Assembly: GCA_028278525.1 (NCBI GenBank)
Contig: JANQEE010000009.1
Coordinates: 1 to 64,000, forward strand
Direction of reading: 5' to 3'
Origin: Minwuiaceae bacterium
Lineage (GTDB): Bacteria; Pseudomonadota; Alphaproteobacteria; Minwuiales; Minwuiaceae
Length of the DNA stretch: 64,000 bases
Part shown: positions 1-64,000 of the stretch, one piece after another
Position numbering within the stretch: the stretch's first letter is position 1
How the letters are laid out: each line of letters starts with the position of its first letter
Notes under the pieces: model-generated
Told to the model about the DNA's origin: nothing
What the model saw: only the letters and a program-made list of their open reading frames with translations
The model's database searches: none
Program-made: the position numbers and the translations under genes

Positions 1-1789
<1,789 letters not shown>

Positions 1790-1862
1790 TACGGTTCCTA
1801 CTCCCAAGCAATAAAGTACGACCGAGCCCTCGCGCCCTGGCGCGGCTCACCGAACAAACCCA

Positions 1863-3800
1863 TCAAACGGCTTTCTCGCGGTCCAAATAACCCCTCAATC
1901 GGTCCACGTCGGCCTCGTCGCTGTCGTTCGGCCGCAGCTCGTCATCCTTGATGGCCCGAAAATTTTCCCAAACCTCGGGCGACATCTGTGCCGCCAACGC
2001 GTGCTGGCGAGCACGAATTTCCTCATCCATTCCGACCCGTCCACGACGCGCAAGCGCCTGGTGCAGGCCGGCGGCAACCTCCTCAGATTTGACGTCCGGG
2101 CGGGCAAACCAATATTCATTGGCAGCTTTCGGACCGGCGATCCGGTCGACAATTTCTACCTGCCCAATCCCCACTAAGTGGCTCTTCAGGCTGGCGGAGT
2201 CAAGGTCCGGTCGGCGCGCCGCGAGTTCTAGAATCGCGGTGCGCAGCCTGTCAAGATCCGGGTTCGCCAGTTTCAAGGCCGCTATCACCTCGTGAAACGG
2301 TTCGATCAGGGCCGGGTGAAACACCAGCATAGCCAGCAGTTTCTCATCCCGGCGACCATCGGAAAGCGAGGCTTTCAGGCGCGAAGCCGGCGGCAGGCCT
2401 TGCGCCGGGGCCGCGTCTGTCCTCATACGGCCGGAGCGATATCCCGACTGGCGGCCGCCTTTATGCCCGTACCCCCCTCTCGCCTGCCGACCGGAACGGA
2501 ATGACCGGCGATCGCGGGATTTGTCCAGCAATATGGTTAATTTTTCGTTGAATTCGTCCAGATAGAACTCTCTGACCCGCGGCTCGCCAATGCGTCCGGC
2601 GAGGTCGCGAATGGCACTGCCGAAAGCGGCACGACGTTCCGGCGTGTCGATCGGCTGCTCCTGGCGCAGCTTGCGCCACAGCAGTTCCGATAAAGGCAGC
2701 GCGGTTTCCAGCACCGCCCGGATCGCCGCGGCGCCGTTTTCCGGCCCGGCATCCTTGATCAGATCGTCCGGGTCGCGGCCTTCCGGCAGCAACGCGAAGC
2801 GCAGCGAATAACCGGGCTTCAGCAACGGCAAGGCCCGCTCCGCCGCCCGCAGCGCGGCCCGCCAGCCGGCCGTGTCGCCATCCAGACACAGCACCGGCTC
2901 CGGCGCGAGACGCCACAACTCACCAAGCTGTTCCTCGGTCACCGCCGTGCCGAGCGGCGCGACCGCATGGGCCAACCCGGCCTGCGCCAGCGCGATCACA
3001 TCCATATAGCCTTCGGCGAGGACGACGGACCGTTCGGTTTGCGCGGCGATCCGCGCATTGGCGTGGTTATAGAGAACCCGCCCTTTGTGGAACAAAGGCG
3101 TTTCCGGCGAATTCAGGTATTTGGCCCGCGCCTGCGCCGACAAGGCCCGGCCGCCGAACGCGATCACACGGCCGCGCCGGTCGGTAATCGGAAACATCAG
3201 CCGATCGCGGAACCTGTCGTAAGAGGTGCCGCCGTCTTCCGGGCTGATCAACAGTCCGGCTTCGATCAGCTGCGCCTCCGTGAAGTCCCGCGCCAGCATC
3301 GCCGTCTTCAGCGCGTCGCGGCGGTTCGGCGCAAAACCGATCCTGAAGCCGGCGACCGTATCGGGACGCAGACCGCGCTGGTCGACATAGGCGCGCGCCT
3401 CCGCGCCGATACCCGCGGCAAGCTGGGATTCGAACCATCCGGCCGCCGCCTCGACCACCGCCAGAAGCTCCGACCGGCGGTCGTCGCGCGCCCGTTCCGC
3501 CGCGCTGACGCGCGGCACGTCCATGCCCGCCTGCCCGGCCAGACGCTCCACGGTTTCGGGAAAGGAAAGGCCTTCGGTCCGCATGACGAAGTCGATGGCG
3601 CTGCCATGCGCGCCGCAGCCGAAACAATGGAAAAAGCCCTTGTCGTCACTGACCGTGAACGACGGCGTCTTCTCGTTATGGAAGGGGCAGAGGCCGGTAT
3701 ACTCACGGCCCCGTTTCTTCAACGCCACCCGCCGACCGACCACTTCGGCGATGCCGACGCGGTGCCTCAGTTCCTCTATGAACTCCGGCGGATAGGCCAT
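1863..3800 (-). CDS. dnaG: DNA primase DnaG
   Basis: Synthesises RNA primers for lagging-strand replication. The 645-residue length is normal for the family. The N-terminal CHC2 zinc-binding domain is complete, with C38, H41, C59 and C62 (CPFH ... CFGC). The TOPRIM catalytic core has EGYMD at 263-267 and DGD at 307-309. A basic Gly/Arg-rich linker around residues 430-465 leads to the C-terminal helicase-interaction region. The start at 3800 gives the family N-terminus (MAYPPEFIEELR). It lies between yqeY and rpoD on the same strand and is probably co-transcribed with them. Confidence 0.97.
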   Translation of the reverse strand: MAYPPEFIEELRHRVGIAEVVGRRVALKKRGREYTGLCPFHNEKTPSFTVSDDKGFFHCFGCGAHGSAIDFVMRTEGLSFPETVERLAGQAGMDVPRVSAAERARDDRRSELLAVVEAAAGWFESQLAAGIGAEARAYVDQRGLRPDTVAGFRIGFAPNRRDALKTAMLARDFTEAQLIEAGLLISPEDGGTSYDRFRDRLMFPITDRRGRVIAFGGRALSAQARAKYLNSPETPLFHKGRVLYNHANARIAAQTERSVVLAEGYMDVIALAQAGLAHAVAPLGTAVTEEQLGELWRLAPEPVLCLDGDTAGWRAALRAAERALPLLKPGYSLRFALLPEGRDPDDLIKDAGPENGAAAIRAVLETALPLSELLWRKLRQEQPIDTPERRAAFGSAIRDLAGRIGEPRVREFYLDEFNEKLTILLDKSRDRRSFRSGRQARGGYGHKGGRQSGYRSGRMRTDAAPAQGLPPASRLKASLSDGRRDEKLLAMLVFHPALIEPFHEVIAALKLANPDLDRLRTAILELAARRPDLDSASLKSHLVGIGQVEIVDRIAGPKAANEYWFARPDVKSEEVAAGLHQALARRGRVGMDEEIRARQHALAAQMSPEVWENFRAIKDDELRPNDSDEADVDRLRGYLDREKAV

Positions 3801-3834
3801 ACGCCGAAAACTCTCCTCGCGCCCTAAAACCGCA

Positions 3835-4290
3835 TCACGTCAACAACGCCTTCACAACCGTACTGGCTTTGCCCGGGTCCATCTGGCCGGCATAACGTTG
3901 CTTCATCTCGGACATGGTGCGTCCCATGTCTTTCAGCCCGGCGGCGCCGAGCTCGGCGACCACCGCCGTCGCCGCGGCACGGATCTCATCTTCCGTCAGT
4001 TGCTTCGGCAGGAACGTCTCGATCACGTCGATTTCGCCCTGCTCGCGCTCCGCCAGATCGACCCGCCCGCCTTCTTCATACATTTTGATCGAATCGCGCC
4101 GCTGACGGATCATTTTCGTCAGCATTTCCAGGATTTCGGATTCGGAGACCGGCTCCGACTGGCCCTTCCCGCGGGCGGCGATGTCCCGGTCCTTGAGCGC
4201 CGCAAGAATCAGCCGCAAAGTCGAGACTCTTTGCTCGTCCTTGGCCTTCATGGCCTCTTTCAAGGACCCGCTTAGCTCGTCGCGCAACAT
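3835..4290 (-). CDS. GatB/YqeY domain protein
   Basis: A 151-residue YqeY-family protein, resembling the tail domain of the GatB subunit of the tRNA amidotransferase; its cellular role is not settled. Recognisable segments are MLRDELSGSLKEAMKAKDE at the N-terminus and the GatB-like end MKQRYAGQMDPGKASTVVKA. The open frame extends 23 codons upstream to 4359, but the ATG at 4290 fits the family start. It is the first gene of a yqeY-dnaG-rpoD run, and the divergent carA gene shares its upstream region, an arrangement typical of alphaproteobacteria. Confidence 0.93.
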   Translation of the reverse strand: MLRDELSGSLKEAMKAKDEQRVSTLRLILAALKDRDIAARGKGQSEPVSESEILEMLTKMIRQRRDSIKMYEEGGRVDLAEREQGEIDVIETFLPKQLTEDEIRAAATAVVAELGAAGLKDMGRTMSEMKQRYAGQMDPGKASTVVKALLT

Positions 4291-4410
4291 ATGTAAATTC
4301 CTCACCCTTTCGGCAAGGGGATATACATTACTCGAAACCAATCTTGCAGGCAATCGCAAAGTTATTGCTAACTATATGATTTAATTAATCTTTTTGCCTC
4401 GGTCGCGGGC

Positions 4411-4439
4411 TTGACGGCAATTCGGCTTTTGCTTATGTT
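4411..4439 (+). promoter_or_regulatory. Putative sigma-70 promoter of carA-carB
   Basis: TTGACG (4411-4416) and TATGTT (4434-4439) are separated by 17 bp, in the AT-rich gap between yqeY and carA. The -10 lies about 88 bp before the carA ATG, leaving an untranslated leader. Found by eye; no start-site data. Confidence 0.45.
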
Positions 4440-4526
4440 GCGCCGCGATCCGCGACCGCAATGGCTCCTTGCCCGGCGAACGCCGCCAAAAAAGGGCGGG
4501 CGCGGACGCGCCGAGGAGCTCCGCAC

Positions 4527-5702
4527 ATGCCAGACGTTTCAAAGGTGCCATCTGTTGCGCCACCAACCGGTGCGACGGCGGCATTGGTGCTGGCCGACGG
4601 AACAGTGCTGTATGGCCGCGGCATCGGCCAGACCGGCGAGACGATCGGCGAGGTCTGTTTCAATACCTCGATGACCGGCTATCAGGAAATCCTGACCGAC
4701 CCGTCCTACGCGGGCCAGATCATCACTTTCACCTTCCCGCATATCGGCAATGTCGGCGCCAACCCCGAAGACATGGAAACGAAGACGCCGGCGGCGCGCG
4801 GCCTGGTGCTGCGCACCGACATTACCGAGCCGTCCAACTGGCGCGCGACAAAGGCCTTGGACGACTGGCTGAAGGCCCAGGGACTGGTCGGCATCGCCGG
4901 CCTGGACACAAGGGCGCTGACCCGGCGTATTCGCGACCAGGGCGCACCGACCGGCGTGATATGCCATGCCCCGGACGGCCGGTTCGACCTGACCGGCATG
5001 GCGGCGCGCGCCGGCGACTGGCCAGGCCTGGAAGGCATGGACCTTGCCAGGGAAGTCAGTTGCACGCAGAGCTACCAGTGGGACGAAGGCACCTGGACGT
5101 TTGGCCGGGGATACGGCCGCCAGACCGCGCCGCAACGCCACGTCGTCGCCGTCGACTACGGCGTCAAACACAATATCCTGCGCTGTCTGGCGAATGCCGG
5201 CTGCCGGGTCACGGTGGTGCCGGCAACGGCCGACGCCGACGACATCATGCGCCACGAACCGGACGGCGTGTTCCTGTCCAACGGGCCGGGCGACCCGGCA
5301 GCGACCGGCGAATACGCCATCCCGACGATCCAGGGCGTGATCGCCAGTGGTGTGCCGATCTTCGGCATCTGCCTCGGTCATCAGATCCTGGCCCTGGCGC
5401 TCGGCGCGCGGACCGAAAAAATGCATATGGGCCACCGCGGCGCCAATCAGCCGGTCAAGGACCTGATCACCGGCAAGGTGGAGATCACCAGCCAAAACCA
5501 CGGTTTCGTGGTGGTCTCCGACAGCCTGCCGGACGGCGCCGAGGTGACGCACACGTCGCTCTTCGACGGGTCTCTGGAAGGCCTGCGCGTGACCGACCGG
5601 CCGATCTTCAGCGTCCAGTACCACCCGGAAGCGAGCCCGGGCCCGCAGGACAGTCACTATCTGTTCGACCGCTTCATGACGATGATCGACGAGCATGGTT
5701 GA
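4527..5702 (+). CDS. carA: Carbamoyl-phosphate synthase small (glutaminase) subunit
   Basis: Hydrolyses glutamine and passes ammonia to CarB for carbamoyl phosphate, which feeds arginine and pyrimidine synthesis. The product has 391 residues. The N-terminal CarA domain holds FNTSMTGYQEILTDPSY. The class I glutamine amidotransferase domain has nucleophile C282 (GICLGH) and the His/Glu pair H366 and E368 (YHPEAS). I chose the ATG at 4527 rather than the upstream 4461 because GAGGAG sits at 4513-4518 and the N-terminal length fits the family. carB follows 38 bp downstream, and the two subunits form the functional enzyme. Confidence 0.97.
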   Translation: MPDVSKVPSVAPPTGATAALVLADGTVLYGRGIGQTGETIGEVCFNTSMTGYQEILTDPSYAGQIITFTFPHIGNVGANPEDMETKTPAARGLVLRTDITEPSNWRATKALDDWLKAQGLVGIAGLDTRALTRRIRDQGAPTGVICHAPDGRFDLTGMAARAGDWPGLEGMDLAREVSCTQSYQWDEGTWTFGRGYGRQTAPQRHVVAVDYGVKHNILRCLANAGCRVTVVPATADADDIMRHEPDGVFLSNGPGDPAATGEYAIPTIQGVIASGVPIFGICLGHQILALALGARTEKMHMGHRGANQPVKDLITGKVEITSQNHGFVVVSDSLPDGAEVTHTSLFDGSLEGLRVTDRPIFSVQYHPEASPGPQDSHYLFDRFMTMIDEHG

Positions 5703-5740
5703 AGGACGGAATCCAAATATGACCATCGCGGCGGCCAGCC

Positions 5741-8700
5741 ATGCCTAAACGGACGGACATCGAATCGATCCTGATTATCGGCGCCGGTCCGATCGTGATC
5801 GGGCAGGCCTGCGAGTTCGACTATTCGGGCACCCAGGCCTGCAAGGCCCTGCGCGACGAGGGGTATCGGATCGTTCTGGTCAACTCGAACCCGGCGACGA
5901 TCATGACCGACCCGGAGTTCGCGGACGCAACCTACGTGGAGCCGATCACGCCGGAAATCGTCGCCCGCATCATCGAAAAGGAGCGGCCGGACGCCCTGCT
6001 GCCGACGATGGGCGGGCAGACCGCCCTGAATACCGCGATCGCGCTGGCTGAACGCGGCACGCTGGAACAGTTCGGCGTGCAACTGATCGGCGCCAGCCTG
6101 GATGCCATCCGTAAGGCGGAAGACCGCAGCCTGTTCCGGGAAGCGATGGCCAAAATCGGCCTTGAGCTGCCGAAGAGCGCGGCGGTGCACACCCTGGACG
6201 AGGCGCGCGAGGCGCTGGAGATGGTCGGTCTGCCGGCGATTATCCGCCCGTCTTTCACCCTGGGCGGCACCGGCGGGGGCATCGCCTATAACCGCGAAGA
6301 ATTCGAACAGATCGTCACCGGCGGGCTGGACGCTTCGCCGGTCGGCGAAGTGCTGGTCGAAGAATCGGTGCTCGGCTGGAAGGAGTTCGAGATGGAGGTT
6401 GTCCGCGACCATGCGGACAACTGCATCATCGTCTGCTCCATCGAGAACGTCGATCCGATGGGCATCCATACCGGCGATTCGGTCACCGTCGCGCCGGCGC
6501 TGACGTTGACCGACAAGGAATACCAGATCATGCGCAACGCCTCGATCGCGGTGCTGCGCGAGATCGGGGTCGATACCGGCGGTTCGAACGTGCAGTTCGC
6601 GATCAACCCGGCGGACGGGCGCATGGTGATCATCGAAATGAACCCGCGCGTGTCGCGCTCGTCGGCGCTGGCTTCCAAGGCGACCGGCTTCCCGATCGCC
6701 AAGATCGCCGCCCGGCTGGCGGTCGGATACAGCCTGGACGAACTAAGCAACGACATTACCGGGGTGACGCCGGCATCGTTCGAGCCGACGATCGACTACG
6801 TCGTCACCAAGATACCGCGTTTCACCTTCGAGAAGTTTCCCGGCACCGACGCCCTGCTCTCCACGTCGATGAAATCGGTCGGGGAAGCCATGGCGGTCGG
6901 CCGGACCTTTCAGGAGAGTCTGCAAAAGGCTCTGCGGTCGATGGAGACGGGCCTGAACGGGCTTAATCCGGTGACCATCCCCGACGCCCAGCGGGACGAC
7001 GGCGCCCCCGACCCACTGGCGATCACCGCGGCCCTGTCGCGCCCGACGCCGGGCCGTCTGCTGACGATCGCCCAGGCGATGCGCCACGGCATGTCCGTTG
7101 CGGAAGTCCAGGCGGCCTGTCAGTACGAGCCCTGGTTCCTGAAACAGATCCAGGGCCTGGTCGACGCGGAGGCGGCAGTCGAGCGGGACGGTCTGCCGAC
7201 CGACGCGCAGGGCTGGGCGCGGCTAAAAAAGATGGGTTTCTCCGATGCCCGGCTCGCGGAACTGGCAAAAGTCGATCAGGCGGCGGCGACTGCCGAGCGG
7301 CTGAAATACGACGTCATGCCGGTGTTCAAACGGATCGACACCTGCGCCGGTGAGTTCGAAGCCCGGACGCCCTATATGTACTCCGCCTATGAGGGCAACG
7401 GCCTGCAGCCTGCGGAATGCGAGGCTCGGCCCAGCGACCGCAAGAAAATTATGATCCTCGGCGGTGGGCCGAACCGGATCGGGCAGGGCATCGAATTCGA
7501 TTACTGCTGCGTGCATGCGGCGTTCGCGCTGCGCGACGCCGGGTTCGAGACCATCATGGTCAATTGCAATCCCGAGACTGTGTCCACCGACTACGACACC
7601 TCCGACCGGCTCTACTTCGAACCCCTGACGGTCGAAGACGTTCTGGAAATCGTCCGGGTCGAACAGAGTAGCGGCAGCCTTGTCGGGATCATCGTCCAGT
7701 TCGGCGGCCAGACCCCGCTGAAGCTGGCGCATGGCCTGGAAGCGGCGGGCGCGCCGATCCTCGGCACGCAACCGGACGCCATCGATCTGGCGGAGGATCG
7801 GGAGCGGTTCCAGCAACTGCTGGCGCGGCTCGACCTGAAGCAGCCGCCGAACGGCATCGCCCGATCCGCGGCCGAAGCTCAGACGGCGGCGGAAAAAATT
7901 GGCTTTCCGGTGCTACTGCGCCCGTCCTATGTGCTGGGCGGCCGGGGCATGGAGATCGTGCACGACACACCCGGTCTGGACCGTTACATCACCGAAGCGG
8001 TGACGGTTTCCGGCGACGCGCCGGTCCTGATCGACAGCTACTTGCAGGATGCCATCGAAGTGGATGTCGACTGCCTGAGCGACGGCACGACGACGATTAT
8101 CGCCGGCATCATGGAACATATCGAAGAAGCCGGCGTGCATTCCGGCGACTCGGCCTGTGCATTGCCGCCCCATTCCCTGTCCCCGGCTGTGCTGGAGGAT
8201 ATCCGGCGACAAACCCACGCATTGGCCAAGGCGTTGGGCGTGGTCGGGCTGATGAACGTGCAATATGCCGTGAAGGAAGACTCCGTCTACATCCTGGAGG
8301 TCAATCCGCGCGCCTCTCGGACGGTGCCATTCGTCGCCAAGGCAGTCGGCCAGCCGGTCGCGAAGATCGCCAGCCTCATCATGGCCGGCGCCCCGTTAAG
8401 CGATTTCGCCTTCGATTCCAGCGACGTCCGGCATGTTGCGGTCAAGGAAGCGGTGTTCCCGTTCGTTCGGTTTCCGGGCGTCGATATCATTCTCGGCCCG
8501 GAGATGCGTTCGACCGGCGAGGTGATGGGTCTGGATCGGGACTTTTCCCTGGCATTCGCAAAGTCGCAACTGGCCGCCGGCGTGCAACTGCCGACGGCCG
8601 GCACCGCCTTCGTTTCCGTCAGGAATCGCGACAAGGAAGCCATGCGGGAGATCGCCGGCCGGCTGATCGGCATGGGTTTCGACGTGGTCGCGACGCGCGG

Positions 8701-8989
8701 CACCGCCGACTTCCTGCGGGCCGGCGGCCTGGAAGTGCGCCGGGTCAACAAGGTTCTGGAGGGCCGCCCCCATATCGTCGACGATATGAAGAACGGCGAC
8801 GTTCATTTAGTGATCAATACCACAGACGGCGCGCAGGCCATTCGCGACAGTTATACGCTGAGGCGAACGGCATTAACCCAGAGGATTCCCTATTACACCA
8901 CCGTGGCAGGGGCCAAGGCGGCAGTCGAGGCGATCGCGTCTATGGCTGCCGGCAGTCTTGAAGTAGCGCCCTTGCAATCCTACACTTAA
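5741..8989 (+). CDS. carB: Carbamoyl-phosphate synthase large subunit
   Basis: Catalyses the two ATP-dependent phosphorylation steps and holds the allosteric domain of carbamoyl-phosphate synthase. At 1082 residues it has the expected full length. The duplicated ATP-grasp halves are visible: the first opens with [20 protein letters not shown], the second with [20 protein letters not shown] near residue 568. Each half has its own glycine-rich loop ([12 protein letters not shown] and [12 protein letters not shown]). The MGS-like regulatory domain occupies roughly the last 140 residues. It is translated just after carA, with no sign of damage. Confidence 0.98.
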
Positions 8990-9073
8990 TACCGGTTAGG
9001 ACTTGCCAACGCGTTCGCGTAAACCGCCGTTTGGATTGAGTTTCTCCACGGCGCAGACCAATTGGATAGGACG

Positions 9074-9547
9074 ATGGAAAAGATCCCGATGACCGACGCC
9101 GGCTACCGGCGCCTTGAAGGGGAATTGAAGAATTTGAAGTCCGTTGAGCGGCCCTCGATCATTCGGGCGCTTTCGGAAGCGCGTGAGCATGGCGATCTCT
9201 CGGAAAATGCCGAGTATCATGCGGCCAAGGAACGCCAGGGGTTTATCGAATCCCGTGTCCTTGAGCTGGAGGACAAACTCCGCCGCGCGGACGTGATCGA
9301 CGTCAGCCAGCTTTCCGGCGCCTCCATCAAATTCGGCGCGACCGTGGTGCTGGCCGACGAGGATACGGACGAAGAATCGACCTATCAGATCGTCGGTACG
9401 GACGAGGCCGATATCAAGGCGGGGCTGCTGTCGGTGACGTCGCCGCTGGCCCGCGCGCTGATCAGCAAATCGCAGGGCGATTCGGTCGACGTCGAGACGC
9501 CGCGCGGTCACAAATCCTATGAAATCGTGAAAGTGAAATACAAGTAG
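9074..9547 (+). CDS. greA: Transcription elongation factor GreA
   Basis: Binds the RNA polymerase secondary channel and stimulates cleavage of backtracked RNA. The product is 157 residues, the usual length. The N-terminal coiled coil carries the acidic tip ([20 protein letters not shown]), and the C-terminal FKBP-like domain includes [14 protein letters not shown]. The ATG at 9074 gives the family start [11 protein letters not shown], though the AGG at 9068-9070 is close; a TTG at 9062 is the alternative. It lies 84 bp after carB in the same direction, a conserved alphaproteobacterial order. Confidence 0.96.
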
Positions 9548-9576
9548 AGGGCGGCCTGGCCCACCGGAGCAGCGCC

Positions 9577-10080
9577 TCAGGTCGCGATATCCGCCGGCAG
9601 GTCTTCGCTGAATTCCAGCGGCACGCCGGCCTGCCGCTTCGAATTGCGGATGGCGAGCGACGTGCGCACATGCGCGACGTTCGGCGCGGTGGTGAGATGC
9701 TGGGTCAGAAACCGATTGAAGCTTTCCAGGTCGTGCGCCACTACGCGTAGGACGAAATCGTCCTCGCCATTCAGCATGTAGCATTCCCGGACCAGGGGCC
9801 AGCCGCGCACCAGCTCCTCGAACGCGTTGAGGTCGGATTCGGCCTGGCTTTCCAAGGCAACCCGTGCGAACGCGGTCACCCGGTAATCCAGCAGTTCCTC
9901 GTTCACGTCGGCATGGTAACCGCGGATATAGCCGGCTTCCTCCAGCGCCCGCACCCGCCGCAGGCACGGCGGCGCGGAGATTCCGACCCGACGGGCCAGT
10001 TCGACGTTGGTGATTCGCCCGTCCTCTTGCAGATAAGCGAGGATACGACGGTCGATATCGTCCAACTTGACGCGCTGCAT
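9577..10080 (-). CDS. Lrp/AsnC family transcriptional regulator
   Basis: A 167-residue feast/famine regulator. The N-terminal winged helix-turn-helix is LDDIDRRILAYLQEDGRITN followed by VELARRVGISAPPCLRRVRA. The C-terminal RAM (ligand-binding, oligomerising) domain includes GWPLVRECYMLNGEDDFVLR. The open frame runs far upstream to 10323, but the ATG at 10080 (MQRVKLDD) is the normal start. It is divergent from trxB, with 236 bp between the starts, so it may control that gene, itself, or a distant amino-acid gene; the effector cannot be read from sequence. Confidence 0.93.
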   Translation of the reverse strand: MQRVKLDDIDRRILAYLQEDGRITNVELARRVGISAPPCLRRVRALEEAGYIRGYHADVNEELLDYRVTAFARVALESQAESDLNAFEELVRGWPLVRECYMLNGEDDFVLRVVAHDLESFNRFLTQHLTTAPNVAHVRTSLAIRNSKRQAGVPLEFSEDLPADIAT

Positions 10081-10316
10081 GAATAGCGGCTCCAGCCTTT
10101 CGCGCAAGATTATTACACGATTGACGACCCCGGCAATGGCTTCCTTAAAAGGCCCGGGCTTCCGCCATCTATCGCTTGTCCGGTCGGACGGGCCCGACCG
10201 AAAACCGAGATCGATTCTCCGAACATCTTGCGGCGGGGCCGACCGCACTTTAAATAAAATCCGGAGCGACAGTGTCTGACCCCTGTCGACGGGTGTCGCT
10301 CGCCCAGGAGCAGCCC

Positions 10317-11288
10317 ATGGCAAATCACTACCACAGTAAAGTTCTTATCCTCGGATCGGGGCCTGCGGGCGGCACGGCGGCCATCTACGCGGCGCGGGCA
10401 GCCCTGGAACCGATTATGGTGCGCGGGATGCAGCCGGGCGGCCAGATGACCATCACCACCGATGTCGAGAATTATCCCGGGTTCGCGGACGTGATCCAAG
10501 GGCCCTGGCTGATGGAACAGTTCGAGGCGCAGGCGAAAAACGTCGGCACCCGGCTGATCGACGATACGATCGTCGACGTCGACCTTTCCAAGCGTCCATT
10601 CCACGCCAAGGGCGATTCCGGCGACACCTATAGCGGCGATACCCTGGTGATCGCCACAGGCGCCCAGGCACGCTGGCTTGGCTTGCCGTCGGAGCAGACC
10701 TTCATGGGCTTCGGCGTTTCCGCCTGTGCGACCTGCGACGGCTTCTTCTACCGCGACCGCGAGGTTGCGGTGATCGGCGGCGGCAACACGGCGGTCGAGG
10801 AAGCGTTATTCCTGACCAATTTCGCCAGCAAGGTTACGCTGGTCCACCGGCGCGACGAACTGCGCGCCGAGAAGATCCTGCAGCAGCGGCTGTTCGCCAA
10901 CGAGAAAATCGAGGTGATTTGGGATCACGTACTGGACGAGGTTCTCGGCGACACCGAGCCGCTGGGCGTGACCGGAATGCGGCTGCGCCACGCGCAGACC
11001 GGCGAGACCCGCGAATTGCCGGTGCATGGCGTATTCGTCGCCATCGGCCACGTGCCCAATACCGAGCTGTTCAAGGGCCAGCTCGACATGTTCGACGACG
11101 GCTATCTGATGACCAAGCCGGACTCCACCGCGACCAACATCGACGGGGTATTCGCCTGCGGCGACGTACAGGACCGGGTCTACCGGCAGGCGGTAACGGC
11201 TGCCGGCACCGGCTGCATGGCCGCGCTGGAAGCGGAAAAGTTTCTGGCCGAGCACGACCACACGGCATCGGCGGAAGCAGCCGAGTAA
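10317..11288 (+). CDS. trxB: Thioredoxin-disulfide reductase
   Basis: FAD- and NADPH-dependent enzyme that keeps thioredoxin reduced in the cytoplasm. The product has 323 residues. It shows the FAD dinucleotide-binding motif ([19 protein letters not shown]), the redox-active CATC ([11 protein letters not shown]), the NADPH-binding [10 protein letters not shown], and the C-terminal FAD motif [10 protein letters not shown]. The ATG at 10317 follows GGAG at 10307-10310; the upstream open frame from 10272 is not needed. A stem-loop follows the stop codon. Confidence 0.96.
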
Positions 11289-11302
11289 GCGGCGGCCGAA
11301 CG

Positions 11303-11329
11303 CGGTCCCGCAACGACGGTGCGGGACCG
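11303..11329 (+). terminator. Stem-loop downstream of trxB
   Basis: Perfect 10-bp stem CGGTCCCGCA (11303-11312) and TGCGGGACCG (11320-11329) with a 7-nt loop, 14 bp after the trxB stop. There is no T-run, so it may act as an mRNA 3'-end stabiliser or a weak terminator. Confidence 0.45.
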
Positions 11330-11451
11330 GACCGAAAAGGCCGCGATTGAGACCGTCTCGAAGGTTTCCCTTCGGGCGACAGGTAACAAGGCCGAGCCGA
11401 CACACAGCGCCGCGGAACCGACGCCGCGGCGAACGATAAAGAAGCGTTCTG

Positions 11452-12342
11452 ATGGACTGGGACAAGTTGCGCATATTTCACGCGGTCGCCGAAGCGGGCA
11501 GCTTCACCCATGCGGGCGACACGCTGAACCTGAGCCAGTCGGCCGTCAGCCGCCAGGTCAGCGCGCTTGAGGACACGCTGCGTACACCGCTTTTCCACCG
11601 CCACGCGCGCGGCCTTATCCTTACCGAACAGGGCGAGATGCTCTACCGCACCGCGCACGAGGTGTTCGGCAAGCTGGCGATGGCCGAAGCGATGCTGAAG
11701 GACGCCAAGGACAAACCAAGCGGCGAACTGAAGGTAACCACGACCGTCGGCATCGGCTCCACCTGGCTGACCCCGCGGATTCGCGAGTTCCTGGAAATGT
11801 ACCCGGACATTTCGGTCAACATGATCCTGACCGATCACGAGCTGGATCTGTCGATGCGCGAGGCCGATGTCGCGATCCGGATGCGCAAGCCGACCCAGCC
11901 GGACCTGATCCAGCGGCGCCTGATGAGCGTTCATACGCACATTTACGCGGCGCCGGAATACATCAAGCGGCGCGGCATGCCGCAACATGTTGACGAACTG
12001 CAAAGGCACGAGCTGATCGTCTACGGCGAAGAAGCGCCGCCGACCATCGCCAACGTCAATTGGTTGATCAACCTGGGCAAACGGCGCGGCAAGAAGTTCC
12101 GGCCGGTGCTCAAAGTCAACAATATCTACGGCCTGTTGCTGGCGGTCGAAAGCGGCCTCGGGATCGGCTCATTACCAGACTACATCGTGCAGGGCCACAA
12201 CAAGCTAATGAAGGTTCTGCCGGATATCGAAGGCCCCTCGACGGACACCTATTTCGTCTATCCGGAGGAACTACGGAACTCCAACCGCATCGCGGTATTT
12301 CGGGATTTCCTGGTCCGCGCCGTCGCCGAATGGCGGTTCTGA
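11452..12342 (+). CDS. LysR family transcriptional regulator
   Basis: A 296-residue LysR regulator. The N-terminal helix-turn-helix covers about residues 3-62 (LRIFHAVAEAGSFTHAGDTL, LSQSAVSRQVSALE). The substrate-binding domain follows, with the typical hinge region KPSGELKVTTTVGIGSTWLT. The C-terminal part is conserved among Rhodospirillales LysR proteins in my recollection, but I cannot name a regulon. It stands alone on the plus strand after trxB, and the small-RNA candidate lies downstream. Confidence 0.92.
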   Translation: MDWDKLRIFHAVAEAGSFTHAGDTLNLSQSAVSRQVSALEDTLRTPLFHRHARGLILTEQGEMLYRTAHEVFGKLAMAEAMLKDAKDKPSGELKVTTTVGIGSTWLTPRIREFLEMYPDISVNMILTDHELDLSMREADVAIRMRKPTQPDLIQRRLMSVHTHIYAAPEYIKRRGMPQHVDELQRHELIVYGEEAPPTIANVNWLINLGKRRGKKFRPVLKVNNIYGLLLAVESGLGIGSLPDYIVQGHNKLMKVLPDIEGPSTDTYFVYPEELRNSNRIAVFRDFLVRAVAEWRF

Positions 12343-12485
12343 GGCGATCAACCCCTGCTTAATTGAGAGGCGAATTGCCTCGCCATGCGGCACCTGCATG
12401 GCTGATCTGCGCACAAGAGGGGTACAGGCAGAGGGCATTCGGACCTAAGTAATGAAGGAGCGTTGTTGCGGTGCAATATCGCTTG

Positions 12486-12616
12486 GCTTCCGGTCGACAG
12501 GCCCGGAAGTTAGTTCCCGGCGGACCTCCCATGCGCCGGGAACCATTCTACGTCTCCCAGACGTAAAGCCTCCCTGTTAGAACTCAACCGGGCCCTAGAG
12601 GGGCCCGGATTTTTTT
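12486..12616 (+). ncRNA. Structured small RNA candidate with CUCCC loops
   Basis: This non-coding stretch holds four consecutive hairpins. Hairpin 1 is CTTCCGG/CCGGAAG (12487-12493/12503-12509). Hairpin 2 is a 10-bp stem GTTCCCGGCG/CGCCGGGAAC (12513-12522/12534-12543) with loop GACCTCCCATG. Hairpin 3 is TACGT/ACGTA (12549-12553/12561-12565) presenting CTCCC. A Rho-independent terminator follows. A third CCTCCC (12569-12574) lies single-stranded before it. Such anti-Shine-Dalgarno motifs in loops are known from alphaproteobacterial sRNAs (CcsR and cuckoo/alpha-r14 types), but I cannot assign this one to a family. The 5' end is not defined; 12460 or earlier is possible. Confidence 0.65.
12588..12616 (+). 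terminator. Rho-independent terminator of the small RNA candidate
   Basis: Perfect 8-bp stem CCGGGCCC (12588-12595) and GGGCCCGG (12601-12608), loop TAGAG, followed by A and seven T (12610-12616). This is the strongest intrinsic terminator in the window. Confidence 0.85.
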
Positions 12617-12635
12617 GTGCTGATTCCTGATCGCA

Positions 12636-12718
12636 GCTTTACCGTCCCGCTCCCCCACCCGGCCACCCACACCAGTATGCTTGATGGGTGGCCGGGTGGG
12701 GGAGCGGGACGGTAAAGC
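12636..12718. repeat. 34-bp perfect inverted repeat with G-rich arm
   Basis: The arms 12636-12669 and 12685-12718 are exact reverse complements over 34 bp, with a 15-nt spacer (12670-12684). The right arm reads TGGGTGGCCGGGTGGGGG onward and contains four runs of three or more G. It sits between the small-RNA terminator and the stop of the convergent HAD gene, so it may be a bidirectional terminator. It resembles the repeat at 23590-23670. Confidence 0.9.
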
Positions 12719-12735
12719 CCCCTGTTTCAAAGAGC

Positions 12736-13383
12736 TCACACCAGCAGCGCCCCCAAATCCCGCATATCGCTGAACACCGTCGCTCCGGCGGCACCGAGTT
12801 CGTCGCCATCCGCTAACTCGGTGCCTGCAAACCCCAGAACGCTCATGCCGGCGGCCTGTGCGGCCTTGACGCCGGGTAGACTATCCTCAACCACGACACA
12901 CGTATCGGGAGAATGGCCCATCTGCTGAGCAGCGTGCAGGAACAGGTCGGGAAACGGCTTGCCGCGGGCAACCTGCTCGGCGCTATACATCCGGTCTCGG
13001 AACAGGTCCAGCAGGCCGGTCAGGCCAAGCGTGAAGTGCATCTTCTCGATCGCCCCCGACGAAGCCACACAAAATGGCAGCGCCAGGTCTTCCACGGCGT
13101 CCTTGATTCCGGGGACGGCGCTAAGTTCGTCGCGGAACGCCTGATAGGTGCGCTGCTGCAACCGGTCGAAGAAGTCGTCAGGCAGCGCGAGGTCGAACCG
13201 TTCCCTTAGCAGGACGGCGCAGGCCGGCAATGACAACCCCTTTAGCAGACCGACCGTCTCCGCCAGGCTGAGGTCCAATCCCTGCTCCGCCAACATCAGA
13301 CGAAAGGTCCGGTTCGCCGGCAGCTCGGAATCGACCAGCACGCCGTCGCAATCGAAGATCACCAATGTCGGAGGCCACGCCAT
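12736..13383 (-). CDS. HAD family phosphatase, beta-phosphoglucomutase-like
   Basis: A 215-residue haloacid-dehalogenase superfamily hydrolase. Motif I is FDCDGVLVDSE (nucleophile Asp near residue 10 and the general acid two residues on). Motif II is the Ser/Thr of CVASSG, and motifs III and IV appear as KPFPDLF and VVVEDSLPGV. The cap domain between motifs I and II places it with the PGMB/GPH-like subfamily. The substrate is likely a small sugar phosphate but cannot be fixed. It is convergent with the LysR/sRNA unit. Confidence 0.9.
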   Translation of the reverse strand: MAWPPTLVIFDCDGVLVDSELPANRTFRLMLAEQGLDLSLAETVGLLKGLSLPACAVLLRERFDLALPDDFFDRLQQRTYQAFRDELSAVPGIKDAVEDLALPFCVASSGAIEKMHFTLGLTGLLDLFRDRMYSAEQVARGKPFPDLFLHAAQQMGHSPDTCVVVEDSLPGVKAAQAAGMSVLGFAGTELADGDELGAAGATVFSDMRDLGALLV

Positions 13384-13482
13384 GGCCGATGCTCATAGCC
13401 GACCGGGGACGGCAATGCAAAGCCGGCAGCTTCGCGACCATCGCCGAGACAAATGCTAACCTGTGAACCTGTCCAACAAGCG

Positions 13483-13965
13483 ATGAAGCCCGATATGAGT
13501 ATCGAAGTACGCCGCGCGCGGCATGAGGAAGCCCAAATATTGACCAACCTGTCGCTACGGTCCAAGCGCTCCAACGGTTACGACGACGCGTTCATGGCGG
13601 CGTGCCGGGAGGAACTGACGGTCACGGAAGAGCGCATGACCGAAGGCGAGTACTGGGTCGCCGAGTCCGGCGCCATATGCGGCTGCGCCTGTCTGCTTGC
13701 GGATCCGGATGGCCGATCCGGCGAAGTGCATGCCTTTTTCATCGACCCTGCGTGGCAACGCAAAGGGGTCGGCCGTTTGCTCTGGCAAAAGCTGGTTGAA
13801 CGCGCAAAGGCGAAAGGGATCGTGGACCTGCGCCTCGATGCCGACCCCTTTGCCGTTTCCTTCTACGAGGCGATGGGCTTCAAGGTCGTGAGCGAAGCGC
13901 CATCCGGATCAATCCCGGGCCGGACTATTCCGCATATGACAATCGCGCTGGAGAGCGCCGATTAG
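13483..13965 (+). CDS. GNAT family N-acetyltransferase
   Basis: A GNAT-fold acetyltransferase of about 160 residues. The acetyl-CoA binding motif A is visible as AFFIDPAWQRKGVGRLLWQK, followed by the beta-5/alpha-4 segment DPFAVSFYEAMGFKVV. The substrate is unknown. The start is ambiguous: ATGs at 13483 and 13495 (MSIEVRRAR) are both possible, neither with a clear ribosome site. Its TAG stop overlaps the stop of convergent msrP by four bases. Confidence 0.87.
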   Translation: MKPDMSIEVRRARHEEAQILTNLSLRSKRSNGYDDAFMAACREELTVTEERMTEGEYWVAESGAICGCACLLADPDGRSGEVHAFFIDPAWQRKGVGRLLWQKLVERAKAKGIVDLRLDADPFAVSFYEAMGFKVVSEAPSGSIPGRTIPHMTIALESAD

Positions 13966-14939
13966 AGGAACAGCCGTTCCTTGCCTTCCATGCCTTTGTA
14001 AAGGTCGGCCACGAACTCGCCGTAGCCGTTATAGAGCAGGGTCGGGACGCGGTCGCCCGTGCCGAGCACCCGCTCGGTCGCCTGGCTCCAGCGCGGATGC
14101 GGCACTTCCGGGTTCACGTTGGCCCAGAAACCGTATTCCTTCGCCTGAATCTGTTCCCAGAAGCTGACCGGCCGCTGGTCCGTGAAACTGAAGCGGACGA
14201 TCGACTTGATCGATTTGAAGCCATACTTCCAGGGCACCGCCAGGCGCAACGGCGCGCCCATCTGCTTCGGCACCGGCTTGCCGTAAGCCCCGGTGACGAG
14301 GAAGGCAAGGTCGTTGGTCGCCTCTTCGATCGTGAGACCTTCCAGGTACGGCCACGGATACCAGAACGCCTTCTGTCCAGACGCGACGGAGGCATCCTTA
14401 AAAGTCTCCATGGTAACGTACTTGGCTCCGCTGAGCGGCTTGGCCATATCGACCAGCGCCTTCATCGGGAACCCGCTCCACGGCACCGCCATGGACCAAG
14501 CTTCCACGCAGCGGTGGCGGTAGAGACGTTCTTCCAGCGGCATGCGCCGGATCAGGTCGTCGATATCGACGGTCATCTCCGCCTCGACCATGCCGTCGAT
14601 CTTGACTTGCCAGGGCCTTAAGTTAAGCGACTGCGCGGCCCGATGAATCCGCTTGTGCGAGCCGAATTCGTAGAAGTTGTTGTAGGTGATCGCGTCCTCT
14701 TCGTCAGTCACCGGACGATCCAGCCGATAACGCAGGTTTTGCGGAACCGGATAAAGGTCCGCGGTCGGGTCCACCTCGCCCTTTGCCGCCCAAGCGGGCG
14801 CGGACAGGCCGACCGGGGCGGCCGCCGCCGCCCCGCCGATCGCCATGCCGGTCAAGAATCGACGCCGGTCAAGAAACACGGTCTCCGGCGTTGCCTGGGA
14901 TTCCGGGATTTCCCAGCCTCTTGGGGTCTTGATCAGCAT
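13962..14939 (-). CDS. msrP: Protein-methionine-sulfoxide reductase catalytic subunit MsrP
   Basis: Periplasmic molybdopterin enzyme that repairs oxidised methionine in envelope proteins. The product is 325 residues. A twin-arginine signal is present (DRRRFLTGM followed by an Ala/Gly stretch ending SAPAWA). The sulfite-oxidase-type core holds the Mo-ligating Cys in YRHRCVEAWSMAVPWSGFP. The usual membrane partner msrQ is not adjacent, so electrons must come from an unlinked partner. Export needs Tat and cofactor made by genes such as moaD, moaE and moeA at 40.7-42.7 kb. Confidence 0.94.
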   Translation of the reverse strand: MLIKTPRGWEIPESQATPETVFLDRRRFLTGMAIGGAAAAAPVGLSAPAWAAKGEVDPTADLYPVPQNLRYRLDRPVTDEEDAITYNNFYEFGSHKRIHRAAQSLNLRPWQVKIDGMVEAEMTVDIDDLIRRMPLEERLYRHRCVEAWSMAVPWSGFPMKALVDMAKPLSGAKYVTMETFKDASVASGQKAFWYPWPYLEGLTIEEATNDLAFLVTGAYGKPVPKQMGAPLRLAVPWKYGFKSIKSIVRFSFTDQRPVSFWEQIQAKEYGFWANVNPEVPHPRWSQATERVLGTGDRVPTLLYNGYGEFVADLYKGMEGKERLFL

Positions 14940-15054
14940 CGGTGTCTCCGTTTCGGGATCGGCTCAGTCGAACTGTCGCTCACGGGACTTAATAACTAGG
15001 CAACAAGCTATATCCCACAACTCAAGACTCCGTGAACACCGACCGGAAACCGGC

Positions 15055-15522
15055 TCATTCCAGCAGGCTGCGCAGCATCCAGGCAGTCTTTTCGGAGACC
15101 TGCATCCGCTGGGTCAACAAATCGGCCGTCGGCTCGTCATTGGCGGCGTCGGCCACCGGAAACACCGACCGCGCGGTCCGCACCACCGTCTCGTGGCCCT
15201 TGACCAGGTCGCGGATCATGTCGGTCGCGGCCGGCACGCCCTCTTCCTCCTCCACCGACGACAGTTCGGCGAAAGACTTGTAGGTGCCGGGGGCGGCCAC
15301 GCCGAGCGCCCGGATCCGTTCGGCGATTTCGTCCACCGCCGTCGCCATCTCGGTATATTCCTGCTCGAACATGACGTGCAGCGTCTGGAACATCGGCCCG
15401 GTCACGTTCCAGTGGTAATTGTGGGTTTTCAGGTAAAGCGTGTAGGTGTCCGCCAGCAACCGCGACAGCCCCGCCGCGATTTCCTGACGCTGGCCTTCAT
15501 CAATGCCGATATCGATCTGCAT
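15055..15522 (-). CDS. dps: Dps family ferritin-like DNA-protection protein
   Basis: A 155-residue Dps/starvation ferritin that stores iron and detoxifies peroxide. The first ferroxidase-site region is seen in [17 protein letters not shown], and the partner acidic helix in [20 protein letters not shown]. The C-terminal helix ends [18 protein letters not shown]. The ATG at 15522 follows AAAGGGGATT on the minus strand. A candidate Irr iron box lies about 90 bp upstream, consistent with iron control. It is transcribed alone. Confidence 0.94.
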
Positions 15523-15610
15523 GGCAATCCCCTTTCTTGGCGCCGCATGCGCCGGTCGAAATGATCCTGCCTTACATAAATTGGATGTTTCGTTGGTAGT
15601 TTCAAGATTG

Positions 15611-15627
15611 TTTAGAAATATTCTAAT
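15611..15627. promoter_or_regulatory. Candidate Irr box (ICE motif) upstream of dps
   Basis: TTTAGAA, ATA, TTCTAAT (15611-15627) matches the palindromic rhizobial iron-control element TTTAGAA-N3-TTCTAAA, as I recall it, with one mismatch. It lies 89 bp before the dps start in an AT-rich stretch and after the hydratase stop, so dps is the only gene it can easily serve. Confidence 0.5.
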
Positions 15628-15650
15628 ATTAGGCCAACTAGGTATTTCCG

Positions 15651-16445
15651 CTAGAAAAATTCGACCTCGAGGCTGCCCAGATCGCCGAAATCCGCCCTTA
15701 TGCAGTCCTCCAGGTCGGCGAAATAGACCTCTATGCAGGTGCCGGTGCTGACCAGGTCACCGGAGCGCAATCCGCCACCGGAGAAGCAGAGCGTGTTGGC
15801 AAGCCAGGCAAGCGCGTGCAGAGGGTGGCCCAGCGCATTCCCGCCGACGCCCTCGCGGACCACCTCGCCCGCGACGGACAGGATGACCGGCGCCGATTCC
15901 AAGTCGATATCCCGCCAGGCCTCGGTCGCCCGGCCGTGGACCAGGGCACCGTGGCTGCCGTTGTCGGCGATCAGCGCCGCCGCCCCTGCGGTCGTCCAAT
16001 CGGTGTAGCGGCTATCCACGACTTCGATCGCCGGCACCACCGCGCCGACCGCCGCCGCGACGCCGTCCTGATCGTACGGCGCGGCCGCCGCCGGCAGGTC
16101 GTCGATCATGCGGAAAGCGAACTCCGCCTCGATGACGCGCATGAAAAAATCGTCCGCCCGCAGCCTGGCCGGGCTGTCATGCATCGCACCAGGAAACAGC
16201 CGACCGTAAAACGGCTCGTCAATGCCGAGCTGGGCCTGCGCGGTGACGTTGGTGCAGCCGATCTTGTAGCCGACCGGCGCGCCACCCTGCAGCGCCGCCA
16301 GCCGCTCCGCATGCGCGGCCTGGATGGCGTAGGCGGCGGCCAGGTCGTCCGGCCTGCAGTCGACAGGCAACGCGTCCAACCGAACGCGAGAACGGCGGAC
16401 CTCCGTCAGGAGATCCGCAGCTTTGGCTTCCACCGAACCGGTCAC
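15651..16445 (-). CDS. 2-keto-4-pentenoate hydratase-like protein
   Basis: A 264-residue member of the MhpD/2-hydroxypenta-2,4-dienoate hydratase group of the fumarylacetoacetase fold. Supporting segments are [20 protein letters not shown], the metal-ligand region [10 protein letters not shown], and the C-terminal [14 protein letters not shown]. Such enzymes act late in meta-cleavage of aromatics, but no other aromatic pathway genes are nearby, so the substrate is open. The start is GTG (16443-16445), only three bases after the stop of the EF-G-like gene, so the two are co-translated. Confidence 0.87.
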
Positions 16446-16448
16446 GCG

Positions 16449-18470
16449 TTATTCCGCAGCGTGCGCCTGCAATACCTGATCGGCAAGCCGGCCGGTCAGC
16501 TCCTGCAAATGGTCGAAATTGAAGCTGAAGGTGCCGACCCCCTGGGTCAGGGACCGCAGTTCGATAATCAGGTCGTAGATTTCCGACTGCGGCATGTTGG
16601 CAGACACCTGGTCCCAACCCGGCCAGCCGTCGCGCGCGTCGAAGCCCAGGATCTGGCCGCGCCGGCCGCTGATCAGGGCGTTGATCGACGCGGTGTATTC
16701 CGACGGCGCGTAGACATCGACATGCATGATCGGTTCCAGCAGCACAGGGCTGCATTTCGGCAGGCCTTCGGTCATGGCCATGCGGCCGGCCGTCTTGAAC
16801 GCCATTTCCGAGGAATCGACCGCATGATGCTTGCCGTCGTGCAGCCGCACGGCAACATCGACGACCGGAAAGCCCAGCGGCCCATGCGCCAGGTTCTCAC
16901 GGACGCCGGCCTCCACCGCCGGAATGAACTGGCGCGGTATAACGCCGCCGACGATGTTGTCTTCGAACTGGAAGCCGGAACCGCGCGGTAGCGGCTTGAT
17001 ATCCACCGTTACGTCGCCGAATTGGCCGTGGCCGCCGGTTTGCCGTTTGAACCGCGACTGCTGCGTGACCGACTTCTTGATCGCTTCCTTGTACGGAACC
17101 CGTGGGCGCTCGGTCGTTACTTCCAAGCCGTACTTGGACTGTAACCGGTCCAGCCCGACCTTGAGATGAATGTCGCCCTGCCCCCAGATCAGCATCTGCT
17201 GAAGCTCCTGATCGTGGGTGATCATCAGCGCCGGGTCCTCTTCGACCAGCTTGGCGAGCGCGGTCGAGAGCTTGACCTCGTCGTTGCGGTTGGCCGCATG
17301 CAGCGCCAACGCGTAGACCGGTTCCAGCTGCTCGGCCTTCGGCAACGCCGGTGGCGTGTCGCCGTCGGTCAAAACCTGGCCGGTATGGACGTCCTCCATA
17401 CGGCCGAGCGCCACGACCTCGCCGGCTCCGGCCTCGGCGATCTTCGTCGGGTTATGGCCAAGCATCTTGAACAGGCCCGCGACGCGCTGGCCGTTCAATG
17501 TGGCGCCGTCCTTGACGCTGCCGGACCAGATGCGCGCCAGCGACAGTTTCCCGGATCCCTGCTGGGTCTGGTAGGTCTTCAGCACCTGGGCCACGGCTTC
17601 GTTAGACGTTGCGCCGACGCGGGCCGCCGCAACCTCCTGCCCCGGCACTTCGTGACGCAGCGCCTTCAACAGCCGGCGCACGCCGTTCTCATGCTCAGCC
17701 GCACCGAGCAGCACGGACGTAATGGCGCCTTCCTGAAGAGTTTTGGTCAGGCCGCCAAAAACCTCGTCGCGCTCCGGCTCGATATCCTCGAGCAACTCCT
17801 CCATCAGATGATCGTCGAAATCGGCGATCTGTTCCATCATGGCGAAGCGGGCCTGGGTCTTCTCCTCCGCCATCTGCGGCGGCAGGTCGATCAGTTCCGA
17901 CGGGCCGGCTTCCTTGTAGAGATAGGTGCGCTCCAGCGCGAGGTCGACATAGCCTTGAATGATCCCGTCGTTGATAATGGGGATCTGGCGCAGCACAACC
18001 GGTGTCGACGATACCGCCTGCAGCGCTTCCAGCAGATCGCTGACCGAACCGCTCGCCTTGTCGATCTTGTTGATGAAGATGAAGCGGGGGATGGCGTTGT
18101 CGTCGAGCACCTTAAGCAACGGCTGCAGCGCATTGATACGCGCCGCATCGGGCTCGCATACCACCACAGCGGCGTCCACGCCGATCAACGCGTTGTAAGC
18201 TTCCTGCAAGAACTCGATCGAACCGGGGCAATCCAGAAACGTGAACTCGTCGTCCATGAAGGTCGTCGTGGCGGTGTTGACCTCGACGCTCATGCTGCGC
18301 GCCCGCGCCTCCGGCGAGTTGTCGCCGACCGTGTTGCCTTCGGCCACGGACCCTTTCCGCGTGACCGATCCGGTTATGTAGAGGATATTTTCCAGCAGCG
18401 TCGTCTTACCGCTGAGATAGGGTCCGATAATCGCGACGCTGCGTGGTCCAGACGGCTTGTTGTTGCTCAT
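16449..18470 (-). CDS. Elongation factor G-like GTPase
   Basis: A 673-residue paralogue of EF-G. The P-loop is GPYLSGKTT rather than GHxDxGKTT, switch II is DCPG instead of DTPGH, and the specificity motif NKID is intact. Domains II-V follow in EF-G order, ending in the domain IV/V segment SEYTASINALISGRRGQI. The G1 and G3 changes mark the 'EF-G-like' family, which is not expected to replace translocase EF-G; its role is unknown. It heads a two-gene unit with the hydratase. Confidence 0.9.
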   Translation of the reverse strand: MSNNKPSGPRSVAIIGPYLSGKTTLLENILYITGSVTRKGSVAEGNTVGDNSPEARARSMSVEVNTATTTFMDDEFTFLDCPGSIEFLQEAYNALIGVDAAVVVCEPDAARINALQPLLKVLDDNAIPRFIFINKIDKASGSVSDLLEALQAVSSTPVVLRQIPIINDGIIQGYVDLALERTYLYKEAGPSELIDLPPQMAEEKTQARFAMMEQIADFDDHLMEELLEDIEPERDEVFGGLTKTLQEGAITSVLLGAAEHENGVRRLLKALRHEVPGQEVAAARVGATSNEAVAQVLKTYQTQQGSGKLSLARIWSGSVKDGATLNGQRVAGLFKMLGHNPTKIAEAGAGEVVALGRMEDVHTGQVLTDGDTPPALPKAEQLEPVYALALHAANRNDEVKLSTALAKLVEEDPALMITHDQELQQMLIWGQGDIHLKVGLDRLQSKYGLEVTTERPRVPYKEAIKKSVTQQSRFKRQTGGHGQFGDVTVDIKPLPRGSGFQFEDNIVGGVIPRQFIPAVEAGVRENLAHGPLGFPVVDVAVRLHDGKHHAVDSSEMAFKTAGRMAMTEGLPKCSPVLLEPIMHVDVYAPSEYTASINALISGRRGQILGFDARDGWPGWDQVSANMPQSEIYDLIIELRSLTQGVGTFSFNFDHLQELTGRLADQVLQAHAAE

Positions 18471-18631
18471 TTCCGGCCTCGTCCCTGTTCTTCCCTGAGA
18501 CCCGATATGTTTTCAGGCCCCCGCGAACGGCGCAAGAGGATTCGGGCGATTCAGCCGGCCGGAATCGGCCTGACGATCGAACTTCCGGGCAAAATGTGGT
18601 TAAGCCGGCGCCAAAGCGCTGGAGTCAGGCG

Positions 18632-19552
18632 CTATCGGGAGCCTGCGACATAAGGATGCAGGGCCTGCCACGCGACCCTGTGCGCCGGCGTATCGATACC
18701 GAGTTTCGCCCCCATGCGCACCACGGCGCCGGACAGGTAATCCAGCTCCAGCCGGTTGCCGCGCTCCAGATCCTGCAGCATCGACGACTTGGCTTCCGGC
18801 GGCATGCTGTGCGAACCCTCGAACAAACGGTCATGCAGGTCGTCGGCGATCGCGACTCCCTTGGCGCGGGCTACGGCGGCCGTCTCGCTCAGCAGTGCCT
18901 GCATAAGCTCCATGCCCTGGGGATCCTCGCGGATCGGCCCGAAGGTCGACCGGCAAAGACAGGTCGCGGCGCTGAACGCGGTCAGCATCACGAACTTGCG
19001 CCAGAGCGACTCCTCGATGTCCGCGGGCTGTCGCGCCGGGATGCCGGCGCTTTCGCAGGCGGCAAGCAAGGCCATCACCCGATCGCTTTGTCGGTTGTCC
19101 ATCTCGCCGAATTCGAGCGACGCCGTGGTCCCGGTATGTCGGATCACGCCCGGTTCTTCGATGACCGCGGGGATGACCGCGATACCGCCGATGACATGCT
19201 CTATGCCCAACACCTCGCCGAGCTTCTGTTCCGCGTAGACGCCGTTTTGAAACGACACCACGGCGGTGTTCGGCCCGATCATCGGCCGGATCTGTTCCGC
19301 CGCCGCTTCGGTATCCCACAGCTTGACGCAGAACATCACGATGTCGACCGGGCCGATATCCGCCGGGTTGTCAGTCGCGGTTGCCGGACGGATCAGAACG
19401 TCGCCGTTCTCGCTTAGGACCTTCAGGCCGTTGTCGCGGATCGCCTGGAGGTGCGCGCCGCGGGCGATGAAGGCGACATCGTTGCCGTCGGCCGCCAACC
19501 GCGCGCCGAAATATCCGCCGACCCCGCCGGCGCCCATAACGGCTATCTTCAT
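18632..19552 (-). CDS. 2-dehydropantoate 2-reductase (ketopantoate reductase family)
   Basis: A 306-residue NADPH-dependent reductase of the PanE/ApbA family, which makes pantoate for coenzyme A. The Rossmann motif is MKIAVMGAGGVGGYFGARLA. The conserved substrate-region lysine lies in MFCVKLWDT and a second in EESLWRKFVMLTAF. The C-terminal helical domain contains SSMLQDLERGNRLELDYLSG, a strong family signature. Alphaproteobacteria often carry several paralogues, so true pantothenate function is likely but not certain. It lies 22 bp downstream of the aminotransferase. Confidence 0.9.
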   Translation of the reverse strand: MKIAVMGAGGVGGYFGARLAADGNDVAFIARGAHLQAIRDNGLKVLSENGDVLIRPATATDNPADIGPVDIVMFCVKLWDTEAAAEQIRPMIGPNTAVVSFQNGVYAEQKLGEVLGIEHVIGGIAVIPAVIEEPGVIRHTGTTASLEFGEMDNRQSDRVMALLAACESAGIPARQPADIEESLWRKFVMLTAFSAATCLCRSTFGPIREDPQGMELMQALLSETAAVARAKGVAIADDLHDRLFEGSHSMPPEAKSSMLQDLERGNRLELDYLSGAVVRMGAKLGIDTPAHRVAWQALHPYVAGSR

Positions 19553-19574
19553 ATCGGTCTCCCCCGGGCCTGCG

Positions 19575-20795
<1,221 letters not shown>

Positions 20796-20862
20796 CTAGA
20801 GGCATCGATCAGCGGCGCAACCTATGCCGACCCGCGGTGCGGCGCAACAGCGGCGCGCCGGA

Positions 20863-21765
20863 TCAGGCGTCGGTTTCCGCCGTAACGCCCGCTTCCTGAA
20901 GCAGCCATTCGCGAAAAGCCCTGATCTTCGGCCGGTCGGCGGCCGAGGGCAGGTAGACGATGTGGTATGCCCAGCCGGTCGGCAGAGTGATGTCGAACGG
21001 CTGGATCAGCCGTCCGGCCGCCAGGTCGGCCGCCGCCAGCGCGCTGCGCGCCAACGCCACGCCGTGGCCGTCGGCGGCCGCCTGAAGCAGCATGCCGGAA
21101 TCGTCGAAACTGGGCCCGCGGCAGGTATTGACGCCCTTGACGCCGGCCGCACGGAGCCAGACATCCCAGCCGATTTCCATGTCGTCGTGCAGCAGGACAT
21201 GGTGCTTCAGGTCCGCCGGACGCTCGAGCGGCTTCTCGCCCGACGCCAGCGTCGGGCTGCAGACCGGATAGACGTCGTCCTCCATCAGCCGGATGACCTC
21301 CAGGCCGGGATAATTCCCGCCCCCGAAACGAATGCCGATATCCACCGTCTCGACCGAGAAATCGACCTGTTGATCGGTCGTCGACAGCAGCACGTCGATA
21401 TCCGGGTGCCGCTCGCGAAACCGGTCAAGCCGATGCACCAGCCACTTGGTGGCGAACGACGGCATGGTGGTAACCCGAAGCTCGCCGCCCTCGTCGCTGG
21501 CCAGAACCCGGGACGTGGCCGCAGCCAGGCGATCCAGGCCTTCGCGTAAACCTGGGTAATAAATCTGACCTGCTTCGGTAAGGATTACTTCACGATTTCG
21601 ACGACGGAACAAAGGGAGACCGAGCCACTCCTCCAACGCTTTGATCTGGTGGCTGACGGCTGCCGGCGTAACGTTTAATTCGTCCGCCGCCCGGGTAAAA
21701 CTGAGATGCCTGGCGGCGGCTTCGAAGGCCCGCAGCGCGTTCAAAGCCGGCAAACGTCGCGCCAT
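20863..21765 (-). CDS. GcvA-like LysR family regulator
   Basis: A 300-residue LysR protein of the GcvA/AmpR branch. The helix-turn-helix is LPALNALRAFEAAARHLSFT with RAADELNVTPAAVSHQIKAL. The effector domain carries DIGIRFGGGNYPGL, characteristic of the group. GcvA-type proteins control glycine cleavage or beta-lactamase elsewhere; neither gene is here. A palindrome (21787-21803) just before its start suggests autoregulation. The divergent neighbour is the DUF1127 gene. Confidence 0.92.
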   Translation of the reverse strand: MARRLPALNALRAFEAAARHLSFTRAADELNVTPAAVSHQIKALEEWLGLPLFRRRNREVILTEAGQIYYPGLREGLDRLAAATSRVLASDEGGELRVTTMPSFATKWLVHRLDRFRERHPDIDVLLSTTDQQVDFSVETVDIGIRFGGGNYPGLEVIRLMEDDVYPVCSPTLASGEKPLERPADLKHHVLLHDDMEIGWDVWLRAAGVKGVNTCRGPSFDDSGMLLQAAADGHGVALARSALAAADLAAGRLIQPFDITLPTGWAYHIVYLPSAADRPKIRAFREWLLQEAGVTAETDA

Positions 21766-21786
21766 TTCGGGATTCCATTCATTTCA

Positions 21787-21803
21787 TGTTAGCTAATCTA
21801 ACA
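21787..21803. promoter_or_regulatory. Candidate LysR operator
   Basis: TGTTAG, CTAAT, CTAACA is a 6-5-6 perfect dyad containing a T-N11-A LysR box. It begins 22 bp upstream of the GcvA-like gene start and could control it or the divergent DUF1127 gene. Confidence 0.4.
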
Positions 21804-21925
21804 GATGATATGAGAATTGATCGTTTGCGGGCAAGCCCGACCACCCTTATCTCAATACCATCGAGGATGGACGCAGGAATAGCGGCGCGTTGGAAACGGC
21901 CGCTCTAGTACGGAGGAATCATGTG

Positions 21926-22168
21926 ATGACCAAGATGATCGAAACCTATACCGAGAGCTTTGTCGCCAGCCCGCGGGCGGCCCGGTTGCCGATCACGGCG
22001 GTACTCCTCCGCGCGATTACCGCCGGTATGGACACGCTGTACGAGTGGCAGCGCCGGTTTTCGGACCGCCATCACCTGCAGACCCTGGACGACCGCCTGC
22101 TGGCCGATATCGGCCTGTCGCGGGCCGATGTGAACAGCGAATCCCAGAAGCCATTCTGGCAGGCCTGA
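21926..22168 (+). CDS. DUF1127 domain protein
   Basis: An 80-residue small basic protein. The C-terminal DUF1127 signature is LQTLDDRLLADIGLSRADVN; the upstream half is a helix with YEWQRRFSDRHH. DUF1127 proteins are widespread in alphaproteobacteria and several bind RNA or act in phosphate and stress physiology. The ATG at 21926 follows GGAGGAA at 21912-21918; the earlier ATG at 21921 is immediately closed by TGA. It is divergent from the GcvA-like gene. Confidence 0.88.
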   Translation: MTKMIETYTESFVASPRAARLPITAVLLRAITAGMDTLYEWQRRFSDRHHLQTLDDRLLADIGLSRADVNSESQKPFWQA

Positions 22169-22207
22169 GCATCGCGCGGCGCCCCTGTTCCGGCATGGGC
22201 GCCGCCG

Positions 22208-22407
22208 CTACCTCCCACGCAGGTAAACCAGCCAATAGACCAAAGCTACAAACACGCTACCGCCGACGATATTGCCGAAGGTGACGGAAACCAGATTGGC
22301 GATCAGGTCGGCAGCTTGGCCTTGGCGACGCCCGTGTTTTCCACCCGCGCCGCGATTTCCGCCGGGCTGTAGGCATCCATAGCGCGCTGGATCTCCGTTT
22401 GCGTCAT
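22208..22407 (-). pseudogene. Formate/nitrite transporter (FNT family) internally deleted pseudogene
   Basis: Read from the ATG at 22407 the frame gives a typical FNT N-terminus (AMDAYSPAEIAARVENTGVA, then KAKLP) and stops at 22303. In another frame the segment right after it encodes the FNT C-terminus (LIANLVSVTFGNIVGGSVFV, then ALVYWLVYLRGR) and stops at 22208. A complete FNT protein has roughly 270 residues, so about 200 central codons with most membrane helices are missing and the join is out of frame. An FNR-type box remains upstream. Confidence 0.85.
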
Positions 22408-22441
22408 AGGATTGCATAATAGCCATACGGCCGCCGGCGCT

Positions 22442-22455
22442 GTGATTTGGATCAA
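22442..22455. promoter_or_regulatory. FNR/FixK-type box
   Basis: GTGAT-TTGG-ATCAA (22442-22455) matches TTGAT-N4-ATCAA with one mismatch. It is centred about 41 bp upstream of the FNT pseudogene start codon, and 53 bp upstream of osmC on the other strand. Anaerobic control would suit a nitrite or formate channel. Confidence 0.55.
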
Positions 22456-22501
22456 ACGCCACTATCATCGCCATAACAGGCAACCTTAGGACTAAGCGGT
22501 C

Positions 22502-22981
22502 ATGAGCCAGGAGCATCACTACCGGCTGCGCACCACCTGGACCGGTGCGGCGGAAGGCCCGACGACGAAGTACAACGCCTATTCGCGCGAGCACACCATC
22601 GAAATGGACGGCAAGCCGGTTCTGACCGGGTCGGCGGACGCGGCGTTCCTGGGCGACGCGGCCCTGTACAACCCAGAGGACTTGCTGGTCGCGGCGCTGT
22701 CGTCCTGTCACATGCTGGCGTACCTCGCGACCTGCGCCAGCGCCCGGGTTCCGATCCTGGCTTACCAGGACGACGCCACCGGTACGATGCTGCAGAAACC
22801 GGTCGGCGGCCACTTCACCGAAGTGACGCTCAGGCCGCGGGTCACCATCGCCAACGCCGACCAGATCGAAAAGGCGCGCGACTTGCACGCGGTGGCGGCC
22901 CGGCAATGCTTCATCGCCGGGTCCGTCAACTTCCCGGTACACCATATCCCGGAAATCCAAGCGGCCGGCGCGGCGGCCTGA
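22502..22981 (+). CDS. OsmC family protein (peroxide-type reductase)
   Basis: A 159-residue OsmC/Ohr-fold protein, expected to reduce organic hydroperoxides through two cysteines. The first lies in LVAALSSCHMLAYLATCA and the second in AARQCFIAGSVNFPV, matching the paired redox cysteines of the family. The N-terminal part (HHYRLRTTWTGAAEGPTTKY) fits the YhfA/OsmC-like branch. It is divergent from the FNT remnant and lies 48 bp before the thioredoxin-like gene. Confidence 0.9.
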   Translation: MSQEHHYRLRTTWTGAAEGPTTKYNAYSREHTIEMDGKPVLTGSADAAFLGDAALYNPEDLLVAALSSCHMLAYLATCASARVPILAYQDDATGTMLQKPVGGHFTEVTLRPRVTIANADQIEKARDLHAVAARQCFIAGSVNFPVHHIPEIQAAGAAA

Positions 22982-23029
22982 CCGCAATGTGATTTGCCGT
23001 GCGCGCCGTGGCGGTGTTTGACTGCCGCC

Positions 23030-23545
23030 ATGCGCATATGTCTCCTCAGCGCCGTGTTCGCCAGCCTGGCTTTCTGTGCGGCCGCCAGGGCAGAGCCCGC
23101 AGCCCTGCCGTCTCTGGATCGACTGGCCGCGTTGCGCGGCGAAGCCGCAACGGTCGGGGAACTTCCCGGCAAGGTGGTCGTGGTAACCTTCTTCGCCAGT
23201 TGGTGCCCGCCCTGCCGCTGGGAGTTCCAGCATCTGAACGCGGTGCGCGACGCCTACCCGGCCGACGATGTCGCCATATTGGCGATCAATGTGTTCGAAG
23301 ATTTCGACGGCTTGTCGAGTCCAGAGAAGCTGGAGGCGTTTCTCGACGATACGGCGCCGCGTTTCGCCCTGCTGAAGGGCGACAAGGCGACGCGCGAAGC
23401 GTTCGGCGGCGTCGACCGCATTCCGACACTGTTCGTCTACGGCCGCGACGGCCGGCTTGCCTACCGGTTCGTACATGAACGCGACGCGGAAAAGACTCAC
23501 GCCACCGAAACCGAATTGCGCGCCGCGATAGAACCGTTGTTGTAG
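23030..23545 (+). CDS. Exported TlpA-like thioredoxin-domain protein
   Basis: A 171-residue periplasmic thiol-disulfide oxidoreductase. The N-terminus is a signal peptide (MRICLLSAVFASLAFCAAAR, then AEPAALP). The thioredoxin domain contains the active site WCPPC in VVTFFASWCPPCRWEFQHLN and the cis-proline region RIPTLFVYGRDGRL. The Trp-Cys-Pro-Pro-Cys site suggests a reductant for periplasmic proteins, as in TlpA/ResA. I prefer the ATG at 23030 because it places the signal peptide at the start; the frame opens at 22994. Confidence 0.88.
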   Translation: MRICLLSAVFASLAFCAAARAEPAALPSLDRLAALRGEAATVGELPGKVVVVTFFASWCPPCRWEFQHLNAVRDAYPADDVAILAINVFEDFDGLSSPEKLEAFLDDTAPRFALLKGDKATREAFGGVDRIPTLFVYGRDGRLAYRFVHERDAEKTHATETELRAAIEPLL

Positions 23546-23558
23546 TACGAGTCTGTCA

Positions 23559-23584
23559 GAAAATGCGTCTGGAGACGCATTTTC
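23559..23584 (+). terminator. Stem-loop after the TlpA-like gene
   Basis: GAAAATGCGTCT (23559-23570) and AGACGCATTTTC (23573-23584) form a 12-bp perfect dyad with the right arm carrying TTTT. It lies 13 bp after the stop codon and is a plausible intrinsic terminator. Confidence 0.6.
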
Positions 23585-23589
23585 AGGCG

Positions 23590-23670
23590 CCAAGCCGGCC
23601 CGCGCCCCCGTCCCAACCACCCATGGGGTTACCCTTGGGGTGGTTGGGACGGGGGCGGGGGCCGGCTTGG
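23590..23670. repeat. 33-bp inverted repeat with G-rich arm
   Basis: The arms 23590-23622 and 23638-23670 pair over 33 bp with one mismatch, around a 15-nt spacer. The right arm (GGGTGGTTGGGACGGGGG onward) has four or more G-runs. Spacer length and the pattern GGGTGG-N2-GGG-N2-GGGG match the repeat at 12636-12718. It separates the TlpA-like gene from the sortase target gene. Confidence 0.9.
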
Positions 23671-23798
23671 AATGCTTGAACGGACGTCCGCCATTTCACC
23701 GCCACAATCCGTCTCCAAATCGCCAAGTTCGGCGCTCAATTCTGCCGGATTGCAATGCCCCGATTGTCATCGTCGAGAATCGATTGGGGACATTCATC

Positions 23799-25970
23799 AT
23801 GCCGATGCGCTTCGACCGTCTTTTCAAGATCAATACCGACTTTCCAAGCCTGCTGCTCAACGCGACGATTGCACTTCTGCTGCTGGCCCTGCTGATCCTG
23901 CCGCGGGCGGCGGCCGCCGGCGACGAGGTGGCCGGCGGCCTGCTGCTGCGGTCGGAGTCGGGGGAGAGCTACGCCAAGGCGCCCGCCGTCGAGACCGATG
24001 TCCGGATCGACGTCACCGGCGTGGTCGCCCGGACGACGGTGAGCCAGCGCTTCCAGAACCCGACCGGACGCTGGATGGAGGGCATCTACGTCTTTCCGCT
24101 GCCCGAGGACGCCGCGGTCGACAGCTTGACCATGAAGCTCGGCGACAAGGTGATCGCCGGCGTCATCGCCGAGCGGGAGAAGGCGCAAAAGGCCTACTCG
24201 GAAGCGAAATCCGAGGGCCGGGCGGCGTCCCTGATCGAGCAGGAGCGGCCGAACATGTTCACCGCGTCGGTCGCCAACATCCCGCCCGGCGACGCCATCT
24301 CCATCTCGATCGAATACCAGGAGAAGCTGACCTGGCGGGACGGCGGTTTCGGCCTGCGCATGCCGCTGGTCGTCGGCCCCCGCTACATCCCGCCGCTGCG
24401 TCCGTTGATGGTGGTCGGCGGCGGCCCGTCCCTGGTGACCGACCCGGTGCCAGACGCCGGGCGCATTACGCCGCCGCTTAGGCATCCGGACAGCGGCCTG
24501 GCCAATCCGGTTCGGATTTCGATCTCGCTGAACGCCGGCATGCCGCTGACCGACATCCGGAGCGCCAGCCACAAGATCGCCATCGCCGACCACGATGCCG
24601 AGCGGGGCGACGGCCCGATCACCGTTACATTGGCCGCCGGTCCGGTGCCGGCTGACCGCGATTTCGTGCTCAACTGGAAACCGGCGCCCGGCACCATGCC
24701 GAAGGCGGTGATGTTCGAACAGGTGGGCGAAACCGTCCGTCACGTCATGATGATGGTGATGCCGCCGGCAATCGCCGCGGACAGCATCCAGGGCCTGCCG
24801 CGCGAGGTGGTTTTCATTCTGGACACGTCCGGGTCCATGCATGGCGACTCGATTGCCCAGGCCAAGGCTGCCATGAAGTTCGCACTGGAGCGTCTGCGCG
24901 CGGAAGATCGCTTCAACCTGATCCGTTTCAACAACACCTACTCGAAGCTGTACCCGGAGGCGCAGCAGGCCACGCCGGACCGGATCCAGCAGGCGCTCGG
25001 CTACCTCGCGGCCCTGGAAGCGGAAGGCGGCACGGAAATGCTGCCGGCGCTGAAAGCGGCCCTGGACCGCAAGAGCGACCCCAGCCGGCTGCGCCAGGTT
25101 ATATTTTTAACCGACGGCGCGATCGGCAACGAACGTGAATTGTTTCGGCATATTGCATCGCGCCGGGGCGACAGCCGGCTGTTTCCCATCGGCATGGGTT
25201 CCGCCCCGAACGGCCATTTCATGACCCGCGCCGCCCGCATCGGCCGCGGCACCTACACCTTTATCGGCGATCTGGGGCAGGCCTCGCCGAAGATGGCCGA
25301 CCTGTTCCGCAAGCTGGAACGGCCGGCGATTACCGATCTGAGCGTGCGCTATCCCGGCGGCGTGGAGGCCGAAGCTTATCCGGACGTGCTGCCGGACCTT
25401 TATCACGGCGAACCGCTGGTGCTGACCGCGAAACTGCCGCTCCAGCCCGCCGGCGATGCCGAGGTCGGCGGCCGGATCGCCGGGGAGCGCTGGTCGACCC
25501 TTGTCTCCTTCAACTCGGTTCCGGCAAACGCGGGCATCGGCAAGCTATGGGCGCGCGACAAGATTGCCGCACTGAACGAATCCCGCGCCTTCGGCGTCGA
25601 GCAGGACCAGGTGCGCACGGCGGTGACCGAGGTTGCCCTGGCCTACGGGCTGGTCACCGAACACACCAGCCTGGTTGCCGTGGATGTCACCCCGATCCGC
25701 CCGACCAACGTGCCGTTGGACAGCGCGGACGTGCCGCTCAACCTGCCCGACGGCTGGTCCTACGACGCCCTGACGGGGGGACAGGTCGAGGAGCGGGAAG
25801 CCCGGGCCAAGGCGGCGCCGGCACCGCTGCAACTGGCCTCGTTCGCCAATCGAACCGCCGTGCATCTGCCGCAGACCGCAACGCCGGCGGGGCTGTACCT
25901 TCTGACCGGCCTGACCGTGTTGGCTCTGGGTATCCTGCTGCTGGTCGTACTCCGGCGGAAGCCGGCATGA
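23799..25970 (+). CDS. Marine proteobacterial sortase target protein (VIT-VWA, LPXTG-like)
   Basis: A 723-residue surface or envelope protein. The N-terminal signal segment spans about residues 18-40. A vault inter-alpha-trypsin (VIT) domain follows (about 45-180; RWMEGIYVFPLPEDAAVDSL). A von Willebrand A domain has the MIDAS motif DTSGSM at 342-347. The C-terminus is a sorting signal: LPQTA at 690-694, a hydrophobic helix, and the basic tail RRKPA. This matches the TIGR03788 family, the sole known substrate of class GN sortases. The ATG at 23799 follows GGGGA at 23786-23790. Its stop overlaps the sortase start. Confidence 0.93.
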   Translation: MPMRFDRLFKINTDFPSLLLNATIALLLLALLILPRAAAAGDEVAGGLLLRSESGESYAKAPAVETDVRIDVTGVVARTTVSQRFQNPTGRWMEGIYVFPLPEDAAVDSLTMKLGDKVIAGVIAEREKAQKAYSEAKSEGRAASLIEQERPNMFTASVANIPPGDAISISIEYQEKLTWRDGGFGLRMPLVVGPRYIPPLRPLMVVGGGPSLVTDPVPDAGRITPPLRHPDSGLANPVRISISLNAGMPLTDIRSASHKIAIADHDAERGDGPITVTLAAGPVPADRDFVLNWKPAPGTMPKAVMFEQVGETVRHVMMMVMPPAIAADSIQGLPREVVFILDTSGSMHGDSIAQAKAAMKFALERLRAEDRFNLIRFNNTYSKLYPEAQQATPDRIQQALGYLAALEAEGGTEMLPALKAALDRKSDPSRLRQVIFLTDGAIGNERELFRHIASRRGDSRLFPIGMGSAPNGHFMTRAARIGRGTYTFIGDLGQASPKMADLFRKLERPAITDLSVRYPGGVEAEAYPDVLPDLYHGEPLVLTAKLPLQPAGDAEVGGRIAGERWSTLVSFNSVPANAGIGKLWARDKIAALNESRAFGVEQDQVRTAVTEVALAYGLVTEHTSLVAVDVTPIRPTNVPLDSADVPLNLPDGWSYDALTGGQVEEREARAKAAPAPLQLASFANRTAVHLPQTATPAGLYLLTGLTVLALGILLLVVLRRKPA

Positions 25971-26539
25971 GCGGCCGGCGCCGGACCGTCGTTCTGGCCG
26001 GCGTGCTGCTGACCCTGGCGGGCACGGGCCTGGCCGGCCAAGGCGGCTACATCCACGCAAAGGCATGGGCCGCGCAGATGCTGATGGCGCATGCCTGGAA
26101 CCGGGCCCTGGCGGGCGAGACCGAGGCGAAGCCATGGCCCTGGGCCGATAGCTGGCCGGTCGCCCGCCTGCGCCTGCCCGACCACGGCATCGAGCAGTAC
26201 GTGCTGTCGGAGGCGAGCGGCCGCGCCCTGGCTTTCGGCCCGGGCCATCTGCCGCAATCGGCCAAGCCGGGCAGCGCCGGCGCCAGCATCATCGCCGGGC
26301 ATCGGGACACACACTTCCGGTTTCTACGGGACATCCAGCCCGGCGACAGGATTGAGGTGGAAACCGCCGACGGCGCGGTGCATCGTTTTCGGGCAAGCAC
26401 CCATTACGTGCTGCCGACGCCCGACCTGACGCTGGACCCCGCGGTGACCGAGCCCCGCCTGATCCTGGCCACCTGCTGGCCGTTCGACGCCGTCAGCCCG
26501 CGCGGACCGGAACGTTTTGTGCTGATGGCGCGGCAATAA
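25967..26539 (+). CDS. Class GN sortase (marine proteobacterial type)
   Basis: A 190-residue membrane-anchored cysteine transpeptidase. Residues 7-25 form the N-terminal anchor. The catalytic triad is visible: H112 (IIAGHRDTHFRFL), C170 (ILATCWPF) and R183 (PERFVLM). It corresponds to TIGR03784, sortases of Gram-negative marine bacteria that have one target encoded next door. The ATG overlaps the target stop (ATGA), so the pair is translationally coupled. The attachment point of the cut target is not known in such bacteria, which lack a Gram-positive wall. Confidence 0.93.
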   Translation: MSGRRRTVVLAGVLLTLAGTGLAGQGGYIHAKAWAAQMLMAHAWNRALAGETEAKPWPWADSWPVARLRLPDHGIEQYVLSEASGRALAFGPGHLPQSAKPGSAGASIIAGHRDTHFRFLRDIQPGDRIEVETADGAVHRFRASTHYVLPTPDLTLDPAVTEPRLILATCWPFDAVSPRGPERFVLMARQ

Positions 26540-26610
26540 CCGCGGGCCGGGCCTCCGCCGCCGACGAGCCCCTGGAAATCGAGGGCCACGCGGGCATATA
26601 ACTAGCTACC

Positions 26611-28863
26611 ATGGAAGGCTTGGCGGAACAGAAGGCGCGGTTCGACCGCTCGCTGCTCGAAGCGGAGCAATCCGTGTGGTTGCCGGAGCGGCCGGAACGG
26701 CCGGAAAAGAGCGAAGGCGGCATCCCCTTCGACCTGGCCAGCGACTTCGAACCGGCCGGCGACCAGCCCGAGGCCATCGCCGAACTGATCGCCGGAATCG
26801 ACGCGCAGGAACGCGATCAGGTTCTGCTGGGCGTCACCGGTTCCGGCAAGACCTTCACCGTCGCGCAGGTGATACAGCATTGTCAGCGCCCGACCCTGAT
26901 CCTGGCGCCGAACAAGACCCTCGCCGCCCAGTTGTACGGCGAGATGAAGAGCTTCTTCCCGAACAACGCGGTCGAGTACTTCGTCTCTTATTACGACTAT
27001 TACCAGCCGGAAGCCTACGTCCCCCGGACCGACACCTATATCGAGAAGGACGCCTCGATCAACGAACAGATCGACCGGATGCGCCACTCCGCCACCCGGT
27101 CTCTGCTGGAACGCGACGACGTGGTTATCGTGGCGTCGGTGTCCTGCATCTACGGTATCGGGTCGGTCGAGACCTATTCGGATATGACCCTGCCCCTGAA
27201 GGTCGGGCAGACCATGGATCAGCGCCGGCTGCTGGCGCGGCTGGTCGAGATCCAGTATCGGCGCAACGACCAGAACTTCGTGCGCGGATCGTTCCGGGTG
27301 CGCGGCGACGTGATCGAAGTGTTCCCCGCCCACCTGGAGGACCGCGCCTGGCGGATCTCGCTGTTCGGCGACGAGATCGAACAGATCGTCGAGTTCGATC
27401 CGCTGACCGGCGAACGCGCCGGCGACCTGAAGCTGATCAAGATCTACGCCAACAGCCACTACGTGACGCCGAAGCCGACGCTGCAGCAGGCATCCAAGCA
27501 GATCAAGATCGACCTCGCCGCGCGGCTGGAAGAGCTCAACCGCGAGGGCAAGCTGCTGGAGGCGCAGCGCCTGGAGCAGCGCACCCAGTTCGATCTGGAG
27601 ATGATGGAGGCGACCGGCTCCTGCGCCGGCATCGAGAACTACTCGCGCTACCTGACCGGCCGACCGCCGGGCGCGCCGCCGCCGACCCTGTTCGAGTACC
27701 TGCCCGAAAACGCCATGCTGTTCGTGGACGAGAGTCACGTCACCGTGCCGCAGATCGGCGGCATGTTTCGGGGTGATTACCGGCGCAAATGGACACTGGC
27801 GGAGTTCGGGTTCCGGCTGCCGTCCTGCGTCGACAACCGGCCGCTCAAGTTCGACGAATGGAATTCCATGCGGCCTCAGTCGTTATACGTATCGGCTACT
27901 CCCGGATCGTGGGAACTGGAGCGGACCGGCGGCGTGTTCGTCGAGCAGGTGATCCGGCCGACCGGCCTGATCGATCCGGTCTGCGATATTCGCCCGGTGG
28001 AAAGCCAGGTCGACGACCTGCTGCACGAATGCCGCGCCTGCGCCGAGAAAGGCCAGCGCGTGCTGGTCACCACGCTGACCAAGCGGATGGCGGAAGACCT
28101 GACGGAATACCTGCACGAGGCCGGCGTCAAAGTCCGCTACCTGCATTCGGACATCGACACGCTGGAGCGGATCGAGATTATCCGCGACCTCAGGCTCGGC
28201 GTGTTCGACGTGCTGATCGGCATCAACCTGCTGCGCGAGGGCCTGGATATTCCGGAATGCGCATTGGTCGCGATCCTGGACGCCGACAAGGAAGGCTTCC
28301 TCCGCTCCGAAACCTCGCTGGTGCAGACCATCGGCCGCGCGGCCCGCAACGTCGACGGCCGGGTCATTCTCTATGCCGATCAGATGACCGGCAGCCTGAC
28401 CAAGGCGATCGAGGAGACCGACCGGCGGCGCGAGAAGCAGCAGAAGTACAATGCGGAGAACGGCATCACCCCGGAATCGATCCGCAAGAACATCGGCGAC
28501 ATCCTGGAAAGCGTCTACGAGGCCGACCGGGTCGACGTCGACCTGGGAACCGAGGGTGCCGAACATCTGGTCGGCCACAACCTGAAGGCTCACATCGCCG
28601 ACCTGGAGAAACGGATGCGCGAGGCGGCCGCTGATCTGGAGTTCGAGGAGGCGGCCCGCCTGCGCGACGAGATCCACCGCCTGGAGAATTCGGAACTGGA
28701 AATCGGCCTGGACCCGAAAGCGCGCCCGCGCGGCGGCCTGCGCGAGGCACCGGCCACGGCCTTGAAAGGCGAGAACACCGCGCCACTGGCCCGGGGCCGC
28801 TCCACCGCCGGCCGGCCCGGCCTGAACAGCATTTATAAAAGCCGCAAACGATCCGGGCCTTAG
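26611..28863 (+). CDS. uvrB: Excinuclease ABC subunit B
   Basis: Damage-verifying helicase-like subunit of nucleotide excision repair. The 750-residue product shows Walker A in [15 protein letters not shown], the beta-hairpin region [20 protein letters not shown], helicase motifs VGFRLPS-like and [11 protein letters not shown], and a C-terminal UVR motif ([20 protein letters not shown]) for UvrC contact. The N-terminal 30 residues are a slightly long acidic extension. uvrC lies elsewhere in the window (43.4-45.3 kb, opposite strand). Confidence 0.97.
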
Positions 28864-28883
28864 CCGCCAGGTTCCAGGTCTGC

Positions 28884-28913
28884 GCGTGACGCATGGCAGT
28901 CCTTCGGTCACGC
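28884..28913 (+). terminator. Stem-loop downstream of uvrB
   Basis: GCGTGAC (28884-28890) and GTCACGC (28907-28913) form a 7-bp stem 20 bp after the uvrB stop, followed by CGTCTTTAATT. The rest of the 303-bp gap up to 29166 shows only a weak promoter-like pair (TTGGAT at 28923, TATAGT at 28945, 16-bp spacer). Confidence 0.45.
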
Positions 28914-29166
28914 CGTCTTTAATTGGATTTTCACCGAGATTCCCTATAGTCACACGTCCGCAACGAAATCGTCGTGCTCCGCGTTGGACATGGCGAGCGA
29001 CGTGCGATGGCCGACCGTAGCGTGCTTTCAATTCGACCAAGAGAAACAAGACTCTGATCGACGATGTCCCGGCTGGGTGGGCCGGCTTCGCGTTTGCCGT
29101 GCGAATGTCTACATCGTCAATCGAAGCGTTCGGTAAAGACCGGTTGGCGTTAAGGGCACGTTAGGA

Positions 29167-29367
29167 ATGACTATCTCGGTGGGGGACGTCGTCAAGTTCG
29201 CCGACAGCGGCCGCAAGGGCGAAATCGGCCGCGTCTGCAAGGACAATGGCATCACCGTCTGCGTTCATTTCAAGTCGTCCGGCTGCCTCAGGGTCGCCAA
29301 GGGCGATCTGGAGCCGGCCAGCGGCAACGCCCCGGAATGCAGCGAAGATTGCAAGAACGGCTGCTAG
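29167..29367 (+). CDS. Small cysteine-rich protein, SH3/KOW-like
   Basis: A 66-residue protein I do not recognise as a named family. The first two-thirds resemble a small SH3/KOW-type barrel (VGDVVKFADSGRKGEIGRVC, then a strand-rich segment). Six cysteines are present, three in the short tail PECSEDCKNGC, suggesting metal binding or disulfides. AGGA (29163-29166) directly abuts the ATG at 29167, which is too close for a normal site; a GTG at 29179 (12 bp from AGGA) is the other candidate start. Codon use is GC-rich and fits the host. Confidence 0.6.
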   Translation: MTISVGDVVKFADSGRKGEIGRVCKDNGITVCVHFKSSGCLRVAKGDLEPASGNAPECSEDCKNGC

Positions 29368-29383
29368 GCCAGACTGGCTCGAA

Positions 29384-29400
29384 GGCGGTCCCAAACCGCC
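29384..29400 (+). terminator. Short stem-loop after the cysteine-rich gene
   Basis: GGCGGT (29384-29389) and ACCGCC (29395-29400) with a 5-nt loop, 16 bp after the stop; the following sequence is not a clean T-run. Confidence 0.35.
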
Positions 29401-29585
29401 GCCTTAAGACCTCCTTAAACGTTGCCAAGTAAAGACGGCTGTCGAATTCCAGAGGTACTGCGCGCGCACCGTGGACGCATCGATTTTCCGGGCCGTCGGG
29501 AGCCGCCGGCGGCATTGGGTGACGGAGAACCGAGGCGGTCGCAGCCGTGTTCCACGGACGTGTCACACCGGGGGAAAGGCTTACG

Positions 29586-30482
29586 ATGATCAAGAGATGG
29601 GCTTTGTTTCTGGCTCTGTTCGTCGTAGCGCTTTCGACGGTCACGATCGGCCCGGCGGCCATTGCGCCCGCCGTCGCCCAGGAAGCCAAGGCTCACCCCG
29701 ACTACCGGCGTGCCATCGAACTCGCCAACGAGCAGCGTCTGTTGTCGCAACGGCTGATCAAACAGCTTCTGCTGGTCGCCCTGGACGTCGACAAAGCGCA
29801 GAACATCGAGAAAATGCGGCAAGATCAGGAAACGTTCGACGCCGTGCTGCGGGGCCTTCGGGACGGCGACCCCCAGTTGAAGCTGGCCGGCACCGCCGAC
29901 CCGGCGATCCTCGATAAGCTCCGCAGGGCCGAGGAAATCTGGCCCCTGTTGAACGCGGTTATCCGGGAAACCCTGGACGGTGGTACCGTGGCGCCGGGCC
30001 AGCTGACCACCGCCGCGGACCTCAATCTGCCGCTGTTGCGGACGTTGGACGAGACGGTTGCCGCCTACCAGGAGGCGTCCCGCTCGACCGGCCTGTTTTC
30101 GGTCCTCCGGGTCGCCATCGACCTTGCCGTACAGCAGCAGCTGCTCAGCCAGAAGATGTCGAAGGAGTTCTTCTTCATCGCCCGTGGCCACGATGTGGCG
30201 CGGTCCAGGCGGCAGCTGACCGACACAATCGACCAATTCGACACCAGCCTGTCCGCTCTGATCGAGGGCGATCCGCAGCGCTCCCTGCTGCCGGCGCCGA
30301 CGCCTCGAATCAAGGCCCAGCTCCGGTCGGTTCAACGGCTGTGGCAGATCTTCCAGCCGCTGCTGGAAAGCGGCCTGAGGTCCGATCAGATCCCGACCGA
30401 GACCGTGCGGCAGATCGCCGAAATGAATCTGGTTCTCCAGCAGGAGATGGGCGCCGCCGTCGATATGTTCGAGGCGCTTTAA
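29586..30482 (+). CDS. Exported protein with two PilJ-type sensory repeats
   Basis: A 298-residue protein with an N-terminal signal peptide (MIKRWALFLALFVVALSTVT, cleavage likely after AVAQ). Two copies of the PilJ/NarX-like four-helix motif follow, each with the hallmark Q-R/K-S-Q core: NEQRLLSQRLIKQLL near residue 49 and VQQQLLSQKMSKEFFFIARG near 185. This resembles the extracytoplasmic domain of type IV pilus chemotaxis receptors and nitrate sensors (pfam13675), but no cytoplasmic signalling domain is attached. It sits upstream of a histidine kinase gene, so a ligand-binding partner role is a reasonable guess. Confidence 0.75.
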   Translation: MIKRWALFLALFVVALSTVTIGPAAIAPAVAQEAKAHPDYRRAIELANEQRLLSQRLIKQLLLVALDVDKAQNIEKMRQDQETFDAVLRGLRDGDPQLKLAGTADPAILDKLRRAEEIWPLLNAVIRETLDGGTVAPGQLTTAADLNLPLLRTLDETVAAYQEASRSTGLFSVLRVAIDLAVQQQLLSQKMSKEFFFIARGHDVARSRRQLTDTIDQFDTSLSALIEGDPQRSLLPAPTPRIKAQLRSVQRLWQIFQPLLESGLRSDQIPTETVRQIAEMNLVLQQEMGAAVDMFEAL

Positions 30483-30795
30483 ACGATGCCCGGCCGATCC
30501 GGCCCCCAATTTCCATGAACCGGATCCATGAACCGGCCGGCGCATTAACCACACGTTTGGCGCGTGGCCTGGCTTTCAACCGAAATTCTTCCAAACCATT
30601 CACCATGCACGTTAACCGGCATTTTACCGCCGTCGTGCGATAACTCTCCCGGTTGCTTCGCCAGTCGATTGTTTGGGGGGACCCGATCGTTCCGTGAGCG
30701 AAACCTTAGCGTAAATTGTATCGAACTTGGCGCCCGCCGTGGCGCGGGTCGAGATCGTCCGCACGATCGACGCGAGGCTGAAAGGACTGCACGAC

Positions 30796-32751
30796 ATGTT
30801 CAAGAACCTGCACCGTCGGGACATAACGTTGTTTCTGGTCCTGGTGTCCATTGGCCTTCTTGTGCTCGGCACCAGTTGGTTCGGCGCCGAGGGCCTTGAG
30901 CGCCGGGTGCTGATCGCCCAGGCGACGCAACAGGCCGAACGCTGGGCCGATCACTTACAGAAAAACCTCAGCGACCCCGATGCGACGTTCAGCTACGGCA
31001 AGATGTCGGAGCAGGACCAGGAACTGATCAACACCATTTCCGAGGCGGGTGACGTCTTCCGCTACCGGTTCTACAATCGCGATGGCATCGTCGTGCTGGC
31101 GTCGCGCCTTGTGGATGTCGGCCAGCGGTCGACCGACTCCCGTTTCGCCGAGATCGTCCAGCGTGGCGGCGTCCACGCCACCCTGAGCCAAAGCGATCAG
31201 GGCGGCACGTTCGGATTCTTAAGCCTGCTGGGCCTGGGAGACGATGCGAGCGGCGAGGATGCCGCAGCCGACCCCGGCGACCCGGCCGCCGTCCTGGAAC
31301 TCCAGTTTCCGCTGATGCAGGGCGCGGTCTTCAAAGGCGCGCTGGAACTGCACGTGGACACGACCCGCACCCGCGAAGTGCTGGGCGACCAGATCGGCAA
31401 GGCGCGGCTGATTCTGCTGTCGGCCTGGCTTTTGCTCTGCACCATCGTCGGCACGATCATCATCCGCAATATCGCCGACCGGAATATGCAGCTGCGCACC
31501 GTTACCCGGGCGCACGAATCCATGGCCAAGGCGGAAGCCGACTTCATCCGCCTGAACGAAGAGCTGGAAAATCGCGTTGAGGAACGCACCGCCGAGCTCA
31601 ACAAGGCCTACGAGGAAGTGAACAAGGCGAACGAGCGGGTTAAGACGCTGAACGAGCATCTCGAGCACCGCGTCGAGGAACGCACCGAGGCACTGTTCCG
31701 AGCCAACGAGCAGCTCAACAAAGCGAACGAAAGCGTTTCCAAGCTGAACTCCGAACTGGAACGCCGCGTTGACGAACGTACCCGCGATCTGAACACCGCC
31801 AACGAGCGCGTGACCAAAATGAACGAAGAGTTGGAGCGCCGGGTCGAGGAGCGCACCGCGGAGCTGCATACGGCCACCGAGCGGGTGACCAAGCTCAACG
31901 AAGACCTGGAGCGCCGGGTGGAGGAACGCACCGCCGAGCTCAACAAGGCCAACGACGACATCTCGAAACTGAACGAAGACCTGGAACAGCGCGTGCTGGA
32001 ACGCACCGCGGAGCTGCGCCGGGCCCAGACGGACCTGCTGCGCAACGAACGCCTGGCGGCACTCGGCCAGTTGACGGCCACCGTGAGCCACGAGCTGCGC
32101 AACCCGCTCGGCGCGATCCGCACCGCAGTCTACCTGGTCGCCAGCCGCGTCAAGGACAAAGGCCTGGGCGTCGAGAACGCGCTGGAACGCGCCGACCGCA
32201 GCATCACACGCTGCGACAACATCATCAGCGAGTTGCTCGATTTTACCCGTTCGACCGACCTGTCGCTGAACTCCGTGCCCTTCGGCGAATGGCTGACACA
32301 GTTGCTGGACGAACAGACCGTGCCGGAACCAATTACCCTGAAGCGGGAGAACATCGACGACAAGGTCGAGATCGCCTTCGACCAGGATCGGTTGCGCCGC
32401 GTCATCATCAACGTGTTCAACAACGGCTGCGAAGCCATGACCGAAGCCATCCAGCATGGCACCAGCACCGGCGTGAACGAAATTACCGTGAGCACAAAGA
32501 CGGTAGGCGACCGCTTCGAGGTCCTGTTTCAGGATACGGGCCCGGGCATTCCGCCGGACGTGCTGGAAAAGATTTTCGAGCCGCTTTACAGCACCAAGAG
32601 CTTCGGCGTCGGCCTCGGCCTGCCGACGGTGCGCCAGATCATGGAACAGCATGGCGGCAACATCGATATCCAAAGTGAAGTCGGCAAAGGCACCACCGTG
32701 CGTATCTGGCTGCCGCTTAACCGCGCCGACGCGGACGAAAGGGCGGCCTGA
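30796..32751 (+). CDS. Sensor histidine kinase with six tandem coiled-coil repeats
   Basis: A 651-residue membrane kinase. TM1 spans about 10-27, an extracytoplasmic domain about 30-200, and TM2 about 204-224. Residues 253-416 hold six near-identical coiled-coil repeats built on LNEELExRVEERTAEL. The HisKA domain has H432 (TATVSHELRNPLGAIRTA); the HATPase domain has the N-box (INVFNNGCEAM) and glycine boxes (DTGPGIP, VGLGLP). The ATG at 30796 follows AAAGGA. Its TGA overlaps the start of the receiver protein (TGATG), so kinase and regulator are coupled. The 313-bp gap upstream holds no gene. Confidence 0.92.
   Translation: MFKNLHRRDITLFLVLVSIGLLVLGTSWFGAEGLERRVLIAQATQQAERWADHLQKNLSDPDATFSYGKMSEQDQELINTISEAGDVFRYRFYNRDGIVVLASRLVDVGQRSTDSRFAEIVQRGGVHATLSQSDQGGTFGFLSLLGLGDDASGEDAAADPGDPAAVLELQFPLMQGAVFKGALELHVDTTRTREVLGDQIGKARLILLSAWLLLCTIVGTIIIRNIADRNMQLRTVTRAHESMAKAEADFIRLNEELENRVEERTAELNKAYEEVNKANERVKTLNEHLEHRVEERTEALFRANEQLNKANESVSKLNSELERRVDERTRDLNTANERVTKMNEELERRVEERTAELHTATERVTKLNEDLERRVEERTAELNKANDDISKLNEDLEQRVLERTAELRRAQTDLLRNERLAALGQLTATVSHELRNPLGAIRTAVYLVASRVKDKGLGVENALERADRSITRCDNIISELLDFTRSTDLSLNSVPFGEWLTQLLDEQTVPEPITLKRENIDDKVEIAFDQDRLRRVIINVFNNGCEAMTEAIQHGTSTGVNEITVSTKTVGDRFEVLFQDTGPGIPPDVLEKIFEPLYSTKSFGVGLGLPTVRQIMEQHGGNIDIQSEVGKGTTVRIWLPLNRADADERAA
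31552..32043 (+). repeat. Six tandem coiled-coil coding repeats in the kinase
   Basis: Within the kinase, repeats start at residues 253, 285, 317, 342, 367 and 392. Repeats 1-2 are 32 residues long and repeats 3-5 are 25, so the difference is exactly one heptad. Each has LNE-[ED]LExRVEERTxxLxxA. The sixth runs into the kinase dimerisation helix. Confidence 0.9.
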
Positions 32752-35207
32752 TGAATAGTACCCCCGACGGGTCGGGCGATAGTCGGCCGTTGCGGGTGTT
32801 CGTCGTTGACGATCACCACGACGTCGCCGACGGCCTCGCCGACGTGATCCGTATGCACGGTCACGAGGTCGTCGTCGCCAACAACGGCGAGCAGGCGATC
32901 CGCATCTTCAAGGAGCAGGACTTCGACATCGCGTTCATGGACGTGATGATGCCGGGCATGAACGGCGTCGAAAGTTTCCTCGAGATCCGCAAGATCAAGC
33001 CGGACGCCAAGGTCATCATGATGACCGGCTACAGCGTGCCGCAGTTGCTGAGCCACGCCATCGAGAACGGCGCCTACGGCGTATTGCAGAAGCCGGTGAC
33101 CGTGGACCAGGTCATGGAAGCGCTGGCGCGGGTGAAATCCCATGGCATGGTGCTGGTCGCCGACGACGATCCGGATTTCGCCGATAACATCAAGGAAGTC
33201 CTGGAATTCAGCGGCTACCGGGTCTGCATGGCGCGGACCGGGAAACAGGCGCTGAACACGGTGCTGGACGGCGGCATCGACATCCTGATTCTGGACCTGC
33301 AATTGCCGGTCATCAACGGTATCGAAGTCTACATGTCGCTGCAAAAACGCGGCCGGGCGATTCCGACCGTGGTCGTGACCGGCTACAGCGAGTCGCATGT
33401 CAAGGAACTGGGCGATTTCCGCGACGTCGGCGCGACGGGCATCCTGACTAAACCGTTCGACGGCAATCAACTGCTGGAAGCACTCAACAACGTCGCGACG
33501 CCGTCGTCGCAGGAAGTCTTGCCGACGGCGCCGGCTGCGCCGGCCAAACCTGCCGCGCCTGCCGCGCCGGCAGCCAAGAAACCGGACGACGGCAAGGCCG
33601 CCGCCGCGAAGACGGAAGCCAAGCCGGCCGCGGACAAAGCCCCGGCGAAGCCGGCCACGGCGCCCAAGGCCACCGCGTCGACACCGAAGCCGGAAGCGGA
33701 AGCGGCGAAACCCGCCGCCGACACCAAACCGGCCGCGGCGACCAAGCCGAAAGCGCCGGCAAAGCCGGCGCAGTTGGCGAAACCGGAAAAGCCGCTGTCC
33801 CTGCCGGCACCGGACGCCAAGGCCGAGGAAAAACCAGCCGCCAAACCGGCGCCGCCGGCGAAGGAAGCCGCTGCGAAGGCCGATGTACCGCCGGCAAAGG
33901 CCGATAAACCCACACCCAAAGCGGATGCGCCGCCGGCGAAGCCGGCGACGCCGGAACCGGTGGCCAAGGATCCGTCCAAGCTGGTCGAAGCGGTCCGCGC
34001 CGTACAGGCGGAACTGGCGGCGCAGGAGCCGCCCGCAGCCAGCGAAAGCCCGGCCGCCGAAGGGCGGGTTCTGGCGATCGACGACGACGTCGACATGGTC
34101 GAAGGACTGGCCGAGGTCGTCGCGACCTGGGGCTATACGGTGCGCACGGCAAACGACGCCGAAGCCGCGGAAAAAGTCATTCAGGATTTCGACGCCGAGG
34201 TCGTGCTGTTGGACATCCGCCTCGGCAAGACCAACGGCCTGGACCTGATCCCGATGCTGCGCGAGTACCGGCCCGGTATATTTGTCGTGGTCATCACCGG
34301 CAACGCCGATAAGGAATCGGTGATTACCGCGCTCCGCAACGGCGCGAACGACTACATGACGAAGCCGCTGCGCCTGGAGGACCTGGGTCCGGTTCTCGAA
34401 CGCTGCGTCAAGAAATATCGCCTGAAGAACGACTCTTCGGCTTCCTTCTACTCAATCCAACAGGCCAAGAACCGTGTCGAAGCGGCAAACAGAGGCAAGG
34501 CCGAATTCCTGATGGAAGCCAGCAAGGCGCTGGACAAAACCATGACCGCGATCGTCGCGGCGACCGACAGCCTGGTCGGCGAGAAGCACGGGCCGCTGGG
34601 CGCGCCGGACTACAAACGCCAGGCGGAAATCGCGCATCGGCACGCACGGAACCTGCAGGGGATCGTCAACTACACCCGCGACATGTCGGAAGCCGACATC
34701 GGCGACATGGAGTTGAGCGAGGAAGAGGTCGACGTCGCAGCGCTGGTCAAGAAATCGGTGAAAGCGGTTTCCGACGGCCGCAAGGCGGACGCGCCGGAGA
34801 TCAAGGTCGAGCTGCCGGAAGACAACCTGACCTTCTGGGGCGACGAGCGCCAGTTGGAACGGATGCTCCTGAACCTGCTGGACAATGCCATAAAGTTCAC
34901 GCCGGACGATGGCAATGTCACCGTCAAGGCGCGCCGGAACGACGACGGGGAACTCGTCCTGGAGGTCATCGATACCGGCATAGGCATCGCCAAAAAGGAT
35001 ATCGCCAAGGCGCTCACGCCGTTCAACCCGATCGACGCGCCGGCCTGCCGCGATCAGCAGGGGCTGGGCCTCGGGCTGCCGTTGGTGGTCGCAATGGCGG
35101 AACGTCACGGCGGCAAGGTGATCCTAAACAGCGTGCTCGGCCGCGGCACGACCGCGAATGTCACCTTCCCGGCCGGGCGACTGGTAAAATCCCGCTCCGC
35201 CGCCTAG
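32751..35207 (+). CDS. Three-receiver response regulator with degenerate histidine-kinase domain
   Basis: An 818-residue soluble protein. REC1 (about 14-128) has D64, T92 and K114; REC2 (133-248) has D182, T210 and K234; REC3 (438-553) has D488, T516 and K538, so all three can in principle be phosphorylated. A linker rich in Ala, Pro and Lys spans about 250-435. The C-terminus resembles HisKA-HATPase: KAEFLMEASKALDKTM aligns with KAEFLANMSHELRTPL, putting K592 where the phospho-accepting His should be. The ATP-binding boxes are intact (NLLDNAIKFT, DTGIGI, GLGLGLP). It is coupled to the upstream kinase. Confidence 0.9.
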   Translation: MNSTPDGSGDSRPLRVFVVDDHHDVADGLADVIRMHGHEVVVANNGEQAIRIFKEQDFDIAFMDVMMPGMNGVESFLEIRKIKPDAKVIMMTGYSVPQLLSHAIENGAYGVLQKPVTVDQVMEALARVKSHGMVLVADDDPDFADNIKEVLEFSGYRVCMARTGKQALNTVLDGGIDILILDLQLPVINGIEVYMSLQKRGRAIPTVVVTGYSESHVKELGDFRDVGATGILTKPFDGNQLLEALNNVATPSSQEVLPTAPAAPAKPAAPAAPAAKKPDDGKAAAAKTEAKPAADKAPAKPATAPKATASTPKPEAEAAKPAADTKPAAATKPKAPAKPAQLAKPEKPLSLPAPDAKAEEKPAAKPAPPAKEAAAKADVPPAKADKPTPKADAPPAKPATPEPVAKDPSKLVEAVRAVQAELAAQEPPAASESPAAEGRVLAIDDDVDMVEGLAEVVATWGYTVRTANDAEAAEKVIQDFDAEVVLLDIRLGKTNGLDLIPMLREYRPGIFVVVITGNADKESVITALRNGANDYMTKPLRLEDLGPVLERCVKKYRLKNDSSASFYSIQQAKNRVEAANRGKAEFLMEASKALDKTMTAIVAATDSLVGEKHGPLGAPDYKRQAEIAHRHARNLQGIVNYTRDMSEADIGDMELSEEEVDVAALVKKSVKAVSDGRKADAPEIKVELPEDNLTFWGDERQLERMLLNLLDNAIKFTPDDGNVTVKARRNDDGELVLEVIDTGIGIAKKDIAKALTPFNPIDAPACRDQQGLGLGLPLVVAMAERHGGKVILNSVLGRGTTANVTFPAGRLVKSRSAA

Positions 35208-35214
35208 GGCATCT

Positions 35215-35412
35215 TTATCCATCGACCGCTGCAAGCGTAATGGCCTGACGCAAGGCCTGCACGACGGCGTTTGTTTGCAACTCGGTATGCGTCGGCAGCT
35301 CCAGCAGATCGGCCGTGCCGCGCCGGACCTCTGCTTTCGATGACTCGATCACTTCAAGCGAGAAACGCTCCGCCGTTCGCCGGTCGGCGGCCGTGTAACC
35401 TCGACCTGCCGC
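35215..35412 (-). pseudogene. Possible gene remnant, unidentified
   Basis: On the minus strand a 65-codon frame, bounded upstream by TGA (35413-35415), has host-like codon use and a protein-like sequence (ERFSLEVIESSKAEVRRGTA, ending ALRQAITLAAVDG). It has no ATG; the first GTG would give 45 residues. It may be the 3' end of a lost gene. Otherwise the 306-bp gap between the receiver protein and the VOC gene shows nothing. Confidence 0.25.
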
Positions 35413-35513
35413 TCACTGGCATTTCGACCCGGCCCTGGATTGCCCGCATGCCGGCATTGATTATATGCCTGTTAGCAACGGTCATCTGATAACGCTTGAG
35501 AGAGGCACGAACG

Positions 35514-35924
35514 ATGAGCATTCAGATCCGGGAAATAGATCATGTGGTTCTGCGGGTGACGGACCTCGACCGGGCTCTACAGTTCTATTGCGGCGTGCTT
35601 GGCTGCAACGAGGAGCGGCGCGCAGCGGAGTTGGGCCTGGTTCAATTACGCGCCGGGCGGTCGCTGGTCGATCTGGTCGACATAAACGGCAAGCTGGGCC
35701 AAATGGGCGGCGGTGCGCCCGGACCCGATCGCCGGAATATGGACCATTTCTGCGTCCGGGTGGACCCGTTCGACGAAGCGGCGATCCGCGCCCATTTGAT
35801 TGCGAACGATATCGATCCGGGCGACGTGGCCACCCGTTACGGCGCGGAAGGCAACGGCCCGTCGATGTATATTACCGACCCCGACGGTAATGTGGTGGAG
35901 CTGAAGGGCGCGCCGGAATCCTAG
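35514..35924 (+). CDS. VOC family (glyoxalase/bleomycin-resistance fold) protein
   Basis: A 136-residue vicinal-oxygen-chelate protein with two beta-alpha-beta-beta-beta units. Metal ligands are suggested by H in REIDHVVLRVTDLDRALQFY, H in NMDHFCVRVDPFD, and E in DPDGNVVELKG. The last matches the glyoxalase and dioxygenase signature. The reaction is unknown. The ATG at 35514 follows GAGAGAGG. Confidence 0.9.
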   Translation: MSIQIREIDHVVLRVTDLDRALQFYCGVLGCNEERRAAELGLVQLRAGRSLVDLVDINGKLGQMGGGAPGPDRRNMDHFCVRVDPFDEAAIRAHLIANDIDPGDVATRYGAEGNGPSMYITDPDGNVVELKGAPES

Positions 35925-36073
35925 CCCTATGCTACCTGTGGTGGTTTGACGGCGCGGGATCGAGTTCCCATAATAATAGTGTTAAGCGTAGTCGAGTCGC
36001 GCGCCGTGGAGCGTGTGGGCGTGCTGTTTCCTAAACCGATCGCCGATATGGCGTTTCACGATAGGAGGCCGCA

Positions 36074-36181
36074 ATGGCTATGAAGCTCTCCAACGAAAAC
36101 AAACAGGTGGTGTACTGGATCGGCGGCATCTTTGCGGTGCTGGCCGTCGCGATCGTCGTTTTCGCGTTCTCGGCCGGCTAG
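36074..36181 (+). CDS. 35-residue single-pass membrane protein
   Basis: A short ORF with a strong ribosome site (AGGAGG at 36063-36068, spacing 5). It starts MAMKLSNENKQVVYWIGG and continues into a hydrophobic helix of about 20 residues ending FAFSAG. The N-terminal polar part with one TM helix and a very short tail is typical of small inner-membrane proteins. No family is recognised. It stands between the VOC gene and a convergent small gene. Confidence 0.7.
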   Translation: MAMKLSNENKQVVYWIGGIFAVLAVAIVVFAFSAG

Positions 36182-36229
36182 CCGGCCCAGTCGCAAGAGA
36201 AAAACACCGCGCCGTGGTAAGATCAGGAT

Positions 36230-36490
36230 TTACCGCTCTTCGTCGCGGTCTATGAAGCGTTGTTTGACCTTCTTCGCGAAGCCTTTCGGGTCGCGGCGGG
36301 GGTCTGTTTCGCGGGCGATTTCGCCCAGGTCGCGACGCGCGGCGTCTAGTTTCGGTTTGGCGTCCTCCCAGGCCGCTTCCGCGCGGGGCTTGACCTCGCG
36401 GTGGTAGAGGTCGGCCGCCTTTGCCTGCACGCGCGGGTCGGCCGCGACCCGCCGGGCTGCCCGCATGAGTAAGGTGCGCAACAAAGGCAT
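36230..36490 (-). CDS. Small helical hypothetical protein
   Basis: An 86-residue, highly charged, Ala/Arg/Lys-rich protein predicted to be almost entirely helical (PRVQAKAADLYHREVKPRAE, AWEDAKPKLDAARRDLGEIA, ending DRDEER). I do not recognise a function; similar short proteins occur in alphaproteobacteria. Its stop faces that of the 35-residue membrane protein 48 bp away. Confidence 0.6.
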   Translation of the reverse strand: MPLLRTLLMRAARRVAADPRVQAKAADLYHREVKPRAEAAWEDAKPKLDAARRDLGEIARETDPRRDPKGFAKKVKQRFIDRDEER

Positions 36491-36563
36491 TGGCTCGGCC
36501 TCAATCCGTTTCAGGGCCTATGTTGGGCGATTTTGCGGCATAGGCAAGCACCAAACCGCCACA

Positions 36564-37922
36564 CTAGACCGGAAGTCTGACCAGAGCGCGTAAGCCCCCG
36601 GAGGGCGCGTCGCCCAGCGTCAATTCCCCGCCGTGGCTGCGAGCGACGTCCAGGGCGATGGTCAGGCCAAGGCCGCTGCCGCCGGTCTCCCGGTTGCGGG
36701 AGCCTTCCAGGCGATGGAACGGCCGGAACGCCGCTTCCCGTTCGTCCACCGGAATGCCGGGGCCGTCGTCGTCCACCGCGATCTCCACGGCGTTGGCGGT
36801 GCGCCGCGCCGTGATCACGATCGTCTTGGCGTGCCGGCGCGCGTTTTCCACCAGATTGGTGATGCACCGTTTCAGGGCATTGGGCCGGACCGGAATGGTG
36901 ATCGGCCCTTCCGTCCGGAGGTCGACCGCGCTGCCCTGACGCCGCGCATCGGACACCACTTCGCCCAGCAGGTTGGGCAAGTCGATATCCACCGCCGGCT
37001 CGCGATCCTGGCCGCGTGCGAACGAGAGGTACCCTTCGACCATGCGCTCCATTTCGTCGACGTCGGACTTCAGGTCGCTGACCTCGGAGCCGTTGCCGAG
37101 CATCGCGAGCTGCAGCTTCATGCGGGTCAGCGGCGTGCGCAGGTCGTGACTGACGCCGGCCAGCATCTCGGTGCGCTGGGTGATCTGACGGTGGATCCGT
37201 TCGCGCATGCGTAAGAATGCGTGCGCCGCCTGCCGCACTTCCTTGGCGCCGGACGGCCGGAAGTCGGCCACCTCGCGTCCCTTACCGAAGCCGTCCGCCG
37301 CTTTCGCGAGACGGTGGATCGGCCGCATCTGATTGCGCAGGAAGATGACCGCGACGGTCATCAGGATAATCGAGCTGCCGACCATCAACACGATGAACAT
37401 ATAAGTCGTCGAACTGAACACCCGTTTGTCCCGGGTCACGACGCGCAGCACGCCGTCGTCGAGCTGCACGCGGATCATCACCTGGTCCGGCAGGCTCCGC
37501 GTATCGACGCGGAACGGTTCGACCAAGCGGCCGCGCAGCGCGTCGGTCAAGGTTTCCTCCAGCGCGCCGAACGGCACCATCGAACTGTTGCGCGCCCGCG
37601 ACAGGTCCATCCTTTCGCCGGGCAGGTAGGCGATGTCCAGGTGCATGCGCCGTTTTGCGATCTCCAGGAACCGGCGCCGGTCGGCTTCGTCCGGCGTTGC
37701 CTGGAGCGCCTCGATCACCATGCCGATTTCGCCGCCCAGGCTCTTCGCCATGCGGTCGGCGACGGTGTCCCAGTGCCGTTCGTAAAAGACGTAGGTGGCG
37801 ATAATCTGCAGCACGATGATCGGTGTGATCGCGATGATCAGGGAGCGGCCGAACAGGGTACGCGGCAGCATGCGTTTGATCATACGACGGATGCGGGTCA
37901 GCCCGGTTCTTAATCCGACCAC
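36564..37922 (-). CDS. EnvZ-like sensor histidine kinase
   Basis: A membrane sensor kinase of 452 residues, partner of the OmpR-like regulator. TM1 is at about 27-46 (SLIIAITPIIVLQIIATYVF), a periplasmic domain follows, and TM2 lies at about 174-196. A HAMP domain leads to the HisKA site H259 (AGVSHDLRTPLTRMKL). The HATPase has the N-box (NLVENARRHA) and G-boxes (DDGPGIP, GSGLGLTIA). The GTG start at 37922 overlaps the regulator's stop by 13 bp; an ATG at 37883 is an alternative. Confidence 0.92.
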   Translation of the reverse strand: MVGLRTGLTRIRRMIKRMLPRTLFGRSLIIAITPIIVLQIIATYVFYERHWDTVADRMAKSLGGEIGMVIEALQATPDEADRRRFLEIAKRRMHLDIAYLPGERMDLSRARNSSMVPFGALEETLTDALRGRLVEPFRVDTRSLPDQVMIRVQLDDGVLRVVTRDKRVFSSTTYMFIVLMVGSSIILMTVAVIFLRNQMRPIHRLAKAADGFGKGREVADFRPSGAKEVRQAAHAFLRMRERIHRQITQRTEMLAGVSHDLRTPLTRMKLQLAMLGNGSEVSDLKSDVDEMERMVEGYLSFARGQDREPAVDIDLPNLLGEVVSDARRQGSAVDLRTEGPITIPVRPNALKRCITNLVENARRHAKTIVITARRTANAVEIAVDDDGPGIPVDEREAAFRPFHRLEGSRNRETGGSGLGLTIALDVARSHGGELTLGDAPSGGLRALVRLPV

Positions 37923-38605
37923 AGCACGTACCCCTCGCCCCGCACCGTCTGCAGGTGGCGCGGCAGACTCGGGTCCTCCTCGATCTTGCGCCTGAGCCGG
38001 TTGATCTGCACGTCCACCGCTCGGCCGACGCCGTCATCCAGGCCGCCCGACAGTTCGGTACGGCTGATGGTCATGCCCGCATTGCGCGCCAGCGCCCGCA
38101 GCATCGCCGTCTCGCCGGGGGTCAGACGAACGTCCGCGCCGCCCCGGTTGAGCCGGCCCTTCTCCACATCGAACTCGAACATGCCGAACCGAACCACGGC
38201 GGGTCCGGCGACCGCGCGCCCCGCCCGGCGCAGGATGGAGTTTACCCGCAGCAGCAGTTCCTTCGGCTCGAACGGTTTGGGCAGGTAATCGTCTGCGCCG
38301 GCCTCCAGGCCTTCGATCCTGTCTTCCGGCTCGCCTCGCGCGGTCAACATCAGGATCGGGATCCGGTTGTTGCCGTCGCGAATGGCGGCCGTCAGCTCAA
38401 CGCCGGATTCGCCGGGCATCATCACGTCGACGATCATCAGATCGAACATCAGCCCCTGCATTTTGGCGCGGGCGTCGCCGGAATCTTCCGCCATGGTCAC
38501 CCGATAGCCGTTGTCGACCAAGTATTTGCGCAACAGCTCACGCAGCCGTCGGTCGTCGTCGACGACGAGAATATGAGCCATGGTTGGCGGCGTATCGAGC
38601 GACAT
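37910..38605 (-). CDS. OmpR family response regulator
   Basis: A 231-residue two-component regulator. The receiver domain has the acidic pocket LVVDDDRRL, phospho-Asp in LMIVDVMMPGESG, and the Lys of YLPKPFEP. The C-terminal winged helix includes RLTPGETAMLRALARNAG and ISRTELSGGLDDGVGRAVDV, ending VRGEGYVLWSD. It is translationally coupled to the EnvZ-like kinase. The start may be 38605 or 38581 (MAHILVVDDD). The MarR gene lies 35 bp upstream on the same strand. Confidence 0.94.
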   Translation of the reverse strand: MSLDTPPTMAHILVVDDDRRLRELLRKYLVDNGYRVTMAEDSGDARAKMQGLMFDLMIVDVMMPGESGVELTAAIRDGNNRIPILMLTARGEPEDRIEGLEAGADDYLPKPFEPKELLLRVNSILRRAGRAVAGPAVVRFGMFEFDVEKGRLNRGGADVRLTPGETAMLRALARNAGMTISRTELSGGLDDGVGRAVDVQINRLRRKIEEDPSLPRHLQTVRGEGYVLWSD

Positions 38606-38640
38606 GTCTCGGCCGGTCCGTGGTTGTCCTCTCGGCCCGC

Positions 38641-39135
38641 TTAAGGCCGCATGATCGAATCCAGGATCTCGTCCCGCTCCGCCTCGTTGATCAGCCCTGC
38701 CAGAACCTTGCGATAGCCGGCCACCGCTTCGGCGCCCGCCTCCCGATAGGCCTGGGCAACCCGCGCCTGCTGCGGCTTCGACAACTGCCGCTCCAGCTCG
38801 ATCCCCTTGTCGGTGAGGTAGAGCAGCCGCTGGCGCCGGTCGCGAACGCCCTGCTTCTGTTCGATATATCCCTGCTCGACCAACGCGCCAAGGACCCTGG
38901 ACAGACTCTGCTTGGTAATCCTTAGGATCCTCAGCAACCGGGCCACGGTGAGGCCAGGGTTGCGGCCAACAAAGTGGACGACCCGGTGATGCGCCCGGCC
39001 GAACCGGTAGCGCCGCAGGATATCGTCGGGGTCCGACGTGAAATCCCGGTACGCGTAGAACAGAAGCTCGATTCCCTGCCGCAATTCCTCCTCGCGGAGG
39101 AAAAGCGGGCTGGCCACAGTTTTTACGTCAGTCAT
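38641..39135 (-). CDS. MarR family transcriptional regulator
   Basis: A 164-residue winged-helix regulator. The DNA-binding part is NPGLTVARLLRILRITKQSL with SRVLGALVEQGYIEQKQGVR and the wing DRRQRLLYLTDKG. The ATG at 39135 is 2 bp from the -35 of the putative ilvE promoter, so binding near its own start would also affect the divergent ilvE-type gene. OmpR/EnvZ-like genes follow on the same strand; MarR-ompR-envZ beside an ilvE-type gene is a common alphaproteobacterial order in my recollection. Confidence 0.92.
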   Translation of the reverse strand: MTDVKTVASPLFLREEELRQGIELLFYAYRDFTSDPDDILRRYRFGRAHHRVVHFVGRNPGLTVARLLRILRITKQSLSRVLGALVEQGYIEQKQGVRDRRQRLLYLTDKGIELERQLSKPQQARVAQAYREAGAEAVAGYRKVLAGLINEAERDEILDSIMRP

Positions 39136-39136
39136 G

Positions 39137-39165
39137 TTGACATATTCGTTTCGTGATGTTACTTA
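39137..39165 (+). promoter_or_regulatory. Putative promoter of the branched-chain aminotransferase gene
   Basis: TTGACA (39137-39142) and TACTTA (39160-39165) with a 17-bp spacer, in the 73-bp gap between marR and the aminotransferase. The perfect -35 and close placement to the MarR start make repression by MarR plausible. Confidence 0.5.
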
Positions 39166-39208
39166 CAGACTCAAGATCAAGACACAATCGGTCGCAGGAA
39201 GAGCGCAA

Positions 39209-40093
39209 ATGGAAACAAAAGCATTCGATGACCGTGACGGCCTCATTTGGTACAACGGCGATCTCGTCCCCTGGAGGGACGCAAACGTCCATATCCTGAC
39301 CCACGGCTTGCATTATGCCAGCAGCGTGTTCGAAGGCGAACGTGTATACGATGGAGAAGTGTTCAAGCTAACCGAGCATTCGGAAAGATTGGTCACGTCC
39401 GCCCGCCTCATGGACTTCGAAATACCCTATTCCGCCGCGGAAATCGACAGCGCGACGCGGGCCGTGGTCGCCGCCAACCGGATCGGCGACGGCTATGTCC
39501 GTCCGGTGGCCTGGCGCGGCAGCGAAATGATGGGCGTCTCGGCGCAGCAGAATCGCATCAATCTGGCGATCGCCGCCTGGGTCTGGCCGAGCTATTTCGA
39601 CCCGGAGGAACGGCTGCGCGGCATCCGCCTGCAGATCTCGAAATGGCGCCGTCCGAACCCGGAGACCGCGCCGGTCCAGTCGAAGGCTGCCGGTCTCTAT
39701 ATGATCTGCACCATGGGCAAGCACGCCGCCGAAGCGGAAGGCTACCAGGACGCCCTGATGCTGGACTGGCGCGGCCGAGTGGCCGAAGCAACCGGCGCCA
39801 ACATCTTCTTCACCAGGAGCAATGAGCTGCATACCCCGACGCCGGATTGCTTCCTGGACGGCATCACCCGGCGGACGGTGATCGAGCTGGCGCGGATGCG
39901 CGGCTACGAGATCGTCGAGCGGGTGATCATGCCGGAGGAGATGGGCAACTTCGAGGAGTGCTTCCTGACGGGGACCGCGGCGGAAGTGACGCCGGTCCGC
40001 GAAATCGGCCCGTACCGGTTCACCCCGGGCGTCATCTGCCAGCAGATGATCGAAGACTTCGAGAACACGGTTCGCCGCCGCGCGGCAGCCTGA
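39209..40093 (+). CDS. ilvE: Branched-chain amino acid aminotransferase
   Basis: Fold-type IV PLP aminotransferase for the last step of leucine, isoleucine and valine synthesis. The product has 294 residues. Family features are the N-terminal LIWYNGDLVPWRDANVHILT, the Arg in HSERLVTSARLMDF, the PLP lysine in VQSKAAGLYMICTMGKHAAE, and the C-terminal loop FLTGTAAEVTPV. The ATG at 39209 follows AGGAAGAG; the upstream open frame from 39134 is not used. A terminator follows the gene. Confidence 0.94.
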   Translation: METKAFDDRDGLIWYNGDLVPWRDANVHILTHGLHYASSVFEGERVYDGEVFKLTEHSERLVTSARLMDFEIPYSAAEIDSATRAVVAANRIGDGYVRPVAWRGSEMMGVSAQQNRINLAIAAWVWPSYFDPEERLRGIRLQISKWRRPNPETAPVQSKAAGLYMICTMGKHAAEAEGYQDALMLDWRGRVAEATGANIFFTRSNELHTPTPDCFLDGITRRTVIELARMRGYEIVERVIMPEEMGNFEECFLTGTAAEVTPVREIGPYRFTPGVICQQMIEDFENTVRRRAAA

Positions 40094-40114
40094 CGTCAAC
40101 CGTAGCGTGCGAGG

Positions 40115-40140
40115 AAGGGCGGAGCGGATGCTCCGCCCTT
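40115..40140 (+). terminator. Terminator after ilvE
   Basis: AAGGGCGGAGC (40115-40125) and GCTCCGCCCTT (40130-40140) form an 11-bp perfect stem with a GGAT tetraloop, 21 bp after the ilvE stop, followed by TCCGCTTCTTTGG. Confidence 0.7.
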
Positions 40141-40182
40141 TCCGCTTCTTTGGTTTCCTTTCACGCGGCGGTATGGTCAGCC

Positions 40183-40734
40183 ATGCGACCGAAGTTAAAA
40201 AAATCTCCACAGGACGTTCCCCGGCAAGCCCTGAAGGTCTGGCGGGAGGACGGTCAGACTCTGTTCAAAGTCGCGGAAATCGCGCTACCGGTCACCGGCG
40301 ACAACACGGCGTTGGAAGCGGCGGCCCGCAAACGCGCCCGCAATATCGAAGCGCAGATCACCTACGCCTATTGCCTGGACGAGCCTGCCAGCAGCGCCTG
40401 GTGGCAGGATTGGGGCGGTTACGATCTGGAACCGGAGATCGCCTACGCCTCGGTACTCGCGCGAAAAGACGTGGCGGAGCGCCTGCAGGCCTTCGACCCG
40501 GCGGATAAGAAGCATGGCTGCGCGAACATCGACGAGTATCGCGATCTGCTGTTCGTGGAATATGCCAACAAACTGTCCACGGCGGACGTGGAGCGCGGCT
40601 TCAAGGCATGGGTCGCCGAGATGCCGGCAGATGCCCGCGACTGTTTCCGGAAAGATCTGGCGATCTGGCTAAGCGAACCGCCATGCAGGCCCGCCCGGAA
40701 GCCAGGCGCTCGACCCCGCAGGTCAAGGCGCTAG
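40183..40734 (+). CDS. Hypothetical protein, unrecognised
   Basis: A 183-residue soluble protein without signal peptide or membrane segment. Its visible features are a helical segment GDNTALEAAARKRARNIEAQ, an aromatic patch (SSAWWQDWGGYDLEPEI), and a very basic C-terminal tail (RPARKPGARPRRSRR). I cannot place it in a family. The frame is open far upstream through ilvE, but the ATG at 40183 is the first after the ilvE terminator. Its TAG overlaps the stop of convergent moaE. Confidence 0.6.
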   Translation: MRPKLKKSPQDVPRQALKVWREDGQTLFKVAEIALPVTGDNTALEAAARKRARNIEAQITYAYCLDEPASSAWWQDWGGYDLEPEIAYASVLARKDVAERLQAFDPADKKHGCANIDEYRDLLFVEYANKLSTADVERGFKAWVAEMPADARDCFRKDLAIWLSEPPCRPARKPGARPRRSRR

Positions 40735-41183
40735 GCCTTCCGCCAGCGCTCCGCGGCGGCATCGTCGCTGTCGCGCGCTGCCACCCACTTTTCGCCGTCC
40801 GGCGTCGCTTCCGCCTTCCAGAACGGCGCCTTGGTCTTCAGCCAGTCGATCAGGAAATGGCAAGCTTCGAAGGCCGCCTCCCGGTGCGCCGACGCGGCGA
40901 TCACCAGCACGATCCGGTCGCCCGGCTCAAGCCGGCCATGGCGGTGGACGATTAGCGTGGCGTCCAAGGGCCAGCGCCGGTGCGCCTCCGCCTCGATATC
41001 GGCGAGCTGACGCTCGGTCATTGCCGGGTAATGCTCCAGCGTCAGCGCTTCCACCCCGTGGCCGTCGGCAAAATCGCGGACCAGGCCGACGAAGCTTACG
41101 ATGCCGCCGATCCTGGTGTTGCCGGCAACCAGCGCATCCAGCTCCCGGCCGGGGTCGAAATCTTCGGTCTGAACCCGGATCAC
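40731..41183 (-). CDS. moaE: Molybdopterin synthase catalytic subunit MoaE
   Basis: Large subunit of molybdopterin synthase, which moves sulfur from MoaD to the precursor cPMP. The product has 150 residues. Typical segments are GGIVSFVGLVRDF, LTLEHYPAMTERQL, IVHRHGRLEPGDRIVLVIAA and the catalytic Lys region DWLKTKAPFWKAE. It lies 4 bp downstream of moaD, and both lie after pgsA on the same strand. Molybdopterin is needed by MsrP in this window. Confidence 0.95.
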   Translation of the reverse strand: MIRVQTEDFDPGRELDALVAGNTRIGGIVSFVGLVRDFADGHGVEALTLEHYPAMTERQLADIEAEAHRRWPLDATLIVHRHGRLEPGDRIVLVIAASAHREAAFEACHFLIDWLKTKAPFWKAEATPDGEKWVAARDSDDAAAERWRKA

Positions 41184-41187
41184 GCCG

Positions 41188-41439
41188 TCAGCCCCCGGTC
41201 ACCGGCGGAAAGAAGGCGACCTCGTCCCCATCCCCGACCGGGTGGTCGAGCCCGACATATTCCTGGTTGACGGCGACGCGCACCACGGAGAGGTCGGACA
41301 ACGCCTCTTGGTAACCGCCGCCGCGTGCCTTCAGATGCTCGACCAGCCCGCCGACATCGGCCACGCCGTCGGGCAAAGCCATCTGCTCTTCCGCGACGCC
41401 GGTCCGCTCCCGTATCCAGGCGAAGTACAACAACTGCAT
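41188..41439 (-). CDS. moaD: Molybdopterin synthase sulfur carrier subunit MoaD
   Basis: Ubiquitin-fold sulfur carrier of 83 residues, starting MQLLYFAWIRERTGVAEEQM and ending in the functional VTGG, whose terminal Gly is thiocarboxylated. It lies between moeA and moaE with 4-11 bp gaps, so the three are co-transcribed. Confidence 0.95.
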   Translation of the reverse strand: MQLLYFAWIRERTGVAEEQMALPDGVADVGGLVEHLKARGGGYQEALSDLSVVRVAVNQEYVGLDHPVGDGDEVAFFPPVTGG

Positions 41440-41450
41440 GGCGATCCCCG

Positions 41451-42707
41451 TCAGCCCAAAACTTCCGAAAACGGCAGAAAGTCGACCATCTCGCCGGCGC
41501 TAAGCTCGGTCATCCGCTCCGGCAGCTCGACCAGGCCGTCGGCGGCGACCAGCGAACTGATGATGCCGGACCCCTGCTTGTCGAACTTGAACGCGGCGAG
41601 GCGGCCGCCGTCGTCCGTGCCGAGCCGCGCGCGCAGCCATTCGCGCCGATCCAGTTTCTTGCGATGCGCGAAGGCGGCCGGCACCTTGTAGAGCGACGGC
41701 CGCAGGTCGACGGCCCCGCCGAGCCTGAGTACGATCGGCCGGGCGAAGCGCAGGAAACAGACCATCACCGCCACCGGATTGCCGGGCAGCCCGACGAACG
41801 CCGTGCCGTTCACATGGCCAAGCGCCAGGGGCCGGCCCGGCTTGATCGCCAGCCGCCAGAAATGCAGCGCGCCCAGCGCCTCGACCGCCGCTTTGACATG
41901 ATCCTCCTCGCCGGTGGACACACCGCCCGAGGTCAACAACAAGTCATGGTCGCCCGCCGCCGCGGCCAGCGCATCCCGCACCGCGTCCGCCCGGTCCGGC
42001 AGAATACCGAGGTCGGAGATGGCGCAGCCGAGCCCCTGCAAAAGCCCGCGCAGCATGTAGCGGTTGGCGTCGTAGATCTCGCCCGGGGTCAGCCCGCCGC
42101 CCGGCTCCCGCACCTCGTCGCCGGTCGAGAACAGACCGACCCGGACCGGCCGGTAAACAGCCAGTTCGGCCATGCCACCCGCCGCCGCAAGGCCGATCTC
42201 CTGGGGCCTGAGCCGCGCCCCGCGGCGCAGGATGACGGCACCCGCCGCGATATCCTCGCCGGCCTTGCGCCGATTGGCGCCCGGCTTCAGCCCCGGCGGG
42301 ACGGAAACCGTATCGCCCTCGACAGTGACATCCTCCTGCATGACGACGGTATCCAGCGCGGCCGGCATCACCGCGCCGGTGAATATCCGCACCGCCGCGC
42401 CCGATGGCACTGCATCGCGCCAGGGATGGCCGGCGGTGGCGCGGCCGGCCACCGGCAGATGGCTGTCGCGGTCCGGCCGCAGGTCCGAGAACCGCAGCGC
42501 ATAGCCGTCGACCGCCGCGTTGTCGTGCGGCGGCGACGCCTCTCTGGCCACCACGTCTTCCGACAGCACGCGATGCAGCGCGGCGCTCAGCGGCACTGTC
42601 TCATGCCCGGTTACGGGCTCGATCCGCCGATCCAGGATCTCCAGCGCCTCGTCGGCTGACATCAGCGCGCCGCCGAAGGCGAAACAATCGTCGCTAAGCT
42701 GGGTCAT
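41451..42707 (-). CDS. moeA: Molybdopterin molybdenumtransferase MoeA
   Basis: Inserts molybdate into adenylated molybdopterin. The 418-residue product shows the MoeA N-terminus (SADEALEILDRRIEPVTGHE), the segment SPPHDNAAVDGYALRFSDL, the GLFSTGDEVREPG signature, the MoCF_biosynth fold with DLLLTSGGVSTGEEDHVK, and the FVGLPGNPVAVMVCF motif. The open frame continues upstream to 42857 inside pgsA, but the ATG at 42707 gives the normal family length. It lies 20 bp after pgsA and 11 bp before moaD. Confidence 0.94.
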   Translation of the reverse strand: MTQLSDDCFAFGGALMSADEALEILDRRIEPVTGHETVPLSAALHRVLSEDVVAREASPPHDNAAVDGYALRFSDLRPDRDSHLPVAGRATAGHPWRDAVPSGAAVRIFTGAVMPAALDTVVMQEDVTVEGDTVSVPPGLKPGANRRKAGEDIAAGAVILRRGARLRPQEIGLAAAGGMAELAVYRPVRVGLFSTGDEVREPGGGLTPGEIYDANRYMLRGLLQGLGCAISDLGILPDRADAVRDALAAAAGDHDLLLTSGGVSTGEEDHVKAAVEALGALHFWRLAIKPGRPLALGHVNGTAFVGLPGNPVAVMVCFLRFARPIVLRLGGAVDLRPSLYKVPAAFAHRKKLDRREWLRARLGTDDGGRLAAFKFDKQGSGIISSLVAADGLVELPERMTELSAGEMVDFLPFSEVLG

Positions 42708-42727
42708 CGGCTTATCGCCCGGACCGT

Positions 42728-43336
42728 CTAGCCGGCCCGGCGGGTCGGCGGCGCGGAGGACGATTCCGGCTCGGCCGGCTGGTCTTCGACCATATGTTTG
42801 AGGCCGGCCCGCAGGTAGTCGTATCCGGTCACCAGCGTCAGCACGCCGGCGACCCAAAGCAGGGCAAGGCCGACCTCTACCGGGTGCAGCGGCGCCCAGC
42901 CGGCGTTGCCGATCAGCAGCACGCTAAGGGCCGCGATCTGCGCCGTGGTCTTCCATTTCGCAAGTTTGGTGACCGGCATGCCGACCCGAAGCTCGGCCAG
43001 GAACTCGCGCAGCCCGGAGACGAAGATCTCCCGGCAGAGAATGATCAGCGCCGGCAGGATATGCCAGCCACTGACCCGGTCGACCGCCACCAGCATCAGG
43101 ATGGTGGCTGCCACCAGCAGCTTGTCCGCCACGGGATCCAGAAAGCGCCCGAAAGCCGACGTGATGCCGTGCTTTCGCGCCAGGGCGCCGTCGAAATAGT
43201 CGGTCACGCCGGCGCCGGCGAACAGGGCGAAGGTTACCCAGTTGGCCAGGTTGCCGGGCAGATAAAAGGCCGCGACCAAGGCGGGGATCACGACAATCCG
43301 TGACAACGTCAACAGATTGGGAAGCGAGGTTAACAT
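42728..43336 (-). CDS. pgsA: CDP-diacylglycerol-glycerol-3-phosphate 3-phosphatidyltransferase
   Basis: Commits CDP-diacylglycerol to phosphatidylglycerol synthesis in the inner membrane. The product has 202 residues with about five membrane segments. The CDP-alcohol phosphotransferase motif D-G-x2-A-R-x8-G-x3-D-x3-D is visible across DYFDGALARK and FGRFLDPVAD. The C-terminal tail is polar (EDQPAEPESSSAPPTRR). It lies 54 bp downstream of uvrC, a conserved neighbour pair in alphaproteobacteria. Confidence 0.95.
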   Translation of the reverse strand: MLTSLPNLLTLSRIVVIPALVAAFYLPGNLANWVTFALFAGAGVTDYFDGALARKHGITSAFGRFLDPVADKLLVAATILMLVAVDRVSGWHILPALIILCREIFVSGLREFLAELRVGMPVTKLAKWKTTAQIAALSVLLIGNAGWAPLHPVEVGLALLWVAGVLTLVTGYDYLRAGLKHMVEDQPAEPESSSAPPTRRAG

Positions 43337-43390
43337 GGTAAATTTCCGCGGTTCTCGGCCGGCCCAGCGAGCGCACGAATAATAGCACTA

Positions 43391-45334
43391 TTATCCCTCC
43401 GGGTGAAAATGGTCATAGACCGCATGCGCCACGGCTTTGCTGATCCCGTCGACCGCCGCCAGATCCTCCAGCCCGGCCTGGGCGACCGCCTTGGCGGACC
43501 CGAACCGAAGCAGCAGCGCCTTTTTGCGCCGGGCGCCGACGCCCGGGATCTCGTCCAGTGGCGACCGCACGATGGCCTTCGAGCGCCGCGCCCGGTGGGT
43601 ACCGATGGCGAAGCGGTGCGCCTCGTCCCGCAGACGCTGCAGGAAGTACAGGACGGGGTCGCGCTCCGGCATGGAAAACGGGGGCTTGCCGGGCAGGAAG
43701 AACTGCTCCCGGCCGGCATTGCGGTCCGGCCCTTTGGCGATCCCCACCACCGCCAGATCGGACACGCCAAGGTCCGATAGGACCTCCACCGCGACGCCCA
43801 GTTGGCCGCGGCCGCCGTCGATCAGCAGCAGGTCCGGCCACCGGCCCGCCTCCTCCCGGCCCGGATCCTCCTTCATCAGCCGGGCGAAGCGGCGGTTCAG
43901 CACCTCGCGCAGCATCGCATAGTCGTCGCCCGGCGCGATCTCCTTCGACTTGATGTTGAACTTCCGGTAGGCCGCCTTGTTCATGCCGTCGGGGCCGGCG
44001 ACGATCATCGCGCCGACCGGTTCCGTCCCCGAAATGTGCGAATTGTCGTAGACCTCGATCCGTTGCGGTGGATTGTCGAGGCCGAATGCTTCCGCCACGC
44101 CGGTGAGCAACTTGCGCTGGGACGCGCTTTCGGCGAACCGTCGGCCAAGCGCGTCCCGGGCATTGACCAGGGCCTGGTCGACCAGCTTGCGTTTCGGCCC
44201 GCGATGCGGCGCCGTCACCTCGACCTTGCGGTCGGCGCGAATGCTCAAGGCTTCCGCGATAAGCGCCTGCCCGTCCACGCTTTCGCTCAGCATCACCTGC
44301 TTCGGCGGCGGCCTGCTGTCGTAGAACTGGCTGACGAAGGCGGCCAGGACTTCCGCGGCGGTCTGGTCCCGGCCGTGGCTTGGGAAATAGGCCCGATTGC
44401 CGTAATTCTGGCCGGCCCGGAAAAAGAACACCTGGATGCAGGTCTGGCCGGCCTCCTGATGGGCGGCGATCACATCCGCTTCCTTGACGCCCTCCACATT
44501 GATGCCCTGGCGGGCGTGGATATGAGCCAGAGCGCGAATCCGGTCGCGATAGATGGCGGCGGTCTCGTAATCCAGCTTCTCGCTGGCGGCCTGCATGGCG
44601 TCCGCCATCCGCTTCTGCACCTGCTGGCTTTTGCCTGATAGAAAGTCCCGCGTCTGTTTGACCAGCGCGGCGTAATCGTCAGCCGAGATACGGCCGACGC
44701 AAGGCGCGGTGCATCTTTTGATCTGATACATCAAACAGGGTCGGGTCCGCAGCTCGAACTCGCTGTCCGTGCAGGATCTGAGCGGGAACGCCCGCTGCAA
44801 CGCGGCCAACGTCTGGTGGACCGCGCCGGCGGACGCGAACGGTCCGTAATACTCGCCCTTGCGATTGCGCGCGCCGCGGTACTTGGTGATCTGCGGCCAG
44901 CCGTGATCGTCGGTAATCAGGATGTACGGAAACGACTTGTCGTCACGCAAAATGACGTTGAAGCGCGGCTTCAGCCGCTTGATCATATTCGCTTCGAGCA
45001 GCAGGGCCTCGACCTCGGTGTGGGTGGAGGCGACCTCGAGCGTCCGGGTCATCTGCACCATACGCAGTATGCGGGTCGTCAGCCCCGCCGACTTCGTGTA
45101 GCTGGCCACCCGTTTGCGAAGGTTCTTGGCCTTGCCGACATACAGCAGATCGCCCTTTCGGTCGAACATACGGTAGACACCGGGGCCCATCGGCAGCGAC
45201 TTGAGCTGGCGCCGAATGATTTCGGCGCCGGGTACCTCTTCCACCTCGGCCGGGTCCACCGTCGGCTGGTCGGCTGACTCGTCCGCCGGTTTCGGGATCC
45301 CCGATGGATCTGGGTGATGCTCGCTGCTTGGCAT
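43391..45334 (-). CDS. uvrC: Excinuclease ABC subunit C
   Basis: Dual-incision nuclease of nucleotide excision repair, 647 residues from the ATG at 45334 ([15 protein letters not shown]); the frame opens at 45385. The N-terminal GIY-YIG nuclease is [20 protein letters not shown]. The Cys-containing region [17 protein letters not shown] and a UVR motif follow, then the RNase H-like C-nuclease ([20 protein letters not shown]) and helix-hairpin-helix repeats near the end ([20 protein letters not shown]). All catalytic regions look intact. Confidence 0.96.
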
Positions 45335-45498
45335 GTTTCTCCGGATATTGCCTTTTCGGCCCGGCAGGTCAATCACGCCCGCCAATGACCTTTTCTTTGC
45401 AATTCGTTTACCATTTCCACGATTTTTGTGGATAACATTGTGGGCAAAGAGGTACCTGGGCAGCCGCTAGCGGCAGGTTCCTTGACGTTTGACGAACT

Positions 45499-45520
45499 TG
45501 CCTATTTTTTAGGCATTTTT
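45499..45520 (+). terminator. Terminator-like stem with T-run in the uvrC upstream gap
   Basis: TGCCTA (45499-45504) and TAGGCA (45510-45515), loop TTTTT, followed by TTTTT. On the plus strand no annotated gene precedes it, so it may end an unannotated transcript starting near 45400. The 525-bp gap (45335-45859) is AT-rich around 45400-45570 and otherwise shows only the hairpin at 45786. Confidence 0.4.
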
Positions 45521-45785
45521 ACTAACTAATTGTTTTTCAATATGTTTTTGAATGTCAACAACCAACTTAACCGAATTATCGCCGGACCGCCGCGCCTGAG
45601 GCCGACTGAAGGGACTATAGGTCAGGTCATGTGTATAAATTCCGCTACGAATAGGCTAATCAGCCAATTGCATCAGGCAACTATCGCGAAATCGTGCTAG
45701 TCAGCCGCACATAGTGCGCCTGCGATAGCGGTCGCGACCGTGCGGAAAACAAGGGCTTTTTTCGCACCGGTGCGAGACCGGCAAG

Positions 45786-45806
45786 GGCCGGACACCCGGT
45801 CCGGTC
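45786..45806 (-). terminator. Stem-loop downstream of the SDR gene
   Basis: GGCCGGAC (45786-45793) pairs with GTCCGGTC (45799-45806) with one G-T pair, 53 bp past the SDR stop on the minus strand. No T-run, so a weak call. Confidence 0.35.
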
Positions 45807-45859
45807 GAATGCGGAATATGATCCTGAGCCGATCATGGGCGACCTGACCACCATACCGG

Positions 45860-46618
45860 TCAGCCTCCGTCCTCGGGCGGCGCCCAAGGCAGATGCTGGC
45901 CGCCGTCGACCGCGATCATCTGGCCGGTAACGGCTTCGGCCCCCAGCAAATAGCGGACAGCGTCGCAGATATCGCCCACCTCCGCCCCCCGCCTTAGCGG
46001 GGTCGACCGGAACTCCTCGGCGAATGCCTCCGGGGACTGAAAGACATTCGCGATCGTCGGGCCCGGCCCGACGCCGTTTACTCGAACGCGCGGCGCCAGA
46101 GCCATGGCGAGAGTTTGCGTGACCGACCACAACGCCGCCTTGCTGTTGGTATAGGAAAAAAACGCGGGCGTCGGCTTCCACACCCGTTGGTCGATCATGT
46201 TGATGACGCTGCCGCGGTCTTCCGGTCCCAGCGCGGCCGCCAGGGCCTGGGCCAGAAAAAACGGCGCGCGGACATTGATCGCAAAATGCCTGTTCCAACT
46301 GTCCGGGCTGGCGTTCTGCGCGCTGTCGTCTTCGAAAATCGACGCGTTGTTGATCAGGCAATCGATCGGTCCCAACGCTGTGGCGGCGCGCGGCAGCAGG
46401 TCCATCGTCTGATCCATATCCGCCAGGTCGGCCGCCACGACAGCCGCCTGGCCGCCGGACGAGGCGACCTCCGCGGCCACCTGTTCTGCGGCGTCACGCG
46501 ATCGATGGTAGTGAACCGCGACCCGCCAGCCGCGGCGGCCAAGGTCCAGCGCGACGGCGCGGCCGATACGCAGCGCCGCGCCCGTGATCAGAACGCATCC
46601 TGGTGCCTTTTCGCTCAT
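45860..46618 (-). CDS. SDR family oxidoreductase, pteridine-reductase-like
   Basis: A 252-residue short-chain dehydrogenase. The cofactor loop is TGAALRIGRAVALDLGRRGW, where the Arg in place of the usual Gly-rich loop and NADPH preference resemble FolM/PTR1 pteridine reductases. The structural motif LINNAS and the catalytic YTNSK are present, with the Ser/Asp position in INMIDQRVWKPTPAFFSY. A role in reducing dihydromonapterin or dihydrofolate is the best guess. It is the next minus-strand gene after the Ca/Na exchanger. Confidence 0.87.
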   Translation of the reverse strand: MSEKAPGCVLITGAALRIGRAVALDLGRRGWRVAVHYHRSRDAAEQVAAEVASSGGQAAVVAADLADMDQTMDLLPRAATALGPIDCLINNASIFEDDSAQNASPDSWNRHFAINVRAPFFLAQALAAALGPEDRGSVINMIDQRVWKPTPAFFSYTNSKAALWSVTQTLAMALAPRVRVNGVGPGPTIANVFQSPEAFAEEFRSTPLRRGAEVGDICDAVRYLLGAEAVTGQMIAVDGGQHLPWAPPEDGG

Positions 46619-46638
46619 GCTTAGATGATATACCGCCG

Positions 46639-46680
46639 CGGCTAGCGCATCATCCGATCAATCGGATGATGCGCTAGCCG
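46639..46680. repeat. 20-bp inverted repeat overlapping the exchanger stop
   Basis: The arms 46639-46658 and 46661-46680 (CGGCTAGCGCATCATCCGAT and its reverse complement) are perfect, separated by CA. The exchanger stop codon lies within it. The core GCATCATCCGATCAATCGGA is shared with the 62-bp palindrome at 47831-47892 apart from three positions. Confidence 0.9.
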
Positions 46681-47660
46681 GCCACCGCCATCGCGTGAAC
46701 ACCGGACATGCCGTGAAACTGCGCGCTGAGGTAAAGCGTGTAGGCAATCAGGAAGAACGCGCCGGTAACGCGGCCGATCGGCTTGTCCCGCAGCGCAAAC
46801 GGGATGACCAGCACGGCGCACAGCAGCATGATCCATAGGTCGAAATTCAGGACCTTGTCGGTAATCGGCACCGGCGCGACGATGGCAGTCGCCCCCATGA
46901 TACCGAGGATGTTGAAAAGGTTGCTGCCGATCGCATTGCCGACCGCCACGTCGCCGTGGTGGCGGATGGCCGCGACGACACCGGTCACGACTTCCGGCAG
47001 GGACGTGCCCAAGGCGATCAGCGTTATGCCGATGACTTCGTCGGATACACCCATGCTTCGTGCGATGTCGGTCGCTCCATCGACCAGGAACCGGGAGCCG
47101 GCCACCAGCGCCGCGATGCCGATCACGATAAACAGCAACGAAACCCAGGGCGACTGGGGCATATGCTGCTCTATCTCTTCCGTCGCGGCCGCGACGGCGG
47201 CGGCGCCGGAGCGGCGTGCGCGGCGATAGGAATAGGACAGGAAGCCGACCAACAGGATCAGCAGGACCGTGCCCTGCAGGACGCTGAGCGAGCCGAGCCA
47301 GCACAGCATCATGAAAAAAATCGTCGCTAGGATCATTATAGATCCGTCGCGGCGCATCGACCGCGTATCGCACACGATCGGGAAAATCACCGCCGGCAGG
47401 CCAAGCACCAGCAGGATATTGGCGATGTTGCTGCCGACCACATTGCCAAGCGCGATACCCGGCGCGCCGCTCAGCGCCGCCTTCACGCAGACGAACAATT
47501 CCGGCGCCGACGTGCCGACCGAAACGATCGTCAATCCGATAATCAGCTTGGAAACGCCCATGCGCTCGGCCAGGGACACGGTGCCGCGCACCAAAACCTC
47601 TCCGCCGATCAACAAGAACACTAAGCCGGCGGCAACAAGGACATAGGGCATAGGCGTCAC
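46674..47660 (-). CDS. Calcium/sodium antiporter (CaCA family)
   Basis: A 328-residue inner-membrane exchanger with about ten TM helices in two homologous halves. The alpha-repeat motifs are GTSAPELFVCVKAAL with GNVVGSNIANILLVLG, and GTSLPEVVTGVVAAI with GNAIGSNLFNILGIMG. They contain the paired acidic residues that bind the cations. The halves are joined by a short charged cytoplasmic loop (YRRARRSGAAAVAAATEEIE). Starts at 47660 or 47651 are possible. It is related to YrbG-type proteins; the ion pair is inferred. Confidence 0.93.
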   Translation of the reverse strand: MTPMPYVLVAAGLVFLLIGGEVLVRGTVSLAERMGVSKLIIGLTIVSVGTSAPELFVCVKAALSGAPGIALGNVVGSNIANILLVLGLPAVIFPIVCDTRSMRRDGSIMILATIFFMMLCWLGSLSVLQGTVLLILLVGFLSYSYRRARRSGAAAVAAATEEIEQHMPQSPWVSLLFIVIGIAALVAGSRFLVDGATDIARSMGVSDEVIGITLIALGTSLPEVVTGVVAAIRHHGDVAVGNAIGSNLFNILGIMGATAIVAPVPITDKVLNFDLWIMLLCAVLVIPFALRDKPIGRVTGAFFLIAYTLYLSAQFHGMSGVHAMAVAG

Positions 47661-47830
47661 GGTGTAATGGAAAAGCGCCTGGAGAGGAAAATAACGGGTG
47701 CATCCGATGCAATCTGGACAGGGACACCCGCGCCAGCGCCACGGGTTCTTCTCCAGCCCAGCACGTTATATAGCGGCGCAATGGCCGTTGCGAAAGGCGC
47801 AAAGGAGAAAACGGAGATCACGGTGCCGTT

Positions 47831-47892
47831 TAGAGCATCGCCCGATCAACCGGAATCGCCTAGGCGATTCCGGTTGATCGGGCGATGCTCTA
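47831..47892. repeat. 62-bp perfect palindrome with no spacer
   Basis: 47831-47861 (TAGAGCATCGCCCGATCAAC...) is the exact reverse complement of 47862-47892, so the whole 62 bp is self-complementary around CCTAGG. It lies in the 273-bp gap between the exchanger start and the stop of the next minus-strand gene. It shares GCATC-N2-CCGATCAA-N-CGGA with the repeat at 46639. Confidence 0.95.
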
Positions 47893-47933
47893 ACGTCTTA
47901 AGATGGAGAGCGATATCCGAACGGTCTGAACCG

Positions 47934-48368
47934 CTACTGACCGATTATCCGCTGCAACAGCGCCGGGGCGACCTGGGTCAGCCACGTCATTATCGGGCCT
48001 GCATTGAGCTCCAGTACCTGGACGCCGCTCTTAAGCCACAAGGACACGGGCGCCAGCAGCGCGACCCCGGCAACGCAGATCGCGATCAGCGTGTGCACAC
48101 GGGCCCGCTTCAGTTCGATCTTGGTCGAGAGCAATTCGGTCTCAAGCAGGATCAACTGCCGCACATCCGGTGCGCGGCTCTGCCGCCGCTCCAATTCCGA
48201 GCGGGCAAGCACTTCCCGCCAGCTCAACTGGTTCCGTGAGGAATAGTCGATCCATTTCCGCGTCGCCAACGCGACCTTTATTTCCTCTTCGCGCATATCG
48301 CGAAGCATGGCTTTGAAAAGCCCCTGCTCCCGGAGCATCAGTGCTTTATCTGCGGAGGATTCTGCCAT
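47934..48368 (-). CDS. Hypothetical protein with membrane segment
   Basis: A 144-residue protein. The first 90 residues are charged and helical (LFKAMLRDMREEEIKVALAT, RQLILLETELLSTKIELKRA), followed by one clear TM helix near 98-118 (HTLIAICVAGVALLAPVSLW) and a second, weaker hydrophobic stretch near the end. No family is recognised. The ATG at 48368 is the natural start (MAESSADKALMLREQG). It lies just after a fragment of another membrane-protein gene damaged near the IS remnant. Confidence 0.65.
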   Translation of the reverse strand: MAESSADKALMLREQGLFKAMLRDMREEEIKVALATRKWIDYSSRNQLSWREVLARSELERRQSRAPDVRQLILLETELLSTKIELKRARVHTLIAICVAGVALLAPVSLWLKSGVQVLELNAGPIMTWLTQVAPALLQRIIGQ

Positions 48369-48391
48369 GACGTTGAAACCGGTCGATCCTG

Positions 48392-48598
48392 TCACCGTCC
48401 ACGGGCCAAGCGGCGGAACAGGCGCTCTGCCACCCAATCTGTCGGGCCATCGAACGCCCAAGCGGCCACGGCCGATACCAGCAGTGGCGCAACGAAAGTC
48501 TGGGCAATAAGTGCTAATTCTTGCTTAATGACCTGGACGCCGAAGCCCGATTTCAGCCGAAATTCGGGCGAAAATCGCCCGTTTCGGCCGGCTTGACC
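48392..48598 (-). pseudogene. 5'-truncated gene fragment next to the IS remnant
   Basis: A frame on the minus strand ends VIKQELALIAQTFVAPLLVS, a hydrophobic segment, then DWVAERLFRRLARGR. It looks like a real C-terminus with a TM helix and basic tail. There is no ATG, GTG or TTG in a sensible position, and the frame runs into the IS5 remnant, which probably removed the 5' end. It ends 23 bp before the next gene. Confidence 0.4.
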
Positions 48599-48599
48599 G

Positions 48600-48988
48600 C
48601 TAGGCCGTGGCCTCATAAGCGCTAAGCCACAACCGGATCGCTGCGAGCTTGACGAAGGCGAGGAAGTTGGCCGCCCGCTTATCATACCGCGTTGCGATGC
48701 GGCGGCAGTGCTTGATCCTGTTGAAGAGCCGTTCGATCAGGTTGCGATCCCGATAGAGATACGAGCTGAAGCAGATCGGGTTTCGGCGATTGCGTCGCGG
48801 CGGGATGTTCGCCCAGCCCCCTTGTGACGACACGAGCTTCCTGATTGCATCCGCGTCATACGCCTTGTCGGCCAACAGCATCCGACACCCCTCGGGGTTT
48901 GCAGGGGAGAATAGGTTCGATGATACGCCACTCGGCGTCCGTGAGGGCATAGCGCATTCGGACTGCTCCTTTTAGGAGCTTGAATCAC
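48600..48988 (-). mobile_element. IS5 family (IS427-like) element remnant with internal deletion
   Basis: From the ATG at 48957 the frame gives the transposase N-terminus (MRYALTDAEWRIIEPILPCK, then PRGV). It is joined out of frame, near 48885, to the C-terminal part (MLLADKAYDADAIRK, then LYRDRNLIERLFNRIKHCRR and IATRYDKRAANFLAFVKLAA), which stops at 48600. A full IS5-type transposase has about 250 residues, so roughly 100 or more central codons are lost, including most of the DDE core. Exact element ends and terminal repeats were not identified, so the coordinates are approximate. Confidence 0.85.
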
Positions 48989-49040
48989 GCCAACAATCCC
49001 TCGATCAAGGTCCGCTTTCCCGTTAGAACCCGACCTTCGT

Positions 49041-49589
49041 TCAGCAGGCCGATCGTCTCAAATGAGCGCCTTGCAGACTTCCCGAAACATGCCGATAGAC
49101 CAGATCACCTGGGTCCTGCGGGCGGGCATGCTCGTCAAGCGTGGCGCCGAGGCGTTCAGCGAGACGGATCGAGCGCGCGTTGTCCGGACCGATGTAACTC
49201 ACCAGCGTTTTCAGTTTGCGATCTTGAAAGGCCCAATCGCGCAGAGCGACAGCGGCCTCGAACGCATACCCTTTGCCTTCGGCCTCGGATGTCAGCTGCC
49301 AACCAAGTTCCGGTTCCGGAAAACGTGGGCCTTGGTTGATCTCAATTTGCCCCAGGCATTGTTTGGTCTCTCGAAGCTCAATTGACAGATTGCCAACGCC
49401 AAAAAGCTGCCATAGCGCGACCCCATGGCAAAAGGCGCCCCACGCGTACCCGATTGAAAACGGTCCGCCCATGTACTTTGCCCGATCCGATGTCATCACC
49501 GCTGCGAAACTGGGCCAGTCTTCGAGTATGGGCTCGCGCAGGAGAAGACGATCGGTCCTTATGATTGGGCTGGTCTTCATGACAACCAA
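49041..49589 (-). CDS. GNAT family acetyltransferase, RimJ/RimL-like
   Basis: A 182-residue acetyltransferase of the RimJ/RimL type (pfam13302). The N-terminus is typical (TDRLLLREPILEDWPSFAAV), the acetyl-CoA site is ELGWQLTSEAEGKGYAFEAA, and the C-terminal motif is DNARSIRLAERLGATLDE. The substrate could be a protein N-terminus, an aminoglycoside or a small metabolite. Starts at 49589 or 49580 (MKTSPIIRTDR) are possible. It lies beside the IS remnant. Confidence 0.87.
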   Translation of the reverse strand: MVVMKTSPIIRTDRLLLREPILEDWPSFAAVMTSDRAKYMGGPFSIGYAWGAFCHGVALWQLFGVGNLSIELRETKQCLGQIEINQGPRFPEPELGWQLTSEAEGKGYAFEAAVALRDWAFQDRKLKTLVSYIGPDNARSIRLAERLGATLDEHARPQDPGDLVYRHVSGSLQGAHLRRSAC

Positions 49590-49729
49590 ACGATTCCGGC
49601 CTGCGCAAACCTATCTGCCAGCGGGTCCCCACCTTGACCAGCCGCCTTGCCCGCAACTGAGACGTCGCCCGCCGCGCCACATATGTCCGGTGACCGACTG
49701 GGAGCAGACTTCGCCCATGAGTACACGGC

Positions 49730-50068
49730 CTAGTAAAGGCGGCCGCCGTTCGGAATGGACCGTTCCGGGCCGATCAGCACGACCTCCCCATCCTGGCTGG
49801 GAAAGCCGAGCACCAGGATTTCGGACATGAACTTGCCGATCTGTTTTGGCGGGAAGTTCACCACGGCGGCGACCTGACGCCCAAGCAGTTCCTGCTTCTC
49901 ATAGAGGGACGTAACCTGAGCCGAGGTTTTCTTGGTTCCGATCTCGTCGCCGAAATCGACCCACAGTTTGAATGCCGGCTGCCGCGCCTCCGGAAAGTCC
50001 TGAACGTCGACAATCGTGCCGACACGAATGTCTACTTTCAGAAAGTCGTCAAACCCGATTTCCGTCAT
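49730..50068 (-). CDS. csaA: tRNA-binding domain protein, CsaA-like
   Basis: A 112-residue OB-fold protein of the CsaA/tRNA-binding family. It begins IGFDDFLKVDIRVGTIVDVQ, the typical start of the EMAP-II-like tRNA-binding fold, and contains QVAAVVNFPPKQIGKFMSEI. CsaA has been described as an export-linked chaperone and binds tRNA; which activity matters here is not clear. It has the expected family length. Confidence 0.9.
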   Translation of the reverse strand: MTEIGFDDFLKVDIRVGTIVDVQDFPEARQPAFKLWVDFGDEIGTKKTSAQVTSLYEKQELLGRQVAAVVNFPPKQIGKFMSEILVLGFPSQDGEVVLIGPERSIPNGGRLY

Positions 50069-50140
50069 TCACACTCACCGCAAATGAAAGGTACAAACGC
50101 GAACCTGCGAAGGGTTCCCCCGCCGGCGTCCGCGCTCGCC

Positions 50141-50560
50141 CTATTTGGAAGCCATCCGCGCCTTCATCTCCTTGATGTTCTCCAGCATGCGATTGTTGAT
50201 CGCATCGAACGCGTCGGATTGCGACTTGGCCGCCATTTCGGCAAGTTCGCGCATGTTCGCCAGGGCCTGTTCCATCGTCGCCTGAACGAATTCGGCCTGC
50301 CGGCCCGCGACCTTTTCTGAATCGGCGTTGGCGATCAGATCGTTTGCCGCATCCTGCCACTGCTGCATCGTTTCGCGCAGGATCTCCGCCTGCCGGCCCG
50401 CCAGGGCCTGCGCCCCTTCCGCGGCGGCCCGGTTGGCGGCGGTCACGGCTTCGATGTTCTTGCGTTGCGCATCCATCAGGGAGTCCATATCGACGCCCGG
50501 AATTTTGAATGCCGACATCATTTTGCTGAAATCCTCGAACGGAAACTTGGGGTCTGCCAT
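50141..50560 (-). CDS. Phasin family protein
   Basis: A 139-residue amphipathic helical protein. The N-terminus has the phasin pattern PFEDFSKMMSAFKIPGVDMD, and the body is coiled-coil-like (ALAGRQAEILRETMQQWQDA, ENIKEMKARMASK). Phasins coat polyhydroxyalkanoate granules; no PHA synthase is in the window. It precedes a TetR regulator on the same strand, which could control it. Confidence 0.88.
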   Translation of the reverse strand: MADPKFPFEDFSKMMSAFKIPGVDMDSLMDAQRKNIEAVTAANRAAAEGAQALAGRQAEILRETMQQWQDAANDLIANADSEKVAGRQAEFVQATMEQALANMRELAEMAAKSQSDAFDAINNRMLENIKEMKARMASK

Positions 50561-50595
50561 GGTCGCGTTCTCCGTCTACGGGTTATGTCCTGTGC

Positions 50596-51231
50596 CTAAA
50601 CTGCGGCCTCCGCGGCATCTCCGCCGACATCGCCGCGCCGGCGCCGGCCCGGCGCCATGGACATCATCGATTCGGCGCGTTTCAATCGTTTGTCGAGAGC
50701 GGCCATTGTCTTCGCCATGTCCTCGCTCTCGTCGTCGAGCCAGATTCGCATGACCGACAGGTAGATAAGGCCGAGGCCTTTGATACGAAGCGGACCGAGC
50801 AATCCGTCGGTTCGGATTTCCGCCGCCTCCAACATCCATCTGAGGGATCGCGCGAATGGGCCGGCAGCCATGCAGAACATGGAGGCAGGCTCCCTGCCGG
50901 CATCGCGCAGGATCGACCGCACGGCTTCCCGGTGCGGGCCCAACGCATCGAACCGGCGCATGATCACGTCGAACAGCCGTTCGCGCGCGGACTGCTCGCG
51001 GTCTTCCGGATCCATGCCGCTTAAGGTTTGCAGGTCGACCCGCCTTGAGAAGCCGGCCAGGATCGCAGTTTTCGACGAGTAATGGCTATACAGATCCGCG
51101 AGCGAGACCTTTGCATGCTCGGCAATGTCCGTCAGCGTTGTCTGATGCCATCCCTGAACGGCGGCCAGGTCGAGGGCCGCATCGATGATCGCGTCGGGAA
51201 CGGCGGCTTTTCGCGGGGCTTTGCCGGCCAT
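50596..51231 (-). CDS. TetR family transcriptional regulator
   Basis: A 211-residue regulator. The helix-turn-helix is AVQGWHQTTLTDIAEHAKVS with LADLYSHYSSKTAILAGF. The C-terminal domain (REAVRSILRDAGREPASMFC) looks like the COQ9/TetR-type ligand domain. The tail is Arg/Gly/Ala-rich. It lies 36 bp upstream of the phasin gene in the same direction; the target is unknown. Confidence 0.9.
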   Translation of the reverse strand: MAGKAPRKAAVPDAIIDAALDLAAVQGWHQTTLTDIAEHAKVSLADLYSHYSSKTAILAGFSRRVDLQTLSGMDPEDREQSARERLFDVIMRRFDALGPHREAVRSILRDAGREPASMFCMAAGPFARSLRWMLEAAEIRTDGLLGPLRIKGLGLIYLSVMRIWLDDESEDMAKTMAALDKRLKRAESMMSMAPGRRRRGDVGGDAAEAAV

Positions 51232-51320
51232 GATGAAAACGCCTCCTCAAAGCTCAATTCGTTTGTACCTAGCATATATGGTCTCGGTCAGCCGCGGCAA
51301 AGCGAATGCCGGCCGGAGGA

Positions 51321-52136
51321 TCAGCCGGCCAGCTCGCGCGAGCGCCGCGTGGCGGCGGCAACGGCCCCGGACATCAACGCTTGCAGGCCGGGCTCGGCCA
51401 TCAACACCTCCAGGGCTGCCTGGGTCGTGCCGCCGGGGCTGGTCACGTTCTTGCGCAACGTCGCCGGATCTTCGTCCGCCTGCATCGCCAGCTCTCCGGC
51501 CCCGGCCACCGTGGTCAACGCGAGCGTGCGGGCCAGGTCCTCGGGGAGGCCGGCCTCGACACCGGCCCGGCTCATGCATTCGATCATCAGGAACACATAG
51601 GCCGGCCCGCTGCCCGATACGGCCGTGACCGCATCCATCAGCGCCTCGTCGTCGATCCAGGCGACGTTGCCGACCGCGCCCAGCAAAGCGTCGCAGTTGT
51701 CGCGCATGGTCTGGCTGACATTCGCGTTGGGGCAGGCGACCAGCATGCCGCGGCCGACCGCCGCGGGCGTGTTCGGCATGCTGCGCACGATCGCGGCGTC
51801 GACGCCGAAGTAGCGCTGGAAATCGGCGATCGTCTTGCCGGCTGCGATCGACAGGAACACCGTGTCCGGCCCGGTCAACGGCGCATAGCCGGGCGCCGCG
51901 TCGTCCATGGTCTGTGGCTTGACGGCGAGGATTATCACCGACGGCGCGAAGCCCGACGGAACGCTGTCGGCATCCGGCACGACGGTCACCCCCAGCGCAC
52001 CGATGGACTCCGCCTGCTCCGGCCCCGGTTCTACGACGACCACATCGCCCGGCGCGACACCGCGGGCCAGCCAGCCCTGCAGCATCGCCCCGCCCATCTT
52101 GCCGCAACCGACAAGCAACAGGCGTCCCACGTTCAT
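51321..52136 (-). CDS. proC: Pyrroline-5-carboxylate reductase
   Basis: Final enzyme of proline synthesis. The 271-residue product has the NAD(P) motif LLLVGCGKMGGAMLQGWLAR, the VKPQ loop (ILAVKPQTMDD), SMPNTPAAVGRG, and the ProC signature in SGSGPAYVFLMIECM with TSPGGTTQAALEVL. The start at 52136 (MNVGRLLLVG) is clear. The ybjN-like gene lies 72 bp upstream on the same strand, a frequent pair. Confidence 0.96.
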   Translation of the reverse strand: MNVGRLLLVGCGKMGGAMLQGWLARGVAPGDVVVVEPGPEQAESIGALGVTVVPDADSVPSGFAPSVIILAVKPQTMDDAAPGYAPLTGPDTVFLSIAAGKTIADFQRYFGVDAAIVRSMPNTPAAVGRGMLVACPNANVSQTMRDNCDALLGAVGNVAWIDDEALMDAVTAVSGSGPAYVFLMIECMSRAGVEAGLPEDLARTLALTTVAGAGELAMQADEDPATLRKNVTSPGGTTQAALEVLMAEPGLQALMSGAVAAATRRSRELAG

Positions 52137-52208
52137 GTTCGCTTCTCCCGTCTTGCGCCGCCGGCGCCGTGCTAAATGCCGGGTCGCCTTCGGCGTCAGG
52201 CTATGACC

Positions 52209-52712
52209 TCAAGCCTCGCCGACGGTGTCCAGCATTGCCGCCTCGATGGCTTCATCGGGCGACTTACCGCCCCAGAGGACGAATTGTATCGCGGGAAAGT
52301 AGCGTTCGCATTCGCTTAGGGAAATCTCGACGAGGTCCTCGATCTGCTCCCGGCTCGGCCCGTTGCAGCCGCGCAGCGGCAGGCCCTGGCGGAACAACAG
52401 CACTTTCTCGGACCCCCAGAGGTCGAAGTGGCCGAGCGGCATGCGTTCGTTCAGTTTGACGATCAGGGTATGCAGCGCTGCCTGTTTGGCCACGGGCACC
52501 TTCATCTCGAACGCGCAAGCCGACGTGAGCGCCGAAATCTCCGGCCGCCAAGAGAACCACATCTGGTAGTCGCACCAATTGCCGCTGATCGCGAAGATCA
52601 GCTCGTCGTCGCCCTGCCGGTCGCACGGCCACTCGTTTTCGGTTATGAACAGCTCGATCTGGTCAAGCGGGTTGGCTTCGCTGATCTGGGAAATGTCTAG
52701 CAGGCTGGCCAT
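52209..52712 (-). CDS. YbjN domain protein
   Basis: A 167-residue YbjN family protein (bacterial sensory transduction regulator group), starting MASLLDISQISEANPLDQIE. Conserved parts are ISGNWCDYQMWFSWRPEISA and the C-terminal ECERYFPAIQFVLWGGKSPD. The fold resembles type III secretion chaperones; the biochemical role is unknown. I chose the ATG at 52712, preceded by GGAGGGGAG on the minus strand, over the ORF opening at 52757. Confidence 0.9.
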   Translation of the reverse strand: MASLLDISQISEANPLDQIELFITENEWPCDRQGDDELIFAISGNWCDYQMWFSWRPEISALTSACAFEMKVPVAKQAALHTLIVKLNERMPLGHFDLWGSEKVLLFRQGLPLRGCNGPSREQIEDLVEISLSECERYFPAIQFVLWGGKSPDEAIEAAMLDTVGEA

Positions 52713-52898
52713 CTGTAGCTCCCCTCCAGGGACATACAGTCCCAGGACATCGCACAAGGATGTTACATATATGTTGGGGTCAGTCGATGACCGACGCCCA
52801 AGATCTAGCCTAGGAAACCAGGACTCCGCGCGTCAAGCGCCGACTGCCGACGCGGCGCGATATGTTGTGGATAACCCGCTCGGGGCGCTGCCTCGGCC

Positions 52899-53183
52899 CT
52901 ATTCGGCCGGCGGTTTGGCGGTCTTTCGCCTGGCCGGCTTGGCTTTGCCGGCTTCCAGCGCCGCAATCCGTGCCGCCAGCCGTTCGTTCTCGGCGCGGGC
53001 TTCGGCGGCCATCGCCTTTACGGCCTCGAACTCGTCGCGGCTGACCAGGTCCATATCGGCGAGAATCCGTTCGAACCGTTGCCGGATCACTGCCTCGACC
53101 TCGCCCTTGGCGCCCTGCAAGGTGCCGAGCGCGCCGGTCGCAACCCGCGCCAGATCGTCGAGAATTCTGTTGTCCGTTTGCAT
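52899..53183 (-). CDS. UbiK/BMFP family ubiquinone-synthesis accessory factor
   Basis: A 94-residue protein of the membrane-fusogenic BMFP/UbiK family. The amphipathic first half is RVATGALGTLQGAKGEVEAV and the coiled-coil second half is EFEAVKAMAAEARAENERLA. The tail is Lys/Arg/Pro/Ala-rich (KPARRKTAKPPAE). In E. coli UbiK helps ubiquinone assembly; that role is inferred here. It is divergent from lgt. Confidence 0.85.
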   Translation of the reverse strand: MQTDNRILDDLARVATGALGTLQGAKGEVEAVIRQRFERILADMDLVSRDEFEAVKAMAAEARAENERLAARIAALEAGKAKPARRKTAKPPAE

Positions 53184-53284
53184 CGTTCAGTCCCGCCTGC
53201 TTTGACCCGCGCACCATATCCGCCGCCCGCCGATCACGCAAAGACGAGTTGCGCGGGCGGCCCACGCTTCCATATAACCTGGAC

Positions 53285-54088
53285 ATGCTGACATTGCCCG
53301 TGATTCCATTCCCGACCATCGATCCGGTGTTGATCGAGATCGGTCCTTTCGCAATCCGCTGGTACGCCCTCGCCTATATCGCCGGGCTGTTGCTCGGCTG
53401 GCGCTACGTACTGCGCCTGGCACGCCGGCCGGGTTCGGCTGTCGAGCCCAAGCAGGCGGACGACTTCCTGCTATGGGCGACCCTCGGCGTGGTGCTGGGC
53501 GGCCGGCTCGGCTACGTGCTGTTCTACAATCCGGGCTATTACCTCGAGAACCCGTCTCAGATCCTGATCGTCTGGCAGGGCGGCATGTCGTTCCACGGCG
53601 GTATGCTGGGCGTGGTGGTCGCCCTGTTGCTCTACGCCCGACGCCAGAAGCTGCCGGTCTTCGCCTTAAGCGACATCGTTGCGGTGGCGACGCCGATCGG
53701 ACTGTTCTTCGGCCGGTTGGCCAACTTCATCAACGGCGAGCTCTATGGCCGCGCGGCGGAGGTACCCTGGGCGATGGTCTTCCCGACCGACCCGGAAGGC
53801 GTGCCGCGCCATCCGAGCCAGTTGTACCAGGCGGCGATGGAGGGCCTTGTGCTGTTTACCGTACTGGCGTTCCTGGCGCACCGAACCAACGCGCTCAAGC
53901 ATCGCGGCCTGCTGACCGGCGCGTTCCTCGGCGGCTACGCCATCGTCCGTATGGTCGGCGAGCTGTTCCGCCAGCCCGATGCGCATATCGGTTTCCTCAG
54001 CGGCGGCGTCACCATGGGCCAGAGCCTGTCGCTGCCGATGCTGGCGGTGGGCCTGTGGATGATCTGGCAGTCGCGGCGCCGCGCCTGA
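53285..54088 (+). CDS. lgt: Prolipoprotein diacylglyceryl transferase
   Basis: Adds diacylglycerol from phosphatidylglycerol to the lipobox cysteine of prolipoproteins. The 267-residue protein has seven TM helices. The signature GRLANFINGELYGR, the catalytic region WQGGMSFHGGMLG, and HPSQLYQAAMEG are present. The ATG at 53285 (MLTLPVIPFPTIDPV) fits the family. It heads lgt-midA-pgeF, with 4-bp gaps. Confidence 0.96.
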   Translation: MLTLPVIPFPTIDPVLIEIGPFAIRWYALAYIAGLLLGWRYVLRLARRPGSAVEPKQADDFLLWATLGVVLGGRLGYVLFYNPGYYLENPSQILIVWQGGMSFHGGMLGVVVALLLYARRQKLPVFALSDIVAVATPIGLFFGRLANFINGELYGRAAEVPWAMVFPTDPEGVPRHPSQLYQAAMEGLVLFTVLAFLAHRTNALKHRGLLTGAFLGGYAIVRMVGELFRQPDAHIGFLSGGVTMGQSLSLPMLAVGLWMIWQSRRRA

Positions 54089-54092
54089 CCGC

Positions 54093-55112
54093 ATGGCCGA
54101 GACGCTCCTGGACAGACTGAAGGCCCGTATCGTCCGGGACGGCCCGATCAGCGTCGCCGACTACATGGCCGCCTGCCTGGGCGACCCGGCCTTCGGCTAC
54201 TACATGCGCCGCGACCCGTTCGGCGCCCATGGCGACTTCACGACCGCGCCCGAGATCAGTCAAACCTTCGGCGAACTGTTGGGACTCTGGTGCGCCGAGA
54301 CCTGGCGGCAGATCGGCGAGCCCGCCCCTGTCTATCTGGTCGAACTCGGCCCCGGCCGCGGCACGCTGATGGCCGACGCGCTCCGCGCCGTCGGCAAAGC
54401 GCTGCCCGCGTTCCGCGAGGCGCTCGACCCGCACCTCATCGAAACCAGCCCCGCCCTGCGGACAATCCAAAAAAAGACGATAGGCGATGCAACATGGCAT
54501 GACGACATCGCCGGCCTGCCCGACGGTCCCACACTGCTGCTGGCCAACGAGTTCTTCGACGCCCTGCCGATCCATCAATTTGTCGGAAAAGACCGGCGCG
54601 AACGCATGATCGGTCTCGACGGCCAGAACCTGGCCTTCACCGAGGACGCCGACGACATCGTCGAGACCTGCCCGGCCGGACAGGAGATCGCGGCGGAGAT
54701 CGGCCGCCGCCTTTCGGCCCATGGTGGCGCGGCGTTGATTATCGACTACGGCCCCGCGCAATCCGGGCCGGGCGACAGCCTGCAGGCCGTCAGGAACCAC
54801 GCCTACCATCCGGTACTGGAAACGCCCGGCGAGGCGGACCTTACCGCCCATGTCGACTTTCAAGCCCTGCTGACAGCGGCGCGCGACGCAGGCGCGACCG
54901 GCTATGGGCCGATCAGCCAGCGCGATCTGCTGCGCCGGCTCGGCATCGAGACGCGCATCCAGGCGCTGGTGCCCAATGCCGATGCCGCCCAACAGGAAGC
55001 CATCGTCAGCGGCTATCGGCGCTTGACCGACACCGACCAGATGGGGACCTTGTTCAAGGCCATCGCGCTGACCGGCCCCGATTCGCCGGTCCCGCCCGCT
55101 TTCGACGAGTGA
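54093..55112 (+). CDS. SAM-dependent methyltransferase, MidA/NDUFAF7 family
   Basis: A 339-residue DUF185 methyltransferase. The eukaryotic relative NDUFAF7 methylates an arginine of complex I subunit NDUFS2; the bacterial target is presumed similar. Family features are GYYMRRDPFGAHGDFTTAPE, EISQTFGELLGLWCAE, the SAM-binding LVELGPGRGTLMADALRA, and LLANEFFDALPIHQF. It is translated between lgt and pgeF. Confidence 0.92.
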   Translation: MAETLLDRLKARIVRDGPISVADYMAACLGDPAFGYYMRRDPFGAHGDFTTAPEISQTFGELLGLWCAETWRQIGEPAPVYLVELGPGRGTLMADALRAVGKALPAFREALDPHLIETSPALRTIQKKTIGDATWHDDIAGLPDGPTLLLANEFFDALPIHQFVGKDRRERMIGLDGQNLAFTEDADDIVETCPAGQEIAAEIGRRLSAHGGAALIIDYGPAQSGPGDSLQAVRNHAYHPVLETPGEADLTAHVDFQALLTAARDAGATGYGPISQRDLLRRLGIETRIQALVPNADAAQQEAIVSGYRRLTDTDQMGTLFKAIALTGPDSPVPPAFDE

Positions 55113-55116
55113 GCTC

Positions 55117-55884
55117 ATGCTGACCAGCGACGCGCTGAACGACTCAAGCCGGATCCGGCACGGCTTCTTCACCCGCGAGGGCGGCGTGTCGAAGGGCATC
55201 TACGCCTCGCTCAATTGCGGCCCCGGCTCCAACGACGACCCGGCCGACGTGGCGGAGAACCGCGCGCGGGTCGCGAAGATGCTGGGAGCCAAGCCCGAGG
55301 CGCTTGCGACCCTGCATCAAATTCACAGCCCCACGGTGGTGACCGTGGATAAGCCGGTGGCGTTGGACCAGCGGCCGAAGGCCGACGCGATGGTGACGGT
55401 GCGGGCCGGCATCGCGCTCGGCATCTCGACCGCCGACTGCGCGCCGGTGCTGTTCGCCGACCGACAAGCCGGCGTCGTCGGCGGCGCCCATGCCGGCTGG
55501 CGCGGCGCGCTCGGCGGCGTGCTTGAAGCGACGATCGACGCGATGGCCGCCCTCGGCGCCGACCGCGCCGCCATCGCCGCCTGCGTCGGCCCGACCATCG
55601 CCAAGGCTTCGTACGAAGTCGGACCGGAATTCCCGAAGCCGTTCCTGGACCAGGACGCGGCGAACGACCGCTTCTTCGGGCCGTCCGACCGCGCTGGCCA
55701 TTTCATGTTCGACCTGCCGGGCTACGTCACGGCCCGGCTGAACGCCGCCGGCATCGGCGCGGTCGAGAACTTAGGCCGGGACACGCGAAGCGACGAGGCG
55801 CGGTTCTTCAGCTACCGCCGCACCACGCTTTGCGGCGAGCCGGACTACGGCCGCCAGCTTTCGGTTATCATGCTCGCCGACTGA
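55117..55884 (+). CDS. pgeF: Peptidoglycan editing factor PgeF (YfiH/laccase-domain)
   Basis: A 255-residue multicopper-polyphenol-oxidase-fold protein. PgeF removes wrongly incorporated residues from peptidoglycan precursors and has also been reported as a purine nucleoside-type enzyme. The metal-site motifs are seen as LHQIHSP, STADCAPVLF, GGAHAGWRGALGGV and GPTIAKASYEVG. The start at 55117 is 4 bp after midA. Confidence 0.93.
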   Translation: MLTSDALNDSSRIRHGFFTREGGVSKGIYASLNCGPGSNDDPADVAENRARVAKMLGAKPEALATLHQIHSPTVVTVDKPVALDQRPKADAMVTVRAGIALGISTADCAPVLFADRQAGVVGGAHAGWRGALGGVLEATIDAMAALGADRAAIAACVGPTIAKASYEVGPEFPKPFLDQDAANDRFFGPSDRAGHFMFDLPGYVTARLNAAGIGAVENLGRDTRSDEARFFSYRRTTLCGEPDYGRQLSVIMLAD

Positions 55885-55906
55885 ACGACGACAAAGCGGG
55901 GAGACG

Positions 55907-56716
55907 ATGCCGGTACTGAGCCTTGGGCCGGAGGACGGCCTCTATTACGAATACGACGCACCGGACGGGGCTAAGCCGACCTTCGTGTTCGTCAACGCCC
56001 TGACCGGCAGCACCGGGACCTGGCAGGCCGAGATCGGCCCGAGTTTAAGAGCCGAGGGCTTCGGCACGCTGGCCTACAACTTCAGGGGCCAGGCGGAGAG
56101 CCCGTTCAAGCCCGGCATCGCGCTGGACGAGGCGCTGATCGTCGGCGACCTGAGGCGGCTGATGGAGGAGGTCGCGCCGCCCCGGCCGATCCCGGTCGGG
56201 CTCTCGATCGGCGGGCTGTACGCGGCCAAGGCGGTCCTCGGCGGCACCGATGCGGAAGGGCTGGTGCTGCTGAATACGCTGAGGCGGATCGGGCCGCGGC
56301 TCGCCTGGGTCAACGACGTGATGGTCCGGGCCGCCGAGGTCGGCGGCATCCAACTGCTGATGGACTTCTACATGCCACTGCTGCTGAACGAGGGGGGTCT
56401 GGAGGGGGTCCGATCAAATTTCCTGGGAACGAGCCCATACACCCCGCTGGACTCGGCACACGGTCACTTCAACCTGATGCGGCACGCCGGCGGCACCGAC
56501 TGGGAGATTGCATACGAGAAGTTGTCGCTGCCGGTGCTGGTGGTCTCCGGCTTGCAGGACCGGGTGTTCTACGACGGAGCCGTGGTGGCGGACCTGACCG
56601 CGCGGCTGCCGAACGCGACCACGGTCGAGATGCCGAACGCCGGCCACCTGATCCCGATGGAGCGGCCGGCCGAACTGACCTGGGCGCTGAAGGACTTCGC
56701 GACCCAACTCGGCTAG
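55907..56716 (+). CDS. Alpha/beta hydrolase
   Basis: A 269-residue alpha/beta-hydrolase. The nucleophile elbow is GLSIGG (Ser near residue 101), the acid is probably Asp in SGLQDRVFYDG, and the His lies in NAGHLIPMERP. The oxyanion region is FVNALTGSTGTW, with NFRGQAESP before the elbow. No specific substrate is suggested. It lies 12 bp before the M24 gene and may be co-transcribed with it. Confidence 0.9.
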   Translation: MPVLSLGPEDGLYYEYDAPDGAKPTFVFVNALTGSTGTWQAEIGPSLRAEGFGTLAYNFRGQAESPFKPGIALDEALIVGDLRRLMEEVAPPRPIPVGLSIGGLYAAKAVLGGTDAEGLVLLNTLRRIGPRLAWVNDVMVRAAEVGGIQLLMDFYMPLLLNEGGLEGVRSNFLGTSPYTPLDSAHGHFNLMRHAGGTDWEIAYEKLSLPVLVVSGLQDRVFYDGAVVADLTARLPNATTVEMPNAGHLIPMERPAELTWALKDFATQLG

Positions 56717-56728
56717 GATTGAGACAGA

Positions 56729-57880
56729 ATGGCGATCCACTTCGAAGCATCCGAACTGGCCGACCGTCGGGCCCGGGCCTCAGCCGAGATGGCGCGACGC
56801 GGGCTGGACGGCATGCTGCTGTTCCGCCAGGAAAGCATGTTCTACCTGACCGGCTACGACACCTTCGGCTACGTCTTCTTCCAGTGCCTGTACATGGGCG
56901 CCGACGGCACGATGGTGCTGCTGACCCGCGCGCCGGACCTCCGCCAGGCGCAACATACGTCGGTCATAGAGGACATCCGCATCTGGACCGACCGGCACGG
57001 CGCCAACCCGGCCGAGCAGTTGCGCGACATCCTGGACGGTCAGGGCTGCCGCGGAAAAAGGCTCGGCGTCGAGTTCGAAGCCTACGGGCTCACCGCCCGG
57101 TCCGGCCGGATGCTGGAGGCGGCGCTGGACGGCTTCTGCACGCTGGAAGACGAATCCAACCTGGTCAGCGAACTCCGCCTGATCAAAAGCCCGGCCGAGA
57201 TCGCCTATGTCCGCCGCGCCGGCGAACTGGCCGACGCCGCCTGGGACGCAGCGGTGCGGCTGGCCAAACCCGGCGCGTTCGAGGGCGACATCCTGGCCGC
57301 GATGCAGGGCGCGGTGTTCGCCGGCGGCGGCGACTATCCGGGCAACGAGTTCATCATCGGCTCCGGCAACGACGCCCTGCTCTGCCGCTATTTCACCGGG
57401 CGCCGCCACCTGGACGCAGAGGACCAGCTCACCCTGGAATTCGCCGGCGCCTACCGCCACTACCACGCCTGCCTGATGCGGACGATCCCGGTCGGCGGCG
57501 CGAGCGCCCGGCAGCGGGCAATGCACGAAGCCTGCCGCGACGCGCTGACCGCCTGCGAGGAAAGCTTAAAGCCCGGCCAGCCCATGGGCGCGGTGTTCGA
57601 CGCTCACGCCCGGGTGCTGGACGAGCACGGTTTCCAAGAGCACCGGATGAACGCCTGCGGTTACTCGCTCGGCACCACCTTCGCGCCGAACTGGATGGAC
57701 TGGCCGATGTTCTATACCGGCAACCCGGTGACGGCGGCGCCGGACATGGTGTTCTTCCTGCACATGATCCTGTTCGACTCCGACGCCGGCGAGGCGATGA
57801 CCTTGGGCCGCACGGTGCGGGTCACCGAGACCGGGTGCGAGCCGCTGTCGACCGCGTCGCTGGACCTGGTCATCGGCTGA
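56729..57880 (+). CDS. M24 family (creatinase/Xaa-Pro peptidase fold) enzyme
   Basis: A 383-residue pita-bread-fold enzyme. The creatinase N-terminal domain spans about 10-145 and the catalytic domain 155-383. Typical parts are ELRLIKSPAEIAYVRRAGEL and EHRMNACGYSLGTTF. The metal ligands of true aminopeptidases seem replaced: LTLEFAGAYRHYHACLMRT has E and A/C where D and D occur in LDVGA...HSDLTRT. This resembles creatinase or ectoine hydrolase (DoeA). The aminotransferase downstream suggests catabolism of a small nitrogen compound. Its last 32 codons recur twice downstream. Confidence 0.87.
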   Translation: MAIHFEASELADRRARASAEMARRGLDGMLLFRQESMFYLTGYDTFGYVFFQCLYMGADGTMVLLTRAPDLRQAQHTSVIEDIRIWTDRHGANPAEQLRDILDGQGCRGKRLGVEFEAYGLTARSGRMLEAALDGFCTLEDESNLVSELRLIKSPAEIAYVRRAGELADAAWDAAVRLAKPGAFEGDILAAMQGAVFAGGGDYPGNEFIIGSGNDALLCRYFTGRRHLDAEDQLTLEFAGAYRHYHACLMRTIPVGGASARQRAMHEACRDALTACEESLKPGQPMGAVFDAHARVLDEHGFQEHRMNACGYSLGTTFAPNWMDWPMFYTGNPVTAAPDMVFFLHMILFDSDAGEAMTLGRTVRVTETGCEPLSTASLDLVIG

Positions 57881-57893
57881 CGGAGGCGCCGGC

Positions 57894-57962
57894 ATGCCCT
57901 ATGTCGTGATCTTCGTGGCGGTCCTTCTGCTCGGCATGGTGGCGAGCTGTATTCTGATGTGA
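57894..57962 (+). CDS. 22-residue hydrophobic peptide ORF
   Basis: ATG at 57894, 13 bp after the M24 stop, with GGAGG at 57882-57886. It encodes 22 residues that are nearly all hydrophobic (MPYVVIFVAVLLLGMVAS, ending in CILM): one membrane span with a single Cys. A copy at 59299-59367 keeps the frame and 18 of the codons in sense, and a shortened copy lies at 63296-63322, each following an M24 tail. Conservation across copies favours a real peptide. Confidence 0.55.
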   Translation: MPYVVIFVAVLLLGMVASCILM

Positions 57963-58062
57963 GCCGGCGGCGGGCCTTTGCGCGTCGGGCGGAGGCCGGG
58001 CGATGTGGCACTGCAAGACCTGACCCCGTGCCTGCCGGCGCCTGAATTCGAGGAGTACGCCC

Positions 58063-59184
58063 ATGCATATCGAGCCGTTCAAGGTCGAGATCTGGATGAA
58101 CGAGTGGGAGACGCGCTGCACCTACAATCTGGCCGAGACCTGCGTCGAAAGCCTGACGGTCGACGAACTGTTGCGGATCGCGGGCCGCAACGACGGCGAC
58201 CTGTCCGACCTGCTGCCGATGAAGATGACCTACGGCGCCATCAAAGGCTCCGAACGGCTGCGCCGGGCGATTGCCGCGCTGTACGAGACGCAGAGCGTCG
58301 AGACGATCACCGTCACCCACGGCACGATCGCCGCCAATATGCTGGTGCACAAATCGCTGGTCGGGCGCGGCGACCGCGTCGTTTCCGTGGTCCCGACCTA
58401 TCAACAGCACTATTCCATCCCGGCAAGCATCGGGGCCGACGTCCGGCTGCTTCGGCTGCGCGAAGAGAACGCCTTTCTTCCCGATCTCGACGAGCTGCGC
58501 GCGCTGGCGACCCCGGGCACGAGACTCATTGCGCTCACCAACCCCAACAACCCCACAGGGGCCCTGATCGACCGCGCGACCCTGGAGGAGATCGCCGACA
58601 TCGCCCGGTCCGCCGGCGCCTACATCCTGTGCGACGAAGTCTATCGCGGCACCGATCAAGAGGGCGGCGGGATGACGGCCTCGATCGCCGACATCTACGA
58701 AAAGGGCATCAGTACGGCCGGCATGTCCAAGGTCTATTCGCTCGCCGGCTTGCGGCTCGGCTGGATCGCGGCGCCGAGCGAGGTGACCGAACAGGTGCTG
58801 ATCCACCGCGACTACGACACGATCTCGGTCGGCATGATCAGCGATCACCTGGCGACGATGGCGCTGGAAAACAGCGAAAAGATGATCGCGCGCAGCCAGT
58901 CCATCACCCGCGGCAACCTAGCCGTCCTCGAGGACTGGGTCGCGGACGAGCCGCGCATCTCATGGGTCAAGCCGAGGTCCGGCACGACCGCGATGCTGCG
59001 CTACGACCTGCCTGTGGCGTCGCGCGAGTTTTGCGTCGGGCTGTTGCGGGAAACAGGCGTGTTGTTCACGCCCGGCGACGCCTTCGACATGGAAGGGTAT
59101 GTCCGCATCGGCTACGCCAACAACCCGGAGGTCCTGAAGGCGGGGCTGGCGGAAGTGTCCGGCTATATTGCAAAGCATATTTAG
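58063..59184 (+). CDS. Aminotransferase class I/II, capreomycidine-synthase-like
   Basis: A 373-residue fold-type I PLP enzyme. The PLP lysine lies in AGMSKVYSLAGLRLGW; NPNNPTGALIDRATL and YILCDEVYRG are standard. The N-terminus MHIEPFKVEIWMNEWETRCT is the type seen in the VioD/capreomycidine-synthase-like group and in catabolic operons with M24 enzymes. The substrate is unknown. The ATG at 58063 follows GAGGAG. An M24-tail repeat begins 1 bp after its stop. Confidence 0.88.
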   Translation: MHIEPFKVEIWMNEWETRCTYNLAETCVESLTVDELLRIAGRNDGDLSDLLPMKMTYGAIKGSERLRRAIAALYETQSVETITVTHGTIAANMLVHKSLVGRGDRVVSVVPTYQQHYSIPASIGADVRLLRLREENAFLPDLDELRALATPGTRLIALTNPNNPTGALIDRATLEEIADIARSAGAYILCDEVYRGTDQEGGGMTASIADIYEKGISTAGMSKVYSLAGLRLGWIAAPSEVTEQVLIHRDYDTISVGMISDHLATMALENSEKMIARSQSITRGNLAVLEDWVADEPRISWVKPRSGTTAMLRYDLPVASREFCVGLLRETGVLFTPGDAFDMEGYVRIGYANNPEVLKAGLAEVSGYIAKHI

Positions 59185-59185
59185 G

Positions 59186-59367
59186 AGACGCCGGCGAGGC
59201 GGCGACGCTCGGACGGATGGTGCTGGTGACGGAGACCGGGTGCGAGCCGTTGTCGACCGCGTCGCTGGATCTGGTCATCGGCTGACGGTGGCGCCAGCGT
59301 ACCCTATGTCGTGATCTTCGCGGTCGTCCTTCTGCTCGGCATGGTGGCAAGCTGCATTTTGATGTGA
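59186..59367 (+). pseudogene. Second copy of M24 tail plus small ORF
   Basis: 59186-59284 encodes DAGEAATLGRMVLVTETGCE and PLSTASLDLVIG then TGA, the last 32 residues of the M24 enzyme with three changes. The small hydrophobic ORF follows (59299-59367), same length as the first copy, but its ATG has become GTA; a GTG at 59311 could start 18 residues. The rest of the M24 gene is missing, so this is a duplication remnant abutting the aminotransferase stop. Confidence 0.85.
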
Positions 59368-59425
59368 GCCACTGGGATCGAATTCCGTCGTGGTTCGAAC
59401 GCTTTGCACAGCAACTTGATAACAG

Positions 59426-60184
59426 TCAACTGGGATCCGGACCATCGTAATCTGGCGGAGGGTCTACAGACCGCCAGCGTGATCCAATTTCATCACAAGA
59501 GTCTTGGATATGCTTGCGCTTGCGGGAAAACGTCCCGTGCGGCAAATGCGACCGCTCACCAAAAACGTCGATACCGAGGCAGATAGACGTGTCCGCCTCA
59601 CCGATTGATTCGAGGTGCGTTAGACAGAACTCATATGCTAGGCCAGCAACGGTCTTGCAGCGTTCCACACGTTGTCTCCCCGAACCTTCTCCGCGAGAGA
59701 AAACAAGTATCGCCCCACCAATGGAATCTGGTTCGTCACGATTACGTTTCCTTGTCAAAACGTCGAGGGAAACGCTCACTTTGGTCGGCCCAAACACCAG
59801 AGCTGGCTGCCGACCATGAATCTTTTCGCACAACACCGATGCCAAACCGAGACGATTGTACGAGCGCTGGAATCTGTCAATGGCCTCGATAGAAAATCGA
59901 CAGTCCGTCTTGACCCAATCGGTCGCGCCTGGCCGCGACTCTCTCTTTGATAGGTGATCAATAGCACTTGCTATGTGATTGAGACTCCGGCTTCCATCAG
60001 TCAGAAAATTCACCAGACACTCCCGGGCCTTGTTATATCGAGCTACAGCCGAAGTCCTAGGAAACCGTGCCTCTCGAATTATGCTCTTGCGCCGAGATGC
60101 AGTTGCAGCCAAATATTCGGCCATCTGATTCGCGGAAAGCTGCGGGTTTGCCCTGTAGCCGTAATTGGTTTTGGAGCCCACCAT
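59426..60184 (-). CDS. Hypothetical protein of accessory island
   Basis: A 252-residue soluble, basic protein, not recognised. It has an Arg-rich segment (AATASRRKSIIREARFPRTS) and helical stretches (YNKARECLVNFLTDGSRSLN), with a strand-rich C-terminal half (GRQPALVFGPTKVSVSLDVL). I chose ATG 60184, with AGGAAGAG upstream on the minus strand; ATG 60124 (MAEYLAATAS) is the other choice. Codon use is less GC-rich than neighbours, suggesting transfer. The start codon overlaps that of the divergent ORF. Confidence 0.65.
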   Translation of the reverse strand: MVGSKTNYGYRANPQLSANQMAEYLAATASRRKSIIREARFPRTSAVARYNKARECLVNFLTDGSRSLNHIASAIDHLSKRESRPGATDWVKTDCRFSIEAIDRFQRSYNRLGLASVLCEKIHGRQPALVFGPTKVSVSLDVLTRKRNRDEPDSIGGAILVFSRGEGSGRQRVERCKTVAGLAYEFCLTHLESIGEADTSICLGIDVFGERSHLPHGTFSRKRKHIQDSCDEIGSRWRSVDPPPDYDGPDPS

Positions 60185-60431
60185 GGACGATCTCTTCCTA
60201 TCAGCGCGAATCGACAGCACACGCTCTATTTGTATATCACCCTTACCACGCAAAACATACAAAGAAACCGGAACGCGAGGACTAGGCGGCGAGTACGGCT
60301 ATTTTATTTACGAAGTAGATTCATCACGGCCGGGCACTAGCCTCGAAGTAATTGGGAAGGCCGCATCCATAGAGGCGGCCATTCGCATTTTCGAGATCGT
60401 GTCACGCTCCGCCGAGCCGAATGAGGCCTGA
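60183..60431 (+). CDS. Small hypothetical protein, divergent partner
   Basis: An 82-residue protein from the ATG at 60183 (GGAG 7 bp upstream). The C-terminal half looks like a compact alpha/beta unit (GEYGYFIYEVDSSRPGTSLE, ASIEAAIRIFEIVSRSAEP). No family is recognised. Its start codon shares the palindrome CCATGG with the divergent gene, so each ribosome site lies inside the other gene's coding sequence. The base composition is lower in GC than the core genome. Confidence 0.55.
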   Translation: MDDLFLSARIDSTRSICISPLPRKTYKETGTRGLGGEYGYFIYEVDSSRPGTSLEVIGKAASIEAAIRIFEIVSRSAEPNEA

Positions 60432-60802
60432 GACAACTTGTCACTGACTAGCGGAAACAACCCTGCATGGTGCGTCTGTGCCTCGCCAAGGAAAAGAATT
60501 GCGCAAATTCTGTTGCCTACCAATTTGTGATCATACCTCATGGGCCAATCCCTGGGTTGTGAGACGAGTCTGACGGCAGCCTCGACCGCACCAGATATGC
60601 CATTTTGTTGTTGGCCCGCCAGAACTCGAATCTGGAACTTCGCGGCTGTAACCGTGCAGTCGTAGCGTTAGATAACTGTGCACAGAAAGGGACCAATTCG
60701 GCGCCGCTCGTTCCGCCATCCTAGCGCCTGCCGCCGGCTGTCTTTCCTCCGGGACCACAATGCAGGGTGGAGGTCGACTGGCGATGCACTTATATTTGCG
60801 CG
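60432..60802. other. Gap without a confident gene
   Basis: These 371 bp hold a long minus-strand open frame (60308 to about 60685) that lacks a plausible start and overlaps the 82-residue gene, so it is not called. A T-arm-like segment (CCAGA-TTCGAGT-TCTGG on the minus strand, about 60619-60635) was checked, and no acceptor partner was found. Confidence 0.4.
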
Positions 60803-61780
60803 ATGTCAGGGTTCCGAAAAAGAACAGTGCACGAGATCGCAGAGATGATCTGTGGAACCGAGAGCAAGCACTTCAAGTACAGAAGCAGTTCCTATCTGTC
60901 GGAATTCTTCGAAGATTGTGACATGGAGCAATATGTGCACGACGGCTCCACCCGTAAGTGGTGGGTATCTAGCGTTCTCGAAGAGATCCTGGCGCAGCCT
61001 GCTGATGACTCTGCGTTGCCCAGTTTAGGTTTCCAGACGGTAATACAGGTCCTGATGGACATAGCCGACAGCACAGAGACAGACCCGGACCGGAAAGCAG
61101 CACTCACAGAGTTAAACGCAAGCCTTAGTCGGGAAGGACTCCAGGCATTCTACGCCAACGACAACCGCTGCTACATCCGGAACACAAAGACGGGCGACAT
61201 CGGCCGCCCCGGCCCCGTGGTGGATCGGGCTTTGTCGAAAGATGAGGTCGAGCGACGCGCTCGGCTCACTGCTTTCATAGACGGCGCCAGCGAGGACGAA
61301 CTGACAGAGAAGGTGATTTTGCCGCTGCTCCAAGCTTTGCGATTCCAGCGCATCTCCATCGCCGGGCACAAAGACAAGGCGATGGAGTTTGGCAAAGATT
61401 TGTGGATGAAGTATCGGCTGCCCACGCGACACTGGCTTTACTTTGGGCTACAGGTAAAGCGTGGAAAAATCGATGCGTCCGCCCGCTCTAAGAACGAGAA
61501 CATCGCCGAGGTTCACAATCAGATTACGATGATGCTTGGTCACGAAATTTTCGACCCTGACATCAACAAGAAGTCCCTGGTTGACCACGCGATTATCGTA
61601 GCCGGGGGCGAAATAACAAAGCAGGCAAGGCACTGGCTGGGCGAACGGCTAAACGCGTCGCAAAGGAGCCAAATCTTATTCATGGACCGGGACGAAATTC
61701 TTCACTTGTTCGTCGTCCACAACGTTCCGATGCCGGACGAAGAGCGTACTGAGGAATTCGAAGATGACATTCCATTCTAA
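60803..61780 (+). CDS. Putative defence nuclease: AbiJ-like N-terminus with Mrr-type PD-(D/E)XK domain
   Basis: A 325-residue protein. Residues 1-65 (EIAEMICGTESKHFKYRSSS, YLSEFFEDCDMEQYVHDGST) resemble, as I recall, an AbiJ N-terminal domain of abortive-infection proteins. Residues 165-300 look like an Mrr-type restriction nuclease: helix ELTEKVILPLLQALRF, then D199 in EFGKDLW, then Q217-V-K219 in YFGLQVKRGK, the QxK form of the PD-(D/E)XK site. A HEPN gene follows about 20-70 bp downstream. The start is the ATG at 60803; 60767 is possible, and neither has a clear ribosome site. The lower GC suggests acquisition. Confidence 0.7.
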   Translation: MSGFRKRTVHEIAEMICGTESKHFKYRSSSYLSEFFEDCDMEQYVHDGSTRKWWVSSVLEEILAQPADDSALPSLGFQTVIQVLMDIADSTETDPDRKAALTELNASLSREGLQAFYANDNRCYIRNTKTGDIGRPGPVVDRALSKDEVERRARLTAFIDGASEDELTEKVILPLLQALRFQRISIAGHKDKAMEFGKDLWMKYRLPTRHWLYFGLQVKRGKIDASARSKNENIAEVHNQITMMLGHEIFDPDINKKSLVDHAIIVAGGEITKQARHWLGERLNASQRSQILFMDRDEILHLFVVHNVPMPDEERTEEFEDDIPF

Positions 61781-61848
61781 TTTAGGGTCAACGAGGTGCA
61801 ATCGACACTGAGCGTTGGAGAAAGGAAGTTCTGTCGCGCCTAGATGAC

Positions 61849-62526
61849 TTGGAGCATCGGGCTCGACAGTGTCAACAATATTTAAATGCAAATCACCTTG
61901 AATCACTCGAGAGAAAGTCAGACTTCGAAGATGCTTGGCAACGAATAAAAGAACTTATTCCTGAAGACCTCTCTCCGAATAGGGCAGGTGATCTGGAAAG
62001 ACACTTGCACTTTGCGATGCCGCATGACTTCTCGGATATTGAGCTTCATGACATTCCCGCTGTTCGGGAGTCGATCTTGCGCTATGGACAAAGAGGCGAA
62101 ACATTCATTGAAGACCAGCTTGATCATCTCAAGCTCAATTCTACGGTCTCGGACGCGTTGCACCCATTGATCAAAGACGGATGCGTCGCGTTCGTCCGAG
62201 AGCGGCAGTACCGACAGGCCGCTCTTGCGGCCGTAGGTATCGTAATGGACGAACTGCGGCGTTTATCGAGTTCCCAAGGCGACGGAGATAGCCTGATTCG
62301 CAATGTCGTAGGTGTCCGGCCAGGAAAACTCGCTTTCAGCGATTGCACCGATGACAACGCCAAAAATGTGACCGAAGGACTCAAGATGATCGCACAAGGT
62401 CTGTACAAGGGCGTGCGTAACCCAGCTTCACACGGATGGGATCGTTTCGGAAAACAAGAGGTAGTCCAAGTGATGATCACCAGCAGCTTGTTGCTGAGTC
62501 GGCTTCAAATTGTGGCAAAAAGATAG
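61849..62526 (+). CDS. TIGR02391-like HEPN-domain protein (Ymh family)
   Basis: A protein of at least 225 residues. The C-terminal half matches the TIGR02391/Hypoth_Ymh type, with LIRNVVGVRPGKLAFSDCTD and NVTEGLKMIAQGLYKGVRNP. R190 and H195 in RNPASH form the HEPN RNase motif Rx4H. The N-terminal half is helical and charged. The listed start is a TTG, but coding sequence clearly continues upstream (TERWRKEVLSRLDDLEHRAR) to an ATC at 61801 with GAGG at 61793-61796. It is expected to act with the upstream nuclease. Confidence 0.75.
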   Translation: MEHRARQCQQYLNANHLESLERKSDFEDAWQRIKELIPEDLSPNRAGDLERHLHFAMPHDFSDIELHDIPAVRESILRYGQRGETFIEDQLDHLKLNSTVSDALHPLIKDGCVAFVRERQYRQAALAAVGIVMDELRRLSSSQGDGDSLIRNVVGVRPGKLAFSDCTDDNAKNVTEGLKMIAQGLYKGVRNPASHGWDRFGKQEVVQVMITSSLLLSRLQIVAKR

Positions 62527-62566
62527 CGATCACAAGGACTTTCGGATTACGGTGACTGTGCACTAA

Positions 62567-62683
62567 ATTCGCCCGCTAGGCGATGCAGCTTTTGCGAAAA
62601 CGCTCGAGCGCCAAACCCGCGGCGTCCTCCGACCCGCCAAGCGCGGGCCGAAGCCGAAACAGGCACGGAAGCCGGAAAGGTGA
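62567..62683 (+). pseudogene. C-terminal remnant resembling a REP-associated tyrosine transposase
   Basis: A 38-codon frame after a TAA ends RPLGDAAFAKTLERQTRGVL and RPAKRGPKPKQARKPER. The pattern 'RPLG..AF...LE...G..LRP...GPKPK' is the usual end of REP-associated (Y1) tyrosine transposases as I remember them. Nothing of the catalytic HUH domain precedes it. The sequence AATGGGGTCAGAGCCAATTG at 63047-63066 is also of a kind seen near such elements. Confidence 0.45.
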
Positions 62684-62765
62684 GTGCGAGACTTTCGGTT
62701 AAATGCTCTGTCACCGTAACTCCAGATTTTCAAGACTTGGCGCCATGGCCAGCAGCCAAAAAAAT

Positions 62766-62784
62766 CCCCAGCACTAGGCTGGGG
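62766..62784. terminator. Bidirectional terminator
   Basis: CCCCAGC (62766-62772) and GCTGGGG (62778-62784), loop ACTAG. An A-run (AAAAAAAT) precedes it and CTTTCTGTCGCTTTTG follows, so it can act on both strands, ending the island transcript on the plus strand and the 24-residue ORF on the minus strand. Confidence 0.7.
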
Positions 62785-62828
62785 CTTTCTGTCGCTTTTG
62801 TTTGTAATTCAATCAGTTCAATAAGTTG

Positions 62829-62903
62829 TCAGCCGATCAGGTAGTAGACCGCGAGTGCGAAGTAAATCGCGGCCAGCCCAAAGTAGGCCATTGCAACGAT
62901 CAT
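62829..62903 (-). CDS. 24-residue hydrophobic peptide ORF
   Basis: ATG at 62903, GGGAG about 10 bp upstream on the minus strand, stop at 62829. The peptide begins MIVAMAYFGLAAIYFALA and ends YYLIG: a single membrane span rich in Ala and Tyr. It is followed by the terminator at 62766. It is too short for usual gene calling and no family is known. Confidence 0.5.
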   Translation of the reverse strand: MIVAMAYFGLAAIYFALAVYYLIG

Positions 62904-63207
62904 GGCGCAACGCTCCCATCACTTCGAGTGGGGAAAGGCGTAATTGCCCTTCTGGAGGAAGAAAAGAAGTGGCATGCCCAAATTTCATGCCGGTCATGCA
63001 AATAGCATGCCACGTGCAATTTGTCAACGAATCAAATGCAAATCAATGGGGTCAGAGCCAATTGAATTTTCGGTGTTTCGCCACCATGGGCATGGCTTGT
63101 TGTCAGCAATGAAGGCGCATGAAGCAGAAAGGTGTCAGTCTGCACGAATAAGGTCTGATGGTCCTCATTCCCGCAACCTCACGTCCGAGCGGCCGCCGTT
63201 GGCAGGG

Positions 63208-63322
63208 ACGAGGGCGGTGCGGGTGATAGAGGATGGGTGCGAGCCGTTGTCGACGGCGTCGCTGGATCTGGTGATCGGCTGAGGGAGGGGTCGGCATGGT
63301 GGCGAGCTGTATTTTGATGTGA
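63208..63322 (+). pseudogene. Third copy of M24 tail plus shortened small ORF
   Basis: The frame encodes VRVIEDGCEPLSTASLDLVI then G and TGA (ending 63282), matching the M24 C-terminus. The following small ORF has lost 42 bp relative to copy 1, exactly the distance between its two CGGCATG repeats (57890 and 57932), leaving MVASCILM (63296-63322). It marks the right edge of the accessory island. Confidence 0.8.
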
Positions 63323-63409
63323 GCCGCCGGGGAAGAGGCTCTTTTGCGTACAACATAACGATTTTCGATGCCCCTGGGCCGCCGGACAAAATCCGCAGGC
63401 TGGTGGCAT

Positions 63410-64000
63410 CTACCCGCCGCCCTCGAAAATACGGAGCCGGGCGTTCTCCAGATGCTGATGCATCAGCCGCTTCGCTTCATCCGCATCGCGGGACGCAATC
63501 GCATCGTATATCGCGGTGTGCTCTTCCTGGACGGCGATACGCCTCGATTTGGGCTGATCCAGGGTCAAGCTGCGGTTGAGGCCGATGCCGACGCGTATCT
63601 GGCTGGCGATCGCCGCCATGGTGGACAGGAAAAACCGATTGTCGGTGGCGGCGGCAACCGCCTGATGGAAGGCAATATCCTCGTCGATCCCGCCCGTCCC
63701 GCTCTTTAACGAGCGTTCGAGGTCGCCGAGCGCCTGCGCCAAGCGATCGAGGGAGTCTCGATCGTGTTCGACGGCGGCGAGGGCCGCCGCCTCGCTTTCC
63801 AACGCGATGCGAAACGTAAAGCACTTTTGGATGTCGGCGACACTTCCGACCTCGGCAAAGCTGAAGACCTGATGGGCCGGCCGGCGGACGACGAAGGTTC
63901 CAGCACCCTGACGCGACACGACCAGGCCATCGTCCTTCAGCCGCCGCAGGGCCTGCCGAACAACCGGCCTGGAGACGGAAAGCCGTTCCGCAAGCTGCAT
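63410..64000 (-). CDS. GntR/FadR family transcriptional regulator (partial)
   Basis: At least 196 residues of a FadR-subfamily GntR regulator; the first residues lie beyond the window. The winged helix is MQLAERLSVSRPVVRQALRR with LKDDGLVVSRQGAGTFVVRR. The all-helical FCD ligand domain follows (FTFRIALESEAAALAAVEHD, the metal-type Asp/His in EDIAFHQAVAAATDNRFF, and MHQHLENARLRIFEG at the end). It faces the M24/aminotransferase cluster and may control it. A dyad TTGCGTACAA lies at 63344-63353. Confidence 0.92.
   Translation of the reverse strand: MQLAERLSVSRPVVRQALRRLKDDGLVVSRQGAGTFVVRRPAHQVFSFAEVGSVADIQKCFTFRIALESEAAALAAVEHDRDSLDRLAQALGDLERSLKSGTGGIDEDIAFHQAVAAATDNRFFLSTMAAIASQIRVGIGLNRSLTLDQPKSRRIAVQEEHTAIYDAIASRDADEAKRLMHQHLENARLRIFEGGG

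Follow-up and report, generated by a model that had tools for sequence, protein, structure and literature searches.

Fusions of the AbiJ-NTD1 domain to a range of effectors were described by Anantharaman et al. 2013 (PMC3710099), who list AbiJ, Ymh and DUF4145 HEPN domains, kinase, restriction endonuclease (REase) and deoxyribosyltransferase domains as its partners and argue that such N-terminal domains handle an infection signal. Among these fusions, the combination with an MRR-type REase is an in silico prediction (PMC3710099, Table 2). Mrr and MspJI are described as having a PD-QxK site (PMC12707154), HEPN proteins are found in toxin-antitoxin systems (PMC3710099), and PD-lambda-3, which has a Ymh HEPN component, is described as abortive (PMC13190303). 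DefensePredictor comprises 13 PD-(D/E)XK systems (PMC13092281). In the main texts searched, we found no experimental report on the AbiJ-NTD1-REase family.

Here, we analyze two adjacent genes, ORF1 and ORF2, in a stretch of 64,000 nucleotides from a Minwuiaceae bacterium (contig JANQEE010000009.1; hereafter, the window). We suggest, with a probability of roughly 0.6, that ORF1 by itself constitutes a mobile anti-phage effector that acts as an infection-triggered DNase and that ORF2 is functionally separate and not a required partner. A preliminary description had read the two genes as a toxin pair; its domain assignments for both proteins held up, while the two-gene pair did not.

Domain architecture of ORF1

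ORF1 encodes a protein with two predicted domains:

60803 to 61780, plus strand: ORF1, 325 aa, AbiJ-NTD1-like N-terminal domain and predicted PD-QxK nuclease domain, family without a name
60803 to 61186, plus strand: N-terminal domain of ORF1, residues 1-128, AbiJ-NTD1-like
61223 to 61777, plus strand: C-terminal domain of ORF1 with a predicted nuclease fold, residues 141-325
61397 to 61459, plus strand: predicted catalytic motif D199 (61397-61399), Q217 (61451-61453) and K219 (61457-61459)

D199, Q217 and K219 do not vary among the 13 (alignment A1) and 17 (alignment A2) aligned relatives; E169 is likewise fixed in A2 and almost fixed in A1. The mean column identity of the family is 67% in both alignments. 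The invariance of the three residues across relatives argues that the motif is not due to chance. D199-x17-QxK together with E169 fits the PD-QxK site described for Mrr and MspJI (PMC12707154, PMC4926085), and the comparison with the closest relative, L008, shows purifying selection on ORF1 (pS 0.84, pN 0.12). The AlphaFold2 model has a pLDDT of 82 for whole ORF1 and 81 for the C-terminal part, with a low-confidence stretch at residues 187-197 directly before D199, and its helices and strands follow one another in a nuclease-like order. Most of the top Foldseek matches are nucleases of the restriction type with a PD-(D/E)XK site, i.e., MspJI (probability 1.00), FokI (0.95-0.98), EcoO109I and, lower in the list, Can2. 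Because no Foldseek match reached E<1e-3 (best E 2e-3 to 7e-3), the fold assignment is based on motif, topology and structural matches taken together, and we predict a restriction-endonuclease fold for the C-terminal domain with moderate confidence. Pfam and NCBIfam models gave zero matches to ORF1, none of the known defense models, including those of PADLOC, spans the whole protein, and a PDB sequence search with A1 as query returned only a chance match to ribosomal L35. The PD-(D/E)XK-type site with QxK proposed in the preliminary description was borne out.

The N-terminal domain has a conserved core around F24-YRSSS and YxHDGSTRxxW. Independent comparisons agree that it is AbiJ-like, as had been proposed. 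The Stk2 N-terminus is one match (E=3.6e-5); profile A3, built on this domain, picks up an AbiJ protein (L042, E=1.3e-6), the C-terminus of which is the AbiJ HEPN domain (Abi_C E=4.5e-20; AbiJ E=5e-27) and the N-terminus of which also matches Stk2; and the hhalign comparison with an AbiJ protein has a probability of 96.6 (E=4.9e-10). The domain is modular and is fused to varied effectors. In L006, it is fused to a TIR/deoxyribosyltransferase-like domain and in L083, L084 and L086, it lies upstream of a C-terminus matching the candidate defense family PDC-S32. This fusion pattern agrees with that of AbiJ-NTD1 (PMC3710099), and by analogy the N-terminal domain of ORF1 may also respond to an infection signal.

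Distribution and neighborhoods of ORF1 relatives

Full-length relatives of ORF1 with ~41-79% identity are present in alpha- and gammaproteobacteria and in Actinomycetota, where they are found on plasmids, in prophages and on chromosomes. They include 36 plasmid records covering at least 80% of the ORF1 query and 16 viral contigs; phage records contained no relative of ORF1 or of its N-terminal domain. Six of 398 genomes of the phylum have relatives, one of them by the N-terminal domain only, and the genome analyzed here has a second ORF1 paralogue with 56% identity (L007; G000:C15:343641-344624). A search of 5426 complete E. coli genomes placed relatives of the E. coli form in 191 of them; those among the matches listed are annotated as "hypothetical protein". 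In E. coli, the homologue WP_023147794.1, or a protein with a near-identical gene position, is found in a Qin-like prophage and also adjoining a type II restriction-modification (R-M) system, which shows mobility. A literature search with the accessions of ORF1 relatives returned no mention of them. What is new is a widespread family that is without a name and absent from Pfam, NCBIfam and PADLOC. The preliminary description named no system with exactly this composition; the combination of AbiJ-NTD1 and a REase had already been described in 2013 (PMC3710099).

At most of the examined loci of ORF1 relatives, defense or toxin-antitoxin genes are located within ~5 kb. The paralogue L007 directly adjoins an RT-Toprim type I-C retron-type gene (L007:1-1272, E=4.5e-170). 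Other neighbors are VapBC and a SMODS nucleotidyltransferase with an S-4TM effector (L010), LmuA/ABC-3C and PDC-S28 (L011), AbiEi/AbiEii-like genes (L009), a methyltransferase with a SNF2 helicase (L013), VapBC (L014) and a type II R-M system (L046); L012 and L019 have no obvious defense neighbor. Our impression is that defense genes are enriched around ORF1 relatives. An all-against-all comparison of the flanking ORFs of ORF1 loci identified no recurring neighbor and only closely related or non-specific pairs; judged by gene content, ORF1 relatives are stand-alone genes. Together, the predicted architecture and the neighborhoods support a defense role of ORF1 well.

ORF2 and the surrounding island

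ORF1 and ORF2 sit on a small imported DNA island with the following further features:

61801 (ATC) or 61849 (TTG) to 62526, plus strand: ORF2, Ymh (PF09509/TIGR02391) HEPN protein
62155 to 62505, plus strand: PF09509 (Hypoth_Ymh, HEPN) domain of ORF2, with RNPASH at 62416-62433
59187 to 59370, plus strand: local repeat, left copy at the island edge
63215 to 63330, plus strand: local repeat, right copy, partial
62547 to 62719, strand not given: 173-bp MITE/REP-like element with 21-nt imperfect terminal inverted repeats
59426 to 60262, minus strand: ORF3, island ORF
60183 to 60431, plus strand: further island ORF

In the GC profile of the window, the GC content is 0.48-0.57 across ~59.3-63.2 kb versus ~0.64-0.72 outside; in summary, the island has 52-56% GC and the surrounding DNA 65-70%. 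The local repeat, which is up to 184 bp long, is present at only four sites in the genome (57782, 59187, 63215 and 70221 of the contig). Thus, the low-GC island between direct repeats noted in the preliminary description is real with respect to both the GC drop and the repeats, but the copies at 57782 and 70221 argue for a local repeat family rather than a simple target duplication. One of the four copies directly follows an aminotransferase gene. The MITE/REP-like element directly follows ORF2 and has further copies in the genome (81% at G000:C33:4288-4458; partial at C54). ORF3 and the ORF at 60183-60431 matched no family. ORF3 has a single weak plasmid match (32%); with no informative relative, it was rejected as a system component. 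A scan for promoters and terminators gave no more candidates than shuffled sequences.

ORF2 matches PF09509 (E=1.6e-19; 2.0e-19 for the domain at 62155-62505) and TIGR02391 (E=2.2e-10), both past the curated cut-offs, and its RxxxxH motif is RNPASH, with the histidine at H211 when counted from ATC and H195 from TTG, in line with the TIGR02391-type protein originally proposed. Based on family membership, the HEPN domain is probably an RNase. The Ymh models cover ORF2 over the HEPN domain only, and a scan of viral contigs with ORF2 returned no match. The reading frame is open from 61786, and at 61801 the window has ATC where its nearest relative, L008, has ATG. Because ATC occupies the ancestral start position, weak translation or a start at TTG 61849 is possible; the latter would give an N-terminally shortened protein. 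We regard ORF2 as a separate HEPN cargo gene that is possibly decaying.

Proposed function and comparison with known systems

The mechanism that we propose builds on what can be read from the sequences, i.e., domains, conserved catalytic residues, stand-alone spread, mobility and neighborhood. The AbiJ-NTD1 domain would act in regulation or sensing and keep the Mrr/MspJI-like PD-QxK nuclease domain of ORF1 off. An infection cue would lift this block, and the released nuclease would cut DNA of the host and/or the phage. DNA cutting would then stop phage production, probably by abortive infection, although abortive and direct action look the same from sequence. With the E. coli homologue WP_023147794.1 residing in a Qin-like prophage, the prediction from 2013 that non-HEPN effectors are also under the control of AbiJ-NTD1 is directly testable in K-12.

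The strongest rival is direct restriction, in which ORF1 would be a modification-dependent, type IV-like enzyme that cuts modified phage DNA as Mrr and MspJI do, in a non-abortive manner. The Mrr/MspJI-kind QxK nuclease, the lack of a conserved cognate methyltransferase beside ORF1 and the R-M neighborhoods of some relatives are consistent with such an enzyme. However, the N-terminal domain is of the AbiJ-NTD1 type and not a recognized SRA or winged-helix reader, and because AbiJ-NTD1 is also present on effectors that are not DNases (HEPN, kinase, deoxyribosyltransferase-like), it is unlikely to be a reader of DNA modifications as such; we therefore consider direct restriction possible but rather unlikely. 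That ORF1 serves in housekeeping or in the upkeep of mobile elements, with no role in defense, would fit its relatives on plasmids and prophages, but is quite improbable given the patchy spread among the genomes of the phylum, the varied insertion sites, the defense neighbors and an N-terminal domain in common with AbiJ and Stk2.

Could ORF1 and ORF2 instead form one two-gene defense system, with DNase and RNase effectors sharing the AbiJ-NTD1 sensor? The genes are on the same strand, with 68 nt from the ORF1 stop to TTG and 20 nt to ATC. Moreover, Ymh HEPN domains fused to AbiJ-NTD1 are on record (PMC3710099), and many Ymh proteins have their own N-terminal domain that is weakly like AbiJ-NTD1 (A3 vs A5: probability 62, E=7e-5). 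Since the Ymh models match ORF2 only over its HEPN domain, a sensor acting in trans is conceivable. A split system of this kind in this lineage, in which ORF2 without an AbiJ-NTD1-like N-terminus would be the in-trans RNase and a single sensor would serve it and the DNase, is improbable. The evidence across loci speaks against a pair. On 35 loci with an ORF1-type gene or N-terminal domain, the Ymh profile recovered only the window's own ORF2, while it recovered Ymh at 18 of 18 control loci, some of which had been used in building the profile and more distant ones of which had not. Leaving aside the window, a locus with the N-terminal domain only and a repeat of L008, none of ~32 independent loci has a Ymh HEPN gene (a few of these have <1.5 kb of downstream sequence). 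Conversely, when the ORF1 profiles were run on the 1.5 kb around 14 other Ymh genes, they found no match. The sole other pair is in L008, a MAG locus with 79% identity in ORF1, in which the ORF2 start lies directly downstream with conserved codons. This arrangement places the origin of the pair no later than the split of the two lineages, which is in favor of a joint system, with ORF2 lost afterwards in one of them. In L008, ORF2 breaks off after ~25 codons, where one base appears to be inserted compared with the window; a stop and loss of homology follow, and ORF1 is intact. This loss argues for ORF2 as dispensable cargo. The ATC start codon of ORF2 in the window also counts against a joint system. 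Apart from L008, homologues of the two genes are not associated with each other, an outcome that the preliminary description itself had named as refuting its reading. The two-gene system, including the toxin pair of the preliminary description, is therefore not supported and is improbable; most likely, the pair is ordinary defense cargo. A toxin-antitoxin pair would be suggested by two adjacent genes of which one is HEPN-like. We reject it as highly improbable because ORF1 survives alone, almost everywhere and with a broken ORF2 in L008; in addition, neither protein has any likeness to antitoxins.

ORF2 has its HEPN domain in common with component B of PD-Lambda-3 (E=2.7e-8) and with Aga_HEPN (E=6e-5). 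It matches the PD-Lambda-3_B model over residues 117-237 only, whereas typical Ymh relatives match over the full length; accordingly, ORF2 is not a full-length B component. L064 and L067 are such typical Ymh proteins, and their N-termini are weakly like AbiJ-NTD1 (probability 62). With MspJI and Mrr, ORF1 has the PD-QxK site and the predicted nuclease fold in common, and Pfam detected no SRA-like or winged-helix modified-base reader of the MspJI/Mrr type IV or IIM kind in ORF1 or the scanned relatives. AbiJ and Stk2 have N-termini homologous to that of ORF1 but differ in the effector, which is a HEPN RNase in AbiJ and a kinase in Stk2 as opposed to a predicted PD-QxK nuclease in ORF1. Accordingly, Abi_C (PF14355, the AbiJ HEPN) was found neither in ORF1 nor in the scanned relatives, and only the N-terminus of Stk2, not its protein kinase domain, is found in ORF1. 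Also among the closest counterparts are the AbiJ-NTD1-REase fusions (PMC3710099; example gi 358072046), to which we liken ORF1 by described architecture. In these fusions, an AbiJ-NTD1 of ~140 aa precedes a REase-fold domain; ORF1 likewise has an AbiJ-NTD1-like domain at the N-terminus, assigned by profile links, followed by a predicted REase-fold domain with D...QxK.
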